A stretch of 64,000 nt of DNA from Mycolicibacterium neworleansense (GTDB lineage: Bacteria; Actinomycetota; Actinomycetes; Mycobacteriales; Mycobacteriaceae): positions 1,116,001 through 1,180,000 of the forward strand of contig NZ_CWKH01000003.1 of the NCBI RefSeq assembly GCF_001245615.1. Direction: 5' to 3'. The notes below the pieces were generated by a model. The model worked only from the letters and a program-made list of their open reading frames with translations, searched no databases and was not told where the DNA came from. Position numbers and translations under genes: made by a program. Shown here in pieces: positions 1 through 64,000 of this stretch (the first letter of the stretch is position 1; each line of letters starts with the position of its first letter).

Positions 1-1576
1 TGCACCGGCCTTGGCCGGGAAATTCCCTCCCGCGAGCGCGGATTCGGCTCTGCTCCGCGGCCTGCCGAAGGTCAAGTCGGCGACGGTGTGGGTGCCGTGG
101 ACGCATTCGCGGCTGGCCGCAGCCTCGGGTTACGGCGCGGGCGTACGCTCCCCGGGCTGGTATCAGCACGCGTTCCTCGAACAGGAACGCCCGGTGGAAA
201 CCTGGCTCACCTTGGCGGCCAGAGCCTTACGCGGCCACGACATCTTCGTGTCCTCGGCGCACGTCATCGAAGGGGTCCGGCTGGCCAACGCGCTGGCCGC
301 GATGCGGGGCCGGGCCCATCCGGGTTTGAGCGAGGTCAACGAGGCCACCGAGGCCGTGCTGTGCGAGGGCTCCGATACCCGGTTCGGCCTGATCGTGCGG
401 GAGCTGGTCGTCGGTGAACGGCTCGGCAGCGTCCCCGAACACCTGCCGATGGTGCCGCTGCTCGCCGACATCACCAAGCAGCAGAAGTCGCTGCGGCTGA
501 AGCCTGACGCCACGGCCAAGCAGGTCACGCTCGACCTGCGCAAGCCGAACGATCTCGCCAAATCCCATTTACTGCACCGGCTCGCCGTCCTCGATATCCC
601 GTGGGGTGAGCCCGAGATCGCCACCGGACAAGGCACGTTCAAGGAACCGTGGACCCTGCAGTGGCTGCCGGAGTTCGCCGTGAAGGTCGTGATTTCGTCG
701 GTGTGGGGCAACACCGTGTACCGCGCCTGCAAGGCCAAACTCGCCGATACCGCTGCGAATGCCACGCATCTGGGTGAAGTCACCGCGGCCATCGAGGCCG
801 CCCTGCTCGGCGGTGTCGACGAGGCCGTGGCACCACTGCTGACCATCCTGGAGAACAAAGCCGCGGTCGACCGGGATCTCACCGAGCTGATGGCAGCCCT
901 GCCCGCGCTGGCCCGCTCACTGCGCTACGGCGATGTGCGTCGCACCGATGCGGGGGCGCTGAGCGAGGTCACCACATCGCTGCTGCGCCGGGTCAATGTC
1001 GGCCTGCCCGCGACACTGACCGGGCTGGGTCCGGACGCGGCGGCCGAGATGCTCGCGCACATCAACGCCGTCACAGACACCGTCGATCTGCTCGACGCCG
1101 ACGTCCGCGGCGAATGGCTGGCCACCATCACGCGGTTGGCCGATCGCGACGACCTGCACGGCAGTCTGATCGGCCGGTTCGTCCGGATCGGTGTCGACGG
1201 AGCTATCTTCACCACCACCGAGGCGGCCCGCCGCATGCGCCGCGCCTTGAGCATCGGTGCGCCGGCCGACGAGAAGTCCGCCTGGATCGAGGGTTTCCTG
1301 TCGGGCAGCGGTCTGCTGTTGGTGCACGACACCGAACTGCTCTCCGTGATCGACGAATGGCTGACCGGTTTGACGGCAACCGAATTCACCGATGTCCTGC
1401 CGCTGGTGCGTCGTACCTTCAGCACTTTCGACGCCGGCATCAAACGCAACATCGGGCACGCGGTGGCCACCGCTGGTTCGGCTGCACACACCGAATTCGA
1501 CATCGACGCCGATCGCGCCCGCCCCGCGGTGATCGCGGCGGCGGCCATCTTCGCACGGGGGATCACCCATGGCTGA
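1..1576 (+). CDS. DUF5682-type protein, C-terminal part (truncated by window edge)
   Basis: The frame is open from the first bases of the window, so the true start lies upstream and only about 520 C-terminal residues are seen. The protein is soluble, without a signal peptide or membrane segment, and rich in Ala/Leu helices. It resembles the DUF5682 proteins found beside MoxR-type AAA ATPases and VWA-domain proteins; this is family recall, not a motif proof. Its last 8 bases overlap the next gene, which carries a VWA domain with a metal-binding motif, so the two are probably translated together and act in one complex. No catalytic residues are recognisable. Biochemical function is unknown. Confidence 0.6.
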   Translation, partial: APALAGKFPPASADSALLRGLPKVKSATVWVPWTHSRLAAASGYGAGVRSPGWYQHAFLEQERPVETWLTLAARALRGHDIFVSSAHVIEGVRLANALAAMRGRAHPGLSEVNEATEAVLCEGSDTRFGLIVRELVVGERLGSVPEHLPMVPLLADITKQQKSLRLKPDATAKQVTLDLRKPNDLAKSHLLHRLAVLDIPWGEPEIATGQGTFKEPWTLQWLPEFAVKVVISSVWGNTVYRACKAKLADTAANATHLGEVTAAIEAALLGGVDEAVAPLLTILENKAAVDRDLTELMAALPALARSLRYGDVRRTDAGALSEVTTSLLRRVNVGLPATLTGLGPDAAAEMLAHINAVTDTVDLLDADVRGEWLATITRLADRDDLHGSLIGRFVRIGVDGAIFTTTEAARRMRRALSIGAPADEKSAWIEGFLSGSGLLLVHDTELLSVIDEWLTGLTATEFTDVLPLVRRTFSTFDAGIKRNIGHAVATAGSAAHTEFDIDADRARPAVIAAAAIFARGITHG

Positions 1577-2723
1577 CGACACCATGCCCGACGAACGCGA
1601 CCGCCGGTGGCGGCTGGTGCTGGGGTCGGATGCCGAATCGCTGCCGGCCCTGCAGGCCGGTGACGTCGAGATGGACAAGGCACTGTCGGCGTTGTACGAC
1701 CGCAAGGGCGGCCTCGGCGGATCGGCACCCAAGGTGGCGCGCTGGTTGGGCGATATCCGAAAGTACTTCCCCAGCACGGTCGTTCAGGTGATGCAGCAGG
1801 ATGCCATCGAACGACTCAACCTGCGCATGCTTCTGCTCGAACCGGAGATGATGGACAGCATCGTCCCGGACCTGTCGTTGGCCACCACGCTGATCACGCT
1901 CGGTGAGGCCATCCCCGACGAATCGAAAGCCTCAGCCCGGGCCCTGGTGCGCAAGGTGGTCGAGGACATCGAACGACGCATAGCCGACGGAACCCGTGCC
2001 ACGCTGCGCGGCGCACTGTCGCGCAGCGCGCGGACCAACCGTCCGCTTGCCTCCGACATCGACTGGAACCGCACCATTGCCCGCAACCTGAAGACGTTCC
2101 AGCCCGATCTGAAGACGATCATCCCCGAACGGCTGGTCGGGTTCCGGCGTGCGGGGCGGTCGGTGACCAAGGACATCGTGCTGGCCATCGACCAGTCCGG
2201 CTCGATGGCCGAATCGATCGTGTATTCAGCGGTTTTCGGCGCCGTCATCGCGTCGATGCGGTCCCTGCGCACGTCGCTCGTGGTGTTCGACACCGAGGTC
2301 GTCGACCTGACCGATCTGCTCGACGATCCTGTCGACGTGCTGTTCGGCACCCAGCTCGGCGGCGGCACCGACATCAATCGGGCCATCGCCTACTGCCAGA
2401 CCCTGATCACCCGACCGGCCGACAGCATCTTCGTGCTGATCTCGGATCTCTACGAAGGTGGCGTGCGTGACGAGATGCTGGCGAGGGTCAAGCAACTCGT
2501 CGATGCCGGCGTCCAGGTGGTGGTGCTGCTGGCACTGTCCGATTCGGGCGCACCGTCATTCGATCGGGAGATCGCCGCCGACCTGGCCGCCATGGAAGTC
2601 CCGGCATTCGCCTGCACCCCCGACGCCTTTCCCGAGTTATTGGCGCTGGCCATCACCAAGGGCGACATCCGCGGCTGGGCCGACCGCACCGGCCTGGCTC
2701 AGCGCGGGATGAGCGAGCCCTAG
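1569..2723 (+). CDS. VWA domain-containing protein (CoxE-like)
   Basis: 384 aa, starting at ATG 1569, 8 bases inside the upstream gene. The N-terminal half (about 1-190) is helical. The C-terminal half is a von Willebrand A domain with an intact MIDAS motif, D208-Q-S-G-S, and a later GGGTDIN segment matching the Thr/Asp MIDAS loop. There is no signal peptide, so it is cytoplasmic. VWA proteins of this type usually partner a MoxR AAA+ ATPase in remodelling or metal-insertion complexes; the ATPase would have to lie left of the window. The 3' end overlaps the convergent ipdF stop by 4 bases. Role inferred from context only. Confidence 0.75.
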   Translation: MADDTMPDERDRRWRLVLGSDAESLPALQAGDVEMDKALSALYDRKGGLGGSAPKVARWLGDIRKYFPSTVVQVMQQDAIERLNLRMLLLEPEMMDSIVPDLSLATTLITLGEAIPDESKASARALVRKVVEDIERRIADGTRATLRGALSRSARTNRPLASDIDWNRTIARNLKTFQPDLKTIIPERLVGFRRAGRSVTKDIVLAIDQSGSMAESIVYSAVFGAVIASMRSLRTSLVVFDTEVVDLTDLLDDPVDVLFGTQLGGGTDINRAIAYCQTLITRPADSIFVLISDLYEGGVRDEMLARVKQLVDAGVQVVVLLALSDSGAPSFDREIAADLAAMEVPAFACTPDAFPELLALAITKGDIRGWADRTGLAQRGMSEP

Positions 2724-3511
2724 GCGCGCTGACTCGAAACCGAGATGACCTCGCCGGTCAGATAGCTCGAGTAATCACTGGCCAGGTAGGCGATGGTGGT
2801 GGCGATCTCCCACGGTTCGGCCGCGCGGCCGAACGCCTCGTCGGACGACAGCCGGTCGAGCAGGGCGGCATCGGCCGAGCGCTCCAGGAACTTGTGTCGC
2901 GCGATGCTCGGCGACACCGCGTTGATCCGCACCCCGAATTCGACGGCTTCGATTGCGCTGCACCGGGTCAGCGCCATCACGCCGGCCTTGGCGGCGGCGT
3001 AGTGGGACTGTGAGTGCTGCGCGCGCCACCCCAGAACGCTGGCGTTGTTGACGATGACGCCGCCGTGCTCGACCCCGCGGAAGTACCGCAGTGCGGCACG
3101 GGTGGCGCGCATGACCGAGTTCAGCGTGACGTTGAGAACCCGGTCCCAATCGTCATCGGTCATGTCGACCAGCGGGGTCTCACCACCGAGGCCGGCGTTG
3201 TTCACCAGAACGTCCAGGCGGCCCATCTTTTCGACCGTCGAGGTGATCAGCGCGTCGACCGCCTCGGTGGAGGTCACGTCGCAGACGACGGCCTCGACCC
3301 GGCCGAGACCGAGCTCCGCCAGCTGATCGCGGGTCTCGTTCAGGCGCCGCTCGTGGTAGTCGGACACCACGACGTCGGCACCCTCCAACAGGGCCCGGCG
3401 TGCGGTCGACGAACCGATACCGGTACCGGCGGCGGCTGTCACCAGGACGACCTTGCCCTTGAGCAGGCCGTGACCCTCGACCTCGTTGGGAGCTACCGAA
3501 AGATCTGTCAT
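2720..3511 (-). CDS. ipdF: SDR oxidoreductase IpdF-like, steroid C/D-ring degradation
   Basis: 263 aa classical short-chain dehydrogenase. It has a Rossmann Gly motif near residue 25 (TAAAGTGIGSS), the NNAG motif, and the catalytic Tyr-Lys pair in HYAAAKAG. I chose ATG 3511 because it overlaps the fadE30 stop as ATGA and fits family length; the longer open frame upstream is antisense-like. The order ipdF-fadE30 divergent from fadD3 equals Rv3559c-Rv3560c / Rv3561. In the known pathway IpdF oxidises a hydroxyacyl-CoA during beta-oxidation of the HIP propionate side chain. It is co-transcribed with fadE30 and presumably controlled by the KstR2 box at 4673. Confidence 0.85.
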   Translation of the reverse strand: MTDLSVAPNEVEGHGLLKGKVVLVTAAAGTGIGSSTARRALLEGADVVVSDYHERRLNETRDQLAELGLGRVEAVVCDVTSTEAVDALITSTVEKMGRLDVLVNNAGLGGETPLVDMTDDDWDRVLNVTLNSVMRATRAALRYFRGVEHGGVIVNNASVLGWRAQHSQSHYAAAKAGVMALTRCSAIEAVEFGVRINAVSPSIARHKFLERSADAALLDRLSSDEAFGRAAEPWEIATTIAYLASDYSSYLTGEVISVSSQRA

Positions 3512-4656
3512 CCCTTTGCCTCTCGGGGTAGACCGAGCACCCGCTCGGCGATGATGTTGCGCTGAATTTCGTTGGACCCGCCGTAGATGGTGTCCGACCG
3601 CGAGAACAGGTACAGCCGCTGCCACTCGTCGAACTCGCCCTCGGGCAGTGTCAGCCCGGCCATACCCTGCACATCCATGGCGATCTCACCGAGCTCGCGA
3701 TGCCAGTTGGCCCACAGCAGCTTGCTCACGTTGTCCTGGCCGGGCTGCTCGACGTCCATGGTGGCCAGGGCGTAGGACCGCATGGCCTGCAGGCCGGTCC
3801 ACGACTCGGTCAGCCTTTGGCGGATCAGCGGATCGTCGGCCGCGCCGGTGCGCTTGGCCAGCTCGACCAGATTGGAGTGCTCACGGGCGTAGCGGATCTG
3901 CTGCCCCAGCGTGGACACCCCACGCTCGAAGGTCAACGTGCCCATGGCCACCCGCCAGCCGTCACCGGGCTGACCGACCACGAGCGAGGCCTCGGTACGG
4001 GCGTCGTCGAAGAACACCTCGTTGAACTCGGAGTCCCCGGTCAGCTGGATGATCGGGCGGATCTCGACGCCCGGCTGATCCAGCGGCACCAGCAGATAGG
4101 ACAGTCCGGCGTGGCGCTTGGAGCCCTTCTCGGTGCGCGCCACGACGAAGCACCACTGCGCCCAGTGGGCGAGCGACGTCCACACCTTCTGGCCGTTTAT
4201 CACCCACTCGTCGCCGACCAGCTCGGCCGTCGTCGCCACATTGGCCAGGTCACTGCCGGCGTTGGGCTCGGAGTAACCCTGGCTCCACAGCTCGGTCACG
4301 TCGAGAATCTTGGGCAGGAACCGCTGCTGCTGCTCGGGGGTGCCGTACTCGATGAGCGTCGGCCCGAGCAGTTCCTCGCCCAGGTGGTTGACCTTGTCGG
4401 GTGCGTTCGCGCGCGCGTACTCCTCGTAGAAGGCGACGCGATGCGCGACCGACAGCCCGCGGCCGCCGTGCTCCACCGGCCAGCCGAGGCAGGTCAATCC
4501 CGCTGCGGCGAGATGCTGATTCCACGCCCGCCGCTCTTCGAAGGCTTCGTGTTCACGCCCCGGTCCACCCAGGCCCTTCAGCGCCGCGAATTCGCCAACG
4601 AGATTGTCTGCGAGCCACTGCCGGACCTCGGCCCGGAACTCCTGGACCTCTATCAC
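3508..4656 (-). CDS. fadE30: Acyl-CoA dehydrogenase FadE30
   Basis: 382 aa, full-length acyl-CoA dehydrogenase. It shows the signature stretch SEPNAGSDLA, the substrate-binding GQKVWTS region and the C-terminal YGGSNEIQRNIIAERVLGLPR. In the known pathway this enzyme introduces the alpha,beta double bond into 5-OH-HIP-CoA, the CoA ester of the C/D-ring remnant of cholesterol. The start is GTG 4656, with no clear Shine-Dalgarno sequence and only about 16 bases between it and the KstR2 box, so a leaderless transcript is possible. The stop overlaps the ipdF start (ATGA). The assignment rests on gene order and family features. Confidence 0.88.
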   Translation of the reverse strand: MIEVQEFRAEVRQWLADNLVGEFAALKGLGGPGREHEAFEERRAWNQHLAAAGLTCLGWPVEHGGRGLSVAHRVAFYEEYARANAPDKVNHLGEELLGPTLIEYGTPEQQQRFLPKILDVTELWSQGYSEPNAGSDLANVATTAELVGDEWVINGQKVWTSLAHWAQWCFVVARTEKGSKRHAGLSYLLVPLDQPGVEIRPIIQLTGDSEFNEVFFDDARTEASLVVGQPGDGWRVAMGTLTFERGVSTLGQQIRYAREHSNLVELAKRTGAADDPLIRQRLTESWTGLQAMRSYALATMDVEQPGQDNVSKLLWANWHRELGEIAMDVQGMAGLTLPEGEFDEWQRLYLFSRSDTIYGGSNEIQRNIIAERVLGLPREAKG

Positions 4657-4660
4657 CCCT

Positions 4661-4674
4661 GTAGGCTAACCTAC
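4661..4674. promoter_or_regulatory. 14-bp palindrome beside the KstR2 box
   Basis: GTAGG-CTAA-CCTAC has perfect 5-bp arms and abuts the KstR2 box, inside the fadE30/fadD3 divergent promoter. Its core TAGGCTAACCTA matches 12 contiguous bases of the IdeR consensus, but the other half of that 19-bp consensus is absent. It may be a second operator or chance. Confidence 0.3.
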
Positions 4675-4686
4675 CAAGCACTTGCT
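4673..4686. promoter_or_regulatory. KstR2 operator
   Basis: ACCAAGCACTTGCT matches the published KstR2 consensus AnCAAGnnCTTGnT at every fixed position. It lies in the 47-base gap between the divergent fadE30 and fadD3 starts, so one repressor site can control both the ipdF-fadE30 and fadD3-fadE33 operons. The ligand of KstR2 in the literature is HIP-CoA, the product of FadD3, which would give feedback induction. The kstR2 gene itself is not in the window. Confidence 0.9.
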
Positions 4687-4703
4687 TTGTTAAGGGAGCA
4701 TCG

Positions 4704-6248
4704 ATGACGAGCGATCGCCGCACCGTTCCAGCGGTGCTGGACCGGGTTGCCGCGCAGTATTCCGACCATGAGGCCCTGGTCAGCGACCATAAGAGCCTCA
4801 CGTACGCGGAGCTGCGCGCGCACGTACGCCAAGCCGCGGCGGCGATGATCGCGCTCGGCGTCCAGCCCGGCGACCGCGTCGCGATCTGGTCCCCCAACAC
4901 CTGGCACTGGGTGGTGGCCTGCCTGGCCACCCACTACGCCGGTGCCGAGATGGTGCCGCTCAACACCCGTTACACCGCCAGCGAGGCCACCGACATCCTG
5001 GCCCGCACCGAGGCCCCGCTGTTGATCGCCGCCGGCGAGTTCCTGGGCTCGGATCGCGCGTCCGAACTGAATCGCGACGCCCTGCCCGCACTCCGGCACA
5101 TCGTGCGGGTGCCCATCGAAAAGAATGACGGAACGTGGGACGAGTTCGTCGCGGGCGGGACGGACCTGGAGGCGGTCGATGCGCGCGCCGCAGCGGTAGA
5201 GCCCGACGACGTCTCCGACATCCTGTTCACCTCCGGCACCACCGGACGGAGCAAGGGCGTGCGGTGCGCGCACCGCCAGTCGCTCGACGGTTCGGCGGCC
5301 TGGGCCGCGTGCGGTGAAGTCACCAGCACCGACCGATACCTCTGCATCAACCCGTTCTTCCACAACTTCGGCTACAAGGCCGGCATCCTGGCCTGCCTGC
5401 AGACCGGGGCGACGCTGTACCCGGTGCTGACGTTCAACCCCGAGCAGGCGCTGAGAACGATTGCCGAACAGCGTATTACCGTTCTGCCCGGCCCGCCGAC
5501 CATCTTCCAGACCCTGCTGGACCACCCGAAGCGCGCAGACTACGACCTGTCCTCACTGCGCTTCTCGGTCACCGGCGCGGCCGTCGTCCCGGTCGTCCTG
5601 ATCGAGCGCATGCAGTCCGAACTCGACATCGACATCGTGCTGACCGCCTACGGGCTGACCGAGGCCGCTGGATTCGGCACCATGTGCCGCCCCGACGACG
5701 ACGCCATGACGGTGGCCACCACGTGCGGCCGCCCCATCGCTGATTTCGAACTGCGTCTGGATGATTCGGGTGAGGTGCTGCTGCGCGGGCCGAACGTGAT
5801 GCTCGGTTACCTCGATGATCCGGCCGCGACGGCCGACGCGATCGACGCCGACGGCTGGCTGCATACCGGCGACATCGGCACGCTCGACGCACGCGGCAAC
5901 CTGACGATCACCGATCGCCTCAAGGACATGTTCATCTGCGGCGGGTTCAATGTGTACCCGGCCGAGATCGAGCAGGTGCTGGCCCGGTTGGACGGGGTGG
6001 CCGAGACGGCGGTGATCGGCGTGCCCGACGAACGGCTCGGCGAGGTCGGTAAGGCCTTCGTGGTGCTCAAGCCTGGCGTGACGCTCGACGAGGCCGCCGT
6101 GATCGCCCATACCCGCGAGCATCTGGCGAACTTCAAGGTGCCGCGATCAGTTGAGTTTTTGGATGTGCTGCCGCGGAATCCGGGCGGCAAGGTGATCAAA
6201 CCGGTGCTGCGCAGCAGAGGGACCCGAGAAGGGGTGCAATGGACCTGA
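4704..6248 (+). CDS. fadD3: HIP-CoA ligase FadD3
   Basis: 514 aa adenylate-forming acyl-CoA ligase. It has the P-loop FTSGTTGRSKG near residue 177, the YGLTEA motif, the adenylate core GWLHTGDIG and the C-terminal lysine region PRNPGGKVIK. The ATG at 4704 is preceded by AAGGGAG about 6 bases upstream. FadD3 activates the hexahydroindanedione propionate left after rings A/B are removed, which starts C/D-ring breakdown and yields the KstR2 ligand. It is first gene of an operon with fadE31-33, whose frames overlap. The KstR2 box lies 18 bases upstream of the start. Confidence 0.92.
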   Translation: MTSDRRTVPAVLDRVAAQYSDHEALVSDHKSLTYAELRAHVRQAAAAMIALGVQPGDRVAIWSPNTWHWVVACLATHYAGAEMVPLNTRYTASEATDILARTEAPLLIAAGEFLGSDRASELNRDALPALRHIVRVPIEKNDGTWDEFVAGGTDLEAVDARAAAVEPDDVSDILFTSGTTGRSKGVRCAHRQSLDGSAAWAACGEVTSTDRYLCINPFFHNFGYKAGILACLQTGATLYPVLTFNPEQALRTIAEQRITVLPGPPTIFQTLLDHPKRADYDLSSLRFSVTGAAVVPVVLIERMQSELDIDIVLTAYGLTEAAGFGTMCRPDDDAMTVATTCGRPIADFELRLDDSGEVLLRGPNVMLGYLDDPAATADAIDADGWLHTGDIGTLDARGNLTITDRLKDMFICGGFNVYPAEIEQVLARLDGVAETAVIGVPDERLGEVGKAFVVLKPGVTLDEAAVIAHTREHLANFKVPRSVEFLDVLPRNPGGKVIKPVLRSRGTREGVQWT

Positions 6249-7396
6249 CATTCGACGACGAGACCGAGGCCTTTCGGGCCGAGGTCCGCGACTTCCTGAC
6301 GGCGAACCGGGAACATTTCCCGACCAAGTCGTACGACACCCTCGAAGGCTTCGAGCAGCATCGCCGGTGGGACAAGGTGCTTTTCGACGCCGGGCTGTCG
6401 GTGATCGCCTGGCCCAAGGAGTACGGCGGCCGCGACGCCACCCTGCTGCAGTGGGTGGTGTTCGAGGAGGAGTACTTCCACGCCGGCGCTCCCGGCCGGG
6501 CCAGTGCCAACGGCACCGCGATGCTGGCACCGACTCTGTTCGCACACGGCACCGAAGAGCAACTCCAGCGCGTGCTTCCCAAAATGGCCAGCGGCGAGGA
6601 GATCTGGGCCCAGGCCTGGTCCGAGCCTGAATCCGGCAGCGACCTGGCCTCGCTGCGCTCGACGGCCACCAAGGTCGACGGCGGTTGGAAACTCAACGGG
6701 CAGAAGATCTGGAGCTCGCGTGCACCGTTCGGTGAGCGCGGCTTCGGGCTGTTCCGCTCCGACCCGGAGGCACAGCGCCACAAGGGCCTGACCTACTTCA
6801 TGTTCGATCTCAAGGCCCCCGGGATCACCGTGCGCCCGATCGCCCAGCTCGGGGGTGACACCGGCTTCGGCGAGATCTTCCTCGATGACGTGTTCGTGCC
6901 CGACAACGACGTGATCGGCGGCGTCCACGAGGGATGGCGTGCGGCGATGAGCACGTCGAGCAACGAGCGCGGCATGTCGTTGCGCAGCCCGGCCCGCTTC
7001 CTGGCGCCTGCGGAACGTCTTGTCGCTCAGTGGAAGTCCAACCCTGACCCGGTCTTCACCGACCGGGTCGCTGACGCCTGGATCAAGGCCCAGGCCTACC
7101 GGCTGCACACCTTCGGCACCGTCACCCGCCTGGCCAACGGCGGTGAGCTGGGCGCCGAGTCCTCGGTGACCAAGGTGTTCTGGTCCGACCTGGACGTCGC
7201 GCTGCACCAGACCGCACTCGATATGCGCGGAGCTGACGCCGAACTGGTCGATCACCCCGGACGCGAGGAGGAAAATTACTCCTGGACCGAAGGTCTGCTG
7301 TTTGCCCTTGGCGGCCCGATCTACGCGGGCACCAACGAAATTCAGCGCAACATCATTGCCGAGCGGCTCCTCGGTTTGCCCCGGGAGGCAAAGTGA
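6239..7396 (+). CDS. fadE31: Acyl-CoA dehydrogenase FadE31
   Basis: 385 aa, full-length acyl-CoA dehydrogenase with SEPESGSDLASLR, a GQKIWSSRA segment and C-terminal GTNEIQRNIIAERLLGLPR. The ATG lies 10 bases inside fadD3, indicating translational coupling. FadE31, FadE32 and FadE33 are assigned by the KstR2 regulon to late steps of C/D-ring beta-oxidation; the two shorter proteins downstream are likely partner subunits in heteromeric enzymes, as is known for several mycobacterial steroid ACADs. The exact substrate cannot be read from sequence. Confidence 0.88.
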   Translation: MDLTFDDETEAFRAEVRDFLTANREHFPTKSYDTLEGFEQHRRWDKVLFDAGLSVIAWPKEYGGRDATLLQWVVFEEEYFHAGAPGRASANGTAMLAPTLFAHGTEEQLQRVLPKMASGEEIWAQAWSEPESGSDLASLRSTATKVDGGWKLNGQKIWSSRAPFGERGFGLFRSDPEAQRHKGLTYFMFDLKAPGITVRPIAQLGGDTGFGEIFLDDVFVPDNDVIGGVHEGWRAAMSTSSNERGMSLRSPARFLAPAERLVAQWKSNPDPVFTDRVADAWIKAQAYRLHTFGTVTRLANGGELGAESSVTKVFWSDLDVALHQTALDMRGADAELVDHPGREEENYSWTEGLLFALGGPIYAGTNEIQRNIIAERLLGLPREAK

Positions 7397-8346
7397 ACTT
7401 CGAGATTGACGAACAGCAGCGGGACTTCGCGGCCAGCATCGATGCGGCACTGAGCGCCGCCGACGTTCCGGCCGCGGTACGAGCGTGGGGCGAGGGTGAC
7501 ACCGGACCCGGCCGCAAGGTGTGGGCACAGCTGACCGATCTGGGCGTCACCGCGCTACTGGTGCCCGAGAAGTACGACGGCATCGACGCCAGCCCTGTCG
7601 ACCTCGTCGTCGCCTTGGAGCGCTTGGGCTACTGGGCCGTCCCGGGTCCGGTGACCGAGTCGATCGCCGTCGCACCAATCCTGCTCGCGAACGACGAGCG
7701 CTCGGGAGCACTGGCCTCCGGCGAGCTCATCGCCACCGTCGCCATGCCTCCGCAGGTGCCGTACGCCGTCAATGCCGACGTCGCGGGGCTGACCTTGCTG
7801 GCCGCCGACGGACAGGTCGGCGACGCCACAGTCGGGGCAGGCCACGATTCCGTCGATCCGGCCCGGAAGCTGTTCGACGTCACCGCCTCCGGTGACACCC
7901 AGGCCGCCGACACCGCACGCGCTTATGAGCTCGGTGTCCTGGCGACTGCCGCCCAGTTGGTAGGCGCGGGCCAGGCCATGCTGGATCAGTCCGTCGAATA
8001 CGCCAAGCAGCGCACGCAGTTCGGCCGGATCATCGGCTCTTATCAGGCCATCAAGCACAAGCTTGCCGACGTGCTCATCGCCGTCGAGCTGGCCCGTCCC
8101 CTGATCTACGGCGCGGCCCTGTCCCTGGCCGAAGGTTCGCCCGACACCGCCCGCGATGTCAGCGCTGCCAAGGTGGCCGCCGCCGACGCCGCGCTGCTGG
8201 CCGCCCGCTCGGCGCTGCAGACCCACGGCGCCATCGGGTTCACCCAGGAACACGACCTGTCCCTGTCACTGCTGCGCGTGCAGGCGTTGCGCAGTGCCTG
8301 GGGCGACCCCACCCTGCACCGCCGTCGACTGCTGGAGGCCCTCTGA
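7393..8346 (+). CDS. fadE32: Acyl-CoA dehydrogenase FadE32 (short subunit)
   Basis: 317 aa, shorter than the roughly 380-390 aa of ordinary acyl-CoA dehydrogenases. The C-terminal helical domain carries RTQFGRIIGSYQAIKHKLAD and QTHGAIGFTQEHDL, typical of these enzymes, while the N-terminal part is divergent. It starts at GTG 7393 in a GTGA overlap with fadE31 and ends in a TGATG overlap with fadE33. The size and tight coupling suggest an obligate heteromeric partner. Orthologous by position to Rv3563. Confidence 0.87.
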   Translation: MNFEIDEQQRDFAASIDAALSAADVPAAVRAWGEGDTGPGRKVWAQLTDLGVTALLVPEKYDGIDASPVDLVVALERLGYWAVPGPVTESIAVAPILLANDERSGALASGELIATVAMPPQVPYAVNADVAGLTLLAADGQVGDATVGAGHDSVDPARKLFDVTASGDTQAADTARAYELGVLATAAQLVGAGQAMLDQSVEYAKQRTQFGRIIGSYQAIKHKLADVLIAVELARPLIYGAALSLAEGSPDTARDVSAAKVAAADAALLAARSALQTHGAIGFTQEHDLSLSLLRVQALRSAWGDPTLHRRRLLEAL

Positions 8347-9284
8347 TGAGTGAAGAACGGCAACTACTAAGGGAAACCGTCGCCGCCCTGGTGGACAAGC
8401 ACGCCTCGCCCGAGGCCGTGCGCACGGCGATGGAATCCGAACGCGGCTACGACGAGAAGCTGTGGGGCCTGCTGTGTGAGCAGGTCGGCGCGGCCGCTCT
8501 GGTGGTCCCGGAGGAACTGGGCGGCGCCGGAGGCGAACTCGCCGATGCCGCAGTGGTTCTCGAAGAGCTCGGCAAGGCTCTGGTGCCGACCCCGCTGCTG
8601 GGCACCACACTGGCCGAGCTGGCGCTGCTGGCCGTCGGCGAGGACGAGGAAGGCCTCGCTGGGCTTGTTGAGGGCACGTCCATCGGCACCGTGGCCTTCG
8701 ACGCCGACTACGTCATCAACGGTGACGTGGCCGATGTCGTCATCGGAGCCGACGGCGAAAACCTGACCCGCTGGACCACGTTCACCGCCACACCCAAGTC
8801 CACCATGGATCTGACCCGGCGGCTGTCCGCGGTGATCCCCGGGGACACCGCCGTCCTCGGCGCCGATCCCGGCCTGGCCGACACCGCGGCGCTGCTGCTG
8901 GCGGCCGAGCAGATCGGTGCCGCGTCACGCTGCCTCGACCTGACCGTCGCCTACACCAAGGACCGGGTGCAGTTCGGCCGCGCCATCGGCAGCTTCCAGG
9001 CGCTCAAGCACCGGATGGCCGACCTGTACGTCAAGGTGTCCTCGGCCCGTGCCGTCGTCAACGACGCCATCGCCGCCCCGTCGCCCACCACAGCTTCCCT
9101 GGCCCGCTACTTCGCCAGCGAGGCACTGTCGGCAGTGGCTGCCGAGGCCATTCAGCTGCACGGCGGCATCGCCATCACCTGGGAAAGCGACATCCAGCTC
9201 TACTTCAAGCGCGCCCACGGCAGTGCCCAGCTGCTCGGACCGCCGCGTGAGCATCTTCGCCGGCTCGAAGCTGAAGTCTTCTAG
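8346..9284 (+). CDS. fadE33: Acyl-CoA dehydrogenase FadE33 (short subunit)
   Basis: 312 aa short-form acyl-CoA dehydrogenase with RVQFGRAIGSFQALKHRMAD and LHGGIAITWESDIQLYFKRA near the C-terminus. The N-terminal region has the LVVPEELGGAG segment of the family. The ATG overlaps the fadE32 stop (TGATG), consistent with stoichiometric synthesis of the two small subunits. It is the last gene before a 61-bp palindromic element at 9300. By position it corresponds to Rv3564 in the HIP catabolism operon. Confidence 0.87.
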   Translation: MSEERQLLRETVAALVDKHASPEAVRTAMESERGYDEKLWGLLCEQVGAAALVVPEELGGAGGELADAAVVLEELGKALVPTPLLGTTLAELALLAVGEDEEGLAGLVEGTSIGTVAFDADYVINGDVADVVIGADGENLTRWTTFTATPKSTMDLTRRLSAVIPGDTAVLGADPGLADTAALLLAAEQIGAASRCLDLTVAYTKDRVQFGRAIGSFQALKHRMADLYVKVSSARAVVNDAIAAPSPTTASLARYFASEALSAVAAEAIQLHGGIAITWESDIQLYFKRAHGSAQLLGPPREHLRRLEAEVF

Positions 9285-9299
9285 ACCTGTCCAATGTTC

Positions 9300-9360
9300 G
9301 CCGAAACCGCATTCCAGCAGGGGACTACTCGCACTTTCTCTGCCGGAATGCCATTTCGGC
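9300..9360. repeat. 61-bp palindromic intergenic element, copy 1
   Basis: Two 21-base arms (9300-9320 and 9340-9360) pair at 18 of 21 positions around a 19-base loop containing ACTCGCACTTTCT. The same element, of identical length, occurs in opposite orientation at 42448-42508. It sits between the fadE33 stop and the aspB start, so it may act as a terminator or transcript-processing hairpin; no T-run follows. Confidence 0.8.
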
Positions 9361-9390
9361 GGTCAGATCGGCATTGTTAACCTCACTCCG

Positions 9391-10548
9391 ATGACCGACC
9401 ACGTCTCCCTGCGCGCCGGAATCCCACCGTTCCACGTCATGGACGTGTGGCTGGCCGCCGACGAGCGCCAGCGCACGCACGGTGACCTGGTCAACCTGTC
9501 GGCGGGGCAGCCCAGTGCCGGGGCACCGACGGCGGTGCGCGACGCCGCCGTCGCCGCCCTGCACCAGGGCTCGCTCGGCTACACCGTCGCACTCGGTCTC
9601 CCCGAGCTGCGCGCCGAGATCGCCGCGTCGTACCGCAAATACGGCGTCGAGGTCGGCATCGACGAGGTGGTGCTCACCACCGGATCCTCGGGCGGGTTCC
9701 TGCTGACGTTCCTGGCCTGTTTCGACGCCGGTGACCGGGTGGCGATCGCCAGTCCCGGCTACCCGTGTTACCGCAACATCCTCACCGCGCTCGGTTGCGA
9801 GGTCGTGGAGATCCCGTGCGGTCCCGAAACCCGGTTCCAGCCGACGGTCGCGATGCTCGACGCGCTCGATCCCCCGGTGGCCGGCGTGATCGTCGCCAGC
9901 CCGGCCAACCCCACCGGCACCGTCATCCCGCCGGCCGAGTTGGCGGCCATCGCTCGCTGGTGCGACGCGACAGACGTGCGGTTGATCAGCGACGAGGTCT
10001 ACCACGGCCTGGTCTACCCCGGCGCCCCCGAGACCAGCTGTGCCTGGGAAACCTCACGAAATGCCGTGGTGGTCAACAGCTTCTCGAAGTACTTCGCGAT
10101 GACCGGGTGGCGGCTGGGCTGGCTGCTGGTGCCCACCGGACTGCAGCGCGCGGTGGACCGGCTCACCGGAAACTTCACCATCTGCCCACCGGCCCTGGCC
10201 CAGCATGCCGCGGTGGCCGCGTTCACCCCGGAATCCCTGGCCGAGGCAGATGGCCTGCTGTCGCACTATGCCGACAACCGCACGCTGCTGCTCGACGGGC
10301 TGCGCGGCATCGGCATCGATCGCCTGGCCCCGACCGACGGCGCCTTCTACGTGTACGCCGACGTCAGCGATCACACCGAAGACTCCTTGGCCTGGTGCTC
10401 ACAGCTGTTGGCCGACACCGGCGTCGCGATCGCGCCCGGCATCGACTTCGACACCGTGCGGGGCGGCTCCTATGTTCGGCTGTCGTTCGCCGGGCCGACG
10501 AGCGATATCGAAGAGGCGTTGCGCCGCATCGCTGCCTGGTTGCGGTAG
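9391..10548 (+). CDS. aspB: PLP-dependent aminotransferase AspB-like
   Basis: 385 aa fold-type I class I/II aminotransferase. It has the SPANPTGTV motif, the SDEVYHGL aspartate and tyrosine region, and the PLP Schiff-base lysine K233 in NSFSKYFAMTGWR. The open frame extends upstream through the palindromic repeat and into fadE33, but ATG 9391 gives a family-like N-terminus. It occupies the position of Rv3565 after fadE33. A role in steroid breakdown is not obvious; separation from fadE33 by a hairpin suggests independent expression. Amino-acid specificity cannot be told. Confidence 0.85.
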   Translation: MTDHVSLRAGIPPFHVMDVWLAADERQRTHGDLVNLSAGQPSAGAPTAVRDAAVAALHQGSLGYTVALGLPELRAEIAASYRKYGVEVGIDEVVLTTGSSGGFLLTFLACFDAGDRVAIASPGYPCYRNILTALGCEVVEIPCGPETRFQPTVAMLDALDPPVAGVIVASPANPTGTVIPPAELAAIARWCDATDVRLISDEVYHGLVYPGAPETSCAWETSRNAVVVNSFSKYFAMTGWRLGWLLVPTGLQRAVDRLTGNFTICPPALAQHAAVAAFTPESLAEADGLLSHYADNRTLLLDGLRGIGIDRLAPTDGAFYVYADVSDHTEDSLAWCSQLLADTGVAIAPGIDFDTVRGGSYVRLSFAGPTSDIEEALRRIAAWLR

Positions 10549-10561
10549 ATCTACTCTGCGG

Positions 10562-12496
10562 TCAGCGCTTCGGGCGCTGCGCCGCGTACCAGTCCAGCAG
10601 GTCCGGGTTGTCGACCGCACTGCGCTCGACGACCTTGGCCGCATCGGCGCCCTGGAACAGCTTCTTGATCGGGACTTCGAGTTTCTTGCCGGTGCGGGTG
10701 TGCGGGATGCCCGGGGCGACGAGGATGTCGTCGGGTACGTGGCGCGGGGAGACCTCGGTGCGGATGGTCTGAATGATCTTGTCCCGCACCGCCTCCGTGA
10801 GTTCGACGCCTTCGGCCAGCACCACGAACAGCGGCATCCAGTAGCCGCCGTCAGGCTGTTCGGCCCCGATCACCAGGGCCTCGGCGATCTCGGGCAGCCG
10901 TTCCACCGACTGGTAGATGTCGGCGCTGCCCATGCGGATGCCGTTGCGGTTCAACGTGGAGTCCGACCGCCCGTGCACGACGACGCTGTCGTGGTCGGTG
11001 ATGGTGATCCAGTCGCCGTGCCGCCACACGCCCGGGAACATCTCGAAATAGGCGTCGCGGTAACGGGATCCGTCAGCGTCGTTCCAGAAGCCGATCGGCA
11101 TCGAGGGCAGCGGCTTGGTGATCACCAGCTCGCCGACCTCCCCGCGGACCGGATTGCCCGACTCGTCCCAGGCATCCACGGCCGCGCCGAGATAACGCGC
11201 CGACAGCTCGCCCGGCCACACAGGAACGGTCGGCGCACCACCGATGAACGCCGACACCACGTCGGTGCCGCCGCTGATCGAGGCGACCTGAACCCGCTCA
11301 CCGACGTTGTCGCGCAACCACAGCGCCGACGACGGCGGCAGCGACGATCCGGTGATGCCCACGGTTTTCAGTGCCGACAAGTCGTGCTCGTCGCGGGGCA
11401 CCGCGCCGGCCTTCGCACAGGCCAGCACATAACCGGGGCTGGTTCCCAGAACCGTCGCATGCACGGTCGCGGCGATGTTCCACAGGGCATCGGCCGTCGG
11501 ATACGTCGGGCTGCCCTCGTAACAGACGATGGTGGCCCCGACCAGCAGCCCTGCCACCTGGAAGTTCCACATCATCCAGCTCGGGCTGGTGTACCAGAAG
11601 AACGTGTCGTCAGGGCCGATGTCGGACTGCAGCGACACCGCCTTGAGGTGTTCGAGCAGCACACCGCCGTGGCCGTGCATGATGCCCTTCGGCAGGCCGG
11701 TGGTGCCCGACGAGTACAGGACCCACAGTGGGTGATCGAAATCGACCGGTGTCGTGGCCAATTCGGCCTTGCCGGCCGTCGCCGACTCCCAGTCCAGCCA
11801 ATCCTCGCGGGCCGCACCGAGCCGGGACACCAGCACCGAGGCCTTCAGCGTGGGCAGGCCGTCGCGCACCGCGGCGATGTCTGCGCTCTTGTCGTGGGAC
11901 TTGCCCCCGAAGCGGTAGCCGTCGGCGGTGACCAACACGGTCGGCTCCAACTGGCCGAGCCGGTCCAGCGCCGCCTTGGCGGTGTAGTCCTGGCCGCAGG
12001 CACTCCAGATCGCGCCGATGCTGGCGGTGGCCAGGAAGGCGATGATGGCCTCGGCGATGTTGGGCAGGTAGCCGACCACCCGGTCCCCCGGCTGCACTCC
12101 GAGCGACCGCAGGGTATGCGCGAAAGCCGCCGTGCGGCGCAGCAATTCGGCCCAGGCCAGCTCAGTGACCTCGCCGCCTTCGGCGACCGTGAGGATGGCG
12201 GGCCGGTCGGTGCGAGCCTGACGGGCGATCTGGTCGACGTAGTTGAGCCGGGCACCGGGAAACCACCGGACGCCGGGCATCTGGTCGCCGGAGAGCACCT
12301 GCTCCGGCCGGTCACCCAGGTCGAAGTAGTCCCAGAGTGCACCCCAGAACGCCGCCGGATCATCGACGGACCACTGCCACAGACTCTGATAGTCGGGGGC
12401 GCTGATTCCGGTGCGGGATTCGACGAACCGGGCGAAGTCGGTGACCCGGGCGGCCTCGATACCTTCCGGAGTCGGTTCCCACTGCGGTTCATTCAT
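10562..12496 (-). CDS. aacS: Acetoacetyl-CoA synthetase
   Basis: 644 aa adenylate-forming ligase of the AcsA/AacS type. It has the P-loop YSSGTTGLPKGI, the N-terminal ACAS segment with DYQSLWQWSVDDPAAFW, and the C-terminal TRTGKKLEVPIKKL with the conserved catalytic lysine. The ATG at 12496 overlaps the dehydrogenase stop (ATGA); the frame stays open further upstream through that gene but is antisense-like there. The enzyme activates acetoacetate for entry into acetyl-CoA metabolism. With the upstream 3-hydroxybutyrate dehydrogenase and transporter it forms a complete ketone-body utilisation operon. Confidence 0.9.
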   Translation of the reverse strand: MNEPQWEPTPEGIEAARVTDFARFVESRTGISAPDYQSLWQWSVDDPAAFWGALWDYFDLGDRPEQVLSGDQMPGVRWFPGARLNYVDQIARQARTDRPAILTVAEGGEVTELAWAELLRRTAAFAHTLRSLGVQPGDRVVGYLPNIAEAIIAFLATASIGAIWSACGQDYTAKAALDRLGQLEPTVLVTADGYRFGGKSHDKSADIAAVRDGLPTLKASVLVSRLGAAREDWLDWESATAGKAELATTPVDFDHPLWVLYSSGTTGLPKGIMHGHGGVLLEHLKAVSLQSDIGPDDTFFWYTSPSWMMWNFQVAGLLVGATIVCYEGSPTYPTADALWNIAATVHATVLGTSPGYVLACAKAGAVPRDEHDLSALKTVGITGSSLPPSSALWLRDNVGERVQVASISGGTDVVSAFIGGAPTVPVWPGELSARYLGAAVDAWDESGNPVRGEVGELVITKPLPSMPIGFWNDADGSRYRDAYFEMFPGVWRHGDWITITDHDSVVVHGRSDSTLNRNGIRMGSADIYQSVERLPEIAEALVIGAEQPDGGYWMPLFVVLAEGVELTEAVRDKIIQTIRTEVSPRHVPDDILVAPGIPHTRTGKKLEVPIKKLFQGADAAKVVERSAVDNPDLLDWYAAQRPKR

Positions 12497-13239
12497 CGTG
12501 CGCTCCACCCACCATCCATCGTGTACGACGCCCCGGTCACCATCCGGGCATTCGGCGACGCCAGCCAACCTACCAACGCGCCGACCTCTTCCGGCTCGAC
12601 CAATTGCTTGACCGCGCTTTCCTTGAGCAGTACGTCGGCCAGCACATCCTGCTCGGGAATGCCGTGGATGCGTGCCTGATCGGCGATCTGCTTGGTCACC
12701 AGCGGAGTGCGCACGTAGCCGGGATTGACGCAATTGCTCGTCACCCCGTGCGGGCCGCCCTCCAGCGCGGTCACCTTCGACAGGCCCTCCAGCGCATGTT
12801 TGGCCGTGACGTAACCGGACTTGAACTCCGAGGCGCGAAGCCCATGGACCGAGGAGATGTTGACGACACGACCGAACCCCTGGGCATACATGTGCGGCAG
12901 GGCCGCGCGGATCAACAGGAACGGCGCCTCGACCATCAACGTCATCAGCATCCGGAACCGCTCGGGCGGAAACTCCTGGATCGGGTGGATGCTCTGCACC
13001 CCGGCGTTGTTCACCAGGATGTCGCAGTCCAGTTGCAGCGCCTCCAGGGCTCCCACGTCGAGAAGATCGACCGCCCAGGACTTTCCACCGATCTCGTCGG
13101 CCACGGCAGCCGCAGCGGGTCCGTTGATGTCGGCCACCGTAACCACCGCCCCGCGAGCCGCGAGCTCGCGGGCACAGGCCGCACCGATCCCACTCGCCGC
13201 CCCGGTGACCAGGGCTGTGCGGCCGGCCAGATCGCTCAT
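12493..13239 (-). CDS. bdhA: 3-hydroxybutyrate dehydrogenase (SDR)
   Basis: 248 aa classical SDR with TGAASGIG, NNAG, and a catalytic Tyr-Lys in GYVTAKHALEG. The PGYVRTPLVTKQIADQA segment is typical of bacterial D-3-hydroxybutyrate dehydrogenases. It lies between a metabolite/H+ symporter and acetoacetyl-CoA synthetase, with ATGA overlaps on both sides, so it should convert imported 3-hydroxybutyrate to acetoacetate with NAD+. The symbol is by function; substrate has not been shown for this protein. Confidence 0.85.
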   Translation of the reverse strand: MSDLAGRTALVTGAASGIGAACARELAARGAVVTVADINGPAAAAVADEIGGKSWAVDLLDVGALEALQLDCDILVNNAGVQSIHPIQEFPPERFRMLMTLMVEAPFLLIRAALPHMYAQGFGRVVNISSVHGLRASEFKSGYVTAKHALEGLSKVTALEGGPHGVTSNCVNPGYVRTPLVTKQIADQARIHGIPEQDVLADVLLKESAVKQLVEPEEVGALVGWLASPNARMVTGASYTMDGGWSAR

Positions 13240-14564
13240 GCCGCGGACCGTTGCAGGTCGGCCGCGTCGATGTCGGCCAGGTCCACACCCTTGGTCTCAC
13301 GGGTGAACGCCAGCGCGATCAGCGTCACCAGCGCGGCCAGCGCGAGGTACACCGCGATCGGCACCGAGGAGGCGTAGGTCTTCAGCAACCACACGGCGAT
13401 GATCGGGGCCAGCGAACCGGCAGCGATCGACGTGACCTGATAGCCAAGGGAGACACCGGAATACCGCATCCGGGTGGGGAACATCTCGGACATCAGCGCG
13501 GGCTGCGGCGCATACATCAGGGCATGGATCACCAGGCCCAGCGTGATCGCCCCGATCACCGGCAGGTACTGACCGCTGTCCATCATCGGATAGGCGAAGA
13601 AGCCCCAGCAGGCTGCGCCTACGGCGCCGACGAAGTACACCGGGCGACGGCCGTAACGGTCCGACAGCGCCCCGACCGTCGGGATGGCCACCAGGTGCAC
13701 GGTGTGGGCGATGAGCAGCCACCACAGGATGTCGCTGGTATCGGAGTGCACATGCTCCTTGAGATAGGTGATCGAGAACGTGACCACCAGGTAGTACATG
13801 ATGTTCTCGCCGAAACGCAGGCCCATCGCGGTGAACACCCCACGCGGATAGCGCTTGAGCACCTCGATCGCGCTGAACGAGCTGGCCTTGATCTGCTCGG
13901 CTTCCTGTTGGGCCGCAACGAAAATCGGTGCATCGGTGACCTTGGTTCGGATGTAATAGCCGATCAGCACCACCACCGCCGACAGCCAGAACGCCACCCG
14001 CCAACCCCAGGACAGGAACGCATCGGCGCTGAGCAGCCCGTTGAGGAGCAGCAACACCACGGTGGCGAGCATGTTGCCCACCGGCACGCCGGCCTGCGGC
14101 CAACTGGCCCAGAACCCCCGCGACCGGTTCGGGCTGTGCTCGGCCACCAGCAACACCGCGCCGCCCCACTCGCCGCCGACGGCGAAACCCTGCAGGAAGC
14201 GCAGGATCACCAGCAGGATGGGAGCCAGGTAGCCGATCTGTGCGTAGGTCGGTAGGCAGCCCATCAGGAACGTGGCCAGGCCGACGAGTATCAAGCTGAA
14301 CTGCAGTAGCTTCTTGCGCCCGAACTTGTCGCCGTAATGCCCGAACACGAGGCCGCCGAGCGGGCGGGCCAGGAAGCCGATGGCATACGTGCCGAAGGCC
14401 GCCATGATGGCGTCCAGCTCATTGCCGCCCTGCGGGAAGAACAACTTGTTGAACACCAGGGTGGCGGCGGTTCCGTACAGGAAGAACTCGTACCACTCGA
14501 CCACCGTGCCCGCCATCGAGGCGGCGACGACGCGGCGCAAACCGGTCGTATTGGGCGCGCTCAT
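13236..14564 (-). CDS. MFS transporter, metabolite:H+ symporter family
   Basis: 442 aa, about 12 membrane helices, with the family hallmarks VVEWYEFFLYG in helix 1 and GHYGDKFGRKK in the loop between helices 2 and 3. This places it in the MHS group (ShiA/KgtP/ProP-like) of proton symporters for small carboxylates and zwitterions. ATG 14564 is preceded by AGAAGGAGAG, a strong ribosome-binding site. It is the first gene of the operon with bdhA and aacS, so 3-hydroxybutyrate or acetoacetate is the likely substrate (inference). A LysR gene is transcribed divergently. Confidence 0.85.
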   Translation of the reverse strand: MSAPNTTGLRRVVAASMAGTVVEWYEFFLYGTAATLVFNKLFFPQGGNELDAIMAAFGTYAIGFLARPLGGLVFGHYGDKFGRKKLLQFSLILVGLATFLMGCLPTYAQIGYLAPILLVILRFLQGFAVGGEWGGAVLLVAEHSPNRSRGFWASWPQAGVPVGNMLATVVLLLLNGLLSADAFLSWGWRVAFWLSAVVVLIGYYIRTKVTDAPIFVAAQQEAEQIKASSFSAIEVLKRYPRGVFTAMGLRFGENIMYYLVVTFSITYLKEHVHSDTSDILWWLLIAHTVHLVAIPTVGALSDRYGRRPVYFVGAVGAACWGFFAYPMMDSGQYLPVIGAITLGLVIHALMYAPQPALMSEMFPTRMRYSGVSLGYQVTSIAAGSLAPIIAVWLLKTYASSVPIAVYLALAALVTLIALAFTRETKGVDLADIDAADLQRSAA

Positions 14565-14665
14565 CCGCGGCTCTCCTTCTGGGCTTGATATGACCTGGAC
14601 CACAATCCCTCGGTGAGTATTCATGCACGCCGAAGCGTCCGCAATGGGTAAAACCGCACCAACAG

Positions 14666-14681
14666 TCTGCAAAAATGCAGA
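14666..14681. promoter_or_regulatory. Likely LysR-regulator operator
   Basis: TCTGCA-AAAA-TGCAGA is a perfect palindrome with 6-bp arms, one base before the LysR gene ATG and about 100 bases from the transporter start. Its place in the divergent promoter fits an autoregulatory LysR site. Confidence 0.55.
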
Positions 14682-14682
14682 T

Positions 14683-15594
14683 ATGGATGGTGCGCAAAGG
14701 CCCGGCCGCCCGAGCGCGGACGATCTGCTCGTCCTACTGGCGGTCGGGCGGTCCGGCCGCTACACCGCGGCCGCCGATGAGCTGGGCATCAACCACACCA
14801 CGATCTCGCGCCGCATCGCCGCGCTCGAGCAGGCCATCGGGGGCCGGGTGCTGACCCGGGCCGGCGGCGGGTGGGAACTCACCGACCTCGGCCGCGAGGC
14901 ACTGGCCGCCGCCGAAGCCGTCGAGTCCGCGGTGTCCGCGCTGGGCGCCTCCGGGGCCCGGCAACTCGAGGGCGTGGTGCGGATCTCGGCAACCGACGGC
15001 TTCAGCGCGTACATCGCCGCGCCCGCGGCGGCCCAGGTGCAACGTCGTCACCCCCGACTGACGGTCGAGATCGTGACCGCCACCCGGCGTGCCTCCCAAC
15101 AGCGTTCGAGCCTGGACCTCGAGATCGTCGTGGGGGCGCCGCAGGTTCGGCGCGCCGAGGCGATCCGACTGGGTGACTACTGCCTGGGTCTCTACGGCTC
15201 ACGGGACTACCTCGCCGAGCACGGCACCCCGGCCGACGTCGCGGACCTCGCACGCTTCCCGCTGGTCTACTTCATCGACTCGATGCTGCAGGTCGACGAT
15301 TTGGACATGGCCACCAGCTTTGCGCCCACCATGCGCGAATCGGTGACGTCGACCAACGTGTTCGTCCACGTCGAGGCCACCCGCGCCGCGGCGGGCCTTG
15401 GCCTGCTGCCGTGTTTCATGGCCGACCGGCACGAGGACCTGGTGCGGGTACTGCCCGCAGAGCTGTCGGTTCGGTTGAGCTATTGGCTGGTGGCCCGGGC
15501 CGAAACGCTGCGCCGGCCGGTGGTGGCAGCGGTGGTCGAAGCCATCCACGACCGGATGTCCGACCAACAGGACGTGCTGTTGGGCACTCGCTGA
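14683..15594 (+). CDS. LysR family transcriptional regulator
   Basis: 303 aa. The N-terminal winged HTH (about 10-70) contains the recognition segment YTAAADELGINHTTISRRIAALE, followed by a LysR substrate-binding domain. ATG 14683 is chosen because it gives a normal N-terminus directly before the HTH; in-frame ATGs at 14623 and 14644 would place the palindrome 14666-14681 inside the coding sequence. It is divergent from the hydroxybutyrate operon and presumably activates it in response to a carboxylate ligand (inference). Confidence 0.82.
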   Translation: MDGAQRPGRPSADDLLVLLAVGRSGRYTAAADELGINHTTISRRIAALEQAIGGRVLTRAGGGWELTDLGREALAAAEAVESAVSALGASGARQLEGVVRISATDGFSAYIAAPAAAQVQRRHPRLTVEIVTATRRASQQRSSLDLEIVVGAPQVRRAEAIRLGDYCLGLYGSRDYLAEHGTPADVADLARFPLVYFIDSMLQVDDLDMATSFAPTMRESVTSTNVFVHVEATRAAAGLGLLPCFMADRHEDLVRVLPAELSVRLSYWLVARAETLRRPVVAAVVEAIHDRMSDQQDVLLGTR

Positions 15595-15609
15595 TGCAGA
15601 GTGAGCGGT

Positions 15610-16380
15610 ATGCCATTCATCGAGCACGATCGCGGGCGGGCCTACTACCGGCACTGGGCCGTACCCGAACCCCGCGCGGCCGTCGTCTTCCTGCACGGGT
15701 TCGGTGAACACGGCGGGGTCTACCACCGCTACGGTTTCGCACTCAACGCCGCCGGCATCGACCTGTGGGCGGTCGACCAGTTCGGGCACGGCCTGACCCC
15801 GGGGACGCGCGGGGATTTCGGCTCGATCGAGGACAGTTCGTCGCTGGCCGAGGCGCTCACCGTGCTCGCCGAGCGTGAGACCCCGGACATCCCGCTGGTG
15901 GCACAAGGACATTCATTCGGGTCGGTGGTGACGCTGTTCCGGCTTCTCGGTCAACCCGACCGCTACCGAGCCGGCATCATCTCCGGCGCCCCGCTGGTCC
16001 CGATACCCGAAATGCTCGACAAGGACACGTCATTGGACCTGGACCCGAGCTGGCTCTCGTCGGATCCGTTCTACCTGGACGCCCTCGAAAACGACCCGTT
16101 GGCCTTCGTCGACGCCGACGGGGCCGCGCTCACCCGCGAGCTGGACCGGGCCTGGGACCGCTTCGGCGCAGAACTGCCCAAGCTCACGGTGCCCACCCTG
16201 GCGCTGCACGGCTCGGCCGACGTGATCGCCCCGGCCGACGCGGTCAAGGCCTATTCGGGACAGATAGAACCCTTGCAGTTCAAGGAATTTCCGGGCAGAC
16301 GCCATGACATCCTCAACGAGGATGTGCACCGCGAGGTGGCGACGGACATCGTGGCGTTCATCGACGCGCAGATCGGCTAA
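15610..16380 (+). CDS. Alpha/beta hydrolase, monoacylglycerol lipase-like
   Basis: 256 aa alpha/beta hydrolase. It shows the oxyanion HGFGEHGG, the nucleophile elbow GHSFG with catalytic Ser, the acid segment LHGSADVIAP and the His in RRHDILNE. This pattern fits the monoacylglycerol lipase (lysophospholipase-like) family. No signal peptide or lid insertion of note is seen, so it is probably cytosolic. ATG 15610 is preferred; an in-frame GTG lies at 15601, and neither has a strong ribosome-binding site. The 3' end overlaps the convergent TetR gene by 4 bases. Confidence 0.8.
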   Translation: MPFIEHDRGRAYYRHWAVPEPRAAVVFLHGFGEHGGVYHRYGFALNAAGIDLWAVDQFGHGLTPGTRGDFGSIEDSSSLAEALTVLAERETPDIPLVAQGHSFGSVVTLFRLLGQPDRYRAGIISGAPLVPIPEMLDKDTSLDLDPSWLSSDPFYLDALENDPLAFVDADGAALTRELDRAWDRFGAELPKLTVPTLALHGSADVIAPADAVKAYSGQIEPLQFKEFPGRRHDILNEDVHREVATDIVAFIDAQIG

Positions 16381-16937
16381 CGCCGCGCCTCGTACCCCGC
16401 GGTGAGCCAGTAGACAGTCCGGTCGAGGCTGGGCAGGATCTCGGTGATCGCGATCTCGCCCGCGGTGAACCGGCCGACCAGCCCGAAGACCAGGCTCATC
16501 AGGATGGTGTCGAGGTCGTGCACGAACTCCTCGTCGACCCCGGCCAGGATCGACAGGCCCGCGGGAACCACCGCGTCGAGCCCACGGCGCTCCAGCCGGT
16601 CCCCACCCGGTGCCGCCCTCGCCCGCGAGTATGCCCTGAGCATGTCGGGGTGCTTCTCCCACGGCTCGAAGATCGTGCGGAACATCCGCATCAGCGCCTC
16701 GTACAGCGACTCCCCCGGTGCGCGCGTCTGACCGGCCACACCCGAGTACCGGTTCTCCGCCATCCACGAATCAAGCGCGGCCAGGATCAACTCGTCGCGG
16801 GTGGAGTAGCGCTTGTAGATCGTGGCCAGCGAGGTCTTGGCCCGGCGCGCCACCTCCCGCAGTTGCACGGCCTCGTAGCCCTCGGACTCGAGTATCTCCA
16901 CGACGATGTCGAGGATCCGATCACGCTCATCTGCCAC
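16377..16937 (-). CDS. TetR family transcriptional regulator
   Basis: 186 aa with an N-terminal TetR HTH (VQLREVARRAKTSLATIYKRYSTRDELI, split here by the usual turn) and an all-helical ligand domain. It starts at GTG 16937. It is divergent from a four-gene SDR/CMD/aldehyde dehydrogenase operon, and the 85-base gap holds two GTAACnnnGTTAC operators. It is therefore the probable repressor of that operon and of itself. Ligand unknown. Confidence 0.85.
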   Translation of the reverse strand: MADERDRILDIVVEILESEGYEAVQLREVARRAKTSLATIYKRYSTRDELILAALDSWMAENRYSGVAGQTRAPGESLYEALMRMFRTIFEPWEKHPDMLRAYSRARAAPGGDRLERRGLDAVVPAGLSILAGVDEEFVHDLDTILMSLVFGLVGRFTAGEIAITEILPSLDRTVYWLTAGYEARR

Positions 16938-16963
16938 TTCGAGAACACCCTTGCCGCCGGAGA

Positions 16964-16976
16964 GTAACCACGTTAC
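16964..16976. promoter_or_regulatory. TetR operator, site 1
   Basis: GTAAC-CAC-GTTAC has perfect 5-bp arms and a 3-base spacer, between the divergent TetR and SDR genes. Its centre is 22 bases (two helical turns) from the centre of site 2, which has the same half-sites. Confidence 0.65.
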
Positions 16977-16983
16977 CGTACCG

Positions 16984-17000
16984 CTGTAACACGGTTACAG
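16984..17000. promoter_or_regulatory. TetR operator, site 2
   Basis: CTGTAAC-ACG-GTTACAG is a perfect palindrome with 7-bp arms and a 3-base spacer. It contains the same GTAACnnnGTTAC core as site 1 and lies just upstream of the SDR operon start at 17023. Confidence 0.7.
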
Positions 17001-17022
17001 CCATTCGGCGAAGCGAGGATCA

Positions 17023-17853
17023 ATGGGAAATCTGGACGGAAAAGTCGCCTTCATCACCGGGGTGGCCCGAGGTCAGGGACGCAGTCACGCGGTGACGCTT
17101 GCCGAGCAAGGCGCGTCCATCATCGGGGTGGACATCTGCGCGGATATCGCATCCAACCCGTACCCGATGGCCAGCCGCGACGAGCTCGACGAGACCATCG
17201 CCCTGGTCGAAGCGGCCGGCGGCAAGATGCTCGGTTCGGTCGCCGACGTGCGCGACTTCCACGCCGTCAAGAGCGCACTCGACGCGGGTGTCGAACAGTT
17301 CGGCCGACTGGACATCGTGCTCGCCAATGCCGGCGTCGCCCCCACCGCGTTTCGCGAAGTGACCATCGAAGAAGACCTCGAGATGTGGTCCGATGCGGTC
17401 GGCGTGAACCTGGTCGGCTCGTTCCACACCGCCAAGGCCGCCATTCCCCGCCTCATCGCAGGCGGACGAGGCGGGTCAATCGTGTTCACCAGTTCCACCG
17501 CCGGACTGCGCGGCTTCGGCGGGATGCAGGGCGGCGGCCTGGGCTATGCGGCGTCCAAGCACGGCATCGTCGGACTGATGCGTACCCTGTCCAATGCCCT
17601 TGCCCCGCACAGCATCCGGGTCAACACCGTGCACCCGACCGCGGTGAACACCATGATGGCGGTCAACCCGGCCATGACGGCGTTCCTGGAGAACTACCCC
17701 GACGGCGGTCCGCACCTGCAGAACCCGATGCCGGTCTCACTGCTCGAGCCCGAGGACATCAGCGCGACGATCAGCTACCTGGTTTCCGACGCTGCCAAAT
17801 ACGTCACCGGGGTCACCCTCCCCGTCGACGCCGGCTTCACGAACAAGCTCTGA
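17023..17853 (+). CDS. Mycofactocin-type SDR oxidoreductase
   Basis: 276 aa SDR of the actinobacterial group with the signature TGVARGQGRSHAVTLAEQGA and a long insertion after the second strand (YPMASRDELDETIALVEAAG). In known members, NAD is bound tightly and electrons pass to mycofactocin. The catalytic Tyr-Lys pair is in GYAASKHGI. It is first in a coupled operon and likely oxidises an alcohol to a ketone or aldehyde. The substrate is not evident. Two upstream operators belong to the divergent TetR. Confidence 0.85.
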   Translation: MGNLDGKVAFITGVARGQGRSHAVTLAEQGASIIGVDICADIASNPYPMASRDELDETIALVEAAGGKMLGSVADVRDFHAVKSALDAGVEQFGRLDIVLANAGVAPTAFREVTIEEDLEMWSDAVGVNLVGSFHTAKAAIPRLIAGGRGGSIVFTSSTAGLRGFGGMQGGGLGYAASKHGIVGLMRTLSNALAPHSIRVNTVHPTAVNTMMAVNPAMTAFLENYPDGGPHLQNPMPVSLLEPEDISATISYLVSDAAKYVTGVTLPVDAGFTNKL

Positions 17854-18653
17854 TGGGGCGCGTCACCGGCAAGCGCGTGCTGATCACCGGCGCAGCACGC
17901 GGCATGGGCCGAAGCCACGCGGTACGTCTGGCCGAGGAGGGCGCCGACGTCATCCTCGTCGACATCTGCGAATCGCTGCCAGAGGTGGAGTATCCCCTCG
18001 CCAACCGTGAGGATCTGGACGAAACCGCCCGCCTGGTCGAGAAGCACGGGCAGCGCGCGCTGACCTACGTGGTCGACGTACGCGACGGTGCGGCATTGAG
18101 CGCGGCGGTCGCCGACGGCGTGGAGAAGCTGGGCGGCCTGGACGCCTCGGTGGCCAACGCCGGGGTCCTGACCGCAGGCACCTGGGACACCACCACCGCC
18201 GAGCAATGGCGCACCGTCGTGGACGTGAACCTGATCGGCACCTGGAACACCTGCGCGGCCGCACTGCCGCATCTGGTCGAACGTGGCGGCAGCCTGATCA
18301 ATGTCAGTTCGGTGGCGGGAGTCAAGGGCTCACCGCTGCACACGCCCTACACGGCATCCAAACACGGTGTCGTCGGTCTCAGCCGTGCCCTGGCCAATGA
18401 GCTTGCGGCGGTGAATGTCCGGGTCAACACGGTGCATCCCACCGGAGTCGCCACCGGCCTGCGGCCCGATACCCTGCACACCCTGATCCACGAGACCCGT
18501 CAAGACCTTGGCCCGATTTTCCAGAATGCGCTGCCGATCCAGATGACCGATGCGCTGGACATCAGCAACGCGGTGCTTTTCCTGATCTCCGATGAAGCCC
18601 GGCACGTCACCGGGCTGGAGTTCAAGGTCGACGCCGGGGCGACGATCCGATGA
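17853..18653 (+). CDS. Mycofactocin-type SDR oxidoreductase, second paralogue
   Basis: 266 aa, same subgroup as its neighbour: TGAARGMGRSHAVRLAEEGAD, the insertion YPLANREDLDETARLVEKHG, and catalytic PYTASKHGV. ATG 17853 overlaps the previous stop (TGATG). Two adjacent but diverged paralogues suggest two successive oxidations or two stereochemical forms of one substrate. Its stop overlaps the CMD gene start (ATGA). Confidence 0.85.
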   Translation: MGRVTGKRVLITGAARGMGRSHAVRLAEEGADVILVDICESLPEVEYPLANREDLDETARLVEKHGQRALTYVVDVRDGAALSAAVADGVEKLGGLDASVANAGVLTAGTWDTTTAEQWRTVVDVNLIGTWNTCAAALPHLVERGGSLINVSSVAGVKGSPLHTPYTASKHGVVGLSRALANELAAVNVRVNTVHPTGVATGLRPDTLHTLIHETRQDLGPIFQNALPIQMTDALDISNAVLFLISDEARHVTGLEFKVDAGATIR

Positions 18654-19447
18654 CCGCCTCCGACACCCGGGCCGAGCGGGGCCGGCGCGAATTCGCCGAG
18701 GTGATGACATTCGCGGCTCCGTCGGACAGCAGCCCGGCGACCGCCAACCTCATCGACTTCGTGTTCGCCGAGGTGTGGCCGCGCACCGCGCTGAGCCGCC
18801 GGGACCGGCGCTTCGTCACGCTGCCGTGCGTCGCGGCAGCCGACGCCGAGGGACCGTTGCGTGACCACGTCTACGCCGCACTCAACAGCGGTGACCTGTC
18901 GATCGTCGAAATGCGGGAGACCGTATTGCATTTCGCGGTGTACGCCGGCTGGCCCAAGGCCTCACGGTTCAACATCATGGTCGACGAACAGTGGGACCGG
19001 ATCCACCGCGAACGCGGGCTGACGCCGCCCGCGCCCGAACCGCTGCTACCGCTGCCCACGCCGAGCGATCCCGAGGACCGGTTGCTGTGCGGTGAGCAGT
19101 CATTCCGCGACATCAACTGCATACCGTTCGCCCCGACCCGCGACAACCCGTACTCGGGGGCAGGCATCCTCAACTTCGTGTTCGGCGAGATGTGGCTGCG
19201 CCCCGGGCTCGGCATGAAGGAGCGACGCCTGGTGACGGTGGCCTGCGTGGCGTTTCAGGACGCTCCCCTGCCGATCCTCAGCCACGTGTACGCCGCGCTC
19301 AAGAGCCGCGATGTCTCATTCGACGAAATGGACGAACTGGCACTGCATTTCGCGGCCTATTACGGATGGCCCAAGGCGTCGAACCTCAATCAGGTGATCG
19401 GCGAGCAGAAGCAGCGAGTACTGCAGGAATGGGAATCCGAGGCGTGA
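18650..19447 (+). CDS. Tandem carboxymuconolactone decarboxylase-like protein
   Basis: 265 aa made of two CMD-like halves: VWPRTALSRRDRRFVTLPCVAA...HVYAALNSGDLS in the first and MWLRPGLGMKERRLVTVACVAF...HVYAALKSRDVS in the second, each followed by FAxYxGWPKAS. Each half has a single Cys rather than the CxxC of AhpD, so it is not a peroxiredoxin-type member. Such double-CMD proteins accompany catabolic SDRs and may act as lactonases, decarboxylases or isomerases. ATGA overlap upstream and GTGA overlap downstream fix it in the operon. Confidence 0.78.
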   Translation: MTASDTRAERGRREFAEVMTFAAPSDSSPATANLIDFVFAEVWPRTALSRRDRRFVTLPCVAAADAEGPLRDHVYAALNSGDLSIVEMRETVLHFAVYAGWPKASRFNIMVDEQWDRIHRERGLTPPAPEPLLPLPTPSDPEDRLLCGEQSFRDINCIPFAPTRDNPYSGAGILNFVFGEMWLRPGLGMKERRLVTVACVAFQDAPLPILSHVYAALKSRDVSFDEMDELALHFAAYYGWPKASNLNQVIGEQKQRVLQEWESEA

Positions 19448-20820
19448 TCTTCGAGCACATCTACCCGGCCACGGGCCGGCCGAACGGAACCCTGACGCTG
19501 GCCGGTCCGGCCGAGATCGACAATGCGGTGCAGGCAGCAGCCAAAGCACAACGCGAATGGGTTTCCCTGACCGTCGACCGGCGGCGGGACCTGCTGATCG
19601 GCCTGGCCGACGTGGTGCACGAACACCTCGACGAACTCGCCGAACTCAATGTGACCGACTACGCGGTGCCGATCTCTTTCGCCGGCACCGCAGTGCTTCT
19701 CGAACGGTTCCTGCGACACTTCGCGGGCTACGCCGACAAGCCGCACGGGGTGACGACGCCGGTCAACGGATCGTTCGACATCAACCTCGTCGAGCGGGAG
19801 CCGTACGGCGTCGTCGGCGTCATCACGCCGTGGAACGGCGCCTTGGTGGTCACCGGCTCATGCGTCGCCCCGGCGCTCGCCGCCGGCAATGCCGTCGTGC
19901 TCAAGCCGTCGGAGTTGGCACCGTTCGCGGCGCTGCGTTTCGGCGAGCTGTGCCTGGAAGCTGGATTGCCGGAGGGTCTGGTCACCGTTGCCCCCGCCGA
20001 TGCCGAGGGCGGCGGCGCCCTGGTGCGTCATCCGGGTATCGGCAAGATCGCCTTCACCGGGGGCGGCGCGACGGCGCGTAAGGTATTGCAGTCTGCCGCA
20101 ACGAATCTGACGCCGGTGGTCACCGAGCTGGGCGGCAAATCGGCCAACCTCATCTTCGCCGACGCCGACCTCGATCTGGCCGCATCGCTGTCGGCCCACC
20201 AGGGTCCGCTCATGCAATCAGGGCAGAGCTGCGCCTGCGCGAGCCGGATACTCGTCCACGACGCGGTCTACGACCGATTCTTGGAGAAGTTCCTCGGCGT
20301 GGTCGGTGCGGCCCGCATCGGTGACCCGATGGATCCGACCACCACGTTCGGGCCGGTGATCAGCCAGGGCGCCGCCGATCGGATCCTCTCTGCGGTGGAC
20401 ACCGCGGTGTCCAGCGGGGCAGGCGAACTGCTGTTGGGCGGCAAGCGGATCGACAGCGAGGGCTACTACGTCGAACCGACAGTTTTCGGCGACGTGGACA
20501 ACGGCTCGGAGCTCGCACAGTTGGAGACCTTCGGGCCGGTGGTCTCGGTGATGAGGTTCCGCGACGAGGACGAGGCCGTGCGGATCGCCAACGACACCCC
20601 GTACGGCCTCAACGCCTTCGTCCAGACGACCGATCTCAACCGTGCCCATCGGGTGGCGCGCCGGCTGGAATCCGGGTCGGTCTGGATCAACCAGTTCAGC
20701 GACATCTCTCCCCAGGGTCCCTACGGCGGTTACAAGGAGAGCGGCTCCGGCCGCACCGGCGGTATCGAGGGCCTGCACGAGTTCCAGCAGGTGAAGAACA
20801 TCCGGATCGCCGTGCGCTGA
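19444..20820 (+). CDS. Aldehyde dehydrogenase
   Basis: 458 aa NAD(P)-dependent aldehyde dehydrogenase. It carries the general base E228 in VTELGGKSANL and the nucleophile C263 in SGQSCACAS, with the usual spacing, plus the C-terminal GPYGGYKESGSGR. The GTG at 19444 forms a GTGA overlap with the CMD gene; an in-frame ATG at 19429 is an alternative. It would oxidise the aldehyde made by the upstream SDRs to an acid. No terminator is seen before the DeoR gene 85 bases on. Confidence 0.88.
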   Translation: MIFEHIYPATGRPNGTLTLAGPAEIDNAVQAAAKAQREWVSLTVDRRRDLLIGLADVVHEHLDELAELNVTDYAVPISFAGTAVLLERFLRHFAGYADKPHGVTTPVNGSFDINLVEREPYGVVGVITPWNGALVVTGSCVAPALAAGNAVVLKPSELAPFAALRFGELCLEAGLPEGLVTVAPADAEGGGALVRHPGIGKIAFTGGGATARKVLQSAATNLTPVVTELGGKSANLIFADADLDLAASLSAHQGPLMQSGQSCACASRILVHDAVYDRFLEKFLGVVGAARIGDPMDPTTTFGPVISQGAADRILSAVDTAVSSGAGELLLGGKRIDSEGYYVEPTVFGDVDNGSELAQLETFGPVVSVMRFRDEDEAVRIANDTPYGLNAFVQTTDLNRAHRVARRLESGSVWINQFSDISPQGPYGGYKESGSGRTGGIEGLHEFQQVKNIRIAVR

Positions 20821-20864
20821 TTTCCTGGTTCCGGTTGACGTGAGCCAGGCAACACCCCACAATA

Positions 20865-20902
20865 ACCGTCATGAACGGTCAGAAATCCACATTGACGGTC
20901 AG
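20865..20902. promoter_or_regulatory. Possible DeoR operator region
   Basis: ACCGT-CATGA-ACGGT (20865-20879) is an inverted repeat, and GAACGGTCAG / TGACGGTCAG form a direct repeat spaced by 20 bases, ending just before the DeoR start. Repeated half-sites of this sort suit a multimeric DeoR autoregulator. Confidence 0.45.
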
Positions 20903-20904
20903 CT

Positions 20905-21684
20905 GTGCTGCCAGTTGAGCGTCAAGAGGCGATCGTCGAGGCCGTAGGCACCGCCCAGGTGGTGAGCACCGACGAACTCGTCCGCCGCCTTGGGGTCTCG
21001 GCCGAGACCGTGCGCCGCGACCTGGCGTTTCTCGAGGAACGCGGAGCACTGCGCCGGGTACACGGCGGGGCCGCCGCGGTCGCCGACCACCGGCCCATCG
21101 AGCCCTCCTACTCCGAGCGCACGATGATCCGCCACCAGGCGAAAGCCCAACTTGCCCGGGTCGCCGCGGGGCTGCTCGAAAACGGGCAGACGGTGATCAT
21201 CGACATCGGGACCACCGCCGTCGCCGTTGCCCAGGCCATCCCGCGCGCGTTCACCGGCACCGTGATCACCCCGTCGCTGCCGGTCGCGGTGGAACTCGCC
21301 GACCGCCCGGGAATCGAGCTGCTGCTGGCCGGCGGACGGGTCCGGGCCGGCGACCTGGCCTGCTCGAACGCCCACACGAAGTCCTTCTTCACCGACGTCT
21401 ACGCCGACATAGCCCTGCTCGGATCCGGCGGGGTGGACGCGGTAGCCGGGCTCACCGACTTCCATCTCGACGAGATCGACGTACGCCGCACGATCATCGC
21501 CAACAGCGCGCGCAGCTACATCCTCGCCGACTCGTCCAAACTCGGACAGGTCGCGCCCTACCGGGTGTGCGATCTGGGCGCCGTCAACGGACTGATCACC
21601 GACCAGAGCACCGACCTGGCCGTCGAATCCGCCTTCGCAGAGACGGGAGGTGTGGTCATGCCGGCCCGGCCGGCAAGCGCCTGA
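20905..21684 (+). CDS. DeoR family transcriptional regulator
   Basis: 259 aa with an N-terminal winged HTH (VSTDELVRRLGVSAETVRRDL) and the DeoR sugar-phosphate sensor domain, including VIIDIGTTAVAVA and the later ILADSSKLGQVAPYRV. Family members respond to phosphorylated sugars or polyols. It starts at GTG 20905. The genes that follow encode a permease, a FGGY kinase and two flavoproteins, so it probably senses the kinase product. The 86-base gap before the permease holds no obvious terminator. Confidence 0.87.
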   Translation: MLPVERQEAIVEAVGTAQVVSTDELVRRLGVSAETVRRDLAFLEERGALRRVHGGAAAVADHRPIEPSYSERTMIRHQAKAQLARVAAGLLENGQTVIIDIGTTAVAVAQAIPRAFTGTVITPSLPVAVELADRPGIELLLAGGRVRAGDLACSNAHTKSFFTDVYADIALLGSGGVDAVAGLTDFHLDEIDVRRTIIANSARSYILADSSKLGQVAPYRVCDLGAVNGLITDQSTDLAVESAFAETGGVVMPARPASA

Positions 21685-21770
21685 AACGGGTGCGGGCGAC
21701 GTTGCAGCGCCGCCCGCGGACCGAGCCAATTCTTCGCGAAACAGTCAAATTCCCTCAGAAAGCTCGATCT

Positions 21771-23249
21771 ATGACAAATTCTTCCACATCGCCGTACGGC
21801 TACACCGAGACCCTGGAACGCGGAACCGGCAAATTCGCCTCGTTCGCCGTGGCATTCGCGTTCGTCTCGATCGCCACCGGGATCTTCACCACCTACGGCA
21901 GCGTGCTCAACAGCTCGGGCCCGATGGGCATCTGGACCTGGCCGATCGTCATCATCGGCCAGGTGGCGGTGGCTCTGCTGCTCGGCTCACTGGCCGCCAG
22001 GATCCCGGTGACCGGATACGCCTACCAGTGGGTGTCGCGGTTGGCCAACCCCATCCTCGGCTGGATCACCGGCTGGATCTCGTTCACCTTCCTGGCGATC
22101 GTCGTGGTCGCCGTGGATTACACCGTCGCCGCCACCGTGGTGCCCGCGCTGTTCGACTTCACCGGGACACCGTTGACGTCGTTCGAGATCACCGCGGGAG
22201 TGCTACTGCTGCAGGCGATCCTGGTCGGTCTCTCGACCAAATGGACCGAACGGGTCAACAACTTCGCGGTCACCGCGGAGCTGATCGGCATGATCGCGCT
22301 CGTTGTCCTGCTCTTCATCGTCGGCGTGCTCGCCCACAAACTCTCGGTCGGCAACCTGTTCTCCCGCGGCGACATCCCGGCTGAGGGGTACTGGAGCTTC
22401 GGCACCGCCACCTCGGTCGGCCCGTGGATGCTCGGCTTCCTGCTCGGTGCCTTCACCATCGTCGGCTTCGAGTCGGCCGCCAACCTCGCCGAGGAAACCA
22501 AGACGCCCGAAATCGTTGTGCCGCGCGCCATGTGGCAGGCCGTGCTGGCCTCCGGCATTCTGGGCTTCCTGTTCCTGTTGGTGGTGACCGCCGCCGTCAA
22601 CGATCCGACCACCCTGGCCCAGTCCGGCACACCCATCGCCGACATCATCCGCGACATCCTCGGCTCATTCGTGGGCACCGCGCTGCTCGTCCTCGTGGCG
22701 ATCGCGATCTTCGCCTGCGGCCTGGTGATCCTGATGAGCGGCGTGCGTCTGGTCTGGGCCATGTCACGTGATCAGCGCTTCCCGGGATGGCAGGTGCTGC
22801 ACAAGGTTTCACCGCGCTTCCGCACCCCGGCGAATGCCACCGTGTTCATGGCAGCCACCTCGGCGGTGATCCTCGGCATCTTCTCGACCAGCACCGATGC
22901 GTTGTTCAAGCTGTTCTCCGCCGCCACCCTGCTGCCCGCCTCGATCTATGCCATCACCATCGCGCTCTACATCGCGACCCGCAAGAAGTTGCCGGCCAGC
23001 ACCGGTTTCAGCCTCGGGCGCTGGGAGGTGCCGGTCCTCGTGGTCGCCGTCGTGTGGCTGGTGTTCGAGCTGTCACTGTTTCGCGACGCATCCTTCAAGG
23101 ACCCGTGGCTGTACGTCCTGGCAATGGTCGCGATCGGTGCGGTCTACCTCGGCTACCTGCTGATCACCCGCGGCCGCGACGGCCTCAAGATGCCCGAAAT
23201 GGCCTCGATCGACGCCGAACTGGATGCCGAACTGGATGCCGTGAAATGA
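21771..23249 (+). CDS. APC superfamily permease
   Basis: 492 aa, about 12 membrane helices, with the amino acid-polyamine-organocation signature FAFVSIATGIFTTYGS near the N-terminus and GFESAANLAEETKTPE after helix 6. ATG 21771 is preferred to the longer open frame, which overlaps the DeoR gene. Members carry amino acids, amines or choline-like compounds. Its placement before a FGGY kinase and GlpA/GlpB-like flavoproteins is unusual, since such kinases normally pair with sugar or polyol carriers. Its stop overlaps the kinase start (ATGA). Confidence 0.85.
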   Translation: MTNSSTSPYGYTETLERGTGKFASFAVAFAFVSIATGIFTTYGSVLNSSGPMGIWTWPIVIIGQVAVALLLGSLAARIPVTGYAYQWVSRLANPILGWITGWISFTFLAIVVVAVDYTVAATVVPALFDFTGTPLTSFEITAGVLLLQAILVGLSTKWTERVNNFAVTAELIGMIALVVLLFIVGVLAHKLSVGNLFSRGDIPAEGYWSFGTATSVGPWMLGFLLGAFTIVGFESAANLAEETKTPEIVVPRAMWQAVLASGILGFLFLLVVTAAVNDPTTLAQSGTPIADIIRDILGSFVGTALLVLVAIAIFACGLVILMSGVRLVWAMSRDQRFPGWQVLHKVSPRFRTPANATVFMAATSAVILGIFSTSTDALFKLFSAATLLPASIYAITIALYIATRKKLPASTGFSLGRWEVPVLVVAVVWLVFELSLFRDASFKDPWLYVLAMVAIGAVYLGYLLITRGRDGLKMPEMASIDAELDAELDAVK

Positions 23250-24670
23250 CGGTACTGGCCATCGACCAAGGCACCTCGGGGACGAAGGCGATCGTTGTCG
23301 ACCCCGAACAGGGCGTGGTCGGTCTGGCCGAGGTTCCGGTCCATCCGCGCTACCTCGACGGCGGAGGCGTCGAGCAGGATCCGGCAGAACTGCTGGAGTC
23401 CGTGCTCGGCGCCGGCCGCGCCGCACTCGAGCAGGCCGGCCGCTCCGTCGACGCGGTTTCGCTGGCGAATCAGGGCGAAACCGTGCTGGCCTGGGACCCC
23501 GGCACGGGCAAGCCCCTGTCCCCGGCCATCGTGTGGCAGGACCGCCGGGCCGAGTCCCTGTGTGCAGAACTGAGCCCACACGGGGAGATGCTGGCCGCTC
23601 GCACCGGTTTGGTCCTCGACCCGTATTTCTCCGCGCCGAAGATGGCCTGGTTGCGTCGCAATGTCGAGAGTGCCGGCGTGATCACCACGTCCGACACCTG
23701 GCTGCTACACCAGCTCACCGGCGAGTTCGTCACCGACGCCACCACGGCCAGCCGGTCGGCCGCCGTGGAACTGGGCGCCCGCGACTGGAGCCCCGAGCTG
23801 CTGGCCTTGTTCGGCCTCGACGGCGAACAACTGCCCCGCATTGCCGCCAACGACGAGACCATCGGCACCACATCGGCTTTCGGAGCAGAAGTGCCGGTGG
23901 GCGGCATCGTCGTGGACCAGCAGGCTGCGCTGCTGGCCGAGGCGTGCCTTGAATCGGGCATGGCCAAGTGCACCTTCGGCACCGGCGCGTTCCTGCTGTC
24001 CAACACCGGGACCACCCCGGTGCGCTCCACCGCGGGCCTGACCTCGTCGGTAGCCTGGCGGGTCGGCGGCACTGACACGTTCTGCATCGACGGCCAGGTC
24101 TACACCGCGGCATCCGCCGTCAAATGGCTCACCTCGCTCGGCGTGATCAGTTCAGCCGCAGAGATGGACACCATCGCCGAGACCGACAGCGGGGGCGTAC
24201 TTTGCATACCCGCACTGGCCGGCCTGGCCGCACCGTGGTGGAAATCCCATGCCACCGCGACCATCTCGGGGATGAGCCTGTCGACGGGACGCGGCCACAT
24301 CGTGCTGGCGGTGCTGCAGGGTATCGCCGCGCAGGTCGCCGAGCTGGTTTCGGCGATCGACGCCGACGCACCGCCGCTGACCCGGCTGCGGGCCGACGGC
24401 GGGCTCACCCAATCCGCGGTGCTGATGCAGGCCTGCGCCGACATCCTGCAGGTTCCCGTCGACGTCTATCCCTCAGCGCATGCCACCGCGCTCGGTGCCG
24501 CCGCACTGGCCCGGCTCAGCCTGTCGCCGGACAAGGCGGTGGCCGACGTCGTCACCGACTGGACCCCGTCGGCCGGCTACGAACCTCGATGGAGCGCGGC
24601 ACGCGCCACCGAATTCCGAACGGCCTGGCGCGAACTCGCCACGACCACGTACAACCAGGAGATTTCATGA
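23246..24670 (+). CDS. FGGY family carbohydrate kinase
   Basis: 474 aa kinase of the glycerol/xylulose group: N-terminal phosphate loop LAIDQGTSGTKA, the QGETVLAWD and IVWQDRRA segments that hold the substrate base, and the C-terminal LRADGGLTQSAVLMQ nucleotide motif. It should phosphorylate a polyol or ketose with ATP. The ATG overlaps the permease stop (ATGA), and its stop overlaps the next start (ATGA). The closest character is glycerol-kinase-like, but the substrate cannot be fixed from sequence. Confidence 0.85.
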   Translation: MTVLAIDQGTSGTKAIVVDPEQGVVGLAEVPVHPRYLDGGGVEQDPAELLESVLGAGRAALEQAGRSVDAVSLANQGETVLAWDPGTGKPLSPAIVWQDRRAESLCAELSPHGEMLAARTGLVLDPYFSAPKMAWLRRNVESAGVITTSDTWLLHQLTGEFVTDATTASRSAAVELGARDWSPELLALFGLDGEQLPRIAANDETIGTTSAFGAEVPVGGIVVDQQAALLAEACLESGMAKCTFGTGAFLLSNTGTTPVRSTAGLTSSVAWRVGGTDTFCIDGQVYTAASAVKWLTSLGVISSAAEMDTIAETDSGGVLCIPALAGLAAPWWKSHATATISGMSLSTGRGHIVLAVLQGIAAQVAELVSAIDADAPPLTRLRADGGLTQSAVLMQACADILQVPVDVYPSAHATALGAAALARLSLSPDKAVADVVTDWTPSAGYEPRWSAARATEFRTAWRELATTTYNQEIS

Positions 24671-26070
24671 GCACCCCGAGTGGACCCGACGAGTTCGACG
24701 TCGTGGTCATCGGAGCAGGCATCGTCGGATCGGCCATAGCGCGCGAGTTGTCTGGATACCGACTCTCGGTGGCCCTGCTCGAAGCCCGCGACGATGTCGG
24801 CGACGGCACCAGCAAGGCCAATACCGCGATCCTGCACACCGGATTCGACGCCAAACCCGGCACGCTGGAATCCGCCATGGTCAGCCGCGGCTGTCAACTG
24901 CTGTCCGAGTACGCGGTCCGCACCGGGATCCCTGTCGAGCACACCGGCGCCATCCTGGTGGCCTGGGACGACGAACAGCTCGAGGCCCTGCCCGGGCTGA
25001 AAGAGAAGGCCGAGGCCAACGGGTATCACCGGTGCGAGATCGTCGACACCACAGCCGTGTACGCCGCGGTTCCCGATTTGGGGCCAGGCGCCCTCGGCGG
25101 GCTCACCGTGCCGGATGAGTCGATCATCTGCACCTGGACGGTCAACCTCGCGCTGGCCACCGATGCCGTCAACCGCGGCGCGACCCTGCTGACCGATCAC
25201 CGGATGGAACGCGTCGAGACCGGCGCCGAGATCACCACGCTGCACACCTCCGCCGGCCCCGTACGCACCCGGTGGGTGGTCAACGCGGCCGGACTGGGAG
25301 CCGACGTCATCGACAACCTGTTCGGTTTCTCCCGATTCACCGTCACCCCGCGCCGTGGCGAACTCATCGTCTACGACAAGCTGGCCCGGCCACTGGTCGA
25401 CAAGATCGTGCTGCCGGTACCGACGGCGCGCGGCAAGGGTGTTCTGGTCAGCCCCACCATCTACGGCAACGTCATGCTCGGCCCCACCTCCGAGGACCTC
25501 AGCGACCGCACCGCGACCGGGACCTCGGAGACCGGCTTCGAGTTCCTGCTGGAAAAGGGGCGCGCGCTGATGCCACGTCTGCTGCAGGAGGAGGTCACCG
25601 CGACCTATGCCGGGCTGCGCGCCGCCATCGACCACGCCGACTACTTGATCGAGGCCGACCCGGCGCAGCACTACCTGTTGGTCGGCGGAATCCGCTCGAC
25701 CGGGCTGACCGCGGGCATGGCGATCGCCGAATACGCTCGCGATCAACTGATCTCGGCCGGACTCGTGTTGATCCCGGCCGGTGAACTGCCCGACCCGCCG
25801 CGGATGCCCAACCTCGGCGAGGCATTCCCCCGTCCCTACCAGCAGGCCGAGAAGATCGCGGCCGACCCCGCCTACGGCCGGATCGTGTGCTTCTGCGAAC
25901 GGGTCACCGAAGGTGAACTGCGCGACGCCTGCCATTCGGTCATCCCACCCTCGGCCCTCGAAGGCCTCCGTCGGCGCACCCGCGTGATGAACGGCCGCTG
26001 CCAGGCATTCTTCTGCGGCGCCGAGGTGCAGTCGGTCTTCGAGCGGGAATCTCAGGAGAACTACCAGTGA
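24667..26070 (+). CDS. GlpA-like FAD-dependent dehydrogenase with C-terminal BFD-type Fe-S domain
   Basis: 467 aa. The N-terminal FAD Rossmann motif is VVVIGAGIVGSAIARELS, followed by a DAO/glycerol-3-phosphate dehydrogenase fold. The last 80 residues form a BFD-like [2Fe-2S] domain: CFCERVTEGE and a later GRCQAFFCGAE provide the four cysteines. This arrangement is that of GlpA, catalytic subunit of anaerobic glycerol-3-phosphate dehydrogenase. It likely oxidises the phosphorylated product of the kinase. ATGA and GTGA overlaps bind it to both neighbours. Confidence 0.83.
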   Translation: MSTPSGPDEFDVVVIGAGIVGSAIARELSGYRLSVALLEARDDVGDGTSKANTAILHTGFDAKPGTLESAMVSRGCQLLSEYAVRTGIPVEHTGAILVAWDDEQLEALPGLKEKAEANGYHRCEIVDTTAVYAAVPDLGPGALGGLTVPDESIICTWTVNLALATDAVNRGATLLTDHRMERVETGAEITTLHTSAGPVRTRWVVNAAGLGADVIDNLFGFSRFTVTPRRGELIVYDKLARPLVDKIVLPVPTARGKGVLVSPTIYGNVMLGPTSEDLSDRTATGTSETGFEFLLEKGRALMPRLLQEEVTATYAGLRAAIDHADYLIEADPAQHYLLVGGIRSTGLTAGMAIAEYARDQLISAGLVLIPAGELPDPPRMPNLGEAFPRPYQQAEKIAADPAYGRIVCFCERVTEGELRDACHSVIPPSALEGLRRRTRVMNGRCQAFFCGAEVQSVFERESQENYQ

Positions 26071-27305
26071 GCACTTACGACGTCGCGATCATCGGCGGCG
26101 GGCCCGCGGGCCTGACCGCGGCCGCCGAGCTCGGTCGCGGCTCAAAACTGAATGTGGTTGTGCTGGAACGCGAGTCCGAGGCCGGCGGCATTCCGCGGCA
26201 CAGTGACCACCCGGGCTACGGCATCCGCGACATGAAGACGTTCATCGGCGGGCCGGCATACGCGCGTCGCCTGGTCCGTGCGGCAGCCGCGGCCGGGGCC
26301 GAGATCCGGACCAGCACCATGGTCACCGGCTGGGCGGGCGACAGGTCGCTGGAGCTCACCTCGCCCACCGGCCGCGAGACGCTCGACGCACGTGCGATCA
26401 TCCTCGCCACCGGCGCCCGCGAGCGGGCCCGTCCGGCCCGGATGATCCCCGGTGACCGGCCCAGTGGTGTCTACACCACCGGTCAGCTGCAGAACACCGT
26501 GCACCTGCAGCACCGCAGTGTCGGCAAGCGCGCCGTCATCGTCGGCGCCGAACTGGTGAGCTACTCGGCGGTCCTCACCCTCAAGCATGCCGGATGCGAA
26601 ACCGTCCTGATGACAAGCGAATACCCGTCGCCCGAGTCCTACGGAGTGTTCAACATCGCCGGCCGCACCCCGCTGTTGGGCGTCGAGGTCGCCACGACCA
26701 CCCGGGTCACCCGCATCATCGGCAAGGGCGTCGTCGCCGGTGTGGAGGTCGAGAACACCCGCACCGGACAACGCCGCATCGTGGCCTGCGACACCGTGGT
26801 CTTCACCGGCGACTGGATTCCCGACCACGAGCTCGCCCGATCGGCCGGCCTCGACATGGACCCGAGCAGTCTGGGGCCGGTCGTCGACACCGCACTACGG
26901 ACCAGCCGGGAGGGGGTGTTCGCGATCGGCAATCTGCTGCACCCGGTGGACACCGCCGACATCGCCGCCCTCGACGGTCGCCACGTGGCCGCCCAGGTAC
27001 GTCGTTACCTGGGCGGTACCACCACGCCGGAGCACGGGGTACGCATCGAAGCCGGCGCCCCGCTGCGCTGGGTCGCGCCGGGCCTGCTGCGGCCCGGCGA
27101 CCCGGCACCGGCACGGCACCGGCTCCTGCTGTGGACCGACACCCTGGTGCGCATTCCGAAAGTGGTTGCCCGCCAGGATGGCAAGGTCATCGGTCGCAAG
27201 ACCCTGCCGTGGCCCGCCTCGCCGGGCCGGGTGTTCCGGGTGCCGTCGAGCATCCTCGACGCGGTCGACCACCGCGGCGGGCCGGTCAGCCTTTCACTGG
27301 GGTGA
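26067..27305 (+). CDS. Pyridine nucleotide-disulphide-type flavoprotein, GlpB/electron-transfer partner
   Basis: 412 aa. It begins with the FAD motif VAIIGGGPAGLTAAAELGRG and has an NAD-type second Rossmann region near AVIVGAELVSYSAV. The GTG at 26067 overlaps the GlpA-like stop (GTGA). It probably accepts electrons from the Fe-S domain of its neighbour, as GlpB or the HcnB/sarcosine oxidase alpha-type subunits do. No membrane anchor gene (GlpC) follows; the operon ends here in a 20-base overlap with the convergent P450 gene. Confidence 0.75.
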   Translation: MSTYDVAIIGGGPAGLTAAAELGRGSKLNVVVLERESEAGGIPRHSDHPGYGIRDMKTFIGGPAYARRLVRAAAAAGAEIRTSTMVTGWAGDRSLELTSPTGRETLDARAIILATGARERARPARMIPGDRPSGVYTTGQLQNTVHLQHRSVGKRAVIVGAELVSYSAVLTLKHAGCETVLMTSEYPSPESYGVFNIAGRTPLLGVEVATTTRVTRIIGKGVVAGVEVENTRTGQRRIVACDTVVFTGDWIPDHELARSAGLDMDPSSLGPVVDTALRTSREGVFAIGNLLHPVDTADIAALDGRHVAAQVRRYLGGTTTPEHGVRIEAGAPLRWVAPGLLRPGDPAPARHRLLLWTDTLVRIPKVVARQDGKVIGRKTLPWPASPGRVFRVPSSILDAVDHRGGPVSLSLG

Positions 27306-28569
27306 ACGTGATGTTCAGTTCGGTGAGGCCCCGCAGCAGGAACGTCGGCTCGTAGTTGTAGTTCCGCTGCCGAGCCGGCCCATGTGCGGACTCGTCGATC
27401 CCGATGTCGCGCATGCGATCCAGCAGGCGGCGGACGGTGATCTGCCCTTCCACCCGGGCCAGCGGCGCCCCGGCGCAGGTGTGGATGCCACGACCGAATG
27501 CGATGTGCTCGCGGACGTTCTTGCGGTCGGGGCGGAACTCCTGGGGATCCTCGAACTTTCGGGGATCCCGGTTGGCCGCGCCGAGGCAGAGCATCACGAT
27601 CGTGCCGGCCTTCAGATGCACGCCGCCGAGTGTGGTGGTCTTGCGGACCAGCCGGAAGTCGACCTTCGTCGGGGCGTGCATGCGCAGCGCCTCCTCGATG
27701 AAAGTCGGTATGCCGTCCGGGTTCTCACGCAGCGCCTGCTGGTACTGCGGGTAGTCGCCCAGGGTCTGGACCGCGGCCGTGAGCAGCTTGGTGACGGTCT
27801 CCTGGCCGGCGGCGAACAGGAACGTCGCCGGTTTCACCACCTCCAGGAGTTCCGGCGTGGAGCCGTCGGGATACGTGGCGGTGGCCATGCCGGAAAGGAC
27901 GTCGCCGCGCGGCTCGCGGCGGCGCTCCGCGAGATATCCCGCGAACTTGTCATCCAGGTACTGCAGTGGGTCGAGCCCCACCGGCTCACCGTCGAGCGCC
28001 CCGACCCGGTTGCCCTCCGGCCGCTCCGCACCCAGGGCGGCAAGGAATTCGGGGCGGTCCTCCTCCGGAACACCCAACAGGTCGATGATCGCCGAAGTGG
28101 CGAAGGGCTTGGCGTACTCCGACAGGAACTCGCATTTACCGTTGTCGATGAACTGGTCGAGCTGGTGATCGACCAGCTGCCACATGTAGTCCTCGTTCTC
28201 CTTGAGCCGCCGCGGTGTGAGCAGCTTGCTCAGCAGCGAGCGGGCCCGCTCATGCTGCGGCGGGTCCATCACCACCATGTGCTCGTGGATCGGGAACAGG
28301 TGGCGGTGCGCCTCGATCTGCTCGCTGATGTCGTCGCCCTCGGGCTCGAAGGGCAACGGCGGGAACAGACCGCCTATCGCGTTCACCGCGGAGAACGACG
28401 CGTGGTCCTTGAACGCCGCCATGACTTCCTGATAGCCGGTCACCGCCACCACACCGTGATGAGGTTCGGCGAACACCGGCCCGTTGCTGCGCAGATATTC
28501 GTAGTACTCGTACGGATCCTGGGCGACGGCCGGATCGGCGAAGTAGTCGACGGAGGCGAGATCGGTCAT
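27286..28569 (-). CDS. Cytochrome P450
   Basis: 427 aa bacterial P450. The I-helix motif is A254-G-Q-E-T258, the K-helix ExxR is E293-A-L-R296, and the haem loop FGRGIHTCAGAP supplies the thiolate C365. It is soluble, without a membrane anchor. Three bases separate it from the ferredoxin gene transcribed just before it, so that ferredoxin is the natural redox partner. The promoter carries an 18-bp operator shared with an SDR gene at 30.4 kb. Substrate unknown; a steroid or terpenoid is plausible in this neighbourhood, but this is inference. Confidence 0.92.
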   Translation of the reverse strand: MTDLASVDYFADPAVAQDPYEYYEYLRSNGPVFAEPHHGVVAVTGYQEVMAAFKDHASFSAVNAIGGLFPPLPFEPEGDDISEQIEAHRHLFPIHEHMVVMDPPQHERARSLLSKLLTPRRLKENEDYMWQLVDHQLDQFIDNGKCEFLSEYAKPFATSAIIDLLGVPEEDRPEFLAALGAERPEGNRVGALDGEPVGLDPLQYLDDKFAGYLAERRREPRGDVLSGMATATYPDGSTPELLEVVKPATFLFAAGQETVTKLLTAAVQTLGDYPQYQQALRENPDGIPTFIEEALRMHAPTKVDFRLVRKTTTLGGVHLKAGTIVMLCLGAANRDPRKFEDPQEFRPDRKNVREHIAFGRGIHTCAGAPLARVEGQITVRRLLDRMRDIGIDESAHGPARQRNYNYEPTFLLRGLTELNITFTPVKG

Positions 28570-28572
28570 GGC

Positions 28573-28809
28573 TCACTGGCCTTTCGTGCTGGTGTTGAGC
28601 AGGCTGATCGCCTGACGCGGGCAGGCGTCGACGGCAGATTTCACGTTGTCCCAGGTATCTTGATCCCACTGTCCGTCGGTCCGGGCAGCGCTGGCCACCT
28701 CGTCGTCGGACAGGTCGAACACCTCAGGGGCAAGTTGGATGCACAGGGCATGGCCTTCACACAGGCCGGCGTCGACCCGGACCGGGGTCGCGCTCATGTC
28801 TTCGAGCAT
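28573..28809 (-). CDS. [3Fe-4S]-type ferredoxin with CxxHxxC motif
   Basis: 78 aa ferredoxin. The cluster ligands are C17 and C23 in C-EG-H20-AL-C and C63 followed by Pro. The fourth ligand position holds His20, a variation known from mycobacterial P450-linked ferredoxins with three-cysteine motifs. ATG 28809 is preceded by GAGGAAACCG, supporting the longer start over the ATG four codons in. It is the first gene of the two-gene P450 operon and lies 20 bases from the operator at 28829. Confidence 0.9.
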   Translation of the reverse strand: MLEDMSATPVRVDAGLCEGHALCIQLAPEVFDLSDDEVASAARTDGQWDQDTWDNVKSAVDACPRQAISLLNTSTKGQ

Positions 28810-28828
28810 CGGTTTCCTCAGTTCTGAA

Positions 28829-28846
28829 TTTGATCAATCGATCAAA
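28829..28846. promoter_or_regulatory. TetR operator of the P450/SDR regulon, copy 1
   Basis: TTTGATC-AATC-GATCAAA has perfect 7-bp arms, between the ferredoxin-P450 operon and the TetR gene. The same 18-bp site, one base different in the spacer and followed by the same CCGTTA, occurs at 30394 before the SDR gene. Confidence 0.8.
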
Positions 28847-28950
28847 CCGTTAGGATGGCTCATGCTTACCACCCCCGACCTTCGGCGGTCAAGGATCTCG
28901 GCCGGCCGGAAACATCCGTTGTCGGGCAAGGATTTTCGGAGGGCGCACTG

Positions 28951-29544
28951 ATGGCGGCGGCGCGGGCGGCCAAGGAGAAGGACGCCGGCACCCGCAAGCG
29001 CCTCATTGAGGCAACCGCCCAGGTCATCCGGGACGAGGGCTACGCGGCGGCCACCACCCGGCGCATAGCAGCGGTGGCCGGTGTGCGTTCGGCTTTGGTG
29101 TACTACTACTTCGACACCCTCGACGACCTGTTCATCTCGGTGCTGCGCAGCGGTGCCGACGCGGCCCTGGCGCGGCTGCGCGAGGCGATCACCACCGACG
29201 ATCCGCTCCGCGCCCTGTGGCTGATCAACTCCGACTCGCGGGTCACCGGGCTCAACACCGAATTCATGGCCCTGGCCAATCACCGCAAGGCGATCGGCGT
29301 CGAACTCAAGGCCTACTCGGAGCGGGTCCGCGACATCGAAGCGACCGCCATGGCGGGAGTGCTGCGCGCCCACGGTGTGGACATGGAGGAATTCCCCCCG
29401 GTGGTGATGTCGATGCTGCTCACGCAGTCCGCCCGCAGCCTGTGCAACGAAGAGGCGGTCGGCGTGACCGAGGGCCACGCCGAGTTCCGCGCCTTCGTCG
29501 AGCGGTTCCTGCGCCGGTTCGGTACCGGTCAGGCCGCTACTTGA
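28951..29544 (+). CDS. TetR family transcriptional regulator
   Basis: 197 aa. The N-terminal HTH is TTRRIAAVAGVRSALVYYYF, and the rest is a helical ligand domain. ATG 28951 is chosen because GGAGGG lies about 9 bases upstream; an ATG at 28855 in the same frame would add 32 poorly conserved-looking residues. The gene is flanked by two genes or operons with the same 18-bp palindrome, so it probably represses the ferredoxin-P450 operon, itself and the SDR gene. It overlaps the convergent SDR stop by 8 bases. Confidence 0.85.
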   Translation: MAAARAAKEKDAGTRKRLIEATAQVIRDEGYAAATTRRIAAVAGVRSALVYYYFDTLDDLFISVLRSGADAALARLREAITTDDPLRALWLINSDSRVTGLNTEFMALANHRKAIGVELKAYSERVRDIEATAMAGVLRAHGVDMEEFPPVVMSMLLTQSARSLCNEEAVGVTEGHAEFRAFVERFLRRFGTGQAAT

Positions 29545-30376
29545 GCATGCTCCCGGCATCCACCGTGACCGGCAGGCCGGTGATGTAGCGGGCCTCGTCG
29601 GAGGCCAGGAACAGCACCGCATTACTGATGTCGACGGGCTCCACCCAGCCGACCGGAAGCACATGCATCAGCTGGGCGACGATGGCCATGTCGTCGGGAC
29701 CCGGGTTCTCCAGGTCGGGACGGAACAGCTTCATCGTGCCCTCGTTCATGAACATCGGGGTGTTCACGTTCGTCGGACATACCGAGTTCACCCGGATCGA
29801 GTGCTGACCCAACTCCACCGCGAAGCTGCGCATCAAACCGATCACTCCGTGCTTGGCCGCGATGTAGTGGCCGGTATGCGGGTAGGCCTTGAGGCCGCCG
29901 ACCGAGCTCGTGAGAACGATCGAACCACCCTGGCCACCGGAAAGAATGTGCGGCACAGCGGCTTTGACGGTCTTCCAGACACCCGACAGGTTGACGCCGA
30001 TCATGTCATCCCAGTCGGATTCCTTGGTCTCGTGCAGGACGTCCCCGCCGTTGCCGATACCGGCGTTGGCGACCACGATGTCGAGGCGGCCCAGCTGCTC
30101 GACACCACTGTCGACGGCTTCCTTGAGCGCATCGAAGTCACGCACATCTACTTCGGCGGTGACGATGCGACGGTTCAGCCCCTTGACCAGATCCGCGGTC
30201 TCGGCCAGATCGTCGGGAGTCGACGCCGGGATCGCGCTGGTGTCCGTGACGGGGCGGCAGACGTCGACGGCGATGATGTCGGCGCCTTCTTGCGCCAGTC
30301 GCAGCGCATGACTGCGCCCCTGCCCGCGTGCCGCTCCGGTAACGAGGGCTACCTTGCCCTCGACTCTGCCTGCCAT
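29537..30376 (-). CDS. Mycofactocin-type SDR oxidoreductase
   Basis: 279 aa SDR with TGAARGQGRSHALRLAQEGAD, the extra segment after strand 2 (ASTPDDLAETADLVKGLNRR) typical of mycofactocin-associated members, and catalytic HYIAAKHGV. ATG 30376 is preferred over ATG 30382 because AAAGGA then lies at proper distance. Its promoter has the operator shared with the P450 operon, suggesting that the SDR oxidises the alcohol made by the P450 (inference). Confidence 0.86.
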   Translation of the reverse strand: MAGRVEGKVALVTGAARGQGRSHALRLAQEGADIIAVDVCRPVTDTSAIPASTPDDLAETADLVKGLNRRIVTAEVDVRDFDALKEAVDSGVEQLGRLDIVVANAGIGNGGDVLHETKESDWDDMIGVNLSGVWKTVKAAVPHILSGGQGGSIVLTSSVGGLKAYPHTGHYIAAKHGVIGLMRSFAVELGQHSIRVNSVCPTNVNTPMFMNEGTMKLFRPDLENPGPDDMAIVAQLMHVLPVGWVEPVDISNAVLFLASDEARYITGLPVTVDAGSMLK

Positions 30377-30393
30377 GGCCATCCTTTCGATGA

Positions 30394-30411
30394 TTTGATC
30401 AGTCGATCAAA
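30394..30411. promoter_or_regulatory. TetR operator of the P450/SDR regulon, copy 2
   Basis: TTTGATC-AGTC-GATCAAA has perfect 7-bp arms, 18 bases upstream of the SDR start. It is nearly identical to the site at 28829. A degenerate third copy (TTTGATC-AAGC-GGTCAGC) lies at 30447-30464. Confidence 0.8.
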
Positions 30412-30476
30412 CCGTTACATTTGTCAGGCCGATTGTCAATGATTCCTTTGATCAAGCGGTCAGCTTTCATACGAAA

Positions 30477-30506
30477 CTGGGCCCCATCCCGAAGGATGGG
30501 GCCCAG
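30477..30506 (-). terminator. Intrinsic terminator with UUCG loop
   Basis: A perfect 13-bp stem (CTGGGCCCCATCC with its complement) encloses a loop that reads UUCG on the minus strand, closed by C-G. It is followed by TTTCGT and lies 17 bases after the stop of the 30523 gene. Confidence 0.85.
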
Positions 30507-30522
30507 CTACGCGCAGTGCTGA

Positions 30523-32001
30523 CTACTCCGACGAGGAGCCCGAGCTGTCCTTGGAGTCGCTGCTCTTGGACTCGCTGGACTTCGTCTCCTTGGCCTTGGC
30601 CTCCTTGGCCGCCTTGGCTTCCTTGGCCTTGGCCTGCCGGGCTTCCTTGGCCTCGTTGATCTTGGCCTTGATCCGGTCGGCGACCTTGGCCTTGCTCGCG
30701 GGCTTGGTGGCGGCAGTTCCGGTGGCCGCCTCCTCGGTGGCCGTCGCAACGGTGTTGGCGACCGGCGCCTCAACCTTGACAGCCTCGACAGCCGGGGTCT
30801 CCACCTTCACGGCCTCGACAGCCGGGGTCTCGACTGCCGGGGTCTCGACCTTCGGAGTCTCGACAGCCGGTGCCTCAGCCTTGGGGGCCTCGACGGCCGG
30901 GGCCGCTTCCTTGACGGACTCGACGACCGACTCGGTCTCCGCCGCCTTGGGCGCGATCGCGGACACCAGCTGAGCCGAGATGCTCGCGGGCACCGACGAC
31001 GGAGCAGCCGCCGGAGCCGGGGTTTCCGGAGTGTTGTCGATCGCATCGGCGAGCGTCTTCGGGATGTTCACCAGCAGGTTCTGCAGCAGGCCCGCGACAA
31101 TTCGGGCGCCGCCCTGCTCGCCGGGATCGGCGAACGTGAGCAGGGCCGGCCACTCGGTGTAGCCGCCGGTGCCCGTCTCGGGGTCCGGGTCGGAGTACTT
31201 GAATCCGTTGAGTGCCGCGTTGACCAGGATGCCCGGCGTGTTGATCACGGCATTGAAGGCACCCTGCACGTCTCCGGTGGACACGCTGGTGCTGATCGCC
31301 TCAGCGACCCGCGCCAGCTCGAACGCCGGGCCGCTGACCGTCGCGAAAGCACCCTGGAACAGGGCGCTGACGACGACGCTCGAGGTGAAGGTCGCGGCGA
31401 TCAGATTCGTGAAGTTCTGCGCGATCTGCTCTGGGATACCGGCCAGGTACTCGGTCCCGCCACGCGGCGTGCCCGAGAGGATGAACCCGGGAGCGATCAG
31501 CGAACCGAAGGCGCCCTGGAACGCGTACAGCATGGAGTGGTTGAACCAGCGGTATGCCTCGCCGATGTCACCGGCCTCGAGTGCGGCCTGCGCCTGGGCC
31601 AACCGGGCCTGCCCGTTGGCACCGTTGTACCAGTTCTGCAGGTTGGTCGGGATGGCGGTGAACGCCGCGCCGAACTTTGCCGCGTACCCCTGCTGGTTCT
31701 CCAAGACCTGGCTCAGGAACGGAGCCGGATTGGCCGCGATCGCCGCACCCAGAAGTTCGAGGTTGCTGAACGTGTTGCTGACGAGCGTCCCGTAGACATC
31801 GACCGGCGACGCGGTGGCGTCCATCGTCGACGCCGTCAGGTCGTAGGCAAAGCTCTGCGCCTGCTGAATGAGCGTCGTGTTCTGGGCAACCGGGGTCACC
31901 GCGATGGCGCTGGCACTCACCATGGCGACGCCGGCGAGAAGGAACTTGTCCTTGCGACTTGCCGCCGGGGCATGGCCGGAGGAAAGGGCAGGTAGGGGCA
32001 C
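30523..32001 (-). CDS. Secreted/outer-envelope mycobacterial protein with Pro-Ala-Val-Glu repeats and Lys-rich tail (GjpA-like)
   Basis: 492 aa. A signal-like N-terminus (KDKFLLAGVAMVSASAIAVTPVA) leads into a helical domain of about 300 residues with Gly/Phe/Asn-rich segments. Then comes a low-complexity stretch of repeated APAVETPKVE and EAVKVETPAV units, and a C-terminal KAKEAKAAKEAKAKE tail ending in Ser/Asp. The overall plan resembles mycobacterial proteins annotated as outer-membrane porin GjpA; that name is recall and unproven here. The start is GTG 32001 with AGGAG upstream. The basic tail recalls the polysaccharide-binding tails of HBHA. An IdeR-like sequence lies in its promoter. Confidence 0.7.
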   Translation of the reverse strand: MPLPALSSGHAPAASRKDKFLLAGVAMVSASAIAVTPVAQNTTLIQQAQSFAYDLTASTMDATASPVDVYGTLVSNTFSNLELLGAAIAANPAPFLSQVLENQQGYAAKFGAAFTAIPTNLQNWYNGANGQARLAQAQAALEAGDIGEAYRWFNHSMLYAFQGAFGSLIAPGFILSGTPRGGTEYLAGIPEQIAQNFTNLIAATFTSSVVVSALFQGAFATVSGPAFELARVAEAISTSVSTGDVQGAFNAVINTPGILVNAALNGFKYSDPDPETGTGGYTEWPALLTFADPGEQGGARIVAGLLQNLLVNIPKTLADAIDNTPETPAPAAAPSSVPASISAQLVSAIAPKAAETESVVESVKEAAPAVEAPKAEAPAVETPKVETPAVETPAVEAVKVETPAVEAVKVEAPVANTVATATEEAATGTAATKPASKAKVADRIKAKINEAKEARQAKAKEAKAAKEAKAKETKSSESKSSDSKDSSGSSSE

Positions 32002-32045
32002 GAAAACTCCTGAAAGCTGATAGTTGACTGAGGAACGACCAAAAA

Positions 32046-32064
32046 TTAGCTTAGCTTTCCCTAA
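32046..32064 (-). promoter_or_regulatory. IdeR-like box
   Basis: The 19 bases TTAGCTTAGCTTTCCCTAA match the IdeR/DtxR consensus TTAGGTTAGGCTAACCTAA at 14 positions. It lies 45 bases upstream of the GTG of the 30523-32001 gene. A second short palindrome, TAGG-TATG-CCTA, follows at about 32072. Iron control is possible but unproven. Confidence 0.4.
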
Positions 32065-32123
32065 ATATCAATAGGTATGCCTACCCTGACTTTCTGGATC
32101 GTAAATATGTGCTGGAAAACGAA

Positions 32124-32154
32124 CTGGGCCCCCTCCCGGCGGAAGGGGGCCCAG
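32124..32154 (-). terminator. Intrinsic terminator of the hsaACDB operon
   Basis: A 14-bp GC-rich stem (CTGGGCCCCCT pairing with AGGGGGCCCAG, extended by three pairs including one G-U) with a 3-base loop. On the minus strand TTCGTTTT follows. It lies about 20 bases after the hsaB stop and closely resembles the terminator at 30477. Confidence 0.85.
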
Positions 32155-32174
32155 TCTGTGTCAACGAGGAAAAG

Positions 32175-32744
32175 TCAGAGCCAGGTGTCAGAGGTGGTTG
32201 CGGTGAGGAACGCATCCAGATCGTCACGCCACTGCGCCGGGGTGTTCTTGTCCGGCTCGATCCCGGTGTACTCGCCGCGGTAGAACAGCAGCGGCCGAGG
32301 CTTACGCTTGGGGACTTCCGACAACGAGTGCACCGCACCGAACACCACGAAGTGGTCACCGCCGTCGTGCACGGAATGCACGTTGCAGTCGATGTGGGCC
32401 AAGCTGCCGGCGATCACCGGAGAGCCGAGATCCGATGGCGTCCAATCGATTCCGGCGAACTTGTCCGGCGCCTTCGAGCCGAACTGCGCGGAAACATGCT
32501 GCTGCTTCTCATGCAGCATGTTCACGCAGAACTTCCCACTGGCCTCGATGGCCTGCCACGCCCGAGACTGCTTGGTCGGGCAGAACAACACCAACGGCGG
32601 ATCGAGCGACAGTGCGGCGAACGATTGACAGGCAAAGCCTATCGGCGCGTCATCATGAAAAGTCGTGATAACGGTGACGCCAGTGCAGAACTGCCCCAGC
32701 ACATTTCGGAACGTGCGCGGGTCGATCGGCTCAGCGTTGGACAT
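32175..32744 (-). CDS. hsaB: Flavin reductase HsaB of 3-HSA hydroxylase
   Basis: 189 aa flavin-reductase-like domain protein. It has TFRNVLGQFCTGVTVITTF at the N-terminus, FACQSFAALSLDPPLVLF in the flavin site and the GDHFVVFGAVHSL segment. HsaB supplies reduced flavin to HsaA for hydroxylation of 3-HSA (ring A of the opened steroid) to the catechol 3,4-DHSA. ATG 32744 gives the family N-terminus; the frame is open further up but antisense-like. Last gene of hsaA-D-C-B, followed by a strong terminator. Confidence 0.92.
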   Translation of the reverse strand: MSNAEPIDPRTFRNVLGQFCTGVTVITTFHDDAPIGFACQSFAALSLDPPLVLFCPTKQSRAWQAIEASGKFCVNMLHEKQQHVSAQFGSKAPDKFAGIDWTPSDLGSPVIAGSLAHIDCNVHSVHDGGDHFVVFGAVHSLSEVPKRKPRPLLFYRGEYTGIEPDKNTPAQWRDDLDAFLTATTSDTWL

Positions 32745-32755
32745 GTCGGGAGCCG

Positions 32756-34552
<1,797 letters not shown>

Positions 34553-35743
34553 TCAGACCATCGTGTCGGCCGGGGGCAGGCCGAACTCGTTGTTGCCGAA
34601 GATCAGGTAGGCGCGCTCGGGATCGTTGGCCGCGTGCACCCGGCCGGCGTGTGCGTCACGCCAGAACCGCTGTACCGGAGCGTCGTTGGACAGCGCGGTG
34701 GCACCCGAGGCCTCGAAGAGCCGGTCGATCGAGGCGATCGCGCGGCCGGTGGCACGCACCTGATCGCGACGGGCGCGGGCGCGCAGCTCGAACGGGATCT
34801 CCTCACCGGCGACCAGCAGCGCGTACTCGTCGGCAACGTTGCCCGACAGCTGGCGCCAGGCGGCGTCGATGTCGCTGGCGGCCTCGGCGATCCGGATCTT
34901 GGCGAACGGATCGTCCTTGGCCTTCTCGCCGGCGAAGGCGGCGCGGACACGCTTGCCCTGGTGCTCGACGTGGGCGTCGTAGGCGCCGTAGGCCATACCC
35001 ACGATCGGGGCCGAGATGGTGGTGGGATGAATTGTGCCCCAAGGCATCTTGTAGACCGGGGCGGTGTTGGTCCGATACCCGCCGGCGGTGCCGTCATTCA
35101 TGGCCTTGTAGGACAGGAAGCGGTGCTTGGGCACGAACACGTCCTTGACCACGACGGTGTTGCTGCCGGTGCCGCGCAGGCCGACCACGTTCCAGACGTC
35201 GTCGATCTGGTAGTCGGTCCGCGGGATCAGGAAGCTGCCGAAATCGACCGGCCGGCCGTCCTTGATGACCGGGCCACCGAGGAAGGCCCAGGTGGCGTGG
35301 TCGCAACCCGAGGACCAGTTCCAAGCGCCGTTGACGATGTAGCCGTCGCCGGTCTCGGTGACGACACCGGCACCCATCGGGGCGTAGGAGGAGGAGATGC
35401 GGACCGAGGTGTCCTCACCCCAGACGTCTTCCTGGGCCTGCTGGTCGAACAGCGCCAGGTGCCAGTTGTGCACGCCGATGATGCCGGCCACCCAGCCGGT
35501 CGAACCACAGGCGCTGGCCAGCCGGCGGACCGCCTCGTAGAAGACCGCCGGATCGCACTGCAGGCCACCCCACTGCTCCGGCTGCAGCAGCTTGAAGAAG
35601 CCGACCTCTTCCAGCGCTTTCACGTTCGCATCGGGCAGCTTGCGCAGATCCTCGGTCTCCTGAGCGCGCTCACGCAGCGTCGGCAGCAGTTCGTCGATGC
35701 CGGCCAGAACTGCCTGCACGTCACGCTGTTCAATGGATGTCAC
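34553..35743 (-). CDS. hsaA: Flavin-dependent monooxygenase HsaA (3-HSA hydroxylase)
   Basis: 396 aa acyl-CoA-dehydrogenase-fold monooxygenase, with CGSTGWVAGIIGVHNWHLALF and the WNWSSGCDHATW substrate region. It hydroxylates 3-HSA using reduced flavin from HsaB. GTG 35743 is chosen because GGGAGG lies 7 bases upstream and the length then matches the known protein (about 394 aa); the longer frame is non-conserved. First gene of hsaADCB. A KstR-like box lies 60 bases upstream. Confidence 0.93.
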   Translation of the reverse strand: MTSIEQRDVQAVLAGIDELLPTLRERAQETEDLRKLPDANVKALEEVGFFKLLQPEQWGGLQCDPAVFYEAVRRLASACGSTGWVAGIIGVHNWHLALFDQQAQEDVWGEDTSVRISSSYAPMGAGVVTETGDGYIVNGAWNWSSGCDHATWAFLGGPVIKDGRPVDFGSFLIPRTDYQIDDVWNVVGLRGTGSNTVVVKDVFVPKHRFLSYKAMNDGTAGGYRTNTAPVYKMPWGTIHPTTISAPIVGMAYGAYDAHVEHQGKRVRAAFAGEKAKDDPFAKIRIAEAASDIDAAWRQLSGNVADEYALLVAGEEIPFELRARARRDQVRATGRAIASIDRLFEASGATALSNDAPVQRFWRDAHAGRVHAANDPERAYLIFGNNEFGLPPADTMV

Positions 35744-35802
35744 GGAAATGCCTCCCAAGAATCGGACTGCGATAAGCGCGAGCTGACCGCCTAGACAGAG
35801 AT

Positions 35803-35816
35803 TAGAACACGTTACG
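35803..35816. promoter_or_regulatory. KstR operator (hsa side)
   Basis: TAGAACACGTTACG fits the KstR consensus TnnAACnnGTTnnA at all fixed positions but the last (G for A). It lies in the hsaA promoter, 60 bases before the start. Confidence 0.75.
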
Positions 35817-35871
35817 ATTTGTGTCGAGCAGGGCCTGGCAATGCGGGGCTGGACCTGGGCAAGTACGTTTT

Positions 35872-35885
35872 TGTAACCTGTTCTA
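35872..35885. promoter_or_regulatory. KstR operator (kshB side)
   Basis: TGTAACCTGTTCTA matches TnnAACnnGTTnnA at every fixed position and lies 26 bases before the kshB GTG. The divergent region thus holds one KstR site per direction. Confidence 0.85.
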
Positions 35886-35911
35886 GTTATGAGTGAAGAG
35901 AGGGTCCAGCC

Positions 35912-36970
35912 GTGACCGATGAGCCACTGGGCAGCCATGTACTCGAACTGCAGGTCAGCGCAGTCGTCGAGGAGACAGCCGACGCGCGGTCTCTGGTGTT
36001 CTGCGTTCCTGAAGGTTCGGACATCCCTGCCGACCGGTTGCGCTACGCCCCTGGCCAGTTCCTGACCCTGCGGGTGCCGAGCGATCGCACCGGCTCGGTG
36101 GCCCGCTGCTATTCGCTGTCCAGTTCCCCGGTGACCGACGATCAGCTGACCGTGACGGTCAAGCGGACTGCCGACGGCTACGCGTCAAACTGGCTGTGCG
36201 ACAACGCCCACGCCGGGATGCGGATGCACGTGCTGGCTCCGTCGGGGACGTTCGTACCCAAGGACCTCGACACCGACTTCCTGCTGCTGGCCGCGGGCAG
36301 CGGCATCACGCCGATGATGGCGATCTGCAAGTCGGCACTCGCCGAGGGCAGCGGCAACGTCGTCCTCGTGTACGCCAACCGCGACGAGAACTCCGTCATC
36401 TTCGGCGCGACCCTGCGTGAGCTGGCCGCCAAGTACCCCGACCGGTTCACCGTCGTGCATTGGCTGGAGACCGTGCAGGGGCTACCCAGCCCCGCCGCGC
36501 TGGCCGGGCTGGTCGCGCCCTACGCCTCGCGCGAGGCCTTCATCTGCGGGCCCGGACCGTTCATGGCGGCAGCCGAGCAGGCGCTGCAGCAGGCCGGTGC
36601 CACCGACGAGCGCATCCACATCGAGGTGTTCAAGTCGCTGGACTCCGACCCCTTCGCCGCCGTTGTGATCGAAGAAGACGACAGCGACCAGGGTCCGGCC
36701 ACCGCGATCGTCACCCTCGACGGCACCACCCACGAGGTCCGCTGGCCGCGTTCGGCCACGCTGCTCGACGTCCTGCTGGACAAGGGCCTGGACGCCCCGT
36801 TCTCCTGCCGCGAAGGCCATTGCGGCGCATGTGCGGTGCTCAAGAAATCCGGAGACGTCGAGATGAAGATCAACGACGTGCTCGAACCCTCCGACCTCGA
36901 CGAGGGCCTGATCCTGGGTTGCCAGGCCACGCCGGTGTCGGATTCGGTCGAAGTCACCTACGACGAGTAA
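35912..36970 (+). CDS. kshB: 3-ketosteroid 9-alpha-hydroxylase reductase KshB
   Basis: 352 aa flavodoxin-reductase-type protein in the order FAD domain (RCYSLSSSP), NAD domain (LLAAGSGITPMMA, FICGPGPFM) and C-terminal plant-type [2Fe-2S] ferredoxin. The ferredoxin ligands are C-REGH-C-GA-C and a later C in LGCQATP. It passes NADH electrons to the Rieske oxygenase KshA, which opens ring B together with KstD. GTG 35912 follows GAGAGGG. kshA is not in the window. KstR box upstream. Confidence 0.93.
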   Translation: MTDEPLGSHVLELQVSAVVEETADARSLVFCVPEGSDIPADRLRYAPGQFLTLRVPSDRTGSVARCYSLSSSPVTDDQLTVTVKRTADGYASNWLCDNAHAGMRMHVLAPSGTFVPKDLDTDFLLLAAGSGITPMMAICKSALAEGSGNVVLVYANRDENSVIFGATLRELAAKYPDRFTVVHWLETVQGLPSPAALAGLVAPYASREAFICGPGPFMAAAEQALQQAGATDERIHIEVFKSLDSDPFAAVVIEEDDSDQGPATAIVTLDGTTHEVRWPRSATLLDVLLDKGLDAPFSCREGHCGACAVLKKSGDVEMKINDVLEPSDLDEGLILGCQATPVSDSVEVTYDE

Positions 36971-36992
36971 CGAGCGGATACCTTTCTTGACG

Positions 36993-37568
36993 ATGACGAT
37001 CAACAGGCTCTCCGCAGCGAGCACGGCAGCAGTGCTGACCGCGGCTGCGCTGGCGTTTCCCGCGTCGGCCACGGCTGCCGCGAACTCCTCCGTCACCTCG
37101 ATTCCGAGCCCGCAGGGCGACATCGAGATGCACGTCAGCGCCGACTGCGCGGGCACCCAGTGCACGTTCAACACGCAGGCCAACCTGCTCACGCCGGACG
37201 GACCCATCGGGTTCCCGGGTGATACGTGGGCACGGCAGACCATCACCCTGCGGAGCACGAACAAGGACACCTGGCAGGAGGCCTCCTACAGCGCCCCGGC
37301 CGGGATGCCGCGGGAGATCAAGGGCTCCAACCACGACAACGTGCTGTCGAAGCTCTACCGCTCGATCAACAAGGTCGAGATCTCGGCGACCTACTTCGGC
37401 GGCGGGCCGATCGAACGCTTCCGCATCGAGGGCATATCGACCCCCACCGAGTGGCGGACCGGTCAGCCGAACACCAAGGACCAGTTCATCATCTGCTCAG
37501 TCATCCAGGTGGTGTTCGGCGGCGTCAACCTGACCACGCCCACCGCCTGCACCCAGACCGGCTTCTGA
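36993..37568 (+). CDS. Secreted protein, Rv3572-like
   Basis: 191 aa with a clear Sec signal peptide (INRLSAASTAAVLTAAALAFPASATAAA). Four cysteines in the mature part (CAGTQC near the N-terminus; CS and AC near the C-terminus) could form two disulphides. No enzymatic motif is seen. ATG 36993 is preferred over TTG 36987. Between kshB and fadE34 it occupies the place of Rv3572, a conserved but uncharacterised member of the cholesterol locus. Its last 72 bases overlap the convergent SRPBCC gene. Confidence 0.75.
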   Translation: MTINRLSAASTAAVLTAAALAFPASATAAANSSVTSIPSPQGDIEMHVSADCAGTQCTFNTQANLLTPDGPIGFPGDTWARQTITLRSTNKDTWQEASYSAPAGMPREIKGSNHDNVLSKLYRSINKVEISATYFGGGPIERFRIEGISTPTEWRTGQPNTKDQFIICSVIQVVFGGVNLTTPTACTQTGF

Positions 37569-38012
37569 CATGTGCTTGTCCACGAGCCTGCGCCACCGGC
37601 GGTGCCGGTACGCGTAGATCCCGCGGGCAAGCGCCACCACCACGGAAGTGAGCCGGCCGGCGTCGATCTCGACGGTGTCGCTGTACCGGCACGACCGATC
37701 GGTGACCGGTTCGACGTGCAATGTGTGGTCCCAGGACCGCAGCACCCCGCCGTACTCATGGGTGCGGATCGTGCGCGTGGCGCCGTCGACATCGAGCACT
37801 TCGATGGTGTGGCGGTAGGCCGGGATCACGTGGAACGCGAACAGCCAACCGGTGCCCCGGTCCCCTGCCTGGAACGGTTCGGTGCGGCCGGCCAGGGCCG
37901 GCACGCCGAACAGGCCGCGACAAACATAGAGAAATGTCGGGACCTGCTGCATGGCCTGCCACACTCGTTCGGTGTCGGTGGGCAGAATCGTCTCAACGTG
38001 GATGCGCTGCAT
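37497..38012 (-). CDS. SRPBCC (START-like) family protein
   Basis: 171 aa, beginning with the family pattern MQRIHVETILPTDTERVWQAMQQVP and a central antiparallel-sheet region with YRHTIEVLDVDG and GGVLRSWDHTL. Such proteins bind hydrophobic ligands in a cavity. The last 24 or so codons overlap the 3' end of the convergent secreted-protein gene, and the Gly/His/Asp tail encoded there may be a by-product of the overlap. The true stop could be affected if either 3' end is in error. Confidence 0.65.
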   Translation of the reverse strand: MQRIHVETILPTDTERVWQAMQQVPTFLYVCRGLFGVPALAGRTEPFQAGDRGTGWLFAFHVIPAYRHTIEVLDVDGATRTIRTHEYGGVLRSWDHTLHVEPVTDRSCRYSDTVEIDAGRLTSVVVALARGIYAYRHRRWRRLVDKHMSEAGLGAGGGRGQVDAAEHHLDD

Positions 38013-38072
38013 GTCACCAATTTTCGAGCGCCACGCAGCGGCTGACTACTCGCTTTTCGTGCGGAGGTGACG

Positions 38073-38690
38073 ATGACCCCCACCGACCGGTTTCGTGCCC
38101 GCAAGCAGCCCAGACAACAGCGTGCCGTGGAAACCCGCCAGGCCATCCTCGAGGCGGCGGCTCGCATTTTCGCCGAATACGGATATGCCGCGGGCACCAC
38201 CAACCGCATCGCCGAAGCAGCGGATCTGTCGATCGGATCGCTGTATCAGTACTTCCCGAACAAGGACGCGATCCTGTCTGCGCTGACCGACGCACACGTC
38301 GACGCCGGTACGGCGCTGCTGCGCGAGCGCACGGCCGCGGGCCTGCCCGAATCCCTCGAAGACCTGCTGCGCGTGTTCGTCCGGGCGGCCATCGACAACC
38401 ACCGCGACGACACCCGTCTGCACCGCGTGCTGTTCGAAGAAGCCCCACGGTCACCGGCCCTGCTGAACCGGTTGCACCACACCGAAGAAGAGGCGGTCAG
38501 CGCGGCAAAAGCGTTGCTGGACAACCATTCCGACGTGACGGTGACCGACACCGCGTTCGCGGCGCGCATGGTGGTGGCGACCGTGGAGTCGCTGACCCAC
38601 CGGCTGCTGGCCTGTGAGAAGCCCGCCGGCGCCGAACAACTCGAGGACAGCATCGTCACGATGCTGGCGGGGTATCTACGAGGTCGCTGA
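38073..38690 (+). CDS. TetR family transcriptional regulator
   Basis: 205 aa with HTH AGTTNRIAEAADLSIGSLYQYF after a basic N-terminus (RARKQPRQQRAVETR). ATG 38073 follows GGAGG at 6 bases. It stands between an SRPBCC gene (divergent) and fadE34 (convergent, adjacent stop codons). No KstR-like or other convincing palindrome lies in the 60-base gap to the divergent gene, so its target is not clear; the SRPBCC gene is the nearest candidate. Confidence 0.83.
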   Translation: MTPTDRFRARKQPRQQRAVETRQAILEAAARIFAEYGYAAGTTNRIAEAADLSIGSLYQYFPNKDAILSALTDAHVDAGTALLRERTAAGLPESLEDLLRVFVRAAIDNHRDDTRLHRVLFEEAPRSPALLNRLHHTEEEAVSAAKALLDNHSDVTVTDTAFAARMVVATVESLTHRLLACEKPAGAEQLEDSIVTMLAGYLRGR

Positions 38691-40820
38691 CTAGCGGGGC
38701 AGGCCGAGCAACCGCTCACCGGCGACGGTCAGCAGGATCTGCTCGGTTCCGCCCGCGATCGTCAGGCAGCGGGTGTTGAGGAAGTCGTGCACCTCCTGGT
38801 TACGCACCACGCCCCCGCCGTCGGACAGTTCCAGCCGGAACTCCGCCAGCGTCTGGCGGTAGCGAACCCCGATCAGCTTGCGGGAGCTGGCCTGCGCGCC
38901 GGTGTCCTGGCCGCTGACCGCCAGCTGGGCGATCCGCTGATCCAGCAGTGAACCCACCTGGGCCGTCAGGATCAACCCGCCGAGGCGGTCGAGATCGGCC
39001 GGATCCACGTCCGGCTTCGCACCGAGGGTGCGCAGCAGTTCCTCCATCGGATTGCCCAGCGCGGTACCGCCGGCCATCGCCACCCGCTCGTTGGCCAGCG
39101 TGGTGCGGGCCAGCCGCCAGCCGTCGTTGACGGTGCCCACCACCATCTCGTCGGGCACGAACACGTCGTCGAAGAACACCTCGTTGAACAGCTCGTCACC
39201 GGTGATCTCGCGCAGCGGGCGGATCACGATGCCCGGCGTCTTCATGTCGATCAGGAAGTAGGTGATGCCCTTGTGCTTGGGAGCGTCTGCGTCGGTGCGG
39301 GCCAGGCACACGCCCCAGTGCGCCTTCTGCGCCGCCGAGGTCCACACCTTCTGCCCGGTCAGCTTCCAACCCGGCTCACCGTTCGGGCCTTCGGCGCGAA
39401 CAGCTTTCATGCGCAGGGCGGCCAGGTCGGAACCCGCACCCGGCTCGGAGAACAGCTGGCACCAGGCCAGGTCACCGCGCAGGGTGGCCGGCACGAACTG
39501 GTCGATCTGCTCGGCGCTGCCGTGCTCCAGGATGGTCGGGACCGCCCACCAGCCGATCACCAGATCCGGGCGCTCCACGTCGGCCGCGGCGAGTTCCTGG
39601 TCGATCAGGAGCTGCTCGGCCGGAGATGCGTTGCGGCCATAGGGCTTTGGCCAGTGCGGGGCCAGCAGGCCGGACTCGGCCAGGGCCACTTGACGCTTCT
39701 CCACCGGCAGCGCGGCCACCTCGGCGACCGCGGCGCTGATCTCCGGACGCAGGGCGGCCACCGACTCCAGGTCAATCCGCAGCTCACGGCGCACACCCTG
39801 CTGGGTGAGTGCCGACACCCGGCGGATCCAGCGGCGCTTTCCCCCGAGCGCGTGCGAGATCCCGTATGCGCGACGCAGATACAGATGCGCTTCGTGTTCC
39901 CAGGTGATGCCGATACCGCCGAGCACCTGGATGCAGTCCTTGGCGTTGGCCTCGGCCGCATCCACGCCCGCGGCCGCAGCCACCGCAGCGGCGATCGACA
40001 ACTGGGAGTCGTCGGATTCCGATACCGCGCGGGCGGCGTCGGCTGCCGACACCGAGATCTGCTCGGAACGCAGCAGCATCTCGGCGCACATGTGCTTGAC
40101 CGCCTGGAAGCTGCCGATCGGCTTGCCGAACTGCTCGCGCACCTTGGCGTACTCGGTGGCCGTCTGCAGGGTCCAGCGCGCCAGCCCGGCGGCCTCGGCG
40201 GCCAGGACCGTCGCGGTGATGTCGGAGAACCGCTGCCGCGAAACGTCGAGCACCTGCGCCGGCGCCGAATCCAGCACCACCCGGGCCAACGGCAGCGAGA
40301 AGTCGGTGGCGGTGAGCAGTTCGATGCCCACCCCGGCGGCACTCGCATCGACCAGAACCACGCGATCGCCGGCAGGCAGCAACAGCACCCCGGCGGCGTC
40401 GGCGCCCAAGACGTACTCGGCGGTGCCCGACACCGTGTCACCGTCGAGGCGCAGGTCAGCGTCCAGCGCCGCACCCGCGGTGCGCTCACCCGACACCAGG
40501 GCCTCCAGTACCGCCTCGTCGCTCACGACCAGGGTGGCCAGGGCGGTCGTCGACACCGGACCGGGCACCAGAGCGGCAGCGGCCTCGTCGACCATGGCGC
40601 ACAGGTCCTCGACCGTGCCGCCGGCCCCGCCCTGCTCCTCGGGGACCGCAACGCTGAAGATCCCTAGTTCGGCGAGTCCCTGAAACGGTGAGCGCCACGC
40701 ATCGGCATCGTGTTCGGCCTCACGGACGGCGGCGGCCGTGGCGGCTGCGGCCGCCCAGCTCCGCACCAGGTCACGGGCGGCAAACTGCTCGTCAGTGATG
40801 GTCGCAGAAGCGCCGGACAT
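38691..40820 (-). CDS. fadE34: Fused tandem acyl-CoA dehydrogenase FadE34 (ChsE3)
   Basis: 709 aa, two ACAD domains in one chain. The first (to about 335) ends with REQFGKPIGSFQAVKHMCAEM and GIGITWEHEAHLYLRRAYG, as in the short steroid ACADs. The second has CQLFSEPGAGSDLAALRMKA, GQKVWTSAAQKAHW and a C-terminal GGTEQILLTVAGERLLGLPR. In M. tuberculosis this fused enzyme acts in steroid side-chain beta-oxidation. AGGAGG precedes ATG 40820. The KstR box at 40865 is shared with kstR. Confidence 0.92.
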   Translation of the reverse strand: MSGASATITDEQFAARDLVRSWAAAAATAAAVREAEHDADAWRSPFQGLAELGIFSVAVPEEQGGAGGTVEDLCAMVDEAAAALVPGPVSTTALATLVVSDEAVLEALVSGERTAGAALDADLRLDGDTVSGTAEYVLGADAAGVLLLPAGDRVVLVDASAAGVGIELLTATDFSLPLARVVLDSAPAQVLDVSRQRFSDITATVLAAEAAGLARWTLQTATEYAKVREQFGKPIGSFQAVKHMCAEMLLRSEQISVSAADAARAVSESDDSQLSIAAAVAAAAGVDAAEANAKDCIQVLGGIGITWEHEAHLYLRRAYGISHALGGKRRWIRRVSALTQQGVRRELRIDLESVAALRPEISAAVAEVAALPVEKRQVALAESGLLAPHWPKPYGRNASPAEQLLIDQELAAADVERPDLVIGWWAVPTILEHGSAEQIDQFVPATLRGDLAWCQLFSEPGAGSDLAALRMKAVRAEGPNGEPGWKLTGQKVWTSAAQKAHWGVCLARTDADAPKHKGITYFLIDMKTPGIVIRPLREITGDELFNEVFFDDVFVPDEMVVGTVNDGWRLARTTLANERVAMAGGTALGNPMEELLRTLGAKPDVDPADLDRLGGLILTAQVGSLLDQRIAQLAVSGQDTGAQASSRKLIGVRYRQTLAEFRLELSDGGGVVRNQEVHDFLNTRCLTIAGGTEQILLTVAGERLLGLPR

Positions 40821-40864
40821 GGTGGACCTCCTAGCCCCTAACGCGAGAAGTCCGTGCTTCCCAC

Positions 40865-40878
40865 TAGAACGTGTTCTA
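40865..40878. promoter_or_regulatory. KstR operator (fadE34/kstR)
   Basis: TAGAACGTGTTCTA is a perfect 14-bp palindrome matching TnnAACnnGTTnnA. It sits 45 bases upstream of fadE34 and upstream of kstR, so KstR should repress fadE34 and itself. Confidence 0.92.
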
Positions 40879-40971
40879 ATGGTGACAGTGTTCGACCGTC
40901 AAGTCGACCCGCATCACAGCAGGACACGTCCGTGTGTTTACCGGCGCGGAGGTGCGTAGAAGGAGATCGCC

Positions 40972-41091
40972 GTGCGTATCGTTTTCCACGAGGTACGCGA
41001 CGAGAGGGGGCCACACACCGCATGTCCAGCGCACCACAGCAGGCAGGCAGCGAATCGTCCGGGTCGGACACCCGACCGCGTGAGGTTCTGA
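40972..41091 (+). CDS. Possible 39-codon leader ORF upstream of kstR
   Basis: A GTG at 40972 is preceded by AGAAGGAGATCGCC, the strongest ribosome-binding site in the kstR leader. The frame runs 39 codons and stops with TGA at 41089-41091, two bases before the GTG 41094 used by the M. tuberculosis-type KstR start. The peptide is Arg/His-rich with no recognised domain. It could couple translation to kstR. It is not in frame with kstR, and expression is unproven. Confidence 0.35.
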   Translation: MRIVFHEVRDERGPHTACPAHHSRQAANRPGRTPDRVRF

Positions 41092-41093
41092 AC

Positions 41094-41699
41094 GTGGCAG
41101 TCCTTGCCGAATCCGAGCTCGGCTCAGAAGCACAGCGGGAGCGCCGCAAGCGCATCCTCGATGCCACCCTGGCCATCGCGTCCAAGGGCGGCTACGAGGC
41201 CGTCCAGATGCGGGCTGTGGCCGAACGCGCCGATGTCGCCGTCGGCACGCTCTACCGCTACTTCCCCTCCAAGGTCCATCTGCTGGTGTCGGCCCTCGGC
41301 CGCGAGTTCGAGCGCATCGACGCCAAGACCGATCGGGCCGCGCTGACCGGCGGTACCCCCTACCAGCGGCTGAGTTTCATGGTCGGCAAGCTGAACCGGG
41401 CCATGCAGCGCAACCCGCTGCTCACCGAGGCCATGACGCGGGCCTTCGTCTTCGCCGACGCATCGGCTGCGGGCGAGGTAGACCACGTCGGCAAGCTGAT
41501 GGACTCGATGTTCGCCCGGGCCATGAGCGACGGCGAGCCGACCGAGGACCAGTACCACATCGCTCGGGTCATCTCCGACGTGTGGCTGTCCAATCTGCTG
41601 GCCTGGCTGACGCGCCGGGCCTCGGCCACCGACGTCAGCAAGCGACTCGACCTGGCCGTGCGGCTGCTGATCGGCGCCGAGGACAAACCTAAGATCTAG
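41094..41699 (+). CDS. kstR: Cholesterol catabolism repressor KstR (TetR family)
   Basis: 201 aa from GTG 41094, whose N-terminus AVLAESELGSEAQRERRKR matches the M. tuberculosis protein as I recall it. The HTH is VQMRAVAERADVAVGTLYRYF; the ligand domain is highly conserved (RNPLLTEAMTRAFVFADAS). KstR binds 3-oxo-cholestenoyl-CoA-type ligands and represses the upper cholesterol regulon, including hsaADCB, kshB and fadE34 here. An in-frame ATG at 41022 would add 24 residues and is an alternative start. A leader ORF ends two bases upstream. Confidence 0.93.
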   Translation: MAVLAESELGSEAQRERRKRILDATLAIASKGGYEAVQMRAVAERADVAVGTLYRYFPSKVHLLVSALGREFERIDAKTDRAALTGGTPYQRLSFMVGKLNRAMQRNPLLTEAMTRAFVFADASAAGEVDHVGKLMDSMFARAMSDGEPTEDQYHIARVISDVWLSNLLAWLTRRASATDVSKRLDLAVRLLIGAEDKPKI

Positions 41700-41702
41700 C
41701 GG

Positions 41703-42446
41703 GTGAGCCTTCCCGCCAACCTCCAGGACGCACTGGCCCGGGCTGCACTCACACCCAGGCTGCTGATCACCTCCGATTTCGACGGCACCCTCGCCCCGAT
41801 CGTCAACAACCCGGCCGACGCGCGCCCGCTTCGCGCGGGTGCCGACGCCCTTGTGGCACTGGCTCAGTGTCCGAACACCTCCACCGCCCTGATCTCCGGC
41901 CGTGCGTTAGAGGTACTGCGCGAGCTGTCCGGGATGCCCGCGGCGGTGCACATGGTCGGCAGTCACGGCGCCGAATTCGACTCCGGATTCTCCCATCCCA
42001 TCGACCGCGGCCTGCTCGACCGGATAGCCGCCGAACTGAGCGCTATCGCCGCCGCCCGTCCCGGAGTGACCGTCGAACTCAAACCGGCGAGCGTGGCCCT
42101 GCACGTCCGCAACGCCGAACCCGGCGACGCCGAAGCCGCCCTGGCGCAGGCGCACGAATCCGCACAGGCATGGGATGCACAGCTGACCAAGGGCAAGGCC
42201 GTGCTCGAGTTCGCGGTGATCAGCACCGACAAGGGCGAGGCGATCGACATCCTGCGCGACGAGCACCGAGCGTCCGCGGTGATCTACTTCGGCGACGACG
42301 TCACCGACGAGAAGGCGTTTCGCCGGCTGCGCGACGGCGACATCGGCGTCAAGGTGGGCCCCGGCGAGACCTTGGCCGGCTACCGCGTCGACGACCCCGA
42401 AGATGTCGTCGCCGCCTTGGAATTCCTGCTCGCCGCGCGCCGCTGA
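41703..42446 (+). CDS. otsB: Trehalose-6-phosphate phosphatase
   Basis: 247 aa HAD-type phosphatase. Motif I is SDFDGTLAP, with the nucleophile and acid-base aspartates, the cap has GSHGAEF, and motif IV is YFGDDVTDEKAF. It removes phosphate from trehalose-6-phosphate. GTG 41703 lies three bases after the kstR stop, so the gene is probably read with kstR. It is close in size to single-domain OtsB enzymes. Followed by a 61-bp palindromic element. Confidence 0.87.
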   Translation: MSLPANLQDALARAALTPRLLITSDFDGTLAPIVNNPADARPLRAGADALVALAQCPNTSTALISGRALEVLRELSGMPAAVHMVGSHGAEFDSGFSHPIDRGLLDRIAAELSAIAAARPGVTVELKPASVALHVRNAEPGDAEAALAQAHESAQAWDAQLTKGKAVLEFAVISTDKGEAIDILRDEHRASAVIYFGDDVTDEKAFRRLRDGDIGVKVGPGETLAGYRVDDPEDVVAALEFLLAARR

Positions 42447-42447
42447 C

Positions 42448-42508
42448 GCCGAAATGGCATTCCAGCAGAAGAAGTGCGAGTAATCGCCTGCCGGAATGCC
42501 GTTTCGGC
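42448..42508. repeat. 61-bp palindromic intergenic element, copy 2
   Basis: Arms 42448-42468 and 42488-42508 pair at 19 of 21 positions; the 19-base loop holds AAGTGCGAGTAAT, the reverse complement of the loop in copy 1. It lies between the convergent ends of otsB and the LacI gene, one base after the otsB stop and 7 bases from the LacI stop, so it could serve as a two-way terminator. Confidence 0.82.
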
Positions 42509-42515
42509 GAAAGGA

Positions 42516-43616
42516 TCAGGCCGGCGGGCCCGACGTCCGGCCCCGCACCACCTCGGTGGGAAGCACATCGATCACCGGCAGCCCGTCCCGCGGCGGATTG
42601 TGCAGCAGTTCACCGGCCCGGCGTCCCTTGGCCACACTGGACTGCACCACCGTGGACAGGCCGCGCCGCAACGCCTCCGGCACCCCGTCGAAACCGGTCA
42701 CCGTCATCTCCCCCGGCACGTAGATACCTCGCGAGCGCAGATAGTCCATGGCCGACAAGGCCAGCACGTCGGCAGTGCACATCAGCGCGGTGATGCGGGG
42801 ATTGGCGTCCAGCGCCACCTCGGCGGCCGCCCCTCCGGATGTCGGCAGATGGTCATAGCTCTCCACCACCGTCAGCGTGGCCGGGGCCAGGCCCGCGGCC
42901 GTCATCGCGTCATACACGCCGTGAATCCGCTCGCGCTGCACGTGAAAATGCGGGGACAACACCCGATCCGGGTCTGCCAGTGCGGGTTTCGTGCCCCCAT
43001 GCGGCCAGTCGCGGCCCAGCCGCATGGTCAGCAGGCCGATATCGCGATGGCCCAGCTCCAGCACGTGCTCGGCCAGCCGCCGCATCCCGCCGCGATCGTC
43101 GATGCTGATCCGCGACACCCCGGGAACGTCCTTGGGCTGATCCACCACCACGACCGGCAACTGACGCTGGCGCACCACCGGCAGATACGGATCATCGTCG
43201 GAGGCCGAATACACCACGAATCCGTCGACGCCGGCCGCGAGCACCGCCGCCGAGCCGTCCTCGAAACTGCGGTTGGGCCCGATCGCCACCAGCAGCAGCC
43301 CCTGCCCCACCGCCTCACACGATTCGGCAAGTCCGGCAACGAAATCCAGTGCGGCGGGGTCGCTGAAGGAGTAGTTGAGCGGCTCGGTGATGATCAACCC
43401 CACGGCTCCGGCCTTACGGGTCCGCAGAGAGCGCGCCACCGGATCCGGACCGGCGTAGCCCAGCCGTTTGGCCGCATCGAAGATCCGGTCGCGAAGCTCG
43501 GCGGACAACTGGTCAGGACGGTTGTAGGCGTTGGAGATCGTGGTCCGCGAAACCTTGAGTTCGGCCGCCAACGAAGCCAGAGTGGCCCGCCGTGGCGGGT
43601 GGGGACTCCGTGGCAT
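42516..43616 (-). CDS. LacI family transcriptional regulator
   Basis: 366 aa. The N-terminal HTH is ATLASLAAELKVSRTTISNAYNRPDQ with the hinge LGYAGPDPVARSLRTRKAG, then a periplasmic-binding-protein-like effector domain ending PTEVVRGRTSGPPA. By position it equals Rv3575c. Target and ligand are unknown; otsB (trehalose) and the zinc transporter (12 bases downstream of its start, same strand but later) are its neighbours. The loop VVVVDQPKDVPGVSRISIDDRGG is typical of sugar-sensing members. Confidence 0.87.
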   Translation of the reverse strand: MPRSPHPPRRATLASLAAELKVSRTTISNAYNRPDQLSAELRDRIFDAAKRLGYAGPDPVARSLRTRKAGAVGLIITEPLNYSFSDPAALDFVAGLAESCEAVGQGLLLVAIGPNRSFEDGSAAVLAAGVDGFVVYSASDDDPYLPVVRQRQLPVVVVDQPKDVPGVSRISIDDRGGMRRLAEHVLELGHRDIGLLTMRLGRDWPHGGTKPALADPDRVLSPHFHVQRERIHGVYDAMTAAGLAPATLTVVESYDHLPTSGGAAAEVALDANPRITALMCTADVLALSAMDYLRSRGIYVPGEMTVTGFDGVPEALRRGLSTVVQSSVAKGRRAGELLHNPPRDGLPVIDVLPTEVVRGRTSGPPA

Positions 43617-43627
43617 GCTTTCTGAGG

Positions 43628-44497
43628 CTAGTGGATCGCCGAATTCCTCACCCGGTCAACCGTCCACACCGCCAGCCAGAATCCGCAGGCGATCGTGACG
43701 ATCACGAAGCTCGGCGGCATGTTGAAGATTGCCGAGACCGTCAGCCCGGCCCACACCGACACCACGCTTATCCCGGTCGAGATGGCCATCGCGAGAATCG
43801 GCCGCGCGGTCACCATGATTGCCGTGGCGGCCGGGGTGACGACGAGGGCGAACAACAGCAGGGTGCCCACCGCCAGCACCGCCATCGTCACCGCGATCCC
43901 CAGCAGAACCATGAACAGCACCGACAAGGCGCGTACCGGCACCCCTTTGGCCTCGGCCACCTGTGCGTTGACCGACGCGAACAGCAATGGGCGAAAAACG
44001 AATACGACGGTGGCGGCCAGGACCACCAGCAGCGCGGTAAAGGTGAGCAGCTGCTGATGCGTGATGGCCAGCAGGTTGCCGAACAACACGTTTGTCAGCG
44101 TCGACGAGTTCTTGGTGGCCAACGAGTTGAAGAACAGACCGAACCCGGTGGCCAGGGCAAGCACCGTGCCGGTGGCCACCTCGCGGTCATGCGCCCGGCT
44201 GCCCAGCGCCCCGATCACCAGGGCGCCGCCGACACAGAACGCCAACAGCCCCATACCGACCGGAAGCCCGAGCAGCGCCGCACCGGTGGCGCCGGGAAGC
44301 CCGATGTGGGCCAGGGCGTGGGCGGCGAACGCGGTATTGCGCACGATGACGAAATATCCGATCAGGCCGGCGGCCAGTGCCACCAGCGTGCCGCCGATCA
44401 ATGCGTTGCGCATGAACGCGGAAGTCAGGATCTGCCACCAGTTGTGCTGGTAGCCCATCGCGAAGCTGCCCTGAGCCAGCAGCGCCACCGACATCAC
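43628..44497 (-). CDS. znuB: Zinc/manganese ABC transporter permease (ZnuB/AztB)
   Basis: 289 aa, about 8-9 membrane helices, of the ABC-3 metal permease family. It shows NTAFAAHALAHIGLPGATGAAL with the conserved His, and LLALVVTPAATA-like late helices (LLFALVVTPAATAIMV). The start overlaps the ATPase stop. It forms the membrane pore of the zinc importer with the ATPase and lipoprotein encoded just upstream on the same strand. The symbol is by family; the AztD-like neighbours suggest the AztABC subtype. Confidence 0.85.
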   Translation of the reverse strand: MMSVALLAQGSFAMGYQHNWWQILTSAFMRNALIGGTLVALAAGLIGYFVIVRNTAFAAHALAHIGLPGATGAALLGLPVGMGLLAFCVGGALVIGALGSRAHDREVATGTVLALATGFGLFFNSLATKNSSTLTNVLFGNLLAITHQQLLTFTALLVVLAATVVFVFRPLLFASVNAQVAEAKGVPVRALSVLFMVLLGIAVTMAVLAVGTLLLFALVVTPAATAIMVTARPILAMAISTGISVVSVWAGLTVSAIFNMPPSFVIVTIACGFWLAVWTVDRVRNSAIH

Positions 44498-45270
44498 CCA
44501 CTCCTCATGTACATCTGACCCAACGGGGTGTGGGCCACCTGCACCTTGGTTCCGTACAGGTGGGTCAGCAACTCGGCGTCCACCACCTCGTCGATGGCCG
44601 CGTGGTGGGCGTGCCCGTCGAGCAGATAGATCGCACTGTCGAGAACGCTCAGCAGCGGGTTGAGGTCATGGGCGACAACGAGAATGGTGACCCCGAGGTC
44701 CCGGTTGAGCCGGGCCAGCAACTGCACGATCTCGTGCTGGTTGCGGAGGTCGAGCGCGGCCAGCGGTTCGTCGAGGATGAGCATCTTCGGATGTCCGACA
44801 AGGGCATTGGCCAGGGCGATGCGCTGCCGCTGACCTCCCGACAGTTCCGACAGCCGCATGTTGGCGAACCCGGTGGCCTCGACCCATGCCAATGCCTCGT
44901 CGACCCGGGCCCGATCGGCGGCCGAGGTGCGGGTGAACCCCCACCGCCGTCCGGTGAGGCCCAGGGTCACCGCACCGCGGGCCCGGATGGCCTCCCCCGC
45001 GCCGGCGGCGTAATCCTGCGGGACGTAGCCGATGAGGTCGTTGTGCTCACCGGGCGCGCCACCGAGGACCTGCACGGACCCGGACGCCGCGGGCAGCAGG
45101 CCCAGCATGACCTGCAGCATGGTGGACTTGCCCGATCCGTTCGAGCCGATCAGCGCGACGATGCCGCCGGTGGGAATCTCGAAGGTGCCCTCTGACCAGA
45201 TCAGCCGCCCGCCGCGCACGGCACTGACGTCGTCGAAGACGAGGGCAGGCGGGTCTGCGCTGTCGGGCAC
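44494..45270 (-). CDS. znuC: Zinc ABC transporter ATP-binding protein (ZnuC/AztA)
   Basis: 258 aa ABC ATPase with Walker A GSNGSGKST, signature LSGGQRQRIAL, Walker B MLILDEP and the switch His in VAHDLN. GTG 45270 is chosen since it overlaps the substrate-binding protein stop by one base (TAGTG) and gives a normal ATPase N-terminus; a longer frame runs into that gene. It energises uptake by the adjacent permease. The operon order is binding protein, ATPase, permease. Confidence 0.87.
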   Translation of the reverse strand: MPDSADPPALVFDDVSAVRGGRLIWSEGTFEIPTGGIVALIGSNGSGKSTMLQVMLGLLPAASGSVQVLGGAPGEHNDLIGYVPQDYAAGAGEAIRARGAVTLGLTGRRWGFTRTSAADRARVDEALAWVEATGFANMRLSELSGGQRQRIALANALVGHPKMLILDEPLAALDLRNQHEIVQLLARLNRDLGVTILVVAHDLNPLLSVLDSAIYLLDGHAHHAAIDEVVDAELLTHLYGTKVQVAHTPLGQMYMRSG

Positions 45271-46241
45271 TAGGCCTGGATCCCGAGCGCTTTGGCAAGC
45301 GCCGTCAATTGGTTCACCTGCCAAGCCTCGAACGAATCCGCTCCCGGCGCCACCGTTTCGGTGACATCGACAACCGGAATACCCGCACCCTCGGCAGCGG
45401 TCCGGATCTGCTTGGGCAGTGAGCCCTCGGTTTGGGTGTTGTAGATCAGCACGTCGACGCCGCGATCGGCGAGCAGGCGCAGGAACGCGTCCAGATCCGC
45501 CGGCGACGGGTCGGTCTCGTTGGACGAGGCGGCCTGATAGCCCGCCGGGGTGGCGTTGACCAGGCCGACGGCGGCGGCCATGTCGTCGAACACCGCTTCG
45601 GTGGCGGCGTAGCGCTTACCGGTGGCCTTGGTCTTGATGTCGGTGATCAGTTGCTGGTAGGGCTGCATCGAGGTGGTGAACTCGGCGCGGCGCTGCGCGA
45701 AGTAGTCGCGTGCGTCGGGAGCCAGCTGACCCAGCTCCTCGGTCACCGTGTCGGCGACGCCGGTCACCGCGGTGGGGTTGTACCAGGCGTGCGGGTTGTT
45801 GGAGTGGTCGTGGGCATGGCCGTCCCCCTCGCCGTGGTCATGATCGTGATCGTCATCGCCGGTCCCTATGGCCGAGACGACGACGGCGTTGGGCGCGGTG
45901 CTCTGAGCCAGCTTGGCTGCCCACTCGTCGTAGTGTCCGCCGTTGATCACCACCAGCTGCGCGCCCTGGAACTTGGCCGCGTCCGCGGGTGAGGGCTCGA
46001 AGTCGTGCGGATCGACCGACGAGCCGGCCAGCACCGTGGTCACCTTCGCGCAGTCACCGCCCAGTGCGGACACGATGTCGCCCCACTGGTCGACGCTGAC
46101 GACGACGTTGACCGGTGTGGTCACGCAGTTCCCGGCGGACTCGGCCGGTTGGGTCTCATCGGAGCCGCAGGCGGCGAGGGCGAATGGGGTGGCCAGCAGC
46201 AACGCGGTGGCTGCGGCGCGGAGATTCAGGGGCGGGAGCAC
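45270..46241 (-). CDS. znuA: Zinc-binding lipoprotein of ABC transporter (ZnuA/AztC)
   Basis: 323 aa cluster A-I metal-binding protein. A lipoprotein signal (LRAAATALLLATPFALAAC) ends in the lipobox Cys. A His/Asp-rich loop, DDDHDHDHGEGDGHAHDH, follows the first metal histidine region and is typical of zinc rather than manganese carriers. I chose GTG 46241 since it yields a standard signal peptide; the open frame continues to 46277 but would run through a Zur-like palindrome. First gene of the zinc importer operon, divergent from a CobW gene. Confidence 0.87.
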   Translation of the reverse strand: MLPPLNLRAAATALLLATPFALAACGSDETQPAESAGNCVTTPVNVVVSVDQWGDIVSALGGDCAKVTTVLAGSSVDPHDFEPSPADAAKFQGAQLVVINGGHYDEWAAKLAQSTAPNAVVVSAIGTGDDDHDHDHGEGDGHAHDHSNNPHAWYNPTAVTGVADTVTEELGQLAPDARDYFAQRRAEFTTSMQPYQQLITDIKTKATGKRYAATEAVFDDMAAAVGLVNATPAGYQAASSNETDPSPADLDAFLRLLADRGVDVLIYNTQTEGSLPKQIRTAAEGAGIPVVDVTETVAPGADSFEAWQVNQLTALAKALGIQA

Positions 46242-46245
46242 GGCG

Positions 46246-46268
46246 ATAACGATAACCGTTTGCATTAG
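46246..46268. promoter_or_regulatory. Weak Zur-like site, znuA side
   Basis: The core CGATAACCGTTTGCA lies directly upstream of the znuA GTG and agrees at 15 of 23 positions with the strong site 46 bases away at 46292. It may be a second, weaker Zur site for the znu operon. Confidence 0.4.
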
Positions 46269-46291
46269 CGGATGCACGCCCGGATGATGAT

Positions 46292-46314
46292 TTATTGAAA
46301 ATCATTTTCATTAA
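46292..46314. promoter_or_regulatory. Zur-like operator, cobW side
   Basis: A 23-bp palindrome with one mismatched pair; the core is TGAAAATCATTTTCA, a perfect 15-bp palindrome of the Fur/Zur type. It ends 8 bases before the CobW gene start and lies between it and the zinc importer operon. Confidence 0.75.
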
Positions 46315-46322
46315 GGAGTGCG

Positions 46323-47453
46323 ATGTCCGACCTGCTGCCCGTCACCGTCCTGTCCGGCTTCCTCGGAGCCGGCAAGACCACGCTTCTCAACCACATCCTG
46401 GCCAACCGCGACGGCAGACGCGTCGCGGTGATCGTCAACGACATGAGCGAGGTCAACATCGACGCCGCACTCATCGCCGGGCAGGGACACCTCGACCGAA
46501 CCGAGGAGAAACTGGTCGAGCTGACCAACGGCTGCATCTGCTGCACACTGCGCGAGGACCTGGTGGAGGCCGTGGGCGCACTGGCGCGACAGAACCGGTT
46601 CGACCACCTGGTCATCGAGTCGACCGGCATCTCCGAGCCCATGCCGGTCGCCGCGACGTTCGAGTGGGAGTTCGAGGACGGGTTCCAGCTCGGCCGGCTG
46701 GCGAAACTGGACACGCTGGTGACGGTGGTCGACGCGTCCACCTTCCTGAGCGAGGTCATTCGCGGTGAAGGCCTGGCCGACCGGGATCTGGCCGCCGGCC
46801 AGGGCGATGCCCGCAGCATCGCCGACCTGCTCACCGATCAGGTGGAGTTCGCCGACGTCATCCTGCTCAACAAGACCGACCTGGTGAGCCCGGCGACCCT
46901 CGACACCGTCCAAACACTGCTGCGCAGGCTCAATCCGACCGCCAAGCTGATCCGGACCGATCACGGCGTCGTCGATCTCGGAGAGGTGCTGGGCACCGGG
47001 TTGTTCGATCCGGAGGCCGCCGCCCAGACCCCGGGCTGGGACGAGGAGATCGCCGATGGGCACACACCCGAGACCGAGGAGTACGGCATCAGCTCGATGA
47101 CCTTCCGCTCCGACCGGCCGTTTCACCCCCAGCGCCTCGGCGATGCGCTCGGTCAGGTGACAAGGGTGTTGCGCAGCAAGGGATTCTGCTGGATCGCCAG
47201 CCGCCCGACGATCGCCGCCATCTGGTCACAGGCCGGCCCGAACCTGACGATCGAGCCGGCACAGTATTGGTCGGGCACCGAGATCACCCCGGGTCAGGAG
47301 ATCGTGTTCATCGGAATCAAGCTCGAACGGGACAAGATCCAGCGACTGCTCGAAGAGGCCGTGCTGACCGACGCCGAAATCGCCGAAGGCGAGCAGGCCT
47401 GGACGGGCTACCCCGATCCGCTACCTTCCTGGAACCTCACCCACGCGCACTGA
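46323..47453 (+). CDS. CobW/COG0523 GTP-dependent zinc metallochaperone (ZagA/YciC-like)
   Basis: 376 aa. Walker A is GFLGAGKTT (K18), the metal motif is C71-I-C73-C74, and the guanine-specificity motif is LNKTD. The C-terminal CobW domain starts near [12 protein letters not shown]. All parts of a working COG0523 GTPase are present. In zinc-starved bacteria such proteins load zinc into priority enzymes. The ATG is preceded by AAGGAG and a Zur-like palindrome, so induction by zinc depletion is expected. Confidence 0.87.
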
Positions 47454-48273
47454 GGGGCTTGCGGCCCCACACGGTGTACATCGTCGGTGCCTGATAGACG
47501 AACGCCGGGTCTTCCATGGCCCGGCGGGCATCGGCCAATTCGGATTCGCTGATCGCTGCGCCGGCGAGCATCATGTCGTCGAGTTGCGCGAAGCTCTGCA
47601 CGAGAAACCCCGATTTCACGCTTCCGCCCCGCTCCACGGTCGAGCCGACGTCGCTGTCCGTGGCCTCCAGCCCCAACCGGTCGATGTCGGCCGGTAGCCG
47701 CGCACCGTAGTGCAGGTCCATCACGTTCGCGCCGATCAGGAACTCGTGACGCGCACGCAGATAGGCGTGAAAGCCGGCCGTCGCCGGATGGTCGGGGGTG
47801 AGCGACTGCGCGGTGCCGTAGTCGGGCTCCTCGACCACCAGCCATCCTCCTGGCCGGAGGGCGGCCGCCATGCGGCGGAGCACCTCGAGCGGGTCGCGCA
47901 TGTGCACCATCAGTACCCGGCAATGCACGAGGTCGTATGCGGCAGATTCGATCTCGTCGCACGTGACATCGCAGCGCCGGACCTCGATTCCCAGCGCGGG
48001 CAGGTCGTCGAGGAATCTGGGATCCAGGTCGGCGGCGACGACGTGGCCGGTGGGGCCGACGCGCGCACCGAGCCAGCGCGCGATCGATCCCTCACCCGCA
48101 CCGGCTTCGAAACACCGCCAACCCGGGCCGACTCCGATGGTGCCGAACGTGCGGATGGTCCGCGGATCGCCGATCGATTCGAGCAAGCGCAGCCGCTCGC
48201 GCTCCTGCGCCAACTCGTAATCGGCCGCGAAGTACCGCCCGCCCTCATCGGAATCGGCCGCCATGATTGACAT
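47437..48273 (-). CDS. Class I SAM-dependent methyltransferase
   Basis: 278 aa with motif [20 protein letters not shown], motif [14 protein letters not shown] and [14 protein letters not shown] as post-II region, ending [13 protein letters not shown]. Substrate unknown. ATG 48273 is a choice among in-frame starts at 48300, 48273 and 48264; no strong ribosome-binding site decides. It lies between the CobW and AztD-like genes but on the other strand from CobW, with a 17-base convergent overlap. No metal link is evident. Confidence 0.75.
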
Positions 48274-48303
48274 TCTCGATGCCCGACCGGGCCGGCTCAA
48301 GAA

Positions 48304-49464
48304 CTAGTGCTCGTGGCCCACCGTGCCGCTGAGCTCGTTCGGTGCCTGATCAAGCGTCACCGACGCGCCTTTCTCGCCGGATTCGACATCGACGGCGTGA
48401 ATCTGCCTGGTGGCCGGGTCGGCGACGAATACGTCATGGCCGCGGGCGAATACGCTCGGCCGGGGCTGCTGCCAGTCCTCGGGTTCGGTCCACGGCTCGA
48501 CTACCGCGATCGTCTTGACGGTGCGCCCAGATGCCGGATCGATGACATGGAGGTTGCCGTCGGTGCCCAGGATGAGGCCTTCGGCATGCGGGCCGCGGGC
48601 CAGCGACCGGAACGAGTAGCTGACCGACTGCGGCAACGACACCAGACGCAACTGGTCGGTCGCGGTGTCGACGAGGGCGAACCGGTTGGGCCGCTCCAGC
48701 TCGGCATCGGGATCGACCTTGTAGTCGCCCAGCGCCACCGGTGAATCCTGGTGTCCGCGAACCGTACCCACCCGGCCGTATTCGTCCGGGGCGGCGATCT
48801 TGGTGAACGCACCGTCGGCGAAGGTCAACACACCGTTCTCACAGCCGAATACGACGGTGGAGGTTTCCGCGACCGTTTCTCCGTGAATGCCGGGGCAGTC
48901 AGCGCTACGGGCGATCTCCCGGTCTGAGGCGTCGAACGCGACCGCACCGCTGCGCTCGTCGGAATTGCCTTCGCTGCGCACCCAGCTTCCGTCATCGAGA
49001 ACCACGGCGACGCCGTGATGCGGCTGCGGCGCCTTCATGCCTCTCATCCGCGGTACGGAGTCGGTCAGCTCGTGGGGATCGAGCACGGTGATCTCGCCGG
49101 ATCCGTCGGCGAACAGCACGGTGTGTTCACCATGGGCGACGACGTGCCCCGGCTCGTCGGCCATGAAAGTGGTGTCGGTCAGCTGCCCTGCCGATGCGTC
49201 GAGGAGCCGAAAACCCTGGTCGGTGGACACCAGCACATGTGCATCGTCACCGGCGGGGTTGACCCGCAGGAATCCCTCCAGCGGAACGTCGGCCTTGACC
49301 TGCAAGCTGTTGCCGTCCAACACATACAACCCACCGTCATAGGTGACCACCAGCGGATCGGGTATCGGCTCCCGCGCCGCCGGCTGGGTTTCTCCACCTC
49401 CACAACCGGTCAGCGCCGCCGCGAGCGCACCGACCAGCATGACGACCTTCGTGGAATTCGGCAT
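48304..49464 (-). CDS. AztD-like zinc chaperone lipoprotein (beta-propeller)
   Basis: 386 aa lipoprotein: signal VVMLVGALAAALTGC with lipobox, then a series of short beta-blade repeats (YDGGLYVLDGNSLQV, TDQGFRLLDASAGQL, TDGNLHVIDPASGRT). A KAPQPHHGVAVVLDDG segment and a C-terminal GHEH could bind metal. This plan fits AztD, a periplasmic zinc chaperone that passes zinc to the AztC binding protein. AAGGAGAACGA precedes the ATG. It follows a related gene by 24 bases in an operon behind a Zur-like site. Confidence 0.65.
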   Translation of the reverse strand: MPNSTKVVMLVGALAAALTGCGGGETQPAAREPIPDPLVVTYDGGLYVLDGNSLQVKADVPLEGFLRVNPAGDDAHVLVSTDQGFRLLDASAGQLTDTTFMADEPGHVVAHGEHTVLFADGSGEITVLDPHELTDSVPRMRGMKAPQPHHGVAVVLDDGSWVRSEGNSDERSGAVAFDASDREIARSADCPGIHGETVAETSTVVFGCENGVLTFADGAFTKIAAPDEYGRVGTVRGHQDSPVALGDYKVDPDAELERPNRFALVDTATDQLRLVSLPQSVSYSFRSLARGPHAEGLILGTDGNLHVIDPASGRTVKTIAVVEPWTEPEDWQQPRPSVFARGHDVFVADPATRQIHAVDVESGEKGASVTLDQAPNELSGTVGHEH

Positions 49465-49488
49465 TCGTTCTCCTTGCTTGTTGTGGAA

Positions 49489-50601
49489 TCACCAGCCCGC
49501 GGCTGCCAGAAAATCCGGGACGACGTTCGTGCGGTGCGTGCGCACCACCCGTAAGCCGTTCGCATAGTCGATTTCGTGTACCGCCCTGGCCGCTGGGTCG
49601 TTGACGTAGGCGCGTCCGGCGCCGACCTCGATCACCGGCGTGCCGACCGGAGCGGCGAGCAGTTCGAGGCGGCCGACGCTCACGCCTGCCGCCATGTCGA
49701 GCGCGTGCAGCGCGCCGTCGCGGGTCACGGCCAGCACGGTGGTGGCGTCGGCGGTGTTCACCGCGACCACACCGGGAAGCCGCATCGACGTCCAGCGGCG
49801 GCCGTTGAGCAGCCATACCTCGTCCCCGGCCACCGCGGTCACGGAGTTTCCCGTCCGGCGGTAACCGAAGGGCCCCAACGGTATTGACGGCCGAGACACT
49901 CCGAACGGAATGCCGTCGGCCACCAGGGCCCCGCCGCGCCGGGAGATCCGCAGCGCGCCGTCGCGGCACCCGAGCACCACCGCCCGGCGCAATACCGCCG
50001 CGCCGGTAACCTCCGGGCAGTGCCCGAGGACCGTGGCCTGGCCGGCGCCGTGCCTGACCAGTCCCGGCCCGGTCACGGTCAGCACGTCATTGCCGAATGC
50101 GACCGCAGCCCTTGCATTGTCGGCCCCCGCCACGGCCGCCCCCGACACGTCTTCGCGCGGGAAGGCGTCCCGGTCCAGTGATTCGACGGAGCCGTCGCCG
50201 CGAAGCACGACGGTCGACGCACCGGCGCCGTGCACCGCGGCGACCCGGCCGTCGATGCGGCCCACGACTGCGGGCGACACCTCGTAGTAATGCGAGTGAT
50301 CACCGTGGTCATACGTCCACGCCCCGCCGTCGAGGATCGTCAGACCGGCCTCCTCGTGCAGGTAGGCATACCGGCCGTCGCCACTGACGGCATTGACGAG
50401 ACCGACCTGCCCCAGGCCGGTCTCGGCAGCGTCCGCGACATCGAGCACCGCGGCCGCACCCGTCTCACGCTCCACCAGCACCAGGCGCGTCACCGGCCGC
50501 TCGGCCTCACGAGGGGTCGCCGACCGCTCGGCATCGGGGGCCGCCGAGCACCCGGCCGACAGCACAGCCACCAGCGCTATCGCCCGGCCCCAGTTCAGCA
50601 C
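49489..50601 (-). CDS. AztD-like lipoprotein with His-rich DHGDHSH motif
   Basis: 370 aa. The lipoprotein signal ends in LSAGC, and the mature part is a beta-propeller-like repeat protein. Near residue 97 lies YDHGDHSHYYE, a likely zinc-binding loop. Cys pairs (GHCPEV, LGCRDG) are present further on. It is related in plan to the downstream AztD-like gene and probably hands metal to the znuA product. It is first in a two-gene operon with a Zur-like palindrome about 20 bases upstream of the start. Confidence 0.6.
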   Translation of the reverse strand: MLNWGRAIALVAVLSAGCSAAPDAERSATPREAERPVTRLVLVERETGAAAVLDVADAAETGLGQVGLVNAVSGDGRYAYLHEEAGLTILDGGAWTYDHGDHSHYYEVSPAVVGRIDGRVAAVHGAGASTVVLRGDGSVESLDRDAFPREDVSGAAVAGADNARAAVAFGNDVLTVTGPGLVRHGAGQATVLGHCPEVTGAAVLRRAVVLGCRDGALRISRRGGALVADGIPFGVSRPSIPLGPFGYRRTGNSVTAVAGDEVWLLNGRRWTSMRLPGVVAVNTADATTVLAVTRDGALHALDMAAGVSVGRLELLAAPVGTPVIEVGAGRAYVNDPAARAVHEIDYANGLRVVRTHRTNVVPDFLAAAGW

Positions 50602-50616
50602 CCCACACTCTTATCA

Positions 50617-50639
50617 TTAATGAAATTCATTTTCAATAA
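50617..50639. promoter_or_regulatory. Zur-like operator between AztD-like operon and bluB
   Basis: The core TGAAATTCATTTTCA (50621-50635) agrees with the 46292 site at 20 of 23 positions over the extended palindrome. It lies in the 81-base gap between the divergent AztD-like gene and bluB and could control both. Confidence 0.75.
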
Positions 50640-50682
50640 ACCGGGTGTCCGGCCGGCTCGACGGCCCGCCTAAGCTCCAAGC

Positions 50683-51342
50683 GTGTCCGAGCACGCCTTC
50701 AGCCCCGACGAGCGCAGCGCCGTCTACCGGGCCATCGCCGAACGCCGGGATATGCGCAGGTTCGTCCCCGGCAGCTCCGTGCCGCCCGAGGTGCTCGGTC
50801 GGCTGCTGCAGGCCGCCCACGCGGCGCCGAGCGTCGGCCTGATGCAGCCGTGGCGCTTCATCCGCATCACCGACAATGCGCTGCGCGGCAAGATCCACGC
50901 CCTCGTCGACGAGGAACGCATCCATACCGCCGACGCCCTCGGCGCCCGCGGCGACGAGTTCCTGGCACTGAAGGTGGAAGGCATCCTCGACTGCGCCGAG
51001 CTGTTCGTCGTCGCCCTCGGCGAGAACCGCGACCGGCACATCTTCGGCCGCCGGACCCTGCCCCAGATGGACCTGGCCTCGGTGTCCTGCGCGATCCAGA
51101 ACATGTGGCTGGCCGCACGGGCCGAAGGGCTCGGCATGGGCTGGGTGTCGATCTTCGAGCCGGCGCCACTGGGCGAGCTGATGGGCATGCCCGCCGACGC
51201 CGAGCCGGTGGCCATCCTGTGCCTGGGCCCGGTACCCGAGTTCCCGGACCGGCCGGTACTGGAGATCGAGCACTGGACAACCGGGCGCCCGCTGCCCGAA
51301 TTCGTGGCCGAGAACGGCTGGCCGACCGACGCATCGTCTTAG
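50683..51342 (+). CDS. bluB: 5,6-dimethylbenzimidazole synthase BluB
   Basis: 219 aa nitroreductase-fold protein. It has RRDMRRFVPGS at the FMN site and the BluB-type HAAPSVGLMQPWRFI and EGLGMGWVSIFEP segments. BluB breaks down FMNH2 with oxygen to make dimethylbenzimidazole, the lower ligand of cobalamin. GTG 50683 is the start. It leads a four-gene run (pxpA, permease, DUF1980) and is divergent from AztD-like genes across a Zur-like site. A cobalamin riboswitch and BtuFCD-like genes lie 3-7 kb on. Confidence 0.85.
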   Translation: MSEHAFSPDERSAVYRAIAERRDMRRFVPGSSVPPEVLGRLLQAAHAAPSVGLMQPWRFIRITDNALRGKIHALVDEERIHTADALGARGDEFLALKVEGILDCAELFVVALGENRDRHIFGRRTLPQMDLASVSCAIQNMWLAARAEGLGMGWVSIFEPAPLGELMGMPADAEPVAILCLGPVPEFPDRPVLEIEHWTTGRPLPEFVAENGWPTDASS

Positions 51343-51351
51343 GCTGAACGG

Positions 51352-52113
51352 GTGGCTGCCTCCGTCGATCTCAATGCCGACCTCGGGGAGAGCTTCGGCG
51401 CGTGGAAACTCGGCGACGACGAGGCCATGCTGGACCTGGTCACCAGCGCCAACGTGGCCTGCGGATTTCACGCCGGAGACCCGGCGCTGCTGCTGCGTAC
51501 CTGCCGCGAGGCCGCGGCCCGCGGGGTGCGCATCGGCGCCCAGGTGAGCTATCGCGACCTCGCCGGATTCGGTAGGCGCTTCATCGACGTGACGCCCGAA
51601 GACCTGACCGCCGACGTGATCTACCAGATCGGCGCGCTGCAGGGCATCGCCCGCGCCGCGGGGACGACGGTGACCTACGTGAAACCCCATGGTGCGCTGT
51701 ACAACACGATCGTCGGACACCGGGAGCAGGCGGCCGCGGTGGCCGCCGCGGTGGCCGCCGTGGACGTCGCCCTGCCGGTGCTCGGGCTGTCCGGCTCGGC
51801 GTTCTTCGAGGAAGCCGGAGTGCGCGGGCTGCGCACCGTGTCCGAAGCCTTCGCCGACCGCGCCTACCGGCCCGACGGCACCCTGGTGTCCCGACGCGAG
51901 CCCGGCGCCGTGCTGCACGACGCGGCCGAGATCGCCGAGCGGGTGGTGGGCATGGTCACCGCCGGACAGGTCACCGCCGCCGACGGCTCCGTCATCCCCG
52001 TGGCCGTGGAATCGGTTTGCGTACACGGTGATTCACCCGGAGCGGTACAGATCGCCACGGCAGTACGTGAGCGCCTGTCCGCCGAAGGGCTGATGCTGAG
52101 CGCATTCACCTGA
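51352..52113 (+). CDS. pxpA: LamB/YcsF family protein, 5-oxoprolinase subunit A
   Basis: 253 aa, with the family opening [20 protein letters not shown] and [18 protein letters not shown] and [11 protein letters not shown] motifs that carry the metal/active-site residues. PxpA normally acts with PxpB and PxpC to open 5-oxoproline using ATP; neither partner is in this window. It starts at GTG 51352, 9 bases after bluB. Its place among zinc and cobalamin genes is unexplained. Confidence 0.85.
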
Positions 52114-52138
52114 CAGATTCGCCTGGCATGATGGCCGC

Positions 52139-53140
52139 GTGGTGGCAAACCCGGCGGTGATGCGGTGGCGGCCGAGTTCCATGCAGGTGCTCGTGGCCGG
52201 GATCATCGCGCTGGCCCTGGCCGGCACCACGCTGCAGACATTCGTCGAGGGCACTGCCGACGTGGCGACGGCGGCCACGGTGTTCTGCGGCGTGTTCGTC
52301 CAAGCCCTGCCGTTTCTGGCGCTCGGCGTGGTGATCAGCGGGCTGATCGCGGTTTTCGTCACGCCCGACCGGCTGGCCCGCTGGTTGCCCAGACGCACCG
52401 GTGCGGCGATCCTGGCCGCCGGCGTCGGCGGAGCGGCGTTGCCCGGCTGCGAATGCGGTTCAGTGCCGGTGGCGCGCAGGCTTTTCGGCGACGAAGCCCA
52501 CGGGAACACGGTCGGCGCGGCCGCGCTGACGTTCATGCTCGCGGCACCGGCCATCAACCCCGTCGTGCTGGTGGCCACCGCCGTCGCGTTCCCCGGCCAC
52601 CCGCAGATGGTTGCTGCCCGGTGTGCGGCATCACTGCTCACCGCGCTGATCATGGGCACGCTGTGGGCCAGGTTCGGCAGCCCGGAGTGGATCACCCGAC
52701 GCCTGCCCACCCCGCACGACGGTGACGGCTCCCGGTGGGAGATCTTCACCGAAGCGGCACGCCACGACTTCCTTTCGGCAGCCTCCTATCTGGTGGTCGG
52801 CGCCGCCGCAGCAGCCGCACTGCACGTGCTGGTTCCGGCGTGGGTGTACGAGCATCTCGCGGGACAGATCGTGCTGGGTGTGATCACCATGGCGGTGCTG
52901 GCGGTGGTGCTGGCGCTGTGCTCGGAAGCAGACGCCTTCGTCGCGGCCAGCCTGACCATGCTCCCGCTGCTGCCGCGCCTGGTGTTCCTGGTAGTCGGGC
53001 CGGCCGTGGACATCAAGCTGTTCGCCATGCAGGCCGGAATGTTCGGCCGCGCGTTCGCCGTCCGGTTCGCCCCCGCCACATTCGTGGTGGCCACCCTGGT
53101 GGCGACCGGCATCGGCCTGCTGATTCTGGGGCCGCGATGA
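52139..53140 (+). CDS. DUF318/UPF0718 family permease (YcgR-like)
   Basis: 333 aa, about 8 membrane helices in two blocks. The family motif GAALPGCECGSVPVARRL in the first block contains the conserved Cys pair, and SEADAFVAASL is in the second. Such proteins are linked to metal or oxyanion handling in several bacteria. Start GTG 52139. The stop overlaps the next gene (ATGA), and this pair corresponds to the YcgR-YcgQ pair of Bacillus. A Zur link through the operon is inferred. Confidence 0.8.
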   Translation: MVANPAVMRWRPSSMQVLVAGIIALALAGTTLQTFVEGTADVATAATVFCGVFVQALPFLALGVVISGLIAVFVTPDRLARWLPRRTGAAILAAGVGGAALPGCECGSVPVARRLFGDEAHGNTVGAAALTFMLAAPAINPVVLVATAVAFPGHPQMVAARCAASLLTALIMGTLWARFGSPEWITRRLPTPHDGDGSRWEIFTEAARHDFLSAASYLVVGAAAAAALHVLVPAWVYEHLAGQIVLGVITMAVLAVVLALCSEADAFVAASLTMLPLLPRLVFLVVGPAVDIKLFAMQAGMFGRAFAVRFAPATFVVATLVATGIGLLILGPR

Positions 53141-53853
53141 GCCGCGAGACCGAGAACGCCCTGCTGCTGCTCGTCGGGGTCAGCACCGCCATCATCACCA
53201 TCTCGGGCGCCTACACCCGCTACGTCAAGCCGGGGCTGCTGCCCTATCTGGCCGCGACCGCGGTGTTGCTCATCGCCCTGGCACTCGCCGCGATCGTGCG
53301 TGACATCCGGCACGGCAGGCGCGAGGACGACCCGCACGCAGGCCATGACCATCCGCACTCTCCCGGCGTCGCCTGGCTACTGCTCATCCCGATCGCGCTG
53401 CTGGCCTTCGTGGTACCCCCGGCCATCCGCCCGGACGCCGCCTCGGTGACCGAGGTGTCCACCGATGTGCTGCGCCGTCCGTTTCCACCCCTACCCGACG
53501 GCGCTGCCCCGGAAATCTCGCTGCCCGATGCGCTGATCCGCGTGGCACAGGACTCCGCGGGCACCCTCGACAATCGCAGGATCACCGTCACCGGGTTCAC
53601 CATGCGCGACGGTGACCGCACGGATCTGGCGCGGGTGGTGATCATCTGCTGCGCCGCGGACGCCCAGCTCGCCCGCATCCATCTGTCCGGGCCAGCGGCG
53701 GCTCAGGTGTCCGGCTATCCGGACGACACCTGGATCAAGGTGGAGGGCATGATCCCTGCCGGACAAAGCGATTCGAGCCGACGCGGAATCCCGACGATGA
53801 CGGCGCTGAGCGTGGCCCGCACCGATCCCCCGGCACGCCCGTACGCCTACTGA
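53137..53853 (+). CDS. TIGR03943/DUF1980 family protein (YcgQ-like)
   Basis: 238 aa. Two or three N-terminal membrane helices flank a His-rich loop DPHAGHDHPHS, followed by an extracytoplasmic domain with VTGFTMRDGDRTDLARVVIICCAADA and the late WIKVEGMI. The CC pair and His loop could bind metal. It overlaps the upstream permease as ATGA, the usual partner of this family. Together they may form a metal-ligand export or delivery unit. Stop codons of this and the convergent FhuF-like gene are adjacent. Confidence 0.78.
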   Translation: MSRETENALLLLVGVSTAIITISGAYTRYVKPGLLPYLAATAVLLIALALAAIVRDIRHGRREDDPHAGHDHPHSPGVAWLLLIPIALLAFVVPPAIRPDAASVTEVSTDVLRRPFPPLPDGAAPEISLPDALIRVAQDSAGTLDNRRITVTGFTMRDGDRTDLARVVIICCAADAQLARIHLSGPAAAQVSGYPDDTWIKVEGMIPAGQSDSSRRGIPTMTALSVARTDPPARPYAY

Positions 53854-54516
53854 CTACTGCCCCCGCGGCCTCGTGAGAGAACAGTCACCACAGTTCGACC
53901 CGCCCGGCACCCGGTAGTACAGACAACAGCTGCGCCGCCGGAACGTCAGGCCGGTCAGGTCGCCGGTGCCGGCCAGATCGCCGGTGCCCAACAGCGATTC
54001 GGTGACCGCGACGACGTCGTCGCGCAATTCCGGTCGCACCCGGGCCAGTTCGTGCGCCGCCGCCACCAGCGCTGCCGCGGCATTGCCGTAGAGCAGCCGC
54101 GGCGCGATCTTGACCCGCAGTCCGGCAGCCAGCGGCTCGAGGTGCTCGCTGACGACCCTTCGGTACAGCTGCGGTGGCAGTGCGCCGTCGACGGGTGCGC
54201 CCACGGGGACAGGCAATCGCAACTCGGTACTGCCGGCGTGGCGTTGCAGATCGGTGAGGTCGGGCAGCACACCGTATCGCAGCGCGCAGGCCAGCAGGGG
54301 CGACCACAACCGAGAGGCATGACTGAACTGGACCAGGGACGCACCGATACGCAGGTCGGTCGTGCCGCACCGCTGCGCGGTCGCGCTGACGAGGTCGGCG
54401 CAACCCCCGCCATAGCAGCGTTGCACCGGAACCCAGCCGGCCGGGTCCCCGCCGACTGTGATCGCGAAAAAGCCCCCGTACAAGGCGATTTCACTCAGCT
54501 GATCACCGATGTTCAC
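53854..54516 (-). CDS. FhuF-like (2Fe-2S) protein of the BtuFCD operon
   Basis: 220 aa. The C-terminus has RRSCCLYYRVPGGSNCGDCSL, a C-C-x10-C-x2-C cluster motif of the FhuF ferric-siderophore reductase family. The rest is a helical domain typical of these proteins. GTG 54516 overlaps the ATPase stop (GTGA). Because the operon carries a cobalamin riboswitch, the electron-transfer role may be corrinoid or cobalt reduction rather than siderophore iron release; this is inference. Confidence 0.75.
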   Translation of the reverse strand: MNIGDQLSEIALYGGFFAITVGGDPAGWVPVQRCYGGGCADLVSATAQRCGTTDLRIGASLVQFSHASRLWSPLLACALRYGVLPDLTDLQRHAGSTELRLPVPVGAPVDGALPPQLYRRVVSEHLEPLAAGLRVKIAPRLLYGNAAAALVAAAHELARVRPELRDDVVAVTESLLGTGDLAGTGDLTGLTFRRRSCCLYYRVPGGSNCGDCSLTRPRGQ

Positions 54517-55298
54517 GGCCTCACCGTTACCTTCGCGGGGACGGCGACCTGTGGCCTGCCGGTATCTTCGTCGAGGGTGATCCGGGCCTCGACCCCGTAC
54601 ACCTCGAACAACAACCGCTCGGTGAGAATGTCGGCCGGAGCGCCGAGCGCCACCAGCCGGCCACCGTCGAGGACACAGATCCGATCACAGTACGCCGCGG
54701 CGAGATTGAGGTCGTGCAATGCGGCGACCACCGTCGCACCGGTCTGCCGCAACAGGTGCAGGGCCTCGTGTTGGTGGCGCAGGTCGAGGTGGTTGGTGGG
54801 TTCGTCGAGCACGATCACGTCGGTGCGCTGAGCCAGCGCCCGGGCGATGAGGACCCGTTGCTTCTGCCCTCCCGACAGCCGGCCGTAGCCGGCCCCGCTG
54901 AGGTCTGCGATGTCCAGCGCCGCCAGTGCGGCGCCGATGATCTCCCGGTCCTCACGGCTGTCCGCATCGAAGGAGCGCTTGTACGGGGTGCGCCCCATCG
55001 CCACCATGTCGAACACCGTGAGCTCGAAATCGCCGGTGGATTCCTGCAATACCGCCGCGACCCGGCGTGCGGCCTGCTTGCCCGGCAGCTTCCACACATC
55101 GGTGCCGTCGACCAGCACCCGCCCGGTGCTCGGCCGCTGCGCCCGGTACAACGTGCGCAGCAGCGTGGTCTTGCCCGCGCCGTTGGGGCCCACGACCGCC
55201 AGCATCTCACCCGGGACGACCGACAACGACACGTCGGCGATCAACGGTGTACCGCGGACCGACACCGACACCGCCTCGAACGTCACGCCCGCCGTCAT
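54513..55298 (-). CDS. ABC transporter ATP-binding protein, BtuD/FecE type
   Basis: 261 aa ATPase: Walker A GPNGAGKTT, signature LSGGQKQRVLIARAL, Walker B VIVLDEPTNHLD, switch His in ALHDLN. It belongs to the FecCD-type group importing siderophores, haem or cobalamin. The start overlaps the permease stop (ATGA) and its stop overlaps the FhuF-like gene. The upstream riboswitch points to corrinoid transport. Confidence 0.87.
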   Translation of the reverse strand: MTAGVTFEAVSVSVRGTPLIADVSLSVVPGEMLAVVGPNGAGKTTLLRTLYRAQRPSTGRVLVDGTDVWKLPGKQAARRVAAVLQESTGDFELTVFDMVAMGRTPYKRSFDADSREDREIIGAALAALDIADLSGAGYGRLSGGQKQRVLIARALAQRTDVIVLDEPTNHLDLRHQHEALHLLRQTGATVVAALHDLNLAAAYCDRICVLDGGRLVALGAPADILTERLLFEVYGVEARITLDEDTGRPQVAVPAKVTVRP

Positions 55299-56311
55299 AT
55301 CTGGGCCTTACGCCGCATCAACCACAGGAAGAACGGCCCTCCGACGAGCGCGGTGAGTATCCCCACCGGCAGTTCCTCGGGCGCGGCCACGGTCCGGGCC
55401 ACGATGTCGCACAGCACCAGAAACGCCGCGCCAAGCAAGGTGGCGGCCGGCAACGCCCGACGGTGATCGGCACCGACCAGCAGACGCACCACATGCGGCA
55501 TGATCAGCCCGACAAACCCGATCGTGCCGCTCACCGCGACCATGGCTCCGACCATGAGCGCCACGACCACGAACATTCCGGCGCGGAACCGGTGCACGTC
55601 CAACCCGAGTGAGGCGGCCGCCTCTTCGCCGGTGTAGAGCAGGTTCAGGGACCGGGTGAAGGCCAGCAGCACCACCACGCCGACGAGCACCGCGGCGGCG
55701 GGCACCCAGACCATGCGCCAGGTGGCACCGCCCAGACCGCCCAGCATCCACCGCACGGCCGCCTGCGTCTTGTGCGGATCGTCGGATGTCACGATGAGCA
55801 GACTGGCCACCGCCGACAGCACTTCAGCCACCGCCACCCCGGCCAGGATCAACCGTACGGTCGTCATCCGGCCTCCCGAGCGGGCCAGGAAGTACACCGC
55901 GACGAGGGCGAGGAAGGCCCCGAGGAAGGCCGCCAGCGGCACGGTGACCACCTGCAGTGCGCCGGCGCCGAACACCAGGACGGCCACGGCACCGACCGAG
56001 GCGCCCGAGGAAACCCCCAGCAGCATGGGATCTGCCAGCGGATTGCGCACCACCGCCTGCAGCGCCATGCCGCACGCCGCCAGACCGGCGCCGACCACCG
56101 CTCCCAGGACCACGCGGGGCAGCCGGGCGTCGAGCACGATGGATTCCCTTACCGCAGGCCAACTCTGATCGACGAGGCCCGGTGTGACGGCGTGCACTAC
56201 GATGGCCCACACCTGCCCCGGCGGGATCGACACCGAACCGATTGCCACACCGGCGGTCATCGCCGCGAGCAACAGCGCGGCCAGCGCAGCCATGGCCGGC
56301 CGGTAGGGCAT
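55295..56311 (-). CDS. FecCD-family ABC permease, BtuC-like
   Basis: 338 aa, about 9-10 helices. It has the family core LPRVVLGAVVGAGLAACGMALQAVVRNPLADPMLLGVSSGAS and GFVGLIMPHVVRLLVGADHR; only short parts identify it. ATG 56311 overlaps the binding-protein stop by one base (TGATG). It would form the channel homodimer with the ATPase. Substrate class (siderophore or cobalamin) is decided here only by the riboswitch upstream of the operon. Confidence 0.87.
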   Translation of the reverse strand: MPYRPAMAALAALLLAAMTAGVAIGSVSIPPGQVWAIVVHAVTPGLVDQSWPAVRESIVLDARLPRVVLGAVVGAGLAACGMALQAVVRNPLADPMLLGVSSGASVGAVAVLVFGAGALQVVTVPLAAFLGAFLALVAVYFLARSGGRMTTVRLILAGVAVAEVLSAVASLLIVTSDDPHKTQAAVRWMLGGLGGATWRMVWVPAAAVLVGVVVLLAFTRSLNLLYTGEEAAASLGLDVHRFRAGMFVVVALMVGAMVAVSGTIGFVGLIMPHVVRLLVGADHRRALPAATLLGAAFLVLCDIVARTVAAPEELPVGILTALVGGPFFLWLMRRKAQI

Positions 56312-57294
56312 CAGACAAACCGATCCGGGTGCAGCTGCCGGGCCAGGGCATCCACCGCCCGGCCCACCCGCACGCCCACCACCACCGAGGACAACGGCAG
56401 CACCGCGAACCGCTGGTGCTCGACTGCCGGAACATGTTGCAACAGAGGATGTTCGGTCAGGAATCTCTTCTTGCCTGCGACGGGCTGGTCTCCGTAGTCG
56501 TAGATCACGATGACCTCGGGTGCGCGCTCGGCGAACTGCTCGAACGACACGTCGCCCCACACCTTGGGGACGTCGGCGAACACGTTGACGCCGCCGGCGG
56601 CCTCGATCATCAGGTTGCCGATGCCCTTGCCGCCCGAGGTGAACACGGTGGCCTCACCGCTGTCGTAGACCGCGACCCGCACCGGCCGGACGCCGCGCAC
56701 TTGCGCCTGGGACTGCGCCAGCTGACCGTGCAGCTTCTCGATCTGCTGCTCAGCCCGGTCACTGACGCCGAAAATTGTTCCGAGATTCCGTATTTCGTCG
56801 TCCACGGTGGACATGGCAACGGGTTCGGACAGGCAATCCTCGATGTTGAGATAGGTGTGAACTCCGGCCTCGGTCAGGCGTTGCCTGCCGCGGCCCTCTT
56901 TCTCGTCGAAGGCACTTTCCCAGCCGCCGTAGACGAAATCGGGTTCCACGGCCAGCAGCGCTTCATACGACGGATACTCCTGGGCGAGCACCGGAATGCT
57001 GTCGTATGCCGCCTGGTACTCGGGCAGGATCCGGTCGTCGAGGTAGGACGTGCCGACCATGGAATGCTGCAGGCCCAGCGCCAACAGCGTCTCGATCGCA
57101 TGCTGATTGAGAGCGACCGCACGGGCGGGCGGGCGGTCATATGTGGTGCTGACACCGCAATTGTCGATGGTGACCGGGAATCCCGGTGGGGCGTTGCCTG
57201 CCGCCTCCGGCGCCGCCGTGGCGGCGCACCCCGATGTCACCAGTGCCGACGCCAATGCGGCGATCAGCCAACGAGCAGCCATGGGCCTACCCAT
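56311..57294 (-). CDS. Substrate-binding lipoprotein, BtuF-like
   Basis: 327 aa cluster A-II binding protein. A lipoprotein signal (RWLIAALASALVTSGC) is followed by PPARAVALNQHAIETLLALGL, DRILPEY and a central helix, the usual two-lobe layout. ATG 57294 is chosen because GGAG lies just upstream and a proper signal peptide results; ATG 57282 is an alternative. It is first gene of the importer operon, and its 5' leader holds the cobalamin riboswitch at 57331-57410. It should bind cobalamin or a precursor (inference). Confidence 0.82.
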   Translation of the reverse strand: MGRPMAARWLIAALASALVTSGCAATAAPEAAGNAPPGFPVTIDNCGVSTTYDRPPARAVALNQHAIETLLALGLQHSMVGTSYLDDRILPEYQAAYDSIPVLAQEYPSYEALLAVEPDFVYGGWESAFDEKEGRGRQRLTEAGVHTYLNIEDCLSEPVAMSTVDDEIRNLGTIFGVSDRAEQQIEKLHGQLAQSQAQVRGVRPVRVAVYDSGEATVFTSGGKGIGNLMIEAAGGVNVFADVPKVWGDVSFEQFAERAPEVIVIYDYGDQPVAGKKRFLTEHPLLQHVPAVEHQRFAVLPLSSVVVGVRVGRAVDALARQLHPDRFV

Positions 57295-57330
57295 CCTCTC
57301 CGGGGAGATCCGCCCCAGTACTTGCGAGGT

Positions 57331-57410
57331 GGCGACTGCGGTGTGTATCTGGCTATCACAGTGGCGGGACCGCGCCGGATTCACACCGGCTTCCACGATC
57401 CGCAGTCGCC
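57331..57410 (-). promoter_or_regulatory. Cobalamin riboswitch (compact class)
   Basis: On the minus strand the leader reads GGAAGCCGGTGTGAATCCGG then CGCGGTCCCGCCACTGTGA, the canonical core of cobalamin riboswitches, followed by an AGCCAGATAC B12-box-like stretch. The element is closed by a perfect 11-bp P1 stem (57331-57341 with 57400-57410). Downstream, GGGG and CCCC arms near 57300-57315 could fold next to the Shine-Dalgarno sequence, suggesting translational control. TACGAT at 57422-57427 could be its own -10 box; read-through from rpsR is also possible. Confidence 0.88.
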
Positions 57411-57429
57411 CTAACGCCCCGATCGTAGG

Positions 57430-57684
57430 TCAAGCAGGGCCGACGACCGGCAGCAGCGCCATCTCCCTGGCGTTCTTGATCGCCGTGGCGACCTGCCGCT
57501 GTTGTTGCGGGGTGAGCCCGGTGATGCGCCGGGACCGGATCTTGCCCCGCTCGCTGATGAAGGTGCGCAGTAGGTGGACGTCCTTGTAGTCGACCTCGGT
57601 CACGCCGAGGGCGTCCAGCTGATTGCGCCTGGGTTTTTTCAGTTCCGTTGCCGGAGGACGTTTCCGGGGAGTCTTCTTGGCCAT
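57430..57684 (-). CDS. rpsR2: 30S ribosomal protein S18, zinc-independent (C-) paralogue
   Basis: 84 aa S18 with basic N-terminus [10 protein letters not shown] and the core [27 protein letters not shown]. There is no Cys, so it is the C- form that replaces the zinc-binding S18 during zinc starvation. ATG 57684 overlaps the rpsN2 stop (TGATG), with an in-frame GTG one codon earlier. It is last of the four C- ribosomal genes, 20 bases before the riboswitch. Confidence 0.92.
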
Positions 57685-57989
57685 CACCAGCTCGACTTCC
57701 GCACACCGGGCAATTCACCGCGATGCGCCATTTCCCGCACGCGGACCCGCGAGAGCCCGAACTTTCGCAGGTGCCCGCGCGGGCGGCCGTCGACCGCGTC
57801 CCGGTTGCGCAGCCGCACCGGACTCGAATCGCGGGGCAGGCGCTGCAGAGCCGAGACCGCCGCGGCCCGCTGCTCACCGGTGGTGGCCGGATTGCGAATG
57901 ATGTCTTTGAGCTCAGCGCGCCGTTCGGCGTAGCGCTCCACGAGTTTCCGGCGCTGCTCGTTCTTGACGATCTTGGACAGCTTGGCCAT
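57684..57989 (-). CDS. rpsN2: 30S ribosomal protein S14, zinc-independent (C-) paralogue
   Basis: 101 aa long-form S14 ending [19 protein letters not shown] with no CxxC pair, the C- type. The start overlaps the rpmG stop (TGATG). Synthesised when zinc is scarce, it lets the cell release zinc bound in ribosomes. Family facts are well established; the Zur link here rests on the palindrome at 58419. Confidence 0.93.
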
Positions 57990-58153
57990 CAGCGCTCCTC
58001 ACGGAAGTCGACGTGGCGGCGCACGATCGGGTCGTACTTGCGCAACACGATGCGGTCCGGGTCGTTGCGGCGGTTCTTGCGGGTGACGTAGGTGTACCCG
58101 GTTCCCGCGGTCGACTTCAGCTTCACGATCGGCCGGATGTCGGTGCTGGCCAT
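57989..58153 (-). CDS. rpmG2: 50S ribosomal protein L33, zinc-independent (C-) paralogue
   Basis: 54 aa, short and easily missed: starts [17 protein letters not shown], then [20 protein letters not shown], ending HVDFREER. The two CxxC pairs of the zinc form are absent. Its ATG overlaps the rpmB2 stop and its stop overlaps the rpsN2 start (TGATG each), fixing frame and boundaries. Confidence 0.93.
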
Positions 58154-58389
58154 CAGATCTTCTCCCCTCGGCTACGCAGCCGGGCCACCACGGTCTCGAT
58201 GCCGTCCCGGTCGATCACCTTGATTCCCTTGGCACTGACCCGCAGCCGGACCCGGCGCCCCTCGCTCGGCAGGTAGTAGGTCTTGGTCTGGATGTTCGGG
58301 TTCCAGCGTCGGCGACTGCGCTTGTGCGAGTGCGACACCGTGTTGCCGAACCCGGGCGAGCGCCCGGTGACTTGGCAGTGGGCAGACAT
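58153..58389 (-). CDS. rpmB2: 50S ribosomal protein L28, zinc-independent (C-) paralogue
   Basis: 78 aa L28 with [22 protein letters not shown]. One Cys (C5) remains near the N-terminus, but the other three zinc ligands are lost, so it is a C- form. AAGGAG precedes the ATG. It leads the rpmB-rpmG-rpsN-rpsR operon and is divergent from the MRF-type gene across a Zur-like site. Confidence 0.92.
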
Positions 58390-58418
58390 CGGTCTCCTTC
58401 GGATGGGGTAGCCTCACG

Positions 58419-58441
58419 ATAATGATAATCGTTTTCAACAA
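58419..58441. promoter_or_regulatory. Zur-like operator of the C- ribosomal operons
   Basis: The core TGATAATCGTTTTCA lies in the 72-base gap between rpmB2 and the MRF-type gene and agrees at 17 of 23 positions with the 46292 site. The overlapping GATAATGATAATCGTTTTC matches the classical Fur-family box at 17 of 19 positions. Confidence 0.75.
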
Positions 58442-58461
58442 CAACTTCGTCGGGAGGTGCG

Positions 58462-59652
58462 GTGCGAACCCCTGTGGTGCTGATCGCCGGTCAAGGTGAC
58501 AGCGACGGCGTAGCGGAAGAACTGGGCCGCAGGCCGGGAACCGTGCTGGTGCGCCATGCCTTCGACGGCCAAGTGGTCGTGCGGACCGTGTCCGATGGCG
58601 CCGGCACATCCGAACTCGGCCTCGAGCTCGCCCACGGTTGCGTGTCCTGCACCGTCCGCGACGACCTGCTGATCCTGTTGCGGCGCCTGCACCGGCGCAG
58701 CGACGTGGAGCGCATCGTCGTGCAGTTGATGCCGTGGCTGGAGGCCGAGCCGGTGTGCTGGGCCATCAACACCATCCGGGTCCACGTCGGTCCCGGCTAC
58801 ATCGACGGCCCTGCCGCCCGCGATGTCACCATCGAAGCGGTGATCGCCTCCCTGGACGCGACGGTCTGGCTGCAGCAGTCGGTCGGCGACGAGGAACTAC
58901 CCGACGGACGCACGGTGGCACAGGTGGTGGTCGGGCAAGCCGAATTCGCCGACATGCTGGTGCTCAACGAGCCCGACGCCACCACCCTCGCCGTGCTGCG
59001 CCGGCTCGCGCCCCGCGCCCGCATCACTGTGGGCCCCGACCGGGTCGAGCTCGGCCTGGCGCATCTGGAACCGAACAGCCCGCGCGGGCGCACCTCGACC
59101 GCGCACGATCCCCTACTGGCCGGCGAACCACCTCTGGAGCCCGACGACGAGGTGATCATCGTGGAATTCGCGGCGCGCCGGCCGTTCCACCCTCTGCGCC
59201 TGCACGAGGCGGTGGACCTGCTACTCGACGGCGTCGTGCGCACCCGCGGCCGGGCCTGGCTGGCCAACCGTCCAGCCGACGTCATGTGGATCGAATCCGC
59301 GGGCGGCGGAATGCATTTCAGCAATGCCGGAAAATGGCTGGCGGCAATGGACGCGACCGAGCGGGCCTACACCGACCCCGAACGCGTGGCGATCGCCGCG
59401 ATCGACTGGCACCACCAATTCGGTGACCGCCACATCTCGCTGACGGTGCTGGTGTGCGGTGCCCGCCCCGGCGACGTCATCGAGGCGCTGCGCGGCGCGC
59501 TGCTCACCGACGACGAGCTGGCGCGACCGGACGAGTGGGCCGATTACCCCGACCCGTTCGGCGATTGGCACGAAGAACCGTGTCAGCCCGGAATCGACGA
59601 GCCCGCCGCATCCGTCCATCAGGAAGTCCACCAGGAAGGCGAATCACAGTGA
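58462..59652 (+). CDS. mrf: MRF-type CobW-like protein (ribosome hibernation factor recruiting)
   Basis: 396 aa, CobW-like in layout: an N-terminal G-domain remnant, a C60-V-S-C63 motif in place of CxCC, and a C-terminal CobW domain starting near [13 protein letters not shown]. The P-loop is degenerate ([13 protein letters not shown], no GKT), so GTP hydrolysis is unlikely. Mycobacterial proteins of this place and type (Mrf) recruit the hibernation factor Mpy to C- ribosomes in zinc-starved cells. It starts at GTG 58462 after GGGAGG, and its stop overlaps rpmE2 (GTGA). Confidence 0.8.
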
Positions 59653-59903
59653 AACCCGATATCCACCCCGACTATCACCCCGTGGTGTTTCAGGACGCCT
59701 CGACCGGCACCAAGTTCCTGACCCGGTCGACGGCCACCAGCGAGCGCACCATCGAGTGGCCCACCGCCGACGGCATCCAGACCTATCCGCTGATCGTCGT
59801 CGACGTCACCAGCGACTCACACCCGTTCTGGACCGGCACCGCCCGGCACCTCGACTCGGCCGGGCAGGTGGAGAAATTCCGACGTCGCTACGGACACATC
59901 TAG
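59649..59903 (+). CDS. rpmE2: 50S ribosomal protein L31 type B (zinc-independent)
   Basis: 84 aa type B L31: starts with [19 protein letters not shown], then [10 protein letters not shown] and the end [11 protein letters not shown]. It lacks the CxxC of L31 type A. GTG 59649 overlaps the mrf stop (GTGA). Replaces the zinc-containing L31 under zinc shortage and is likely in the mrf transcript under Zur control. Confidence 0.93.
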
Positions 59904-59918
59904 CCCTAGTGTGAAGCC

Positions 59919-60842
59919 ATGCGGCTCAAGCCCGGCAGACCCGACCTGGCCCCCTATGCGCGGTTCTTCGACGTGCCGTCGGCCACACCGCAGTCCCCGG
60001 TCACCATCACCTGGGCCGGGGTCAGCACGCTGCTGGTCGACGACGGCGCCTCGGCCGTCCTCACCGATGGGTTCTTCTCCCGGCCCGGGCTGCTGAGCGT
60101 CGGCCTCGGCAAGCTGACGCCGTCGCTGCCCCGCATCGACGGCAGCCTGGCCCACCTCGGCATCGACAAACTCGACGCGGTGCTGCCGGTGCACACCCAC
60201 TTCGACCACGCCATGGACTCGGCCGTGGTGGCCGAGCGCACCGGCGCCCGGCTGGTGGGCGGCACCTCGACCGCACAGGTCGGGGCCGGCGGAGGCCTGG
60301 CCCCCGATCGGATCGTCACGGTGACCCCGGGTGCAGCCGAAACCCTCGGCGCGTACGACGTGACGCTCTTCGAGTCCGAACACTGCCCACCGGACCGGTT
60401 TCCGGGTGTCATCACCGCGCCCGTCGTCCCGCCGGTGAAAGTCTCGGCCTACAAGTGCGGCGAGGCCTGGTCGACTCTGGTGCGTCACCGGCCCAGCGAT
60501 CGGAGCCTGCTGATCGTCGGCAGTGCCGGGGCGGTGCCCGGTGCCTTGGCCGGACAGCGCGCCGAGGTGGTCTACCTGGGGATCGGCCAGTTGGGGCTGC
60601 AGTCCGGGCCGTACTTCGAAAGCTACTGGGCCGAAACCGTGCGCACGGTCGGTGCGCACCGTGTGGTGCTGATCCACTGGGACGACTTCTTCCGCCCGCT
60701 GCACAAGCCGTTGCGCGCGTTGCCCTTTGCCGGCGACGACCTGGATGTCTCGATGCGCGTGCTGACCCGGCTGGCCGAACGCGACGGAGTCAGCCTGCAC
60801 CTGCCGACGCTGTGGGAGCGTGCCGATCCGTGGATCAGCTGA
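59919..60842 (+). CDS. MBL-fold metallo-hydrolase
   Basis: 307 aa metallo-beta-lactamase fold with the metal motif VHTHFDHAMD (HxHxDH) and later LFESEHCP and VLIHWDDFF segments supplying further ligands. No signal peptide. By position it equals Rv3577, and with the next ArsB-like gene and rlmB restores the M. tuberculosis gene order. Substrate unknown; the family includes lactonases and phosphodiesterases. Convergent with the GDPD gene, overlapping by 8 bases. Confidence 0.83.
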   Translation: MRLKPGRPDLAPYARFFDVPSATPQSPVTITWAGVSTLLVDDGASAVLTDGFFSRPGLLSVGLGKLTPSLPRIDGSLAHLGIDKLDAVLPVHTHFDHAMDSAVVAERTGARLVGGTSTAQVGAGGGLAPDRIVTVTPGAAETLGAYDVTLFESEHCPPDRFPGVITAPVVPPVKVSAYKCGEAWSTLVRHRPSDRSLLIVGSAGAVPGALAGQRAEVVYLGIGQLGLQSGPYFESYWAETVRTVGAHRVVLIHWDDFFRPLHKPLRALPFAGDDLDVSMRVLTRLAERDGVSLHLPTLWERADPWIS

Positions 60843-61812
60843 GCCGCTGAAACGCCGGCGGCAGTGGCAGACCCAGATCGGCCAGCACGCCGCGCAGCCG
60901 CGTCGGATAATCGGTGATGAGGCCGTCGACGCCGTCCGCGATCAGCGCCCGCATGGCGGCCGGATCGTTGACGGTCCACGGAGTCACCTTGAGCCCCAGC
61001 GCGTGTGCCCGCTGCACGAACTCGCGGTTCACCAGCCGATATTGGGGTGAGAGGGCGCTGGCGCCGATCGACTGCGCGGCGACGATCGGATCATGGGTGA
61101 CGACCGGATCCACCCCGCCGAGCCACGGCGAGCCGGGTACCCACGTCGTGTCGTCCCACAACGCCACCCGCGGTATCGACGGCTCGGCGCTGCGCACCAA
61201 CGGCAGTGTGCGCCAGTCGAAGCTCTGGATGTCCACCTTGCCGACCTTGCCCGCCGCCCGCACCGCGGACAGGATCACGCCGACGAATTCCTCTGGGGTG
61301 GCTGATGTTTCCGGCTTGTCGGCCTCGATCTTGGTCTCGATGTTGAAGCGGACGTCCGCACGGTAGGCGTCGGTCAGCGCGAACACCTCGGGCAGGGTGG
61401 CAATCTTGTTGCCGCGTACCACCTCGGCGTCTGGGAATCCGCTGAGCAACTTGCCGCAGTCGAGGGTGCGGATCTGTTCGAGCGTCAGATCGTGCACCAG
61501 CTTGCCGACGTACGGGTACATCGGGTCGCCCGGGAACGCCGGTTCGGTGTCGGCGCATTTGGTCTCGTCGATCCGGGGGTCGTGCCACACCAGGGGTTGC
61601 TTGTCCTTGGTGAGCACGATGTCGAGCTCAAGCGTGCTCACCCCAAGCTCCAACGACTTGGCGAAGGCCCGCAGTGACTCCTCGGTGGTCTCGCCGCGTC
61701 CGCCGCGGTGGGACTGCAGGTCGAAACCGGCGGGCGCGGCGACGGCCGGCGGGACGGACCCGAACGCGGCGGCCAGAGCGAGCAACAGGATCATCGGAAC
61801 AGCCGGACGCAT
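60835..61812 (-). CDS. Secreted glycerophosphodiester phosphodiesterase
   Basis: 325 aa with a signal peptide ([25 protein letters not shown]) and GDPD motifs [32 protein letters not shown] and a later NIETKIEAD, giving the His pair and the metal-binding Glu/Asp residues. It would cleave glycerophosphodiesters outside the cytoplasm to sn-glycerol-3-phosphate and an alcohol. ATG 61812 is preferred to the start at 61821. Divergent from the ArsB-like gene. Confidence 0.87.
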
Positions 61813-61883
61813 GGTCACCAACGCTATCGAGCAAACCGAGTACGGTCAGGGCGGCGTGGCCCGACCGCGCGAATCGTCATCGG

Positions 61884-63149
61884 ATGTTCGACTGGCCGAA
61901 AGGATCCACGCGGTTGCTTCTGGCCCTGGTGCTGCTGGCCGTCGTCCTGGTGTTCGCGCTGGCGCGGCCCGAGGGCTGGCCCGAGGCCGTCGTGGCGCTC
62001 CCGGCGGCCGGGCTGCTGATCGTCGTCGGCGTCATCTCGCCGGACGATGCCCTGGCCGAGGTGAATCGCCTGCTGCCCGTGGTCGGGTTCCTGGCGGCCG
62101 TGCTGGTGCTGGCCCACCTGTGCGACGACGAGGGCCTGTTCCACGCCGCGGGCACGCTGATGGCCCGTGCCAGCCACGGTGATCCGCGCCGGCTGCTGAC
62201 GAAGGTGTTTGTGATCGGCGCGACGACGACGGCGGTGCTGAGCCTCGATGCCACCGTGGTGCTGCTGACCCCGGTGGTGCTGGCCACCGCCCGCACACTG
62301 TCGATCGCGCCGCGACCGCATGCCTATGCCAGCGCGCATCTGGCCAACTCCGCGTCGCTGCTGTTTCCGGTCTCGAACCTGACGAACCTGTTGGCCTTCG
62401 CCGTGGCCGGCTTGTCGTTCACTCAGTTCAGCGCGGTGATGGCCCTGCCGTGGCTGGCCGGTATCGCGGTCGAATTCGTCTTGCTGCGACTGCTTTTCCG
62501 AGGCGAGCTGAGCCGCCCGGCCACCGAGGTGGCGCCGCCGCCGCCCGAGATTCCGGTGTTCGTGCTCGTGGTGCTGGGATTGACGCTGGCAGGTTTCGTG
62601 GCGACCTCGGTATTCGATGTGTCCCCGGCCTGGGCCGCCCTGGCCGGTGCGCTGGTCCTCGGGGTGCGCAGTCTGGCCCAGCGGCGCAGCACGATCGGCG
62701 GCATCGCACGCGCAGTCAACGTGCCGTTCCTGGCGTTCGTACTGTGCCTGGGTGTCGTGGTCGACGCGGTCGTGCAGAACGGCCTCGGCGACGCCATGCG
62801 CGGGGTGCTCCCGGTCGGCGACTCGCTGCCCGCACTACTGGGTTTCGCCGCCGTGGCGGCCGTGCTGGCCAATCTGGTGAACAATCTGCCCGCCGTGCTG
62901 GTGCTCCTGCCGCTGGTGGTGGCGTCCGGGCCCGGGGCGGTGCTGGCCGTGCTGATCGGGGTCAACGTCGGCCCCAACCTGACCTATATCGGCTCGTTGT
63001 CGAACCTGCTGTGGCGCAATGTGGTTCATCGCGAAGGCGTGCCGGCTCGGTTCACCGAGTTCAGCCGGGTGGGGCTGGTGACCACGCCGCTCACCCTGGT
63101 GGCCGCCGTGGCGGCTCTTTGGGTCAGCTTGCGTGTCCTCGGGGGTTAG
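61884..63149 (+). CDS. ArsB/SLC13-type ion transporter
   Basis: 421 aa, about 11 helices, of the ArsB/NhaD (ion transporter) superfamily. It shows [18 protein letters not shown] in the first repeat and [18 protein letters not shown] with [19 protein letters not shown] in the second, the two paired hairpins of the family. By position it equals Rv3578 (arsB2). Whether it moves arsenite or another anion is not evident; no ars regulator or reductase is adjacent. ATG 61884 is preferred over the longer open frame. Confidence 0.82.
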
Positions 63150-63153
63150 TCCG

Positions 63154-63220
63154 GGCGTTGACTCTGCGGTCAGGGCTGACCGCACTCGCACTTCTGCGCC
63201 GTAGCCGCAGAGTGAACGTC
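63154..63220. repeat. Palindromic element between convergent genes (shares loop with the 61-bp repeats)
   Basis: Arms 63154-63169 and 63205-63220 (core ACTCTGCGG / CCGCAGAGT) pair with two mismatches. Inside lie a perfect hairpin GCGGTCAG-GG-CTGACCGC and ACTCGCACTTCTG, the same loop core as the 61-bp elements. It sits between the convergent ends of the ArsB-like gene and rlmB. Confidence 0.7.
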
Positions 63221-63223
63221 AAA

Positions 63224-64000
63224 CTAGAGATTCCGGCGCTGGCGGGCGATCTCGGCGAGCACCACACCGGCGGCCACCGAGGCATTCAGCGATTCCGTCG
63301 GCCCCGCCATCGGGATCGACACCACCGCATCGCAATTCTCACGCACCAGCCGGGACAGGCCCTTGCCCTCCGAGCCGACCACCACGACCATCGGTCCGCT
63401 GCCCTCGAGCTCGTCGAGCGTGGTGTCACCACCGGCATCCAGACCGACCACCTGCAGGCCGGCGTCGGCGTAGCTCTTCAGCGTCCGGGTCAGGTTCGTC
63501 GCCCGCGCCACGGGTGTCCGGGCCGCGGCGCCGGCGCTGGTGCGCCACGCCACGGCGGTGACCGATGCCGAGCGGCGCTGCGGGATCACCACACCCTGCC
63601 CGCCGAAGGCGGCCACCGAACGCACGATGGCACCCAGGTTGCGCGGGTCGGAGATGTTGTCCAGCGCCACCAGCAACGCCGGCTCGCCGGCGTCCCGGGC
63701 CGCCTTCAACAGATCATCGGGGTGGGCGTATTCGTACGGCGGCACCTGCAGGGCCAGGCCCTGGTGCAACGCATTCGAGCTCATCCGGTCCAGATCGTGG
63801 CGCTGCACCTCCAGGATCGAGATGCCCCGGTCGGCGGCGATCTGGACGGATTCCGTCAGCCGCTCGTCGGCCTCCGCACCCAGCGCGACATACAGCGCGG
63901 TGGCCGGAACCTTGGCCCGCAGGCACTCCACCACCGGGTTGCGGCCCAGCACCAACTCGGTGTCGTCAGTCTTCTTGTGCCGCCCCTGCGCCTGACGCGC
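63224..64000 (-). CDS. rlmB: 23S rRNA (guanosine-2'-O)-methyltransferase RlmB, N-terminus beyond window
   Basis: The visible 259 codons cover the L30e-like substrate-binding part and the whole SPOUT domain. Motif 1 is [21 protein letters not shown], seen in part; motif 2 is [15 protein letters not shown]; motif 3 is [18 protein letters not shown]. The frame remains open to base 64000 through a basic stretch (RHKKTDDTE), as in the long-tailed mycobacterial protein (Rv3579c, tsnR), so the start lies to the right. It methylates G2251 of 23S rRNA by family assignment. Confidence 0.92.

Follow-up and report, generated by a model that had tools for sequence, protein, structure and literature searches.

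What is a cobalamin riboswitch doing directly behind a Zur-boxed operon of zinc-independent ribosomal genes, and does the importer that it heads answer to zinc, to cobalamin, or to both? The arrangement lies in a 64,000-nt stretch of DNA from Mycolicibacterium neworleansense (GCF_001245615.1, contig NZ_CWKH01000003.1, positions 1,116,001-1,180,000 of the forward strand), hereafter the window. With moderate confidence, we read the genes behind the riboswitch, btuF-btuC-btuD followed by a FhuF-like Fe-S gene, as an operon for ABC import of corrinoids (cobalamin) that takes two inputs, zinc and cobalamin; it is probably boosted when zinc is short and shut off when vitamin B12 is plentiful. The riboswitch stands between the following two groups of genes:

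59649-59903, plus strand: rpmE2 (type B L31; NF002462 120.4 bits, cut-off 86)
58462-59652, plus strand: MRF-type COG0523 GTPase gene, divergent, with its Zur box in common with rpmB2 (NF047431 555.8 bits, cut-off 375)
58417-58440, plus strand: Zur box between the MRF gene and rpmB2 (matrix score 34.0)
58153-58389, minus strand: rpmB2 (L28, zinc-independent form lacking the CxxC pair; Pfam Ribosomal_L28 93 bits)
57989-58153, minus strand: rpmG2 (L33, cysteine-free; Pfam 57.7 bits)
57684-57989, minus strand: rpsN2 (S14, cysteine-free; Pfam 89.3 bits)
57430-57687, minus strand: rpsR2 (S18, cysteine-free; Pfam 92.5 bits), the end of the Zur operon proper
56311-57294 (or start 57282), minus strand: BtuF-like lipoprotein gene, FecB/BtuF-type binding-protein cluster (Peripla_BP_2 87.6 bits)
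55295-56311, minus strand: BtuC-like FecCD permease gene (Pfam PF01032 FecCD 331.1 bits)
54513-55298, minus strand: BtuD-like ATPase gene (Pfam PF00005 ABC_tran 108 bits)
53854-54516, minus strand: FhuF-like 2Fe-2S protein gene (Pfam PF11575 FhuF_C 32.8 bits, cut-off 20.5)

The original prediction of four zinc-independent ribosomal genes behind a Zur-like box was borne out by the Pfam assignments and the box score. The Zur matrix rests on 12 boxes of M. smegmatis (PMC7174638, Table 6); in 30 random sequences (Markov-1, 64 kb each) no score reached 20. The box is nearly that listed for MSMEG_6069 in M. smegmatis and lies ahead of rpmB2, and the encoded proteins lack CxxC, the marks of an altRP operon. 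The window shares its gene order, its Zur box and the divergently placed MRF-rpmE2 pair with the mycobacterial Zur-controlled altRP operon, as the available text of PMC5912738 describes it for M. smegmatis. That operon is described as four genes, whereas in the window a riboswitch and an importer come after them.

The riboswitch had been predicted to be compact, with a perfect 11-bp P1 stem, and a covariance-model search had been proposed as its test. RF00174, the cobalamin riboswitch, was the sole Rfam family above its gathering score within the window (37.9 bits against 31.5, E 4.8e-6), and the helix is present as read from the sequence:

57323-57419, minus strand: cobalamin riboswitch aptamer, 97-nt form (RF00174, 37.9 bits)
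57400-57410, minus strand: P1 5' strand
57331-57341, minus strand: P1 3' strand, with 57410-57400 pairing to 57341-57331

The aptamer's P1 and core are conserved, and P1 pairing is kept at 95.0% across 24 leaders. For P1, 13 cells are changed on both sides as against 5.1 in shuffles; the count of pairs with both-side changes is not above shuffles (446 of 500 shuffles as high). Alignment shows that the J6/3 hairpin, though present in close relatives, is missing from the window aptamer. The locus resembles known RF00174 systems before btuFCD-type importers: its aptamer exceeds the gathering score and precedes a FecCD/ABC/binding-protein operon. It differs from them in the 97-nt form that lacks J6/3 and in following closely on the final gene of a Zur-controlled operon.

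How might transcripts reach this riboswitch? The rpsR2 stop codon (57430-57432) is 19 nt from P1 and 10 nt from the edge of the Rfam match, in keeping with the predicted spacing of about 20 bases, and a minus-strand scan of this gap found no terminator site, again as predicted. Two elements flank the aptamer:

57422-57427, minus strand: -10-like hexamer TACGAT, lying two bases past the rpsR2 stop and ahead of the P1 region by 10-15 nt
57295-57329, minus strand: P13-like hairpin of the expression platform

All 25 leaders of the window type carry a [TC]ANNAT motif at -15 to -17. A simple sigma-70 promoter scan, which requires a -35 box, found neither such a box nor a promoter; the hexamer points to a probable weak promoter of the operon's own beside the aptamer. 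Since the element recurs in all 25 leaders, read-through from the ribosomal operon probably adds to this promoter rather than being the only source of transcript. Each of 24 leaders keeps both helices of the P13-like hairpin 100% paired, yet their sequence is nearly invariant, and GGAGAGG (57295-57301) in its 3' strand is likely the Shine-Dalgarno sequence. The likelier start of btuF is the ATG at 57282 rather than 57294, because relatives, read by eye, keep ATG or GTG there.

These elements suggest a mechanism in three steps. Transcription would come from the weak promoter adjoining the aptamer. When zinc is scarce, Zur would leave its box, and read-through from the ribosomal operon into the importer would add transcript. 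The cobalamin riboswitch would then veto output at translation, with the P13-like hairpin holding the Shine-Dalgarno sequence. Import would peak under a shortage of zinc and cobalamin together, and the logic would be that of an own promoter with a zinc-starvation top-up, followed by a cobalamin veto, not of a strict zinc switch.

Published RNA-seq from M. smegmatis fits read-through of this kind. In a zur deletion, rpsR rose 5108-fold, and the three genes directly after it rose as well (MSMEG_6064 27.4-, 6063 8.7- and 6062 6.0-fold; PMC7174638), genes that we equate with the window cassette by gene order and by a similar genome (G485). Under TPEN, MSMEG_6064 also rose (6.5), whereas for MSMEG_6063 (permease) and 6062 (ATPase) no TPEN value is given and the authors count both as zinc-independent (PMC7174638); this argues against zinc strongly controlling the entire cassette. 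For the predicted induction by zinc depletion, these M. smegmatis data give partial support. The same data bear on a plainer reading, that this is an ordinary riboswitch importer, driven by a promoter of its own, which just happens to lie behind a Zur operon, the zinc effect being functionless leaky read-through. Induction that is about 5100-fold at rpsR and 27-fold one gene further on (PMC7174638) would suit leakage, as would the promoter element, counted in 25/25 and 13/13 leaders; the TPEN response of MSMEG_6064 argues the other way.

Comparison across relatives separates the age of the two inputs. Of 34 relatives scanned, 32 have the riboswitch at the head of the importer operon (11/11, 11/12 and 10/11), and 21 of these lack ribosomal genes ahead of it. 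Among mycobacterial genomes the count is 30 of 31; the riboswitch therefore belongs to the importer. A Zur box lies 0.55-1.2 kb upstream of the importer in 26 of 42 mycobacterial loci and is absent from all 13 loci of the 50%-identity type. On the BtuF tree the Zur label needs three changes, fitting one gain and two losses: of the 26 clade rows, 24 keep the box and 2 have lost it. The zinc link is younger than the pairing of riboswitch and importer. What lies between box and importer varies, from four ribosomal genes in the window, through two ribosomal genes and a WhiB gene (loci L153, L173, L174 and L177), to WhiB alone (L155 and L175), where the box is kept without ribosomal genes. The many relatives with a riboswitch and no Zur box would be expected if read-through were functionless, but retention of the box in 24 of 26 rows while the intervening genes differ would not, and we consider functionless leakage possible but rather unlikely.

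Does the importer carry cobalamin? By Pfam, the operon encodes a binding protein, a FecCD permease and an ABC ATPase together, the gene set of a BtuFCD system, and to this extent the prediction of a BtuFCD-like importer with a FhuF-like gene stands. All four proteins, however, fall below NCBIfam equivalog cut-offs (BtuF 53.2 < 234, BtuC 230.5 < 334, BtuD 115.9 < 281, FhuF TIGR03951 35.5 < 63.85), the BtuF, BtuC and BtuD models being built from distant Gram-negative members, so we name the importer BtuFCD-like only. Its substrate could instead be another ligand (a zinc metallophore, haem, F420-0 or a siderophore), with the riboswitch an indirect gauge of cobalt or cobalamin. The best NCBIfam scores are to putative F420-0 ABC transporter models, also below cut-off (TIGR03868/03869/03873: 203.3 < 392.4, 305.5 < 437.35 and 256.3 < 372.4), and, among solved folds, uncharacterised proteins match best; siderophore and haem binders fit just as well as BtuF does. 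In P. aeruginosa, a B12-like ABC system regulated by Zur has likewise been discussed for chelated zinc or cobalamin (available text of PMC4542158). Yet a cobalamin riboswitch heads the operon in the 32/34 and 30/31 relatives, even where the zinc link is absent, and we regard another ligand as improbable. The gene set probably imports vitamin B12.

The importer had been thought noteworthy in a group said to rely on BacA. The genome also has three SbmA_BacA-family matches, as well as another BtuF-type locus with a borderline riboswitch of its own, so this importer is not the only possible uptake route. Two further genes touch on cobalamin: metE, which has its own cobalamin riboswitch (79.3 bits), and bluB, which lies nearby behind a second Zur box:

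50683-51342, plus strand: bluB, 5,6-dimethylbenzimidazole synthase (TIGR02476 230 bits, cut-off 150)
50615-50638, plus strand: Zur box between bluB and a divergent AztD-like gene (matrix score 35.0)

No open-licence paper, by title and start of abstract, was on the topic of bluB with Zur, zinc and cobalamin. Our guess at a zinc rationale, with the metE riboswitch in view, is that at higher cobalamin methionine would be made by MetH in place of the zinc enzyme MetE. A wider circuit, confined to one clade, can be put forward tentatively: in zinc starvation Zur would raise corrinoid import and perhaps lower-ligand synthesis via bluB; cobalamin would shut MetE through the metE riboswitch, MetH would take over and zinc would be spared; the importer riboswitch would end import at sufficient cobalamin, and the FhuF-like protein would reduce the cob(III)alamin taken up. 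The original prediction had speculated that imported corrinoid supplies cobalt to replace zinc in enzymes. Beyond the co-location of zinc and cobalamin genes nothing in the analysis supports this, and predicted repression of the importer by cobalamin is ill-suited to bulk metal supply, making it very improbable.

Each half of this locus has precedents. A 2025 review lists predicted btuFCD analogs of unproven function in M. smegmatis and M. abscessus, taken from RegPrecise, and names Rv1819c as the sole assigned mycobacterial B12 importer; its main text never mentions zinc (PMC12713380). The M. smegmatis btuFCD of a 2021 paper is MSMEG_4558-4560, a different locus (available text of PMC8088520). 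A parallel on the zinc side is P. aeruginosa PA2911-PA2914, also a Zur-site operon with a B12-permease-like permease that is up in zinc depletion, for which the authors suggested cobalamin import as a possibility; unlike the window, it is a TonB receptor system, and the available text mentions no riboswitch (PMC4542158). Among open-licence papers, we found none joining Zur box, riboswitch and cobalamin. Zinc operon and riboswitch importer are each known; their junction is new.

If both inputs cooperate, zinc starvation, a condition of mycobacterial life in hosts and soils, would be wired to vitamin B12 uptake. The locus would then also supply a candidate for the role of dedicated B12 importer in mycobacteria, one that brings its own test. 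The M. smegmatis zur-deletion RNA-seq already holds the effect, under labels of 'iron uptake system' for MSMEG_6062-6063 and unknown function for 6064 (PMC7174638).

In an Rfam covariance-model search of the whole window, a cobalamin riboswitch was the sole match over its gathering score (37.9 bits), which bears out the compact riboswitch predicted in front of the importer. The features of the locus are as follows.

58389-57430, minus strand: rpmB2-rpmG2-rpsN2-rpsR2, with Pfam and NCBIfam family support for each gene
57427-57422, minus strand: -10-like hexamer TACGAT, two bases past the rpsR2 stop codon
57419-57323, minus strand: cobalamin riboswitch (Rfam, 37.9 bits)
57294-53854, minus strand: BtuF-like lipoprotein, FecCD permease, ABC ATPase and FhuF_C protein (Pfam and NCBIfam)
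50683-51342: bluB (TIGR02476, 230 bits; cut-off 150)

As the original prediction held, the ribosomal genes end about 20 bases before the riboswitch (19 nt from the rpsR2 stop codon to P1), P1 is a perfect 11-bp helix, and a terminator scan of the rpsR2-P1 gap found no terminator-like site on the minus strand. The Zur-like box expected ahead of the ribosomal genes separates rpmB2 from the divergent MRF gene and scores 34.0; random sequences never scored as high as 20.

A search with the BtuF-like protein returned 80 loci, 15 of them mycobacterial and the remainder mostly from Streptomyces and Streptosporangiales. The four ribosomal genes lie directly upstream of the importer in 14 of the 15 mycobacterial loci and in none of the 65 others within the stretch compared (flanks were short in a few). 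Rfam scans of 34 of the 80 loci placed a riboswitch at the head of the importer operon in all 11 mycobacterial loci scanned, in 11/12 of a second set (L051 being the exception) and in 10/11 of a third; at L103 a cobalamin riboswitch is present but 2.3 kb away from the importer, and at L105 it precedes a btuD-first operon. In 21 of the 32 riboswitch-headed loci the ribosomal genes are not upstream. Within the genus, BtuF is matched with an E value of 1e-80 or below in 46 of 396 genomes, and the riboswitch heads the importer operon in 30 of 31 genomes tested (29 from those 46 and two with more distant copies). The riboswitch thus belongs to the importer.

With a matrix built from M. smegmatis Zur boxes and a threshold score of 30, a box lies 0.55-1.2 kb upstream of btuF in 26 of 42 mycobacterial loci; none was found there in any of the 13 loci of the type with about 50% identity, in L154, or in the M. 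lehmannii locus, which is represented by two copies. On a 43-row BtuF tree the Zur label requires three changes, which fit one gain at the base of a 26-row clade (support 91/100, just below the star threshold; midpoint root) and two losses. In the window's clade box and importer are separated by the four ribosomal genes, in L153, L173, L174 and L177 by rpmB2, rpmG2 plus a WhiB gene, and in L155 and L175 by WhiB alone; L176 has the complete ribosomal operon, then a second Zur box directly before WhiB and the riboswitch. Box and importer thus stay together despite differing neighbours. The zinc link is younger than the riboswitch link, and kept.

WhiB-like ORFs stand between the box and the riboswitch-importer unit in L153, L155, L173-L177, L179, L180 and L183, identified by motif, with Pfam support in L175 and L176; the product is possibly an Fe-S regulator within the zinc operon. 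At L184 (6680-7280) a riboswitch, a short ORF and then a Zur box precede the btuC of a diverged BtuC-BtuD-BtuF-FhuF operon, an arrangement that would bring zinc and cobalamin control together in another manner. Weaker Zur-like sites (L047 11182, 25.4; L169 10456, 20.7; L041 10565, 19.7) lie close to ArsP_1 permease and TIGR03943 genes adjoining the cassette. The window's own genome has a second BtuF-type locus (L181, 4985-8770), where genes for two binding proteins in tandem, a permease and an ATPase follow a borderline RF00174 match. In Streptomyces caelestis (L068, 10145-12841), the 4 kb downstream of the BtuFCD-like operon contain S14/L28 genes as well as an MRF-like gene. Six loci of the 50% type (L156, L157, L159-L162) have S18-like matches some 1.1 kb downstream of their importer, perhaps belonging to the primary rpsF-ssb-rpsR operon. 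FhuF-like relatives lacking the importer adjoin recA (L197, L200, L203, L207, L210, L213).

As a candidate element of an importer promoter, all 25 window-type leaders (24 distinct) carry a [TC]ANNAT hexamer 15-17 nt ahead of the P1 region; the other mycobacterial type has one TANNNT 45-48 nt ahead of a conserved GGAAGCCGG (13/13). Because the leaders are related, the hexamer represents conservation and not independent proof, and a promoter scan requiring a -35 box found none. Further downstream stands a P13-like hairpin whose 3' strand contains GGAGAGG; it is paired in all 24 leaders and hardly varies. Through it, bound cobalamin would likely hide the ribosome site. The J6/3 hairpin is missing from the aptamers of the window, L036, L037 and L041, and present in close relatives.

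Expression in M. smegmatis bears on read-through. In the zur study (PMC7174638), zur deletion raised rpsR 5108-fold, MSMEG_6064 (lipoprotein) 27.4-fold, MSMEG_6063 (permease) 8.7-fold and MSMEG_6062 (named permease, similar to the ATPase Rv1473) 6.0-fold; the chelator TPEN raised MSMEG_6064 6.5-fold, and MSMEG_6063 and 6062, given without a TPEN value, were classed as zinc-independent. The drop across the rpsR/6064 boundary may reflect a higher base line from the importer's own promoter, termination, or a closed riboswitch, the last because M. smegmatis reportedly makes cobalamin (PMC8088520). The gene order recurs in G485, a genome of 7.1 Mb with no FhuF gene after the ATPase, a layout that would fit the MSMEG numbering; M. 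smegmatis DNA itself was not identified among the genomes searched.

A second cobalamin gene, bluB, also adjoins a Zur box (at 50615, score 35.0), which lies 68 nt before the bluB start and is common to a divergent AztD-like gene. Of 18 bluB loci, among which L049 and L178 come from a single genome, 14 have a box no more than 200 nt from the gene. This box may serve the divergent zinc genes only; bluB's locus tag is not named in the zur paper (PMC7174638). Nearby, 42500-50601 forms a zinc island of zinc-uptake-like ABC genes, AztD-like genes and a ZigA/CobW-like GTPase gene whose Zur boxes (46290, 46244) overlap.

We propose that the operon would encode a corrinoid importer, transcribed from its own promoter and by read-through under zinc starvation, with a cobalamin veto acting at translation. 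MetE is a zinc enzyme and MetH the alternative for the same role; because of this enzymology, and of a metE riboswitch found in this genome, our preferred guess at the role of zinc is that turning to MetH would spare MetE. The parts are known and their combination is new, and the dual-input reading is open to immediate test with existing RNA-seq.
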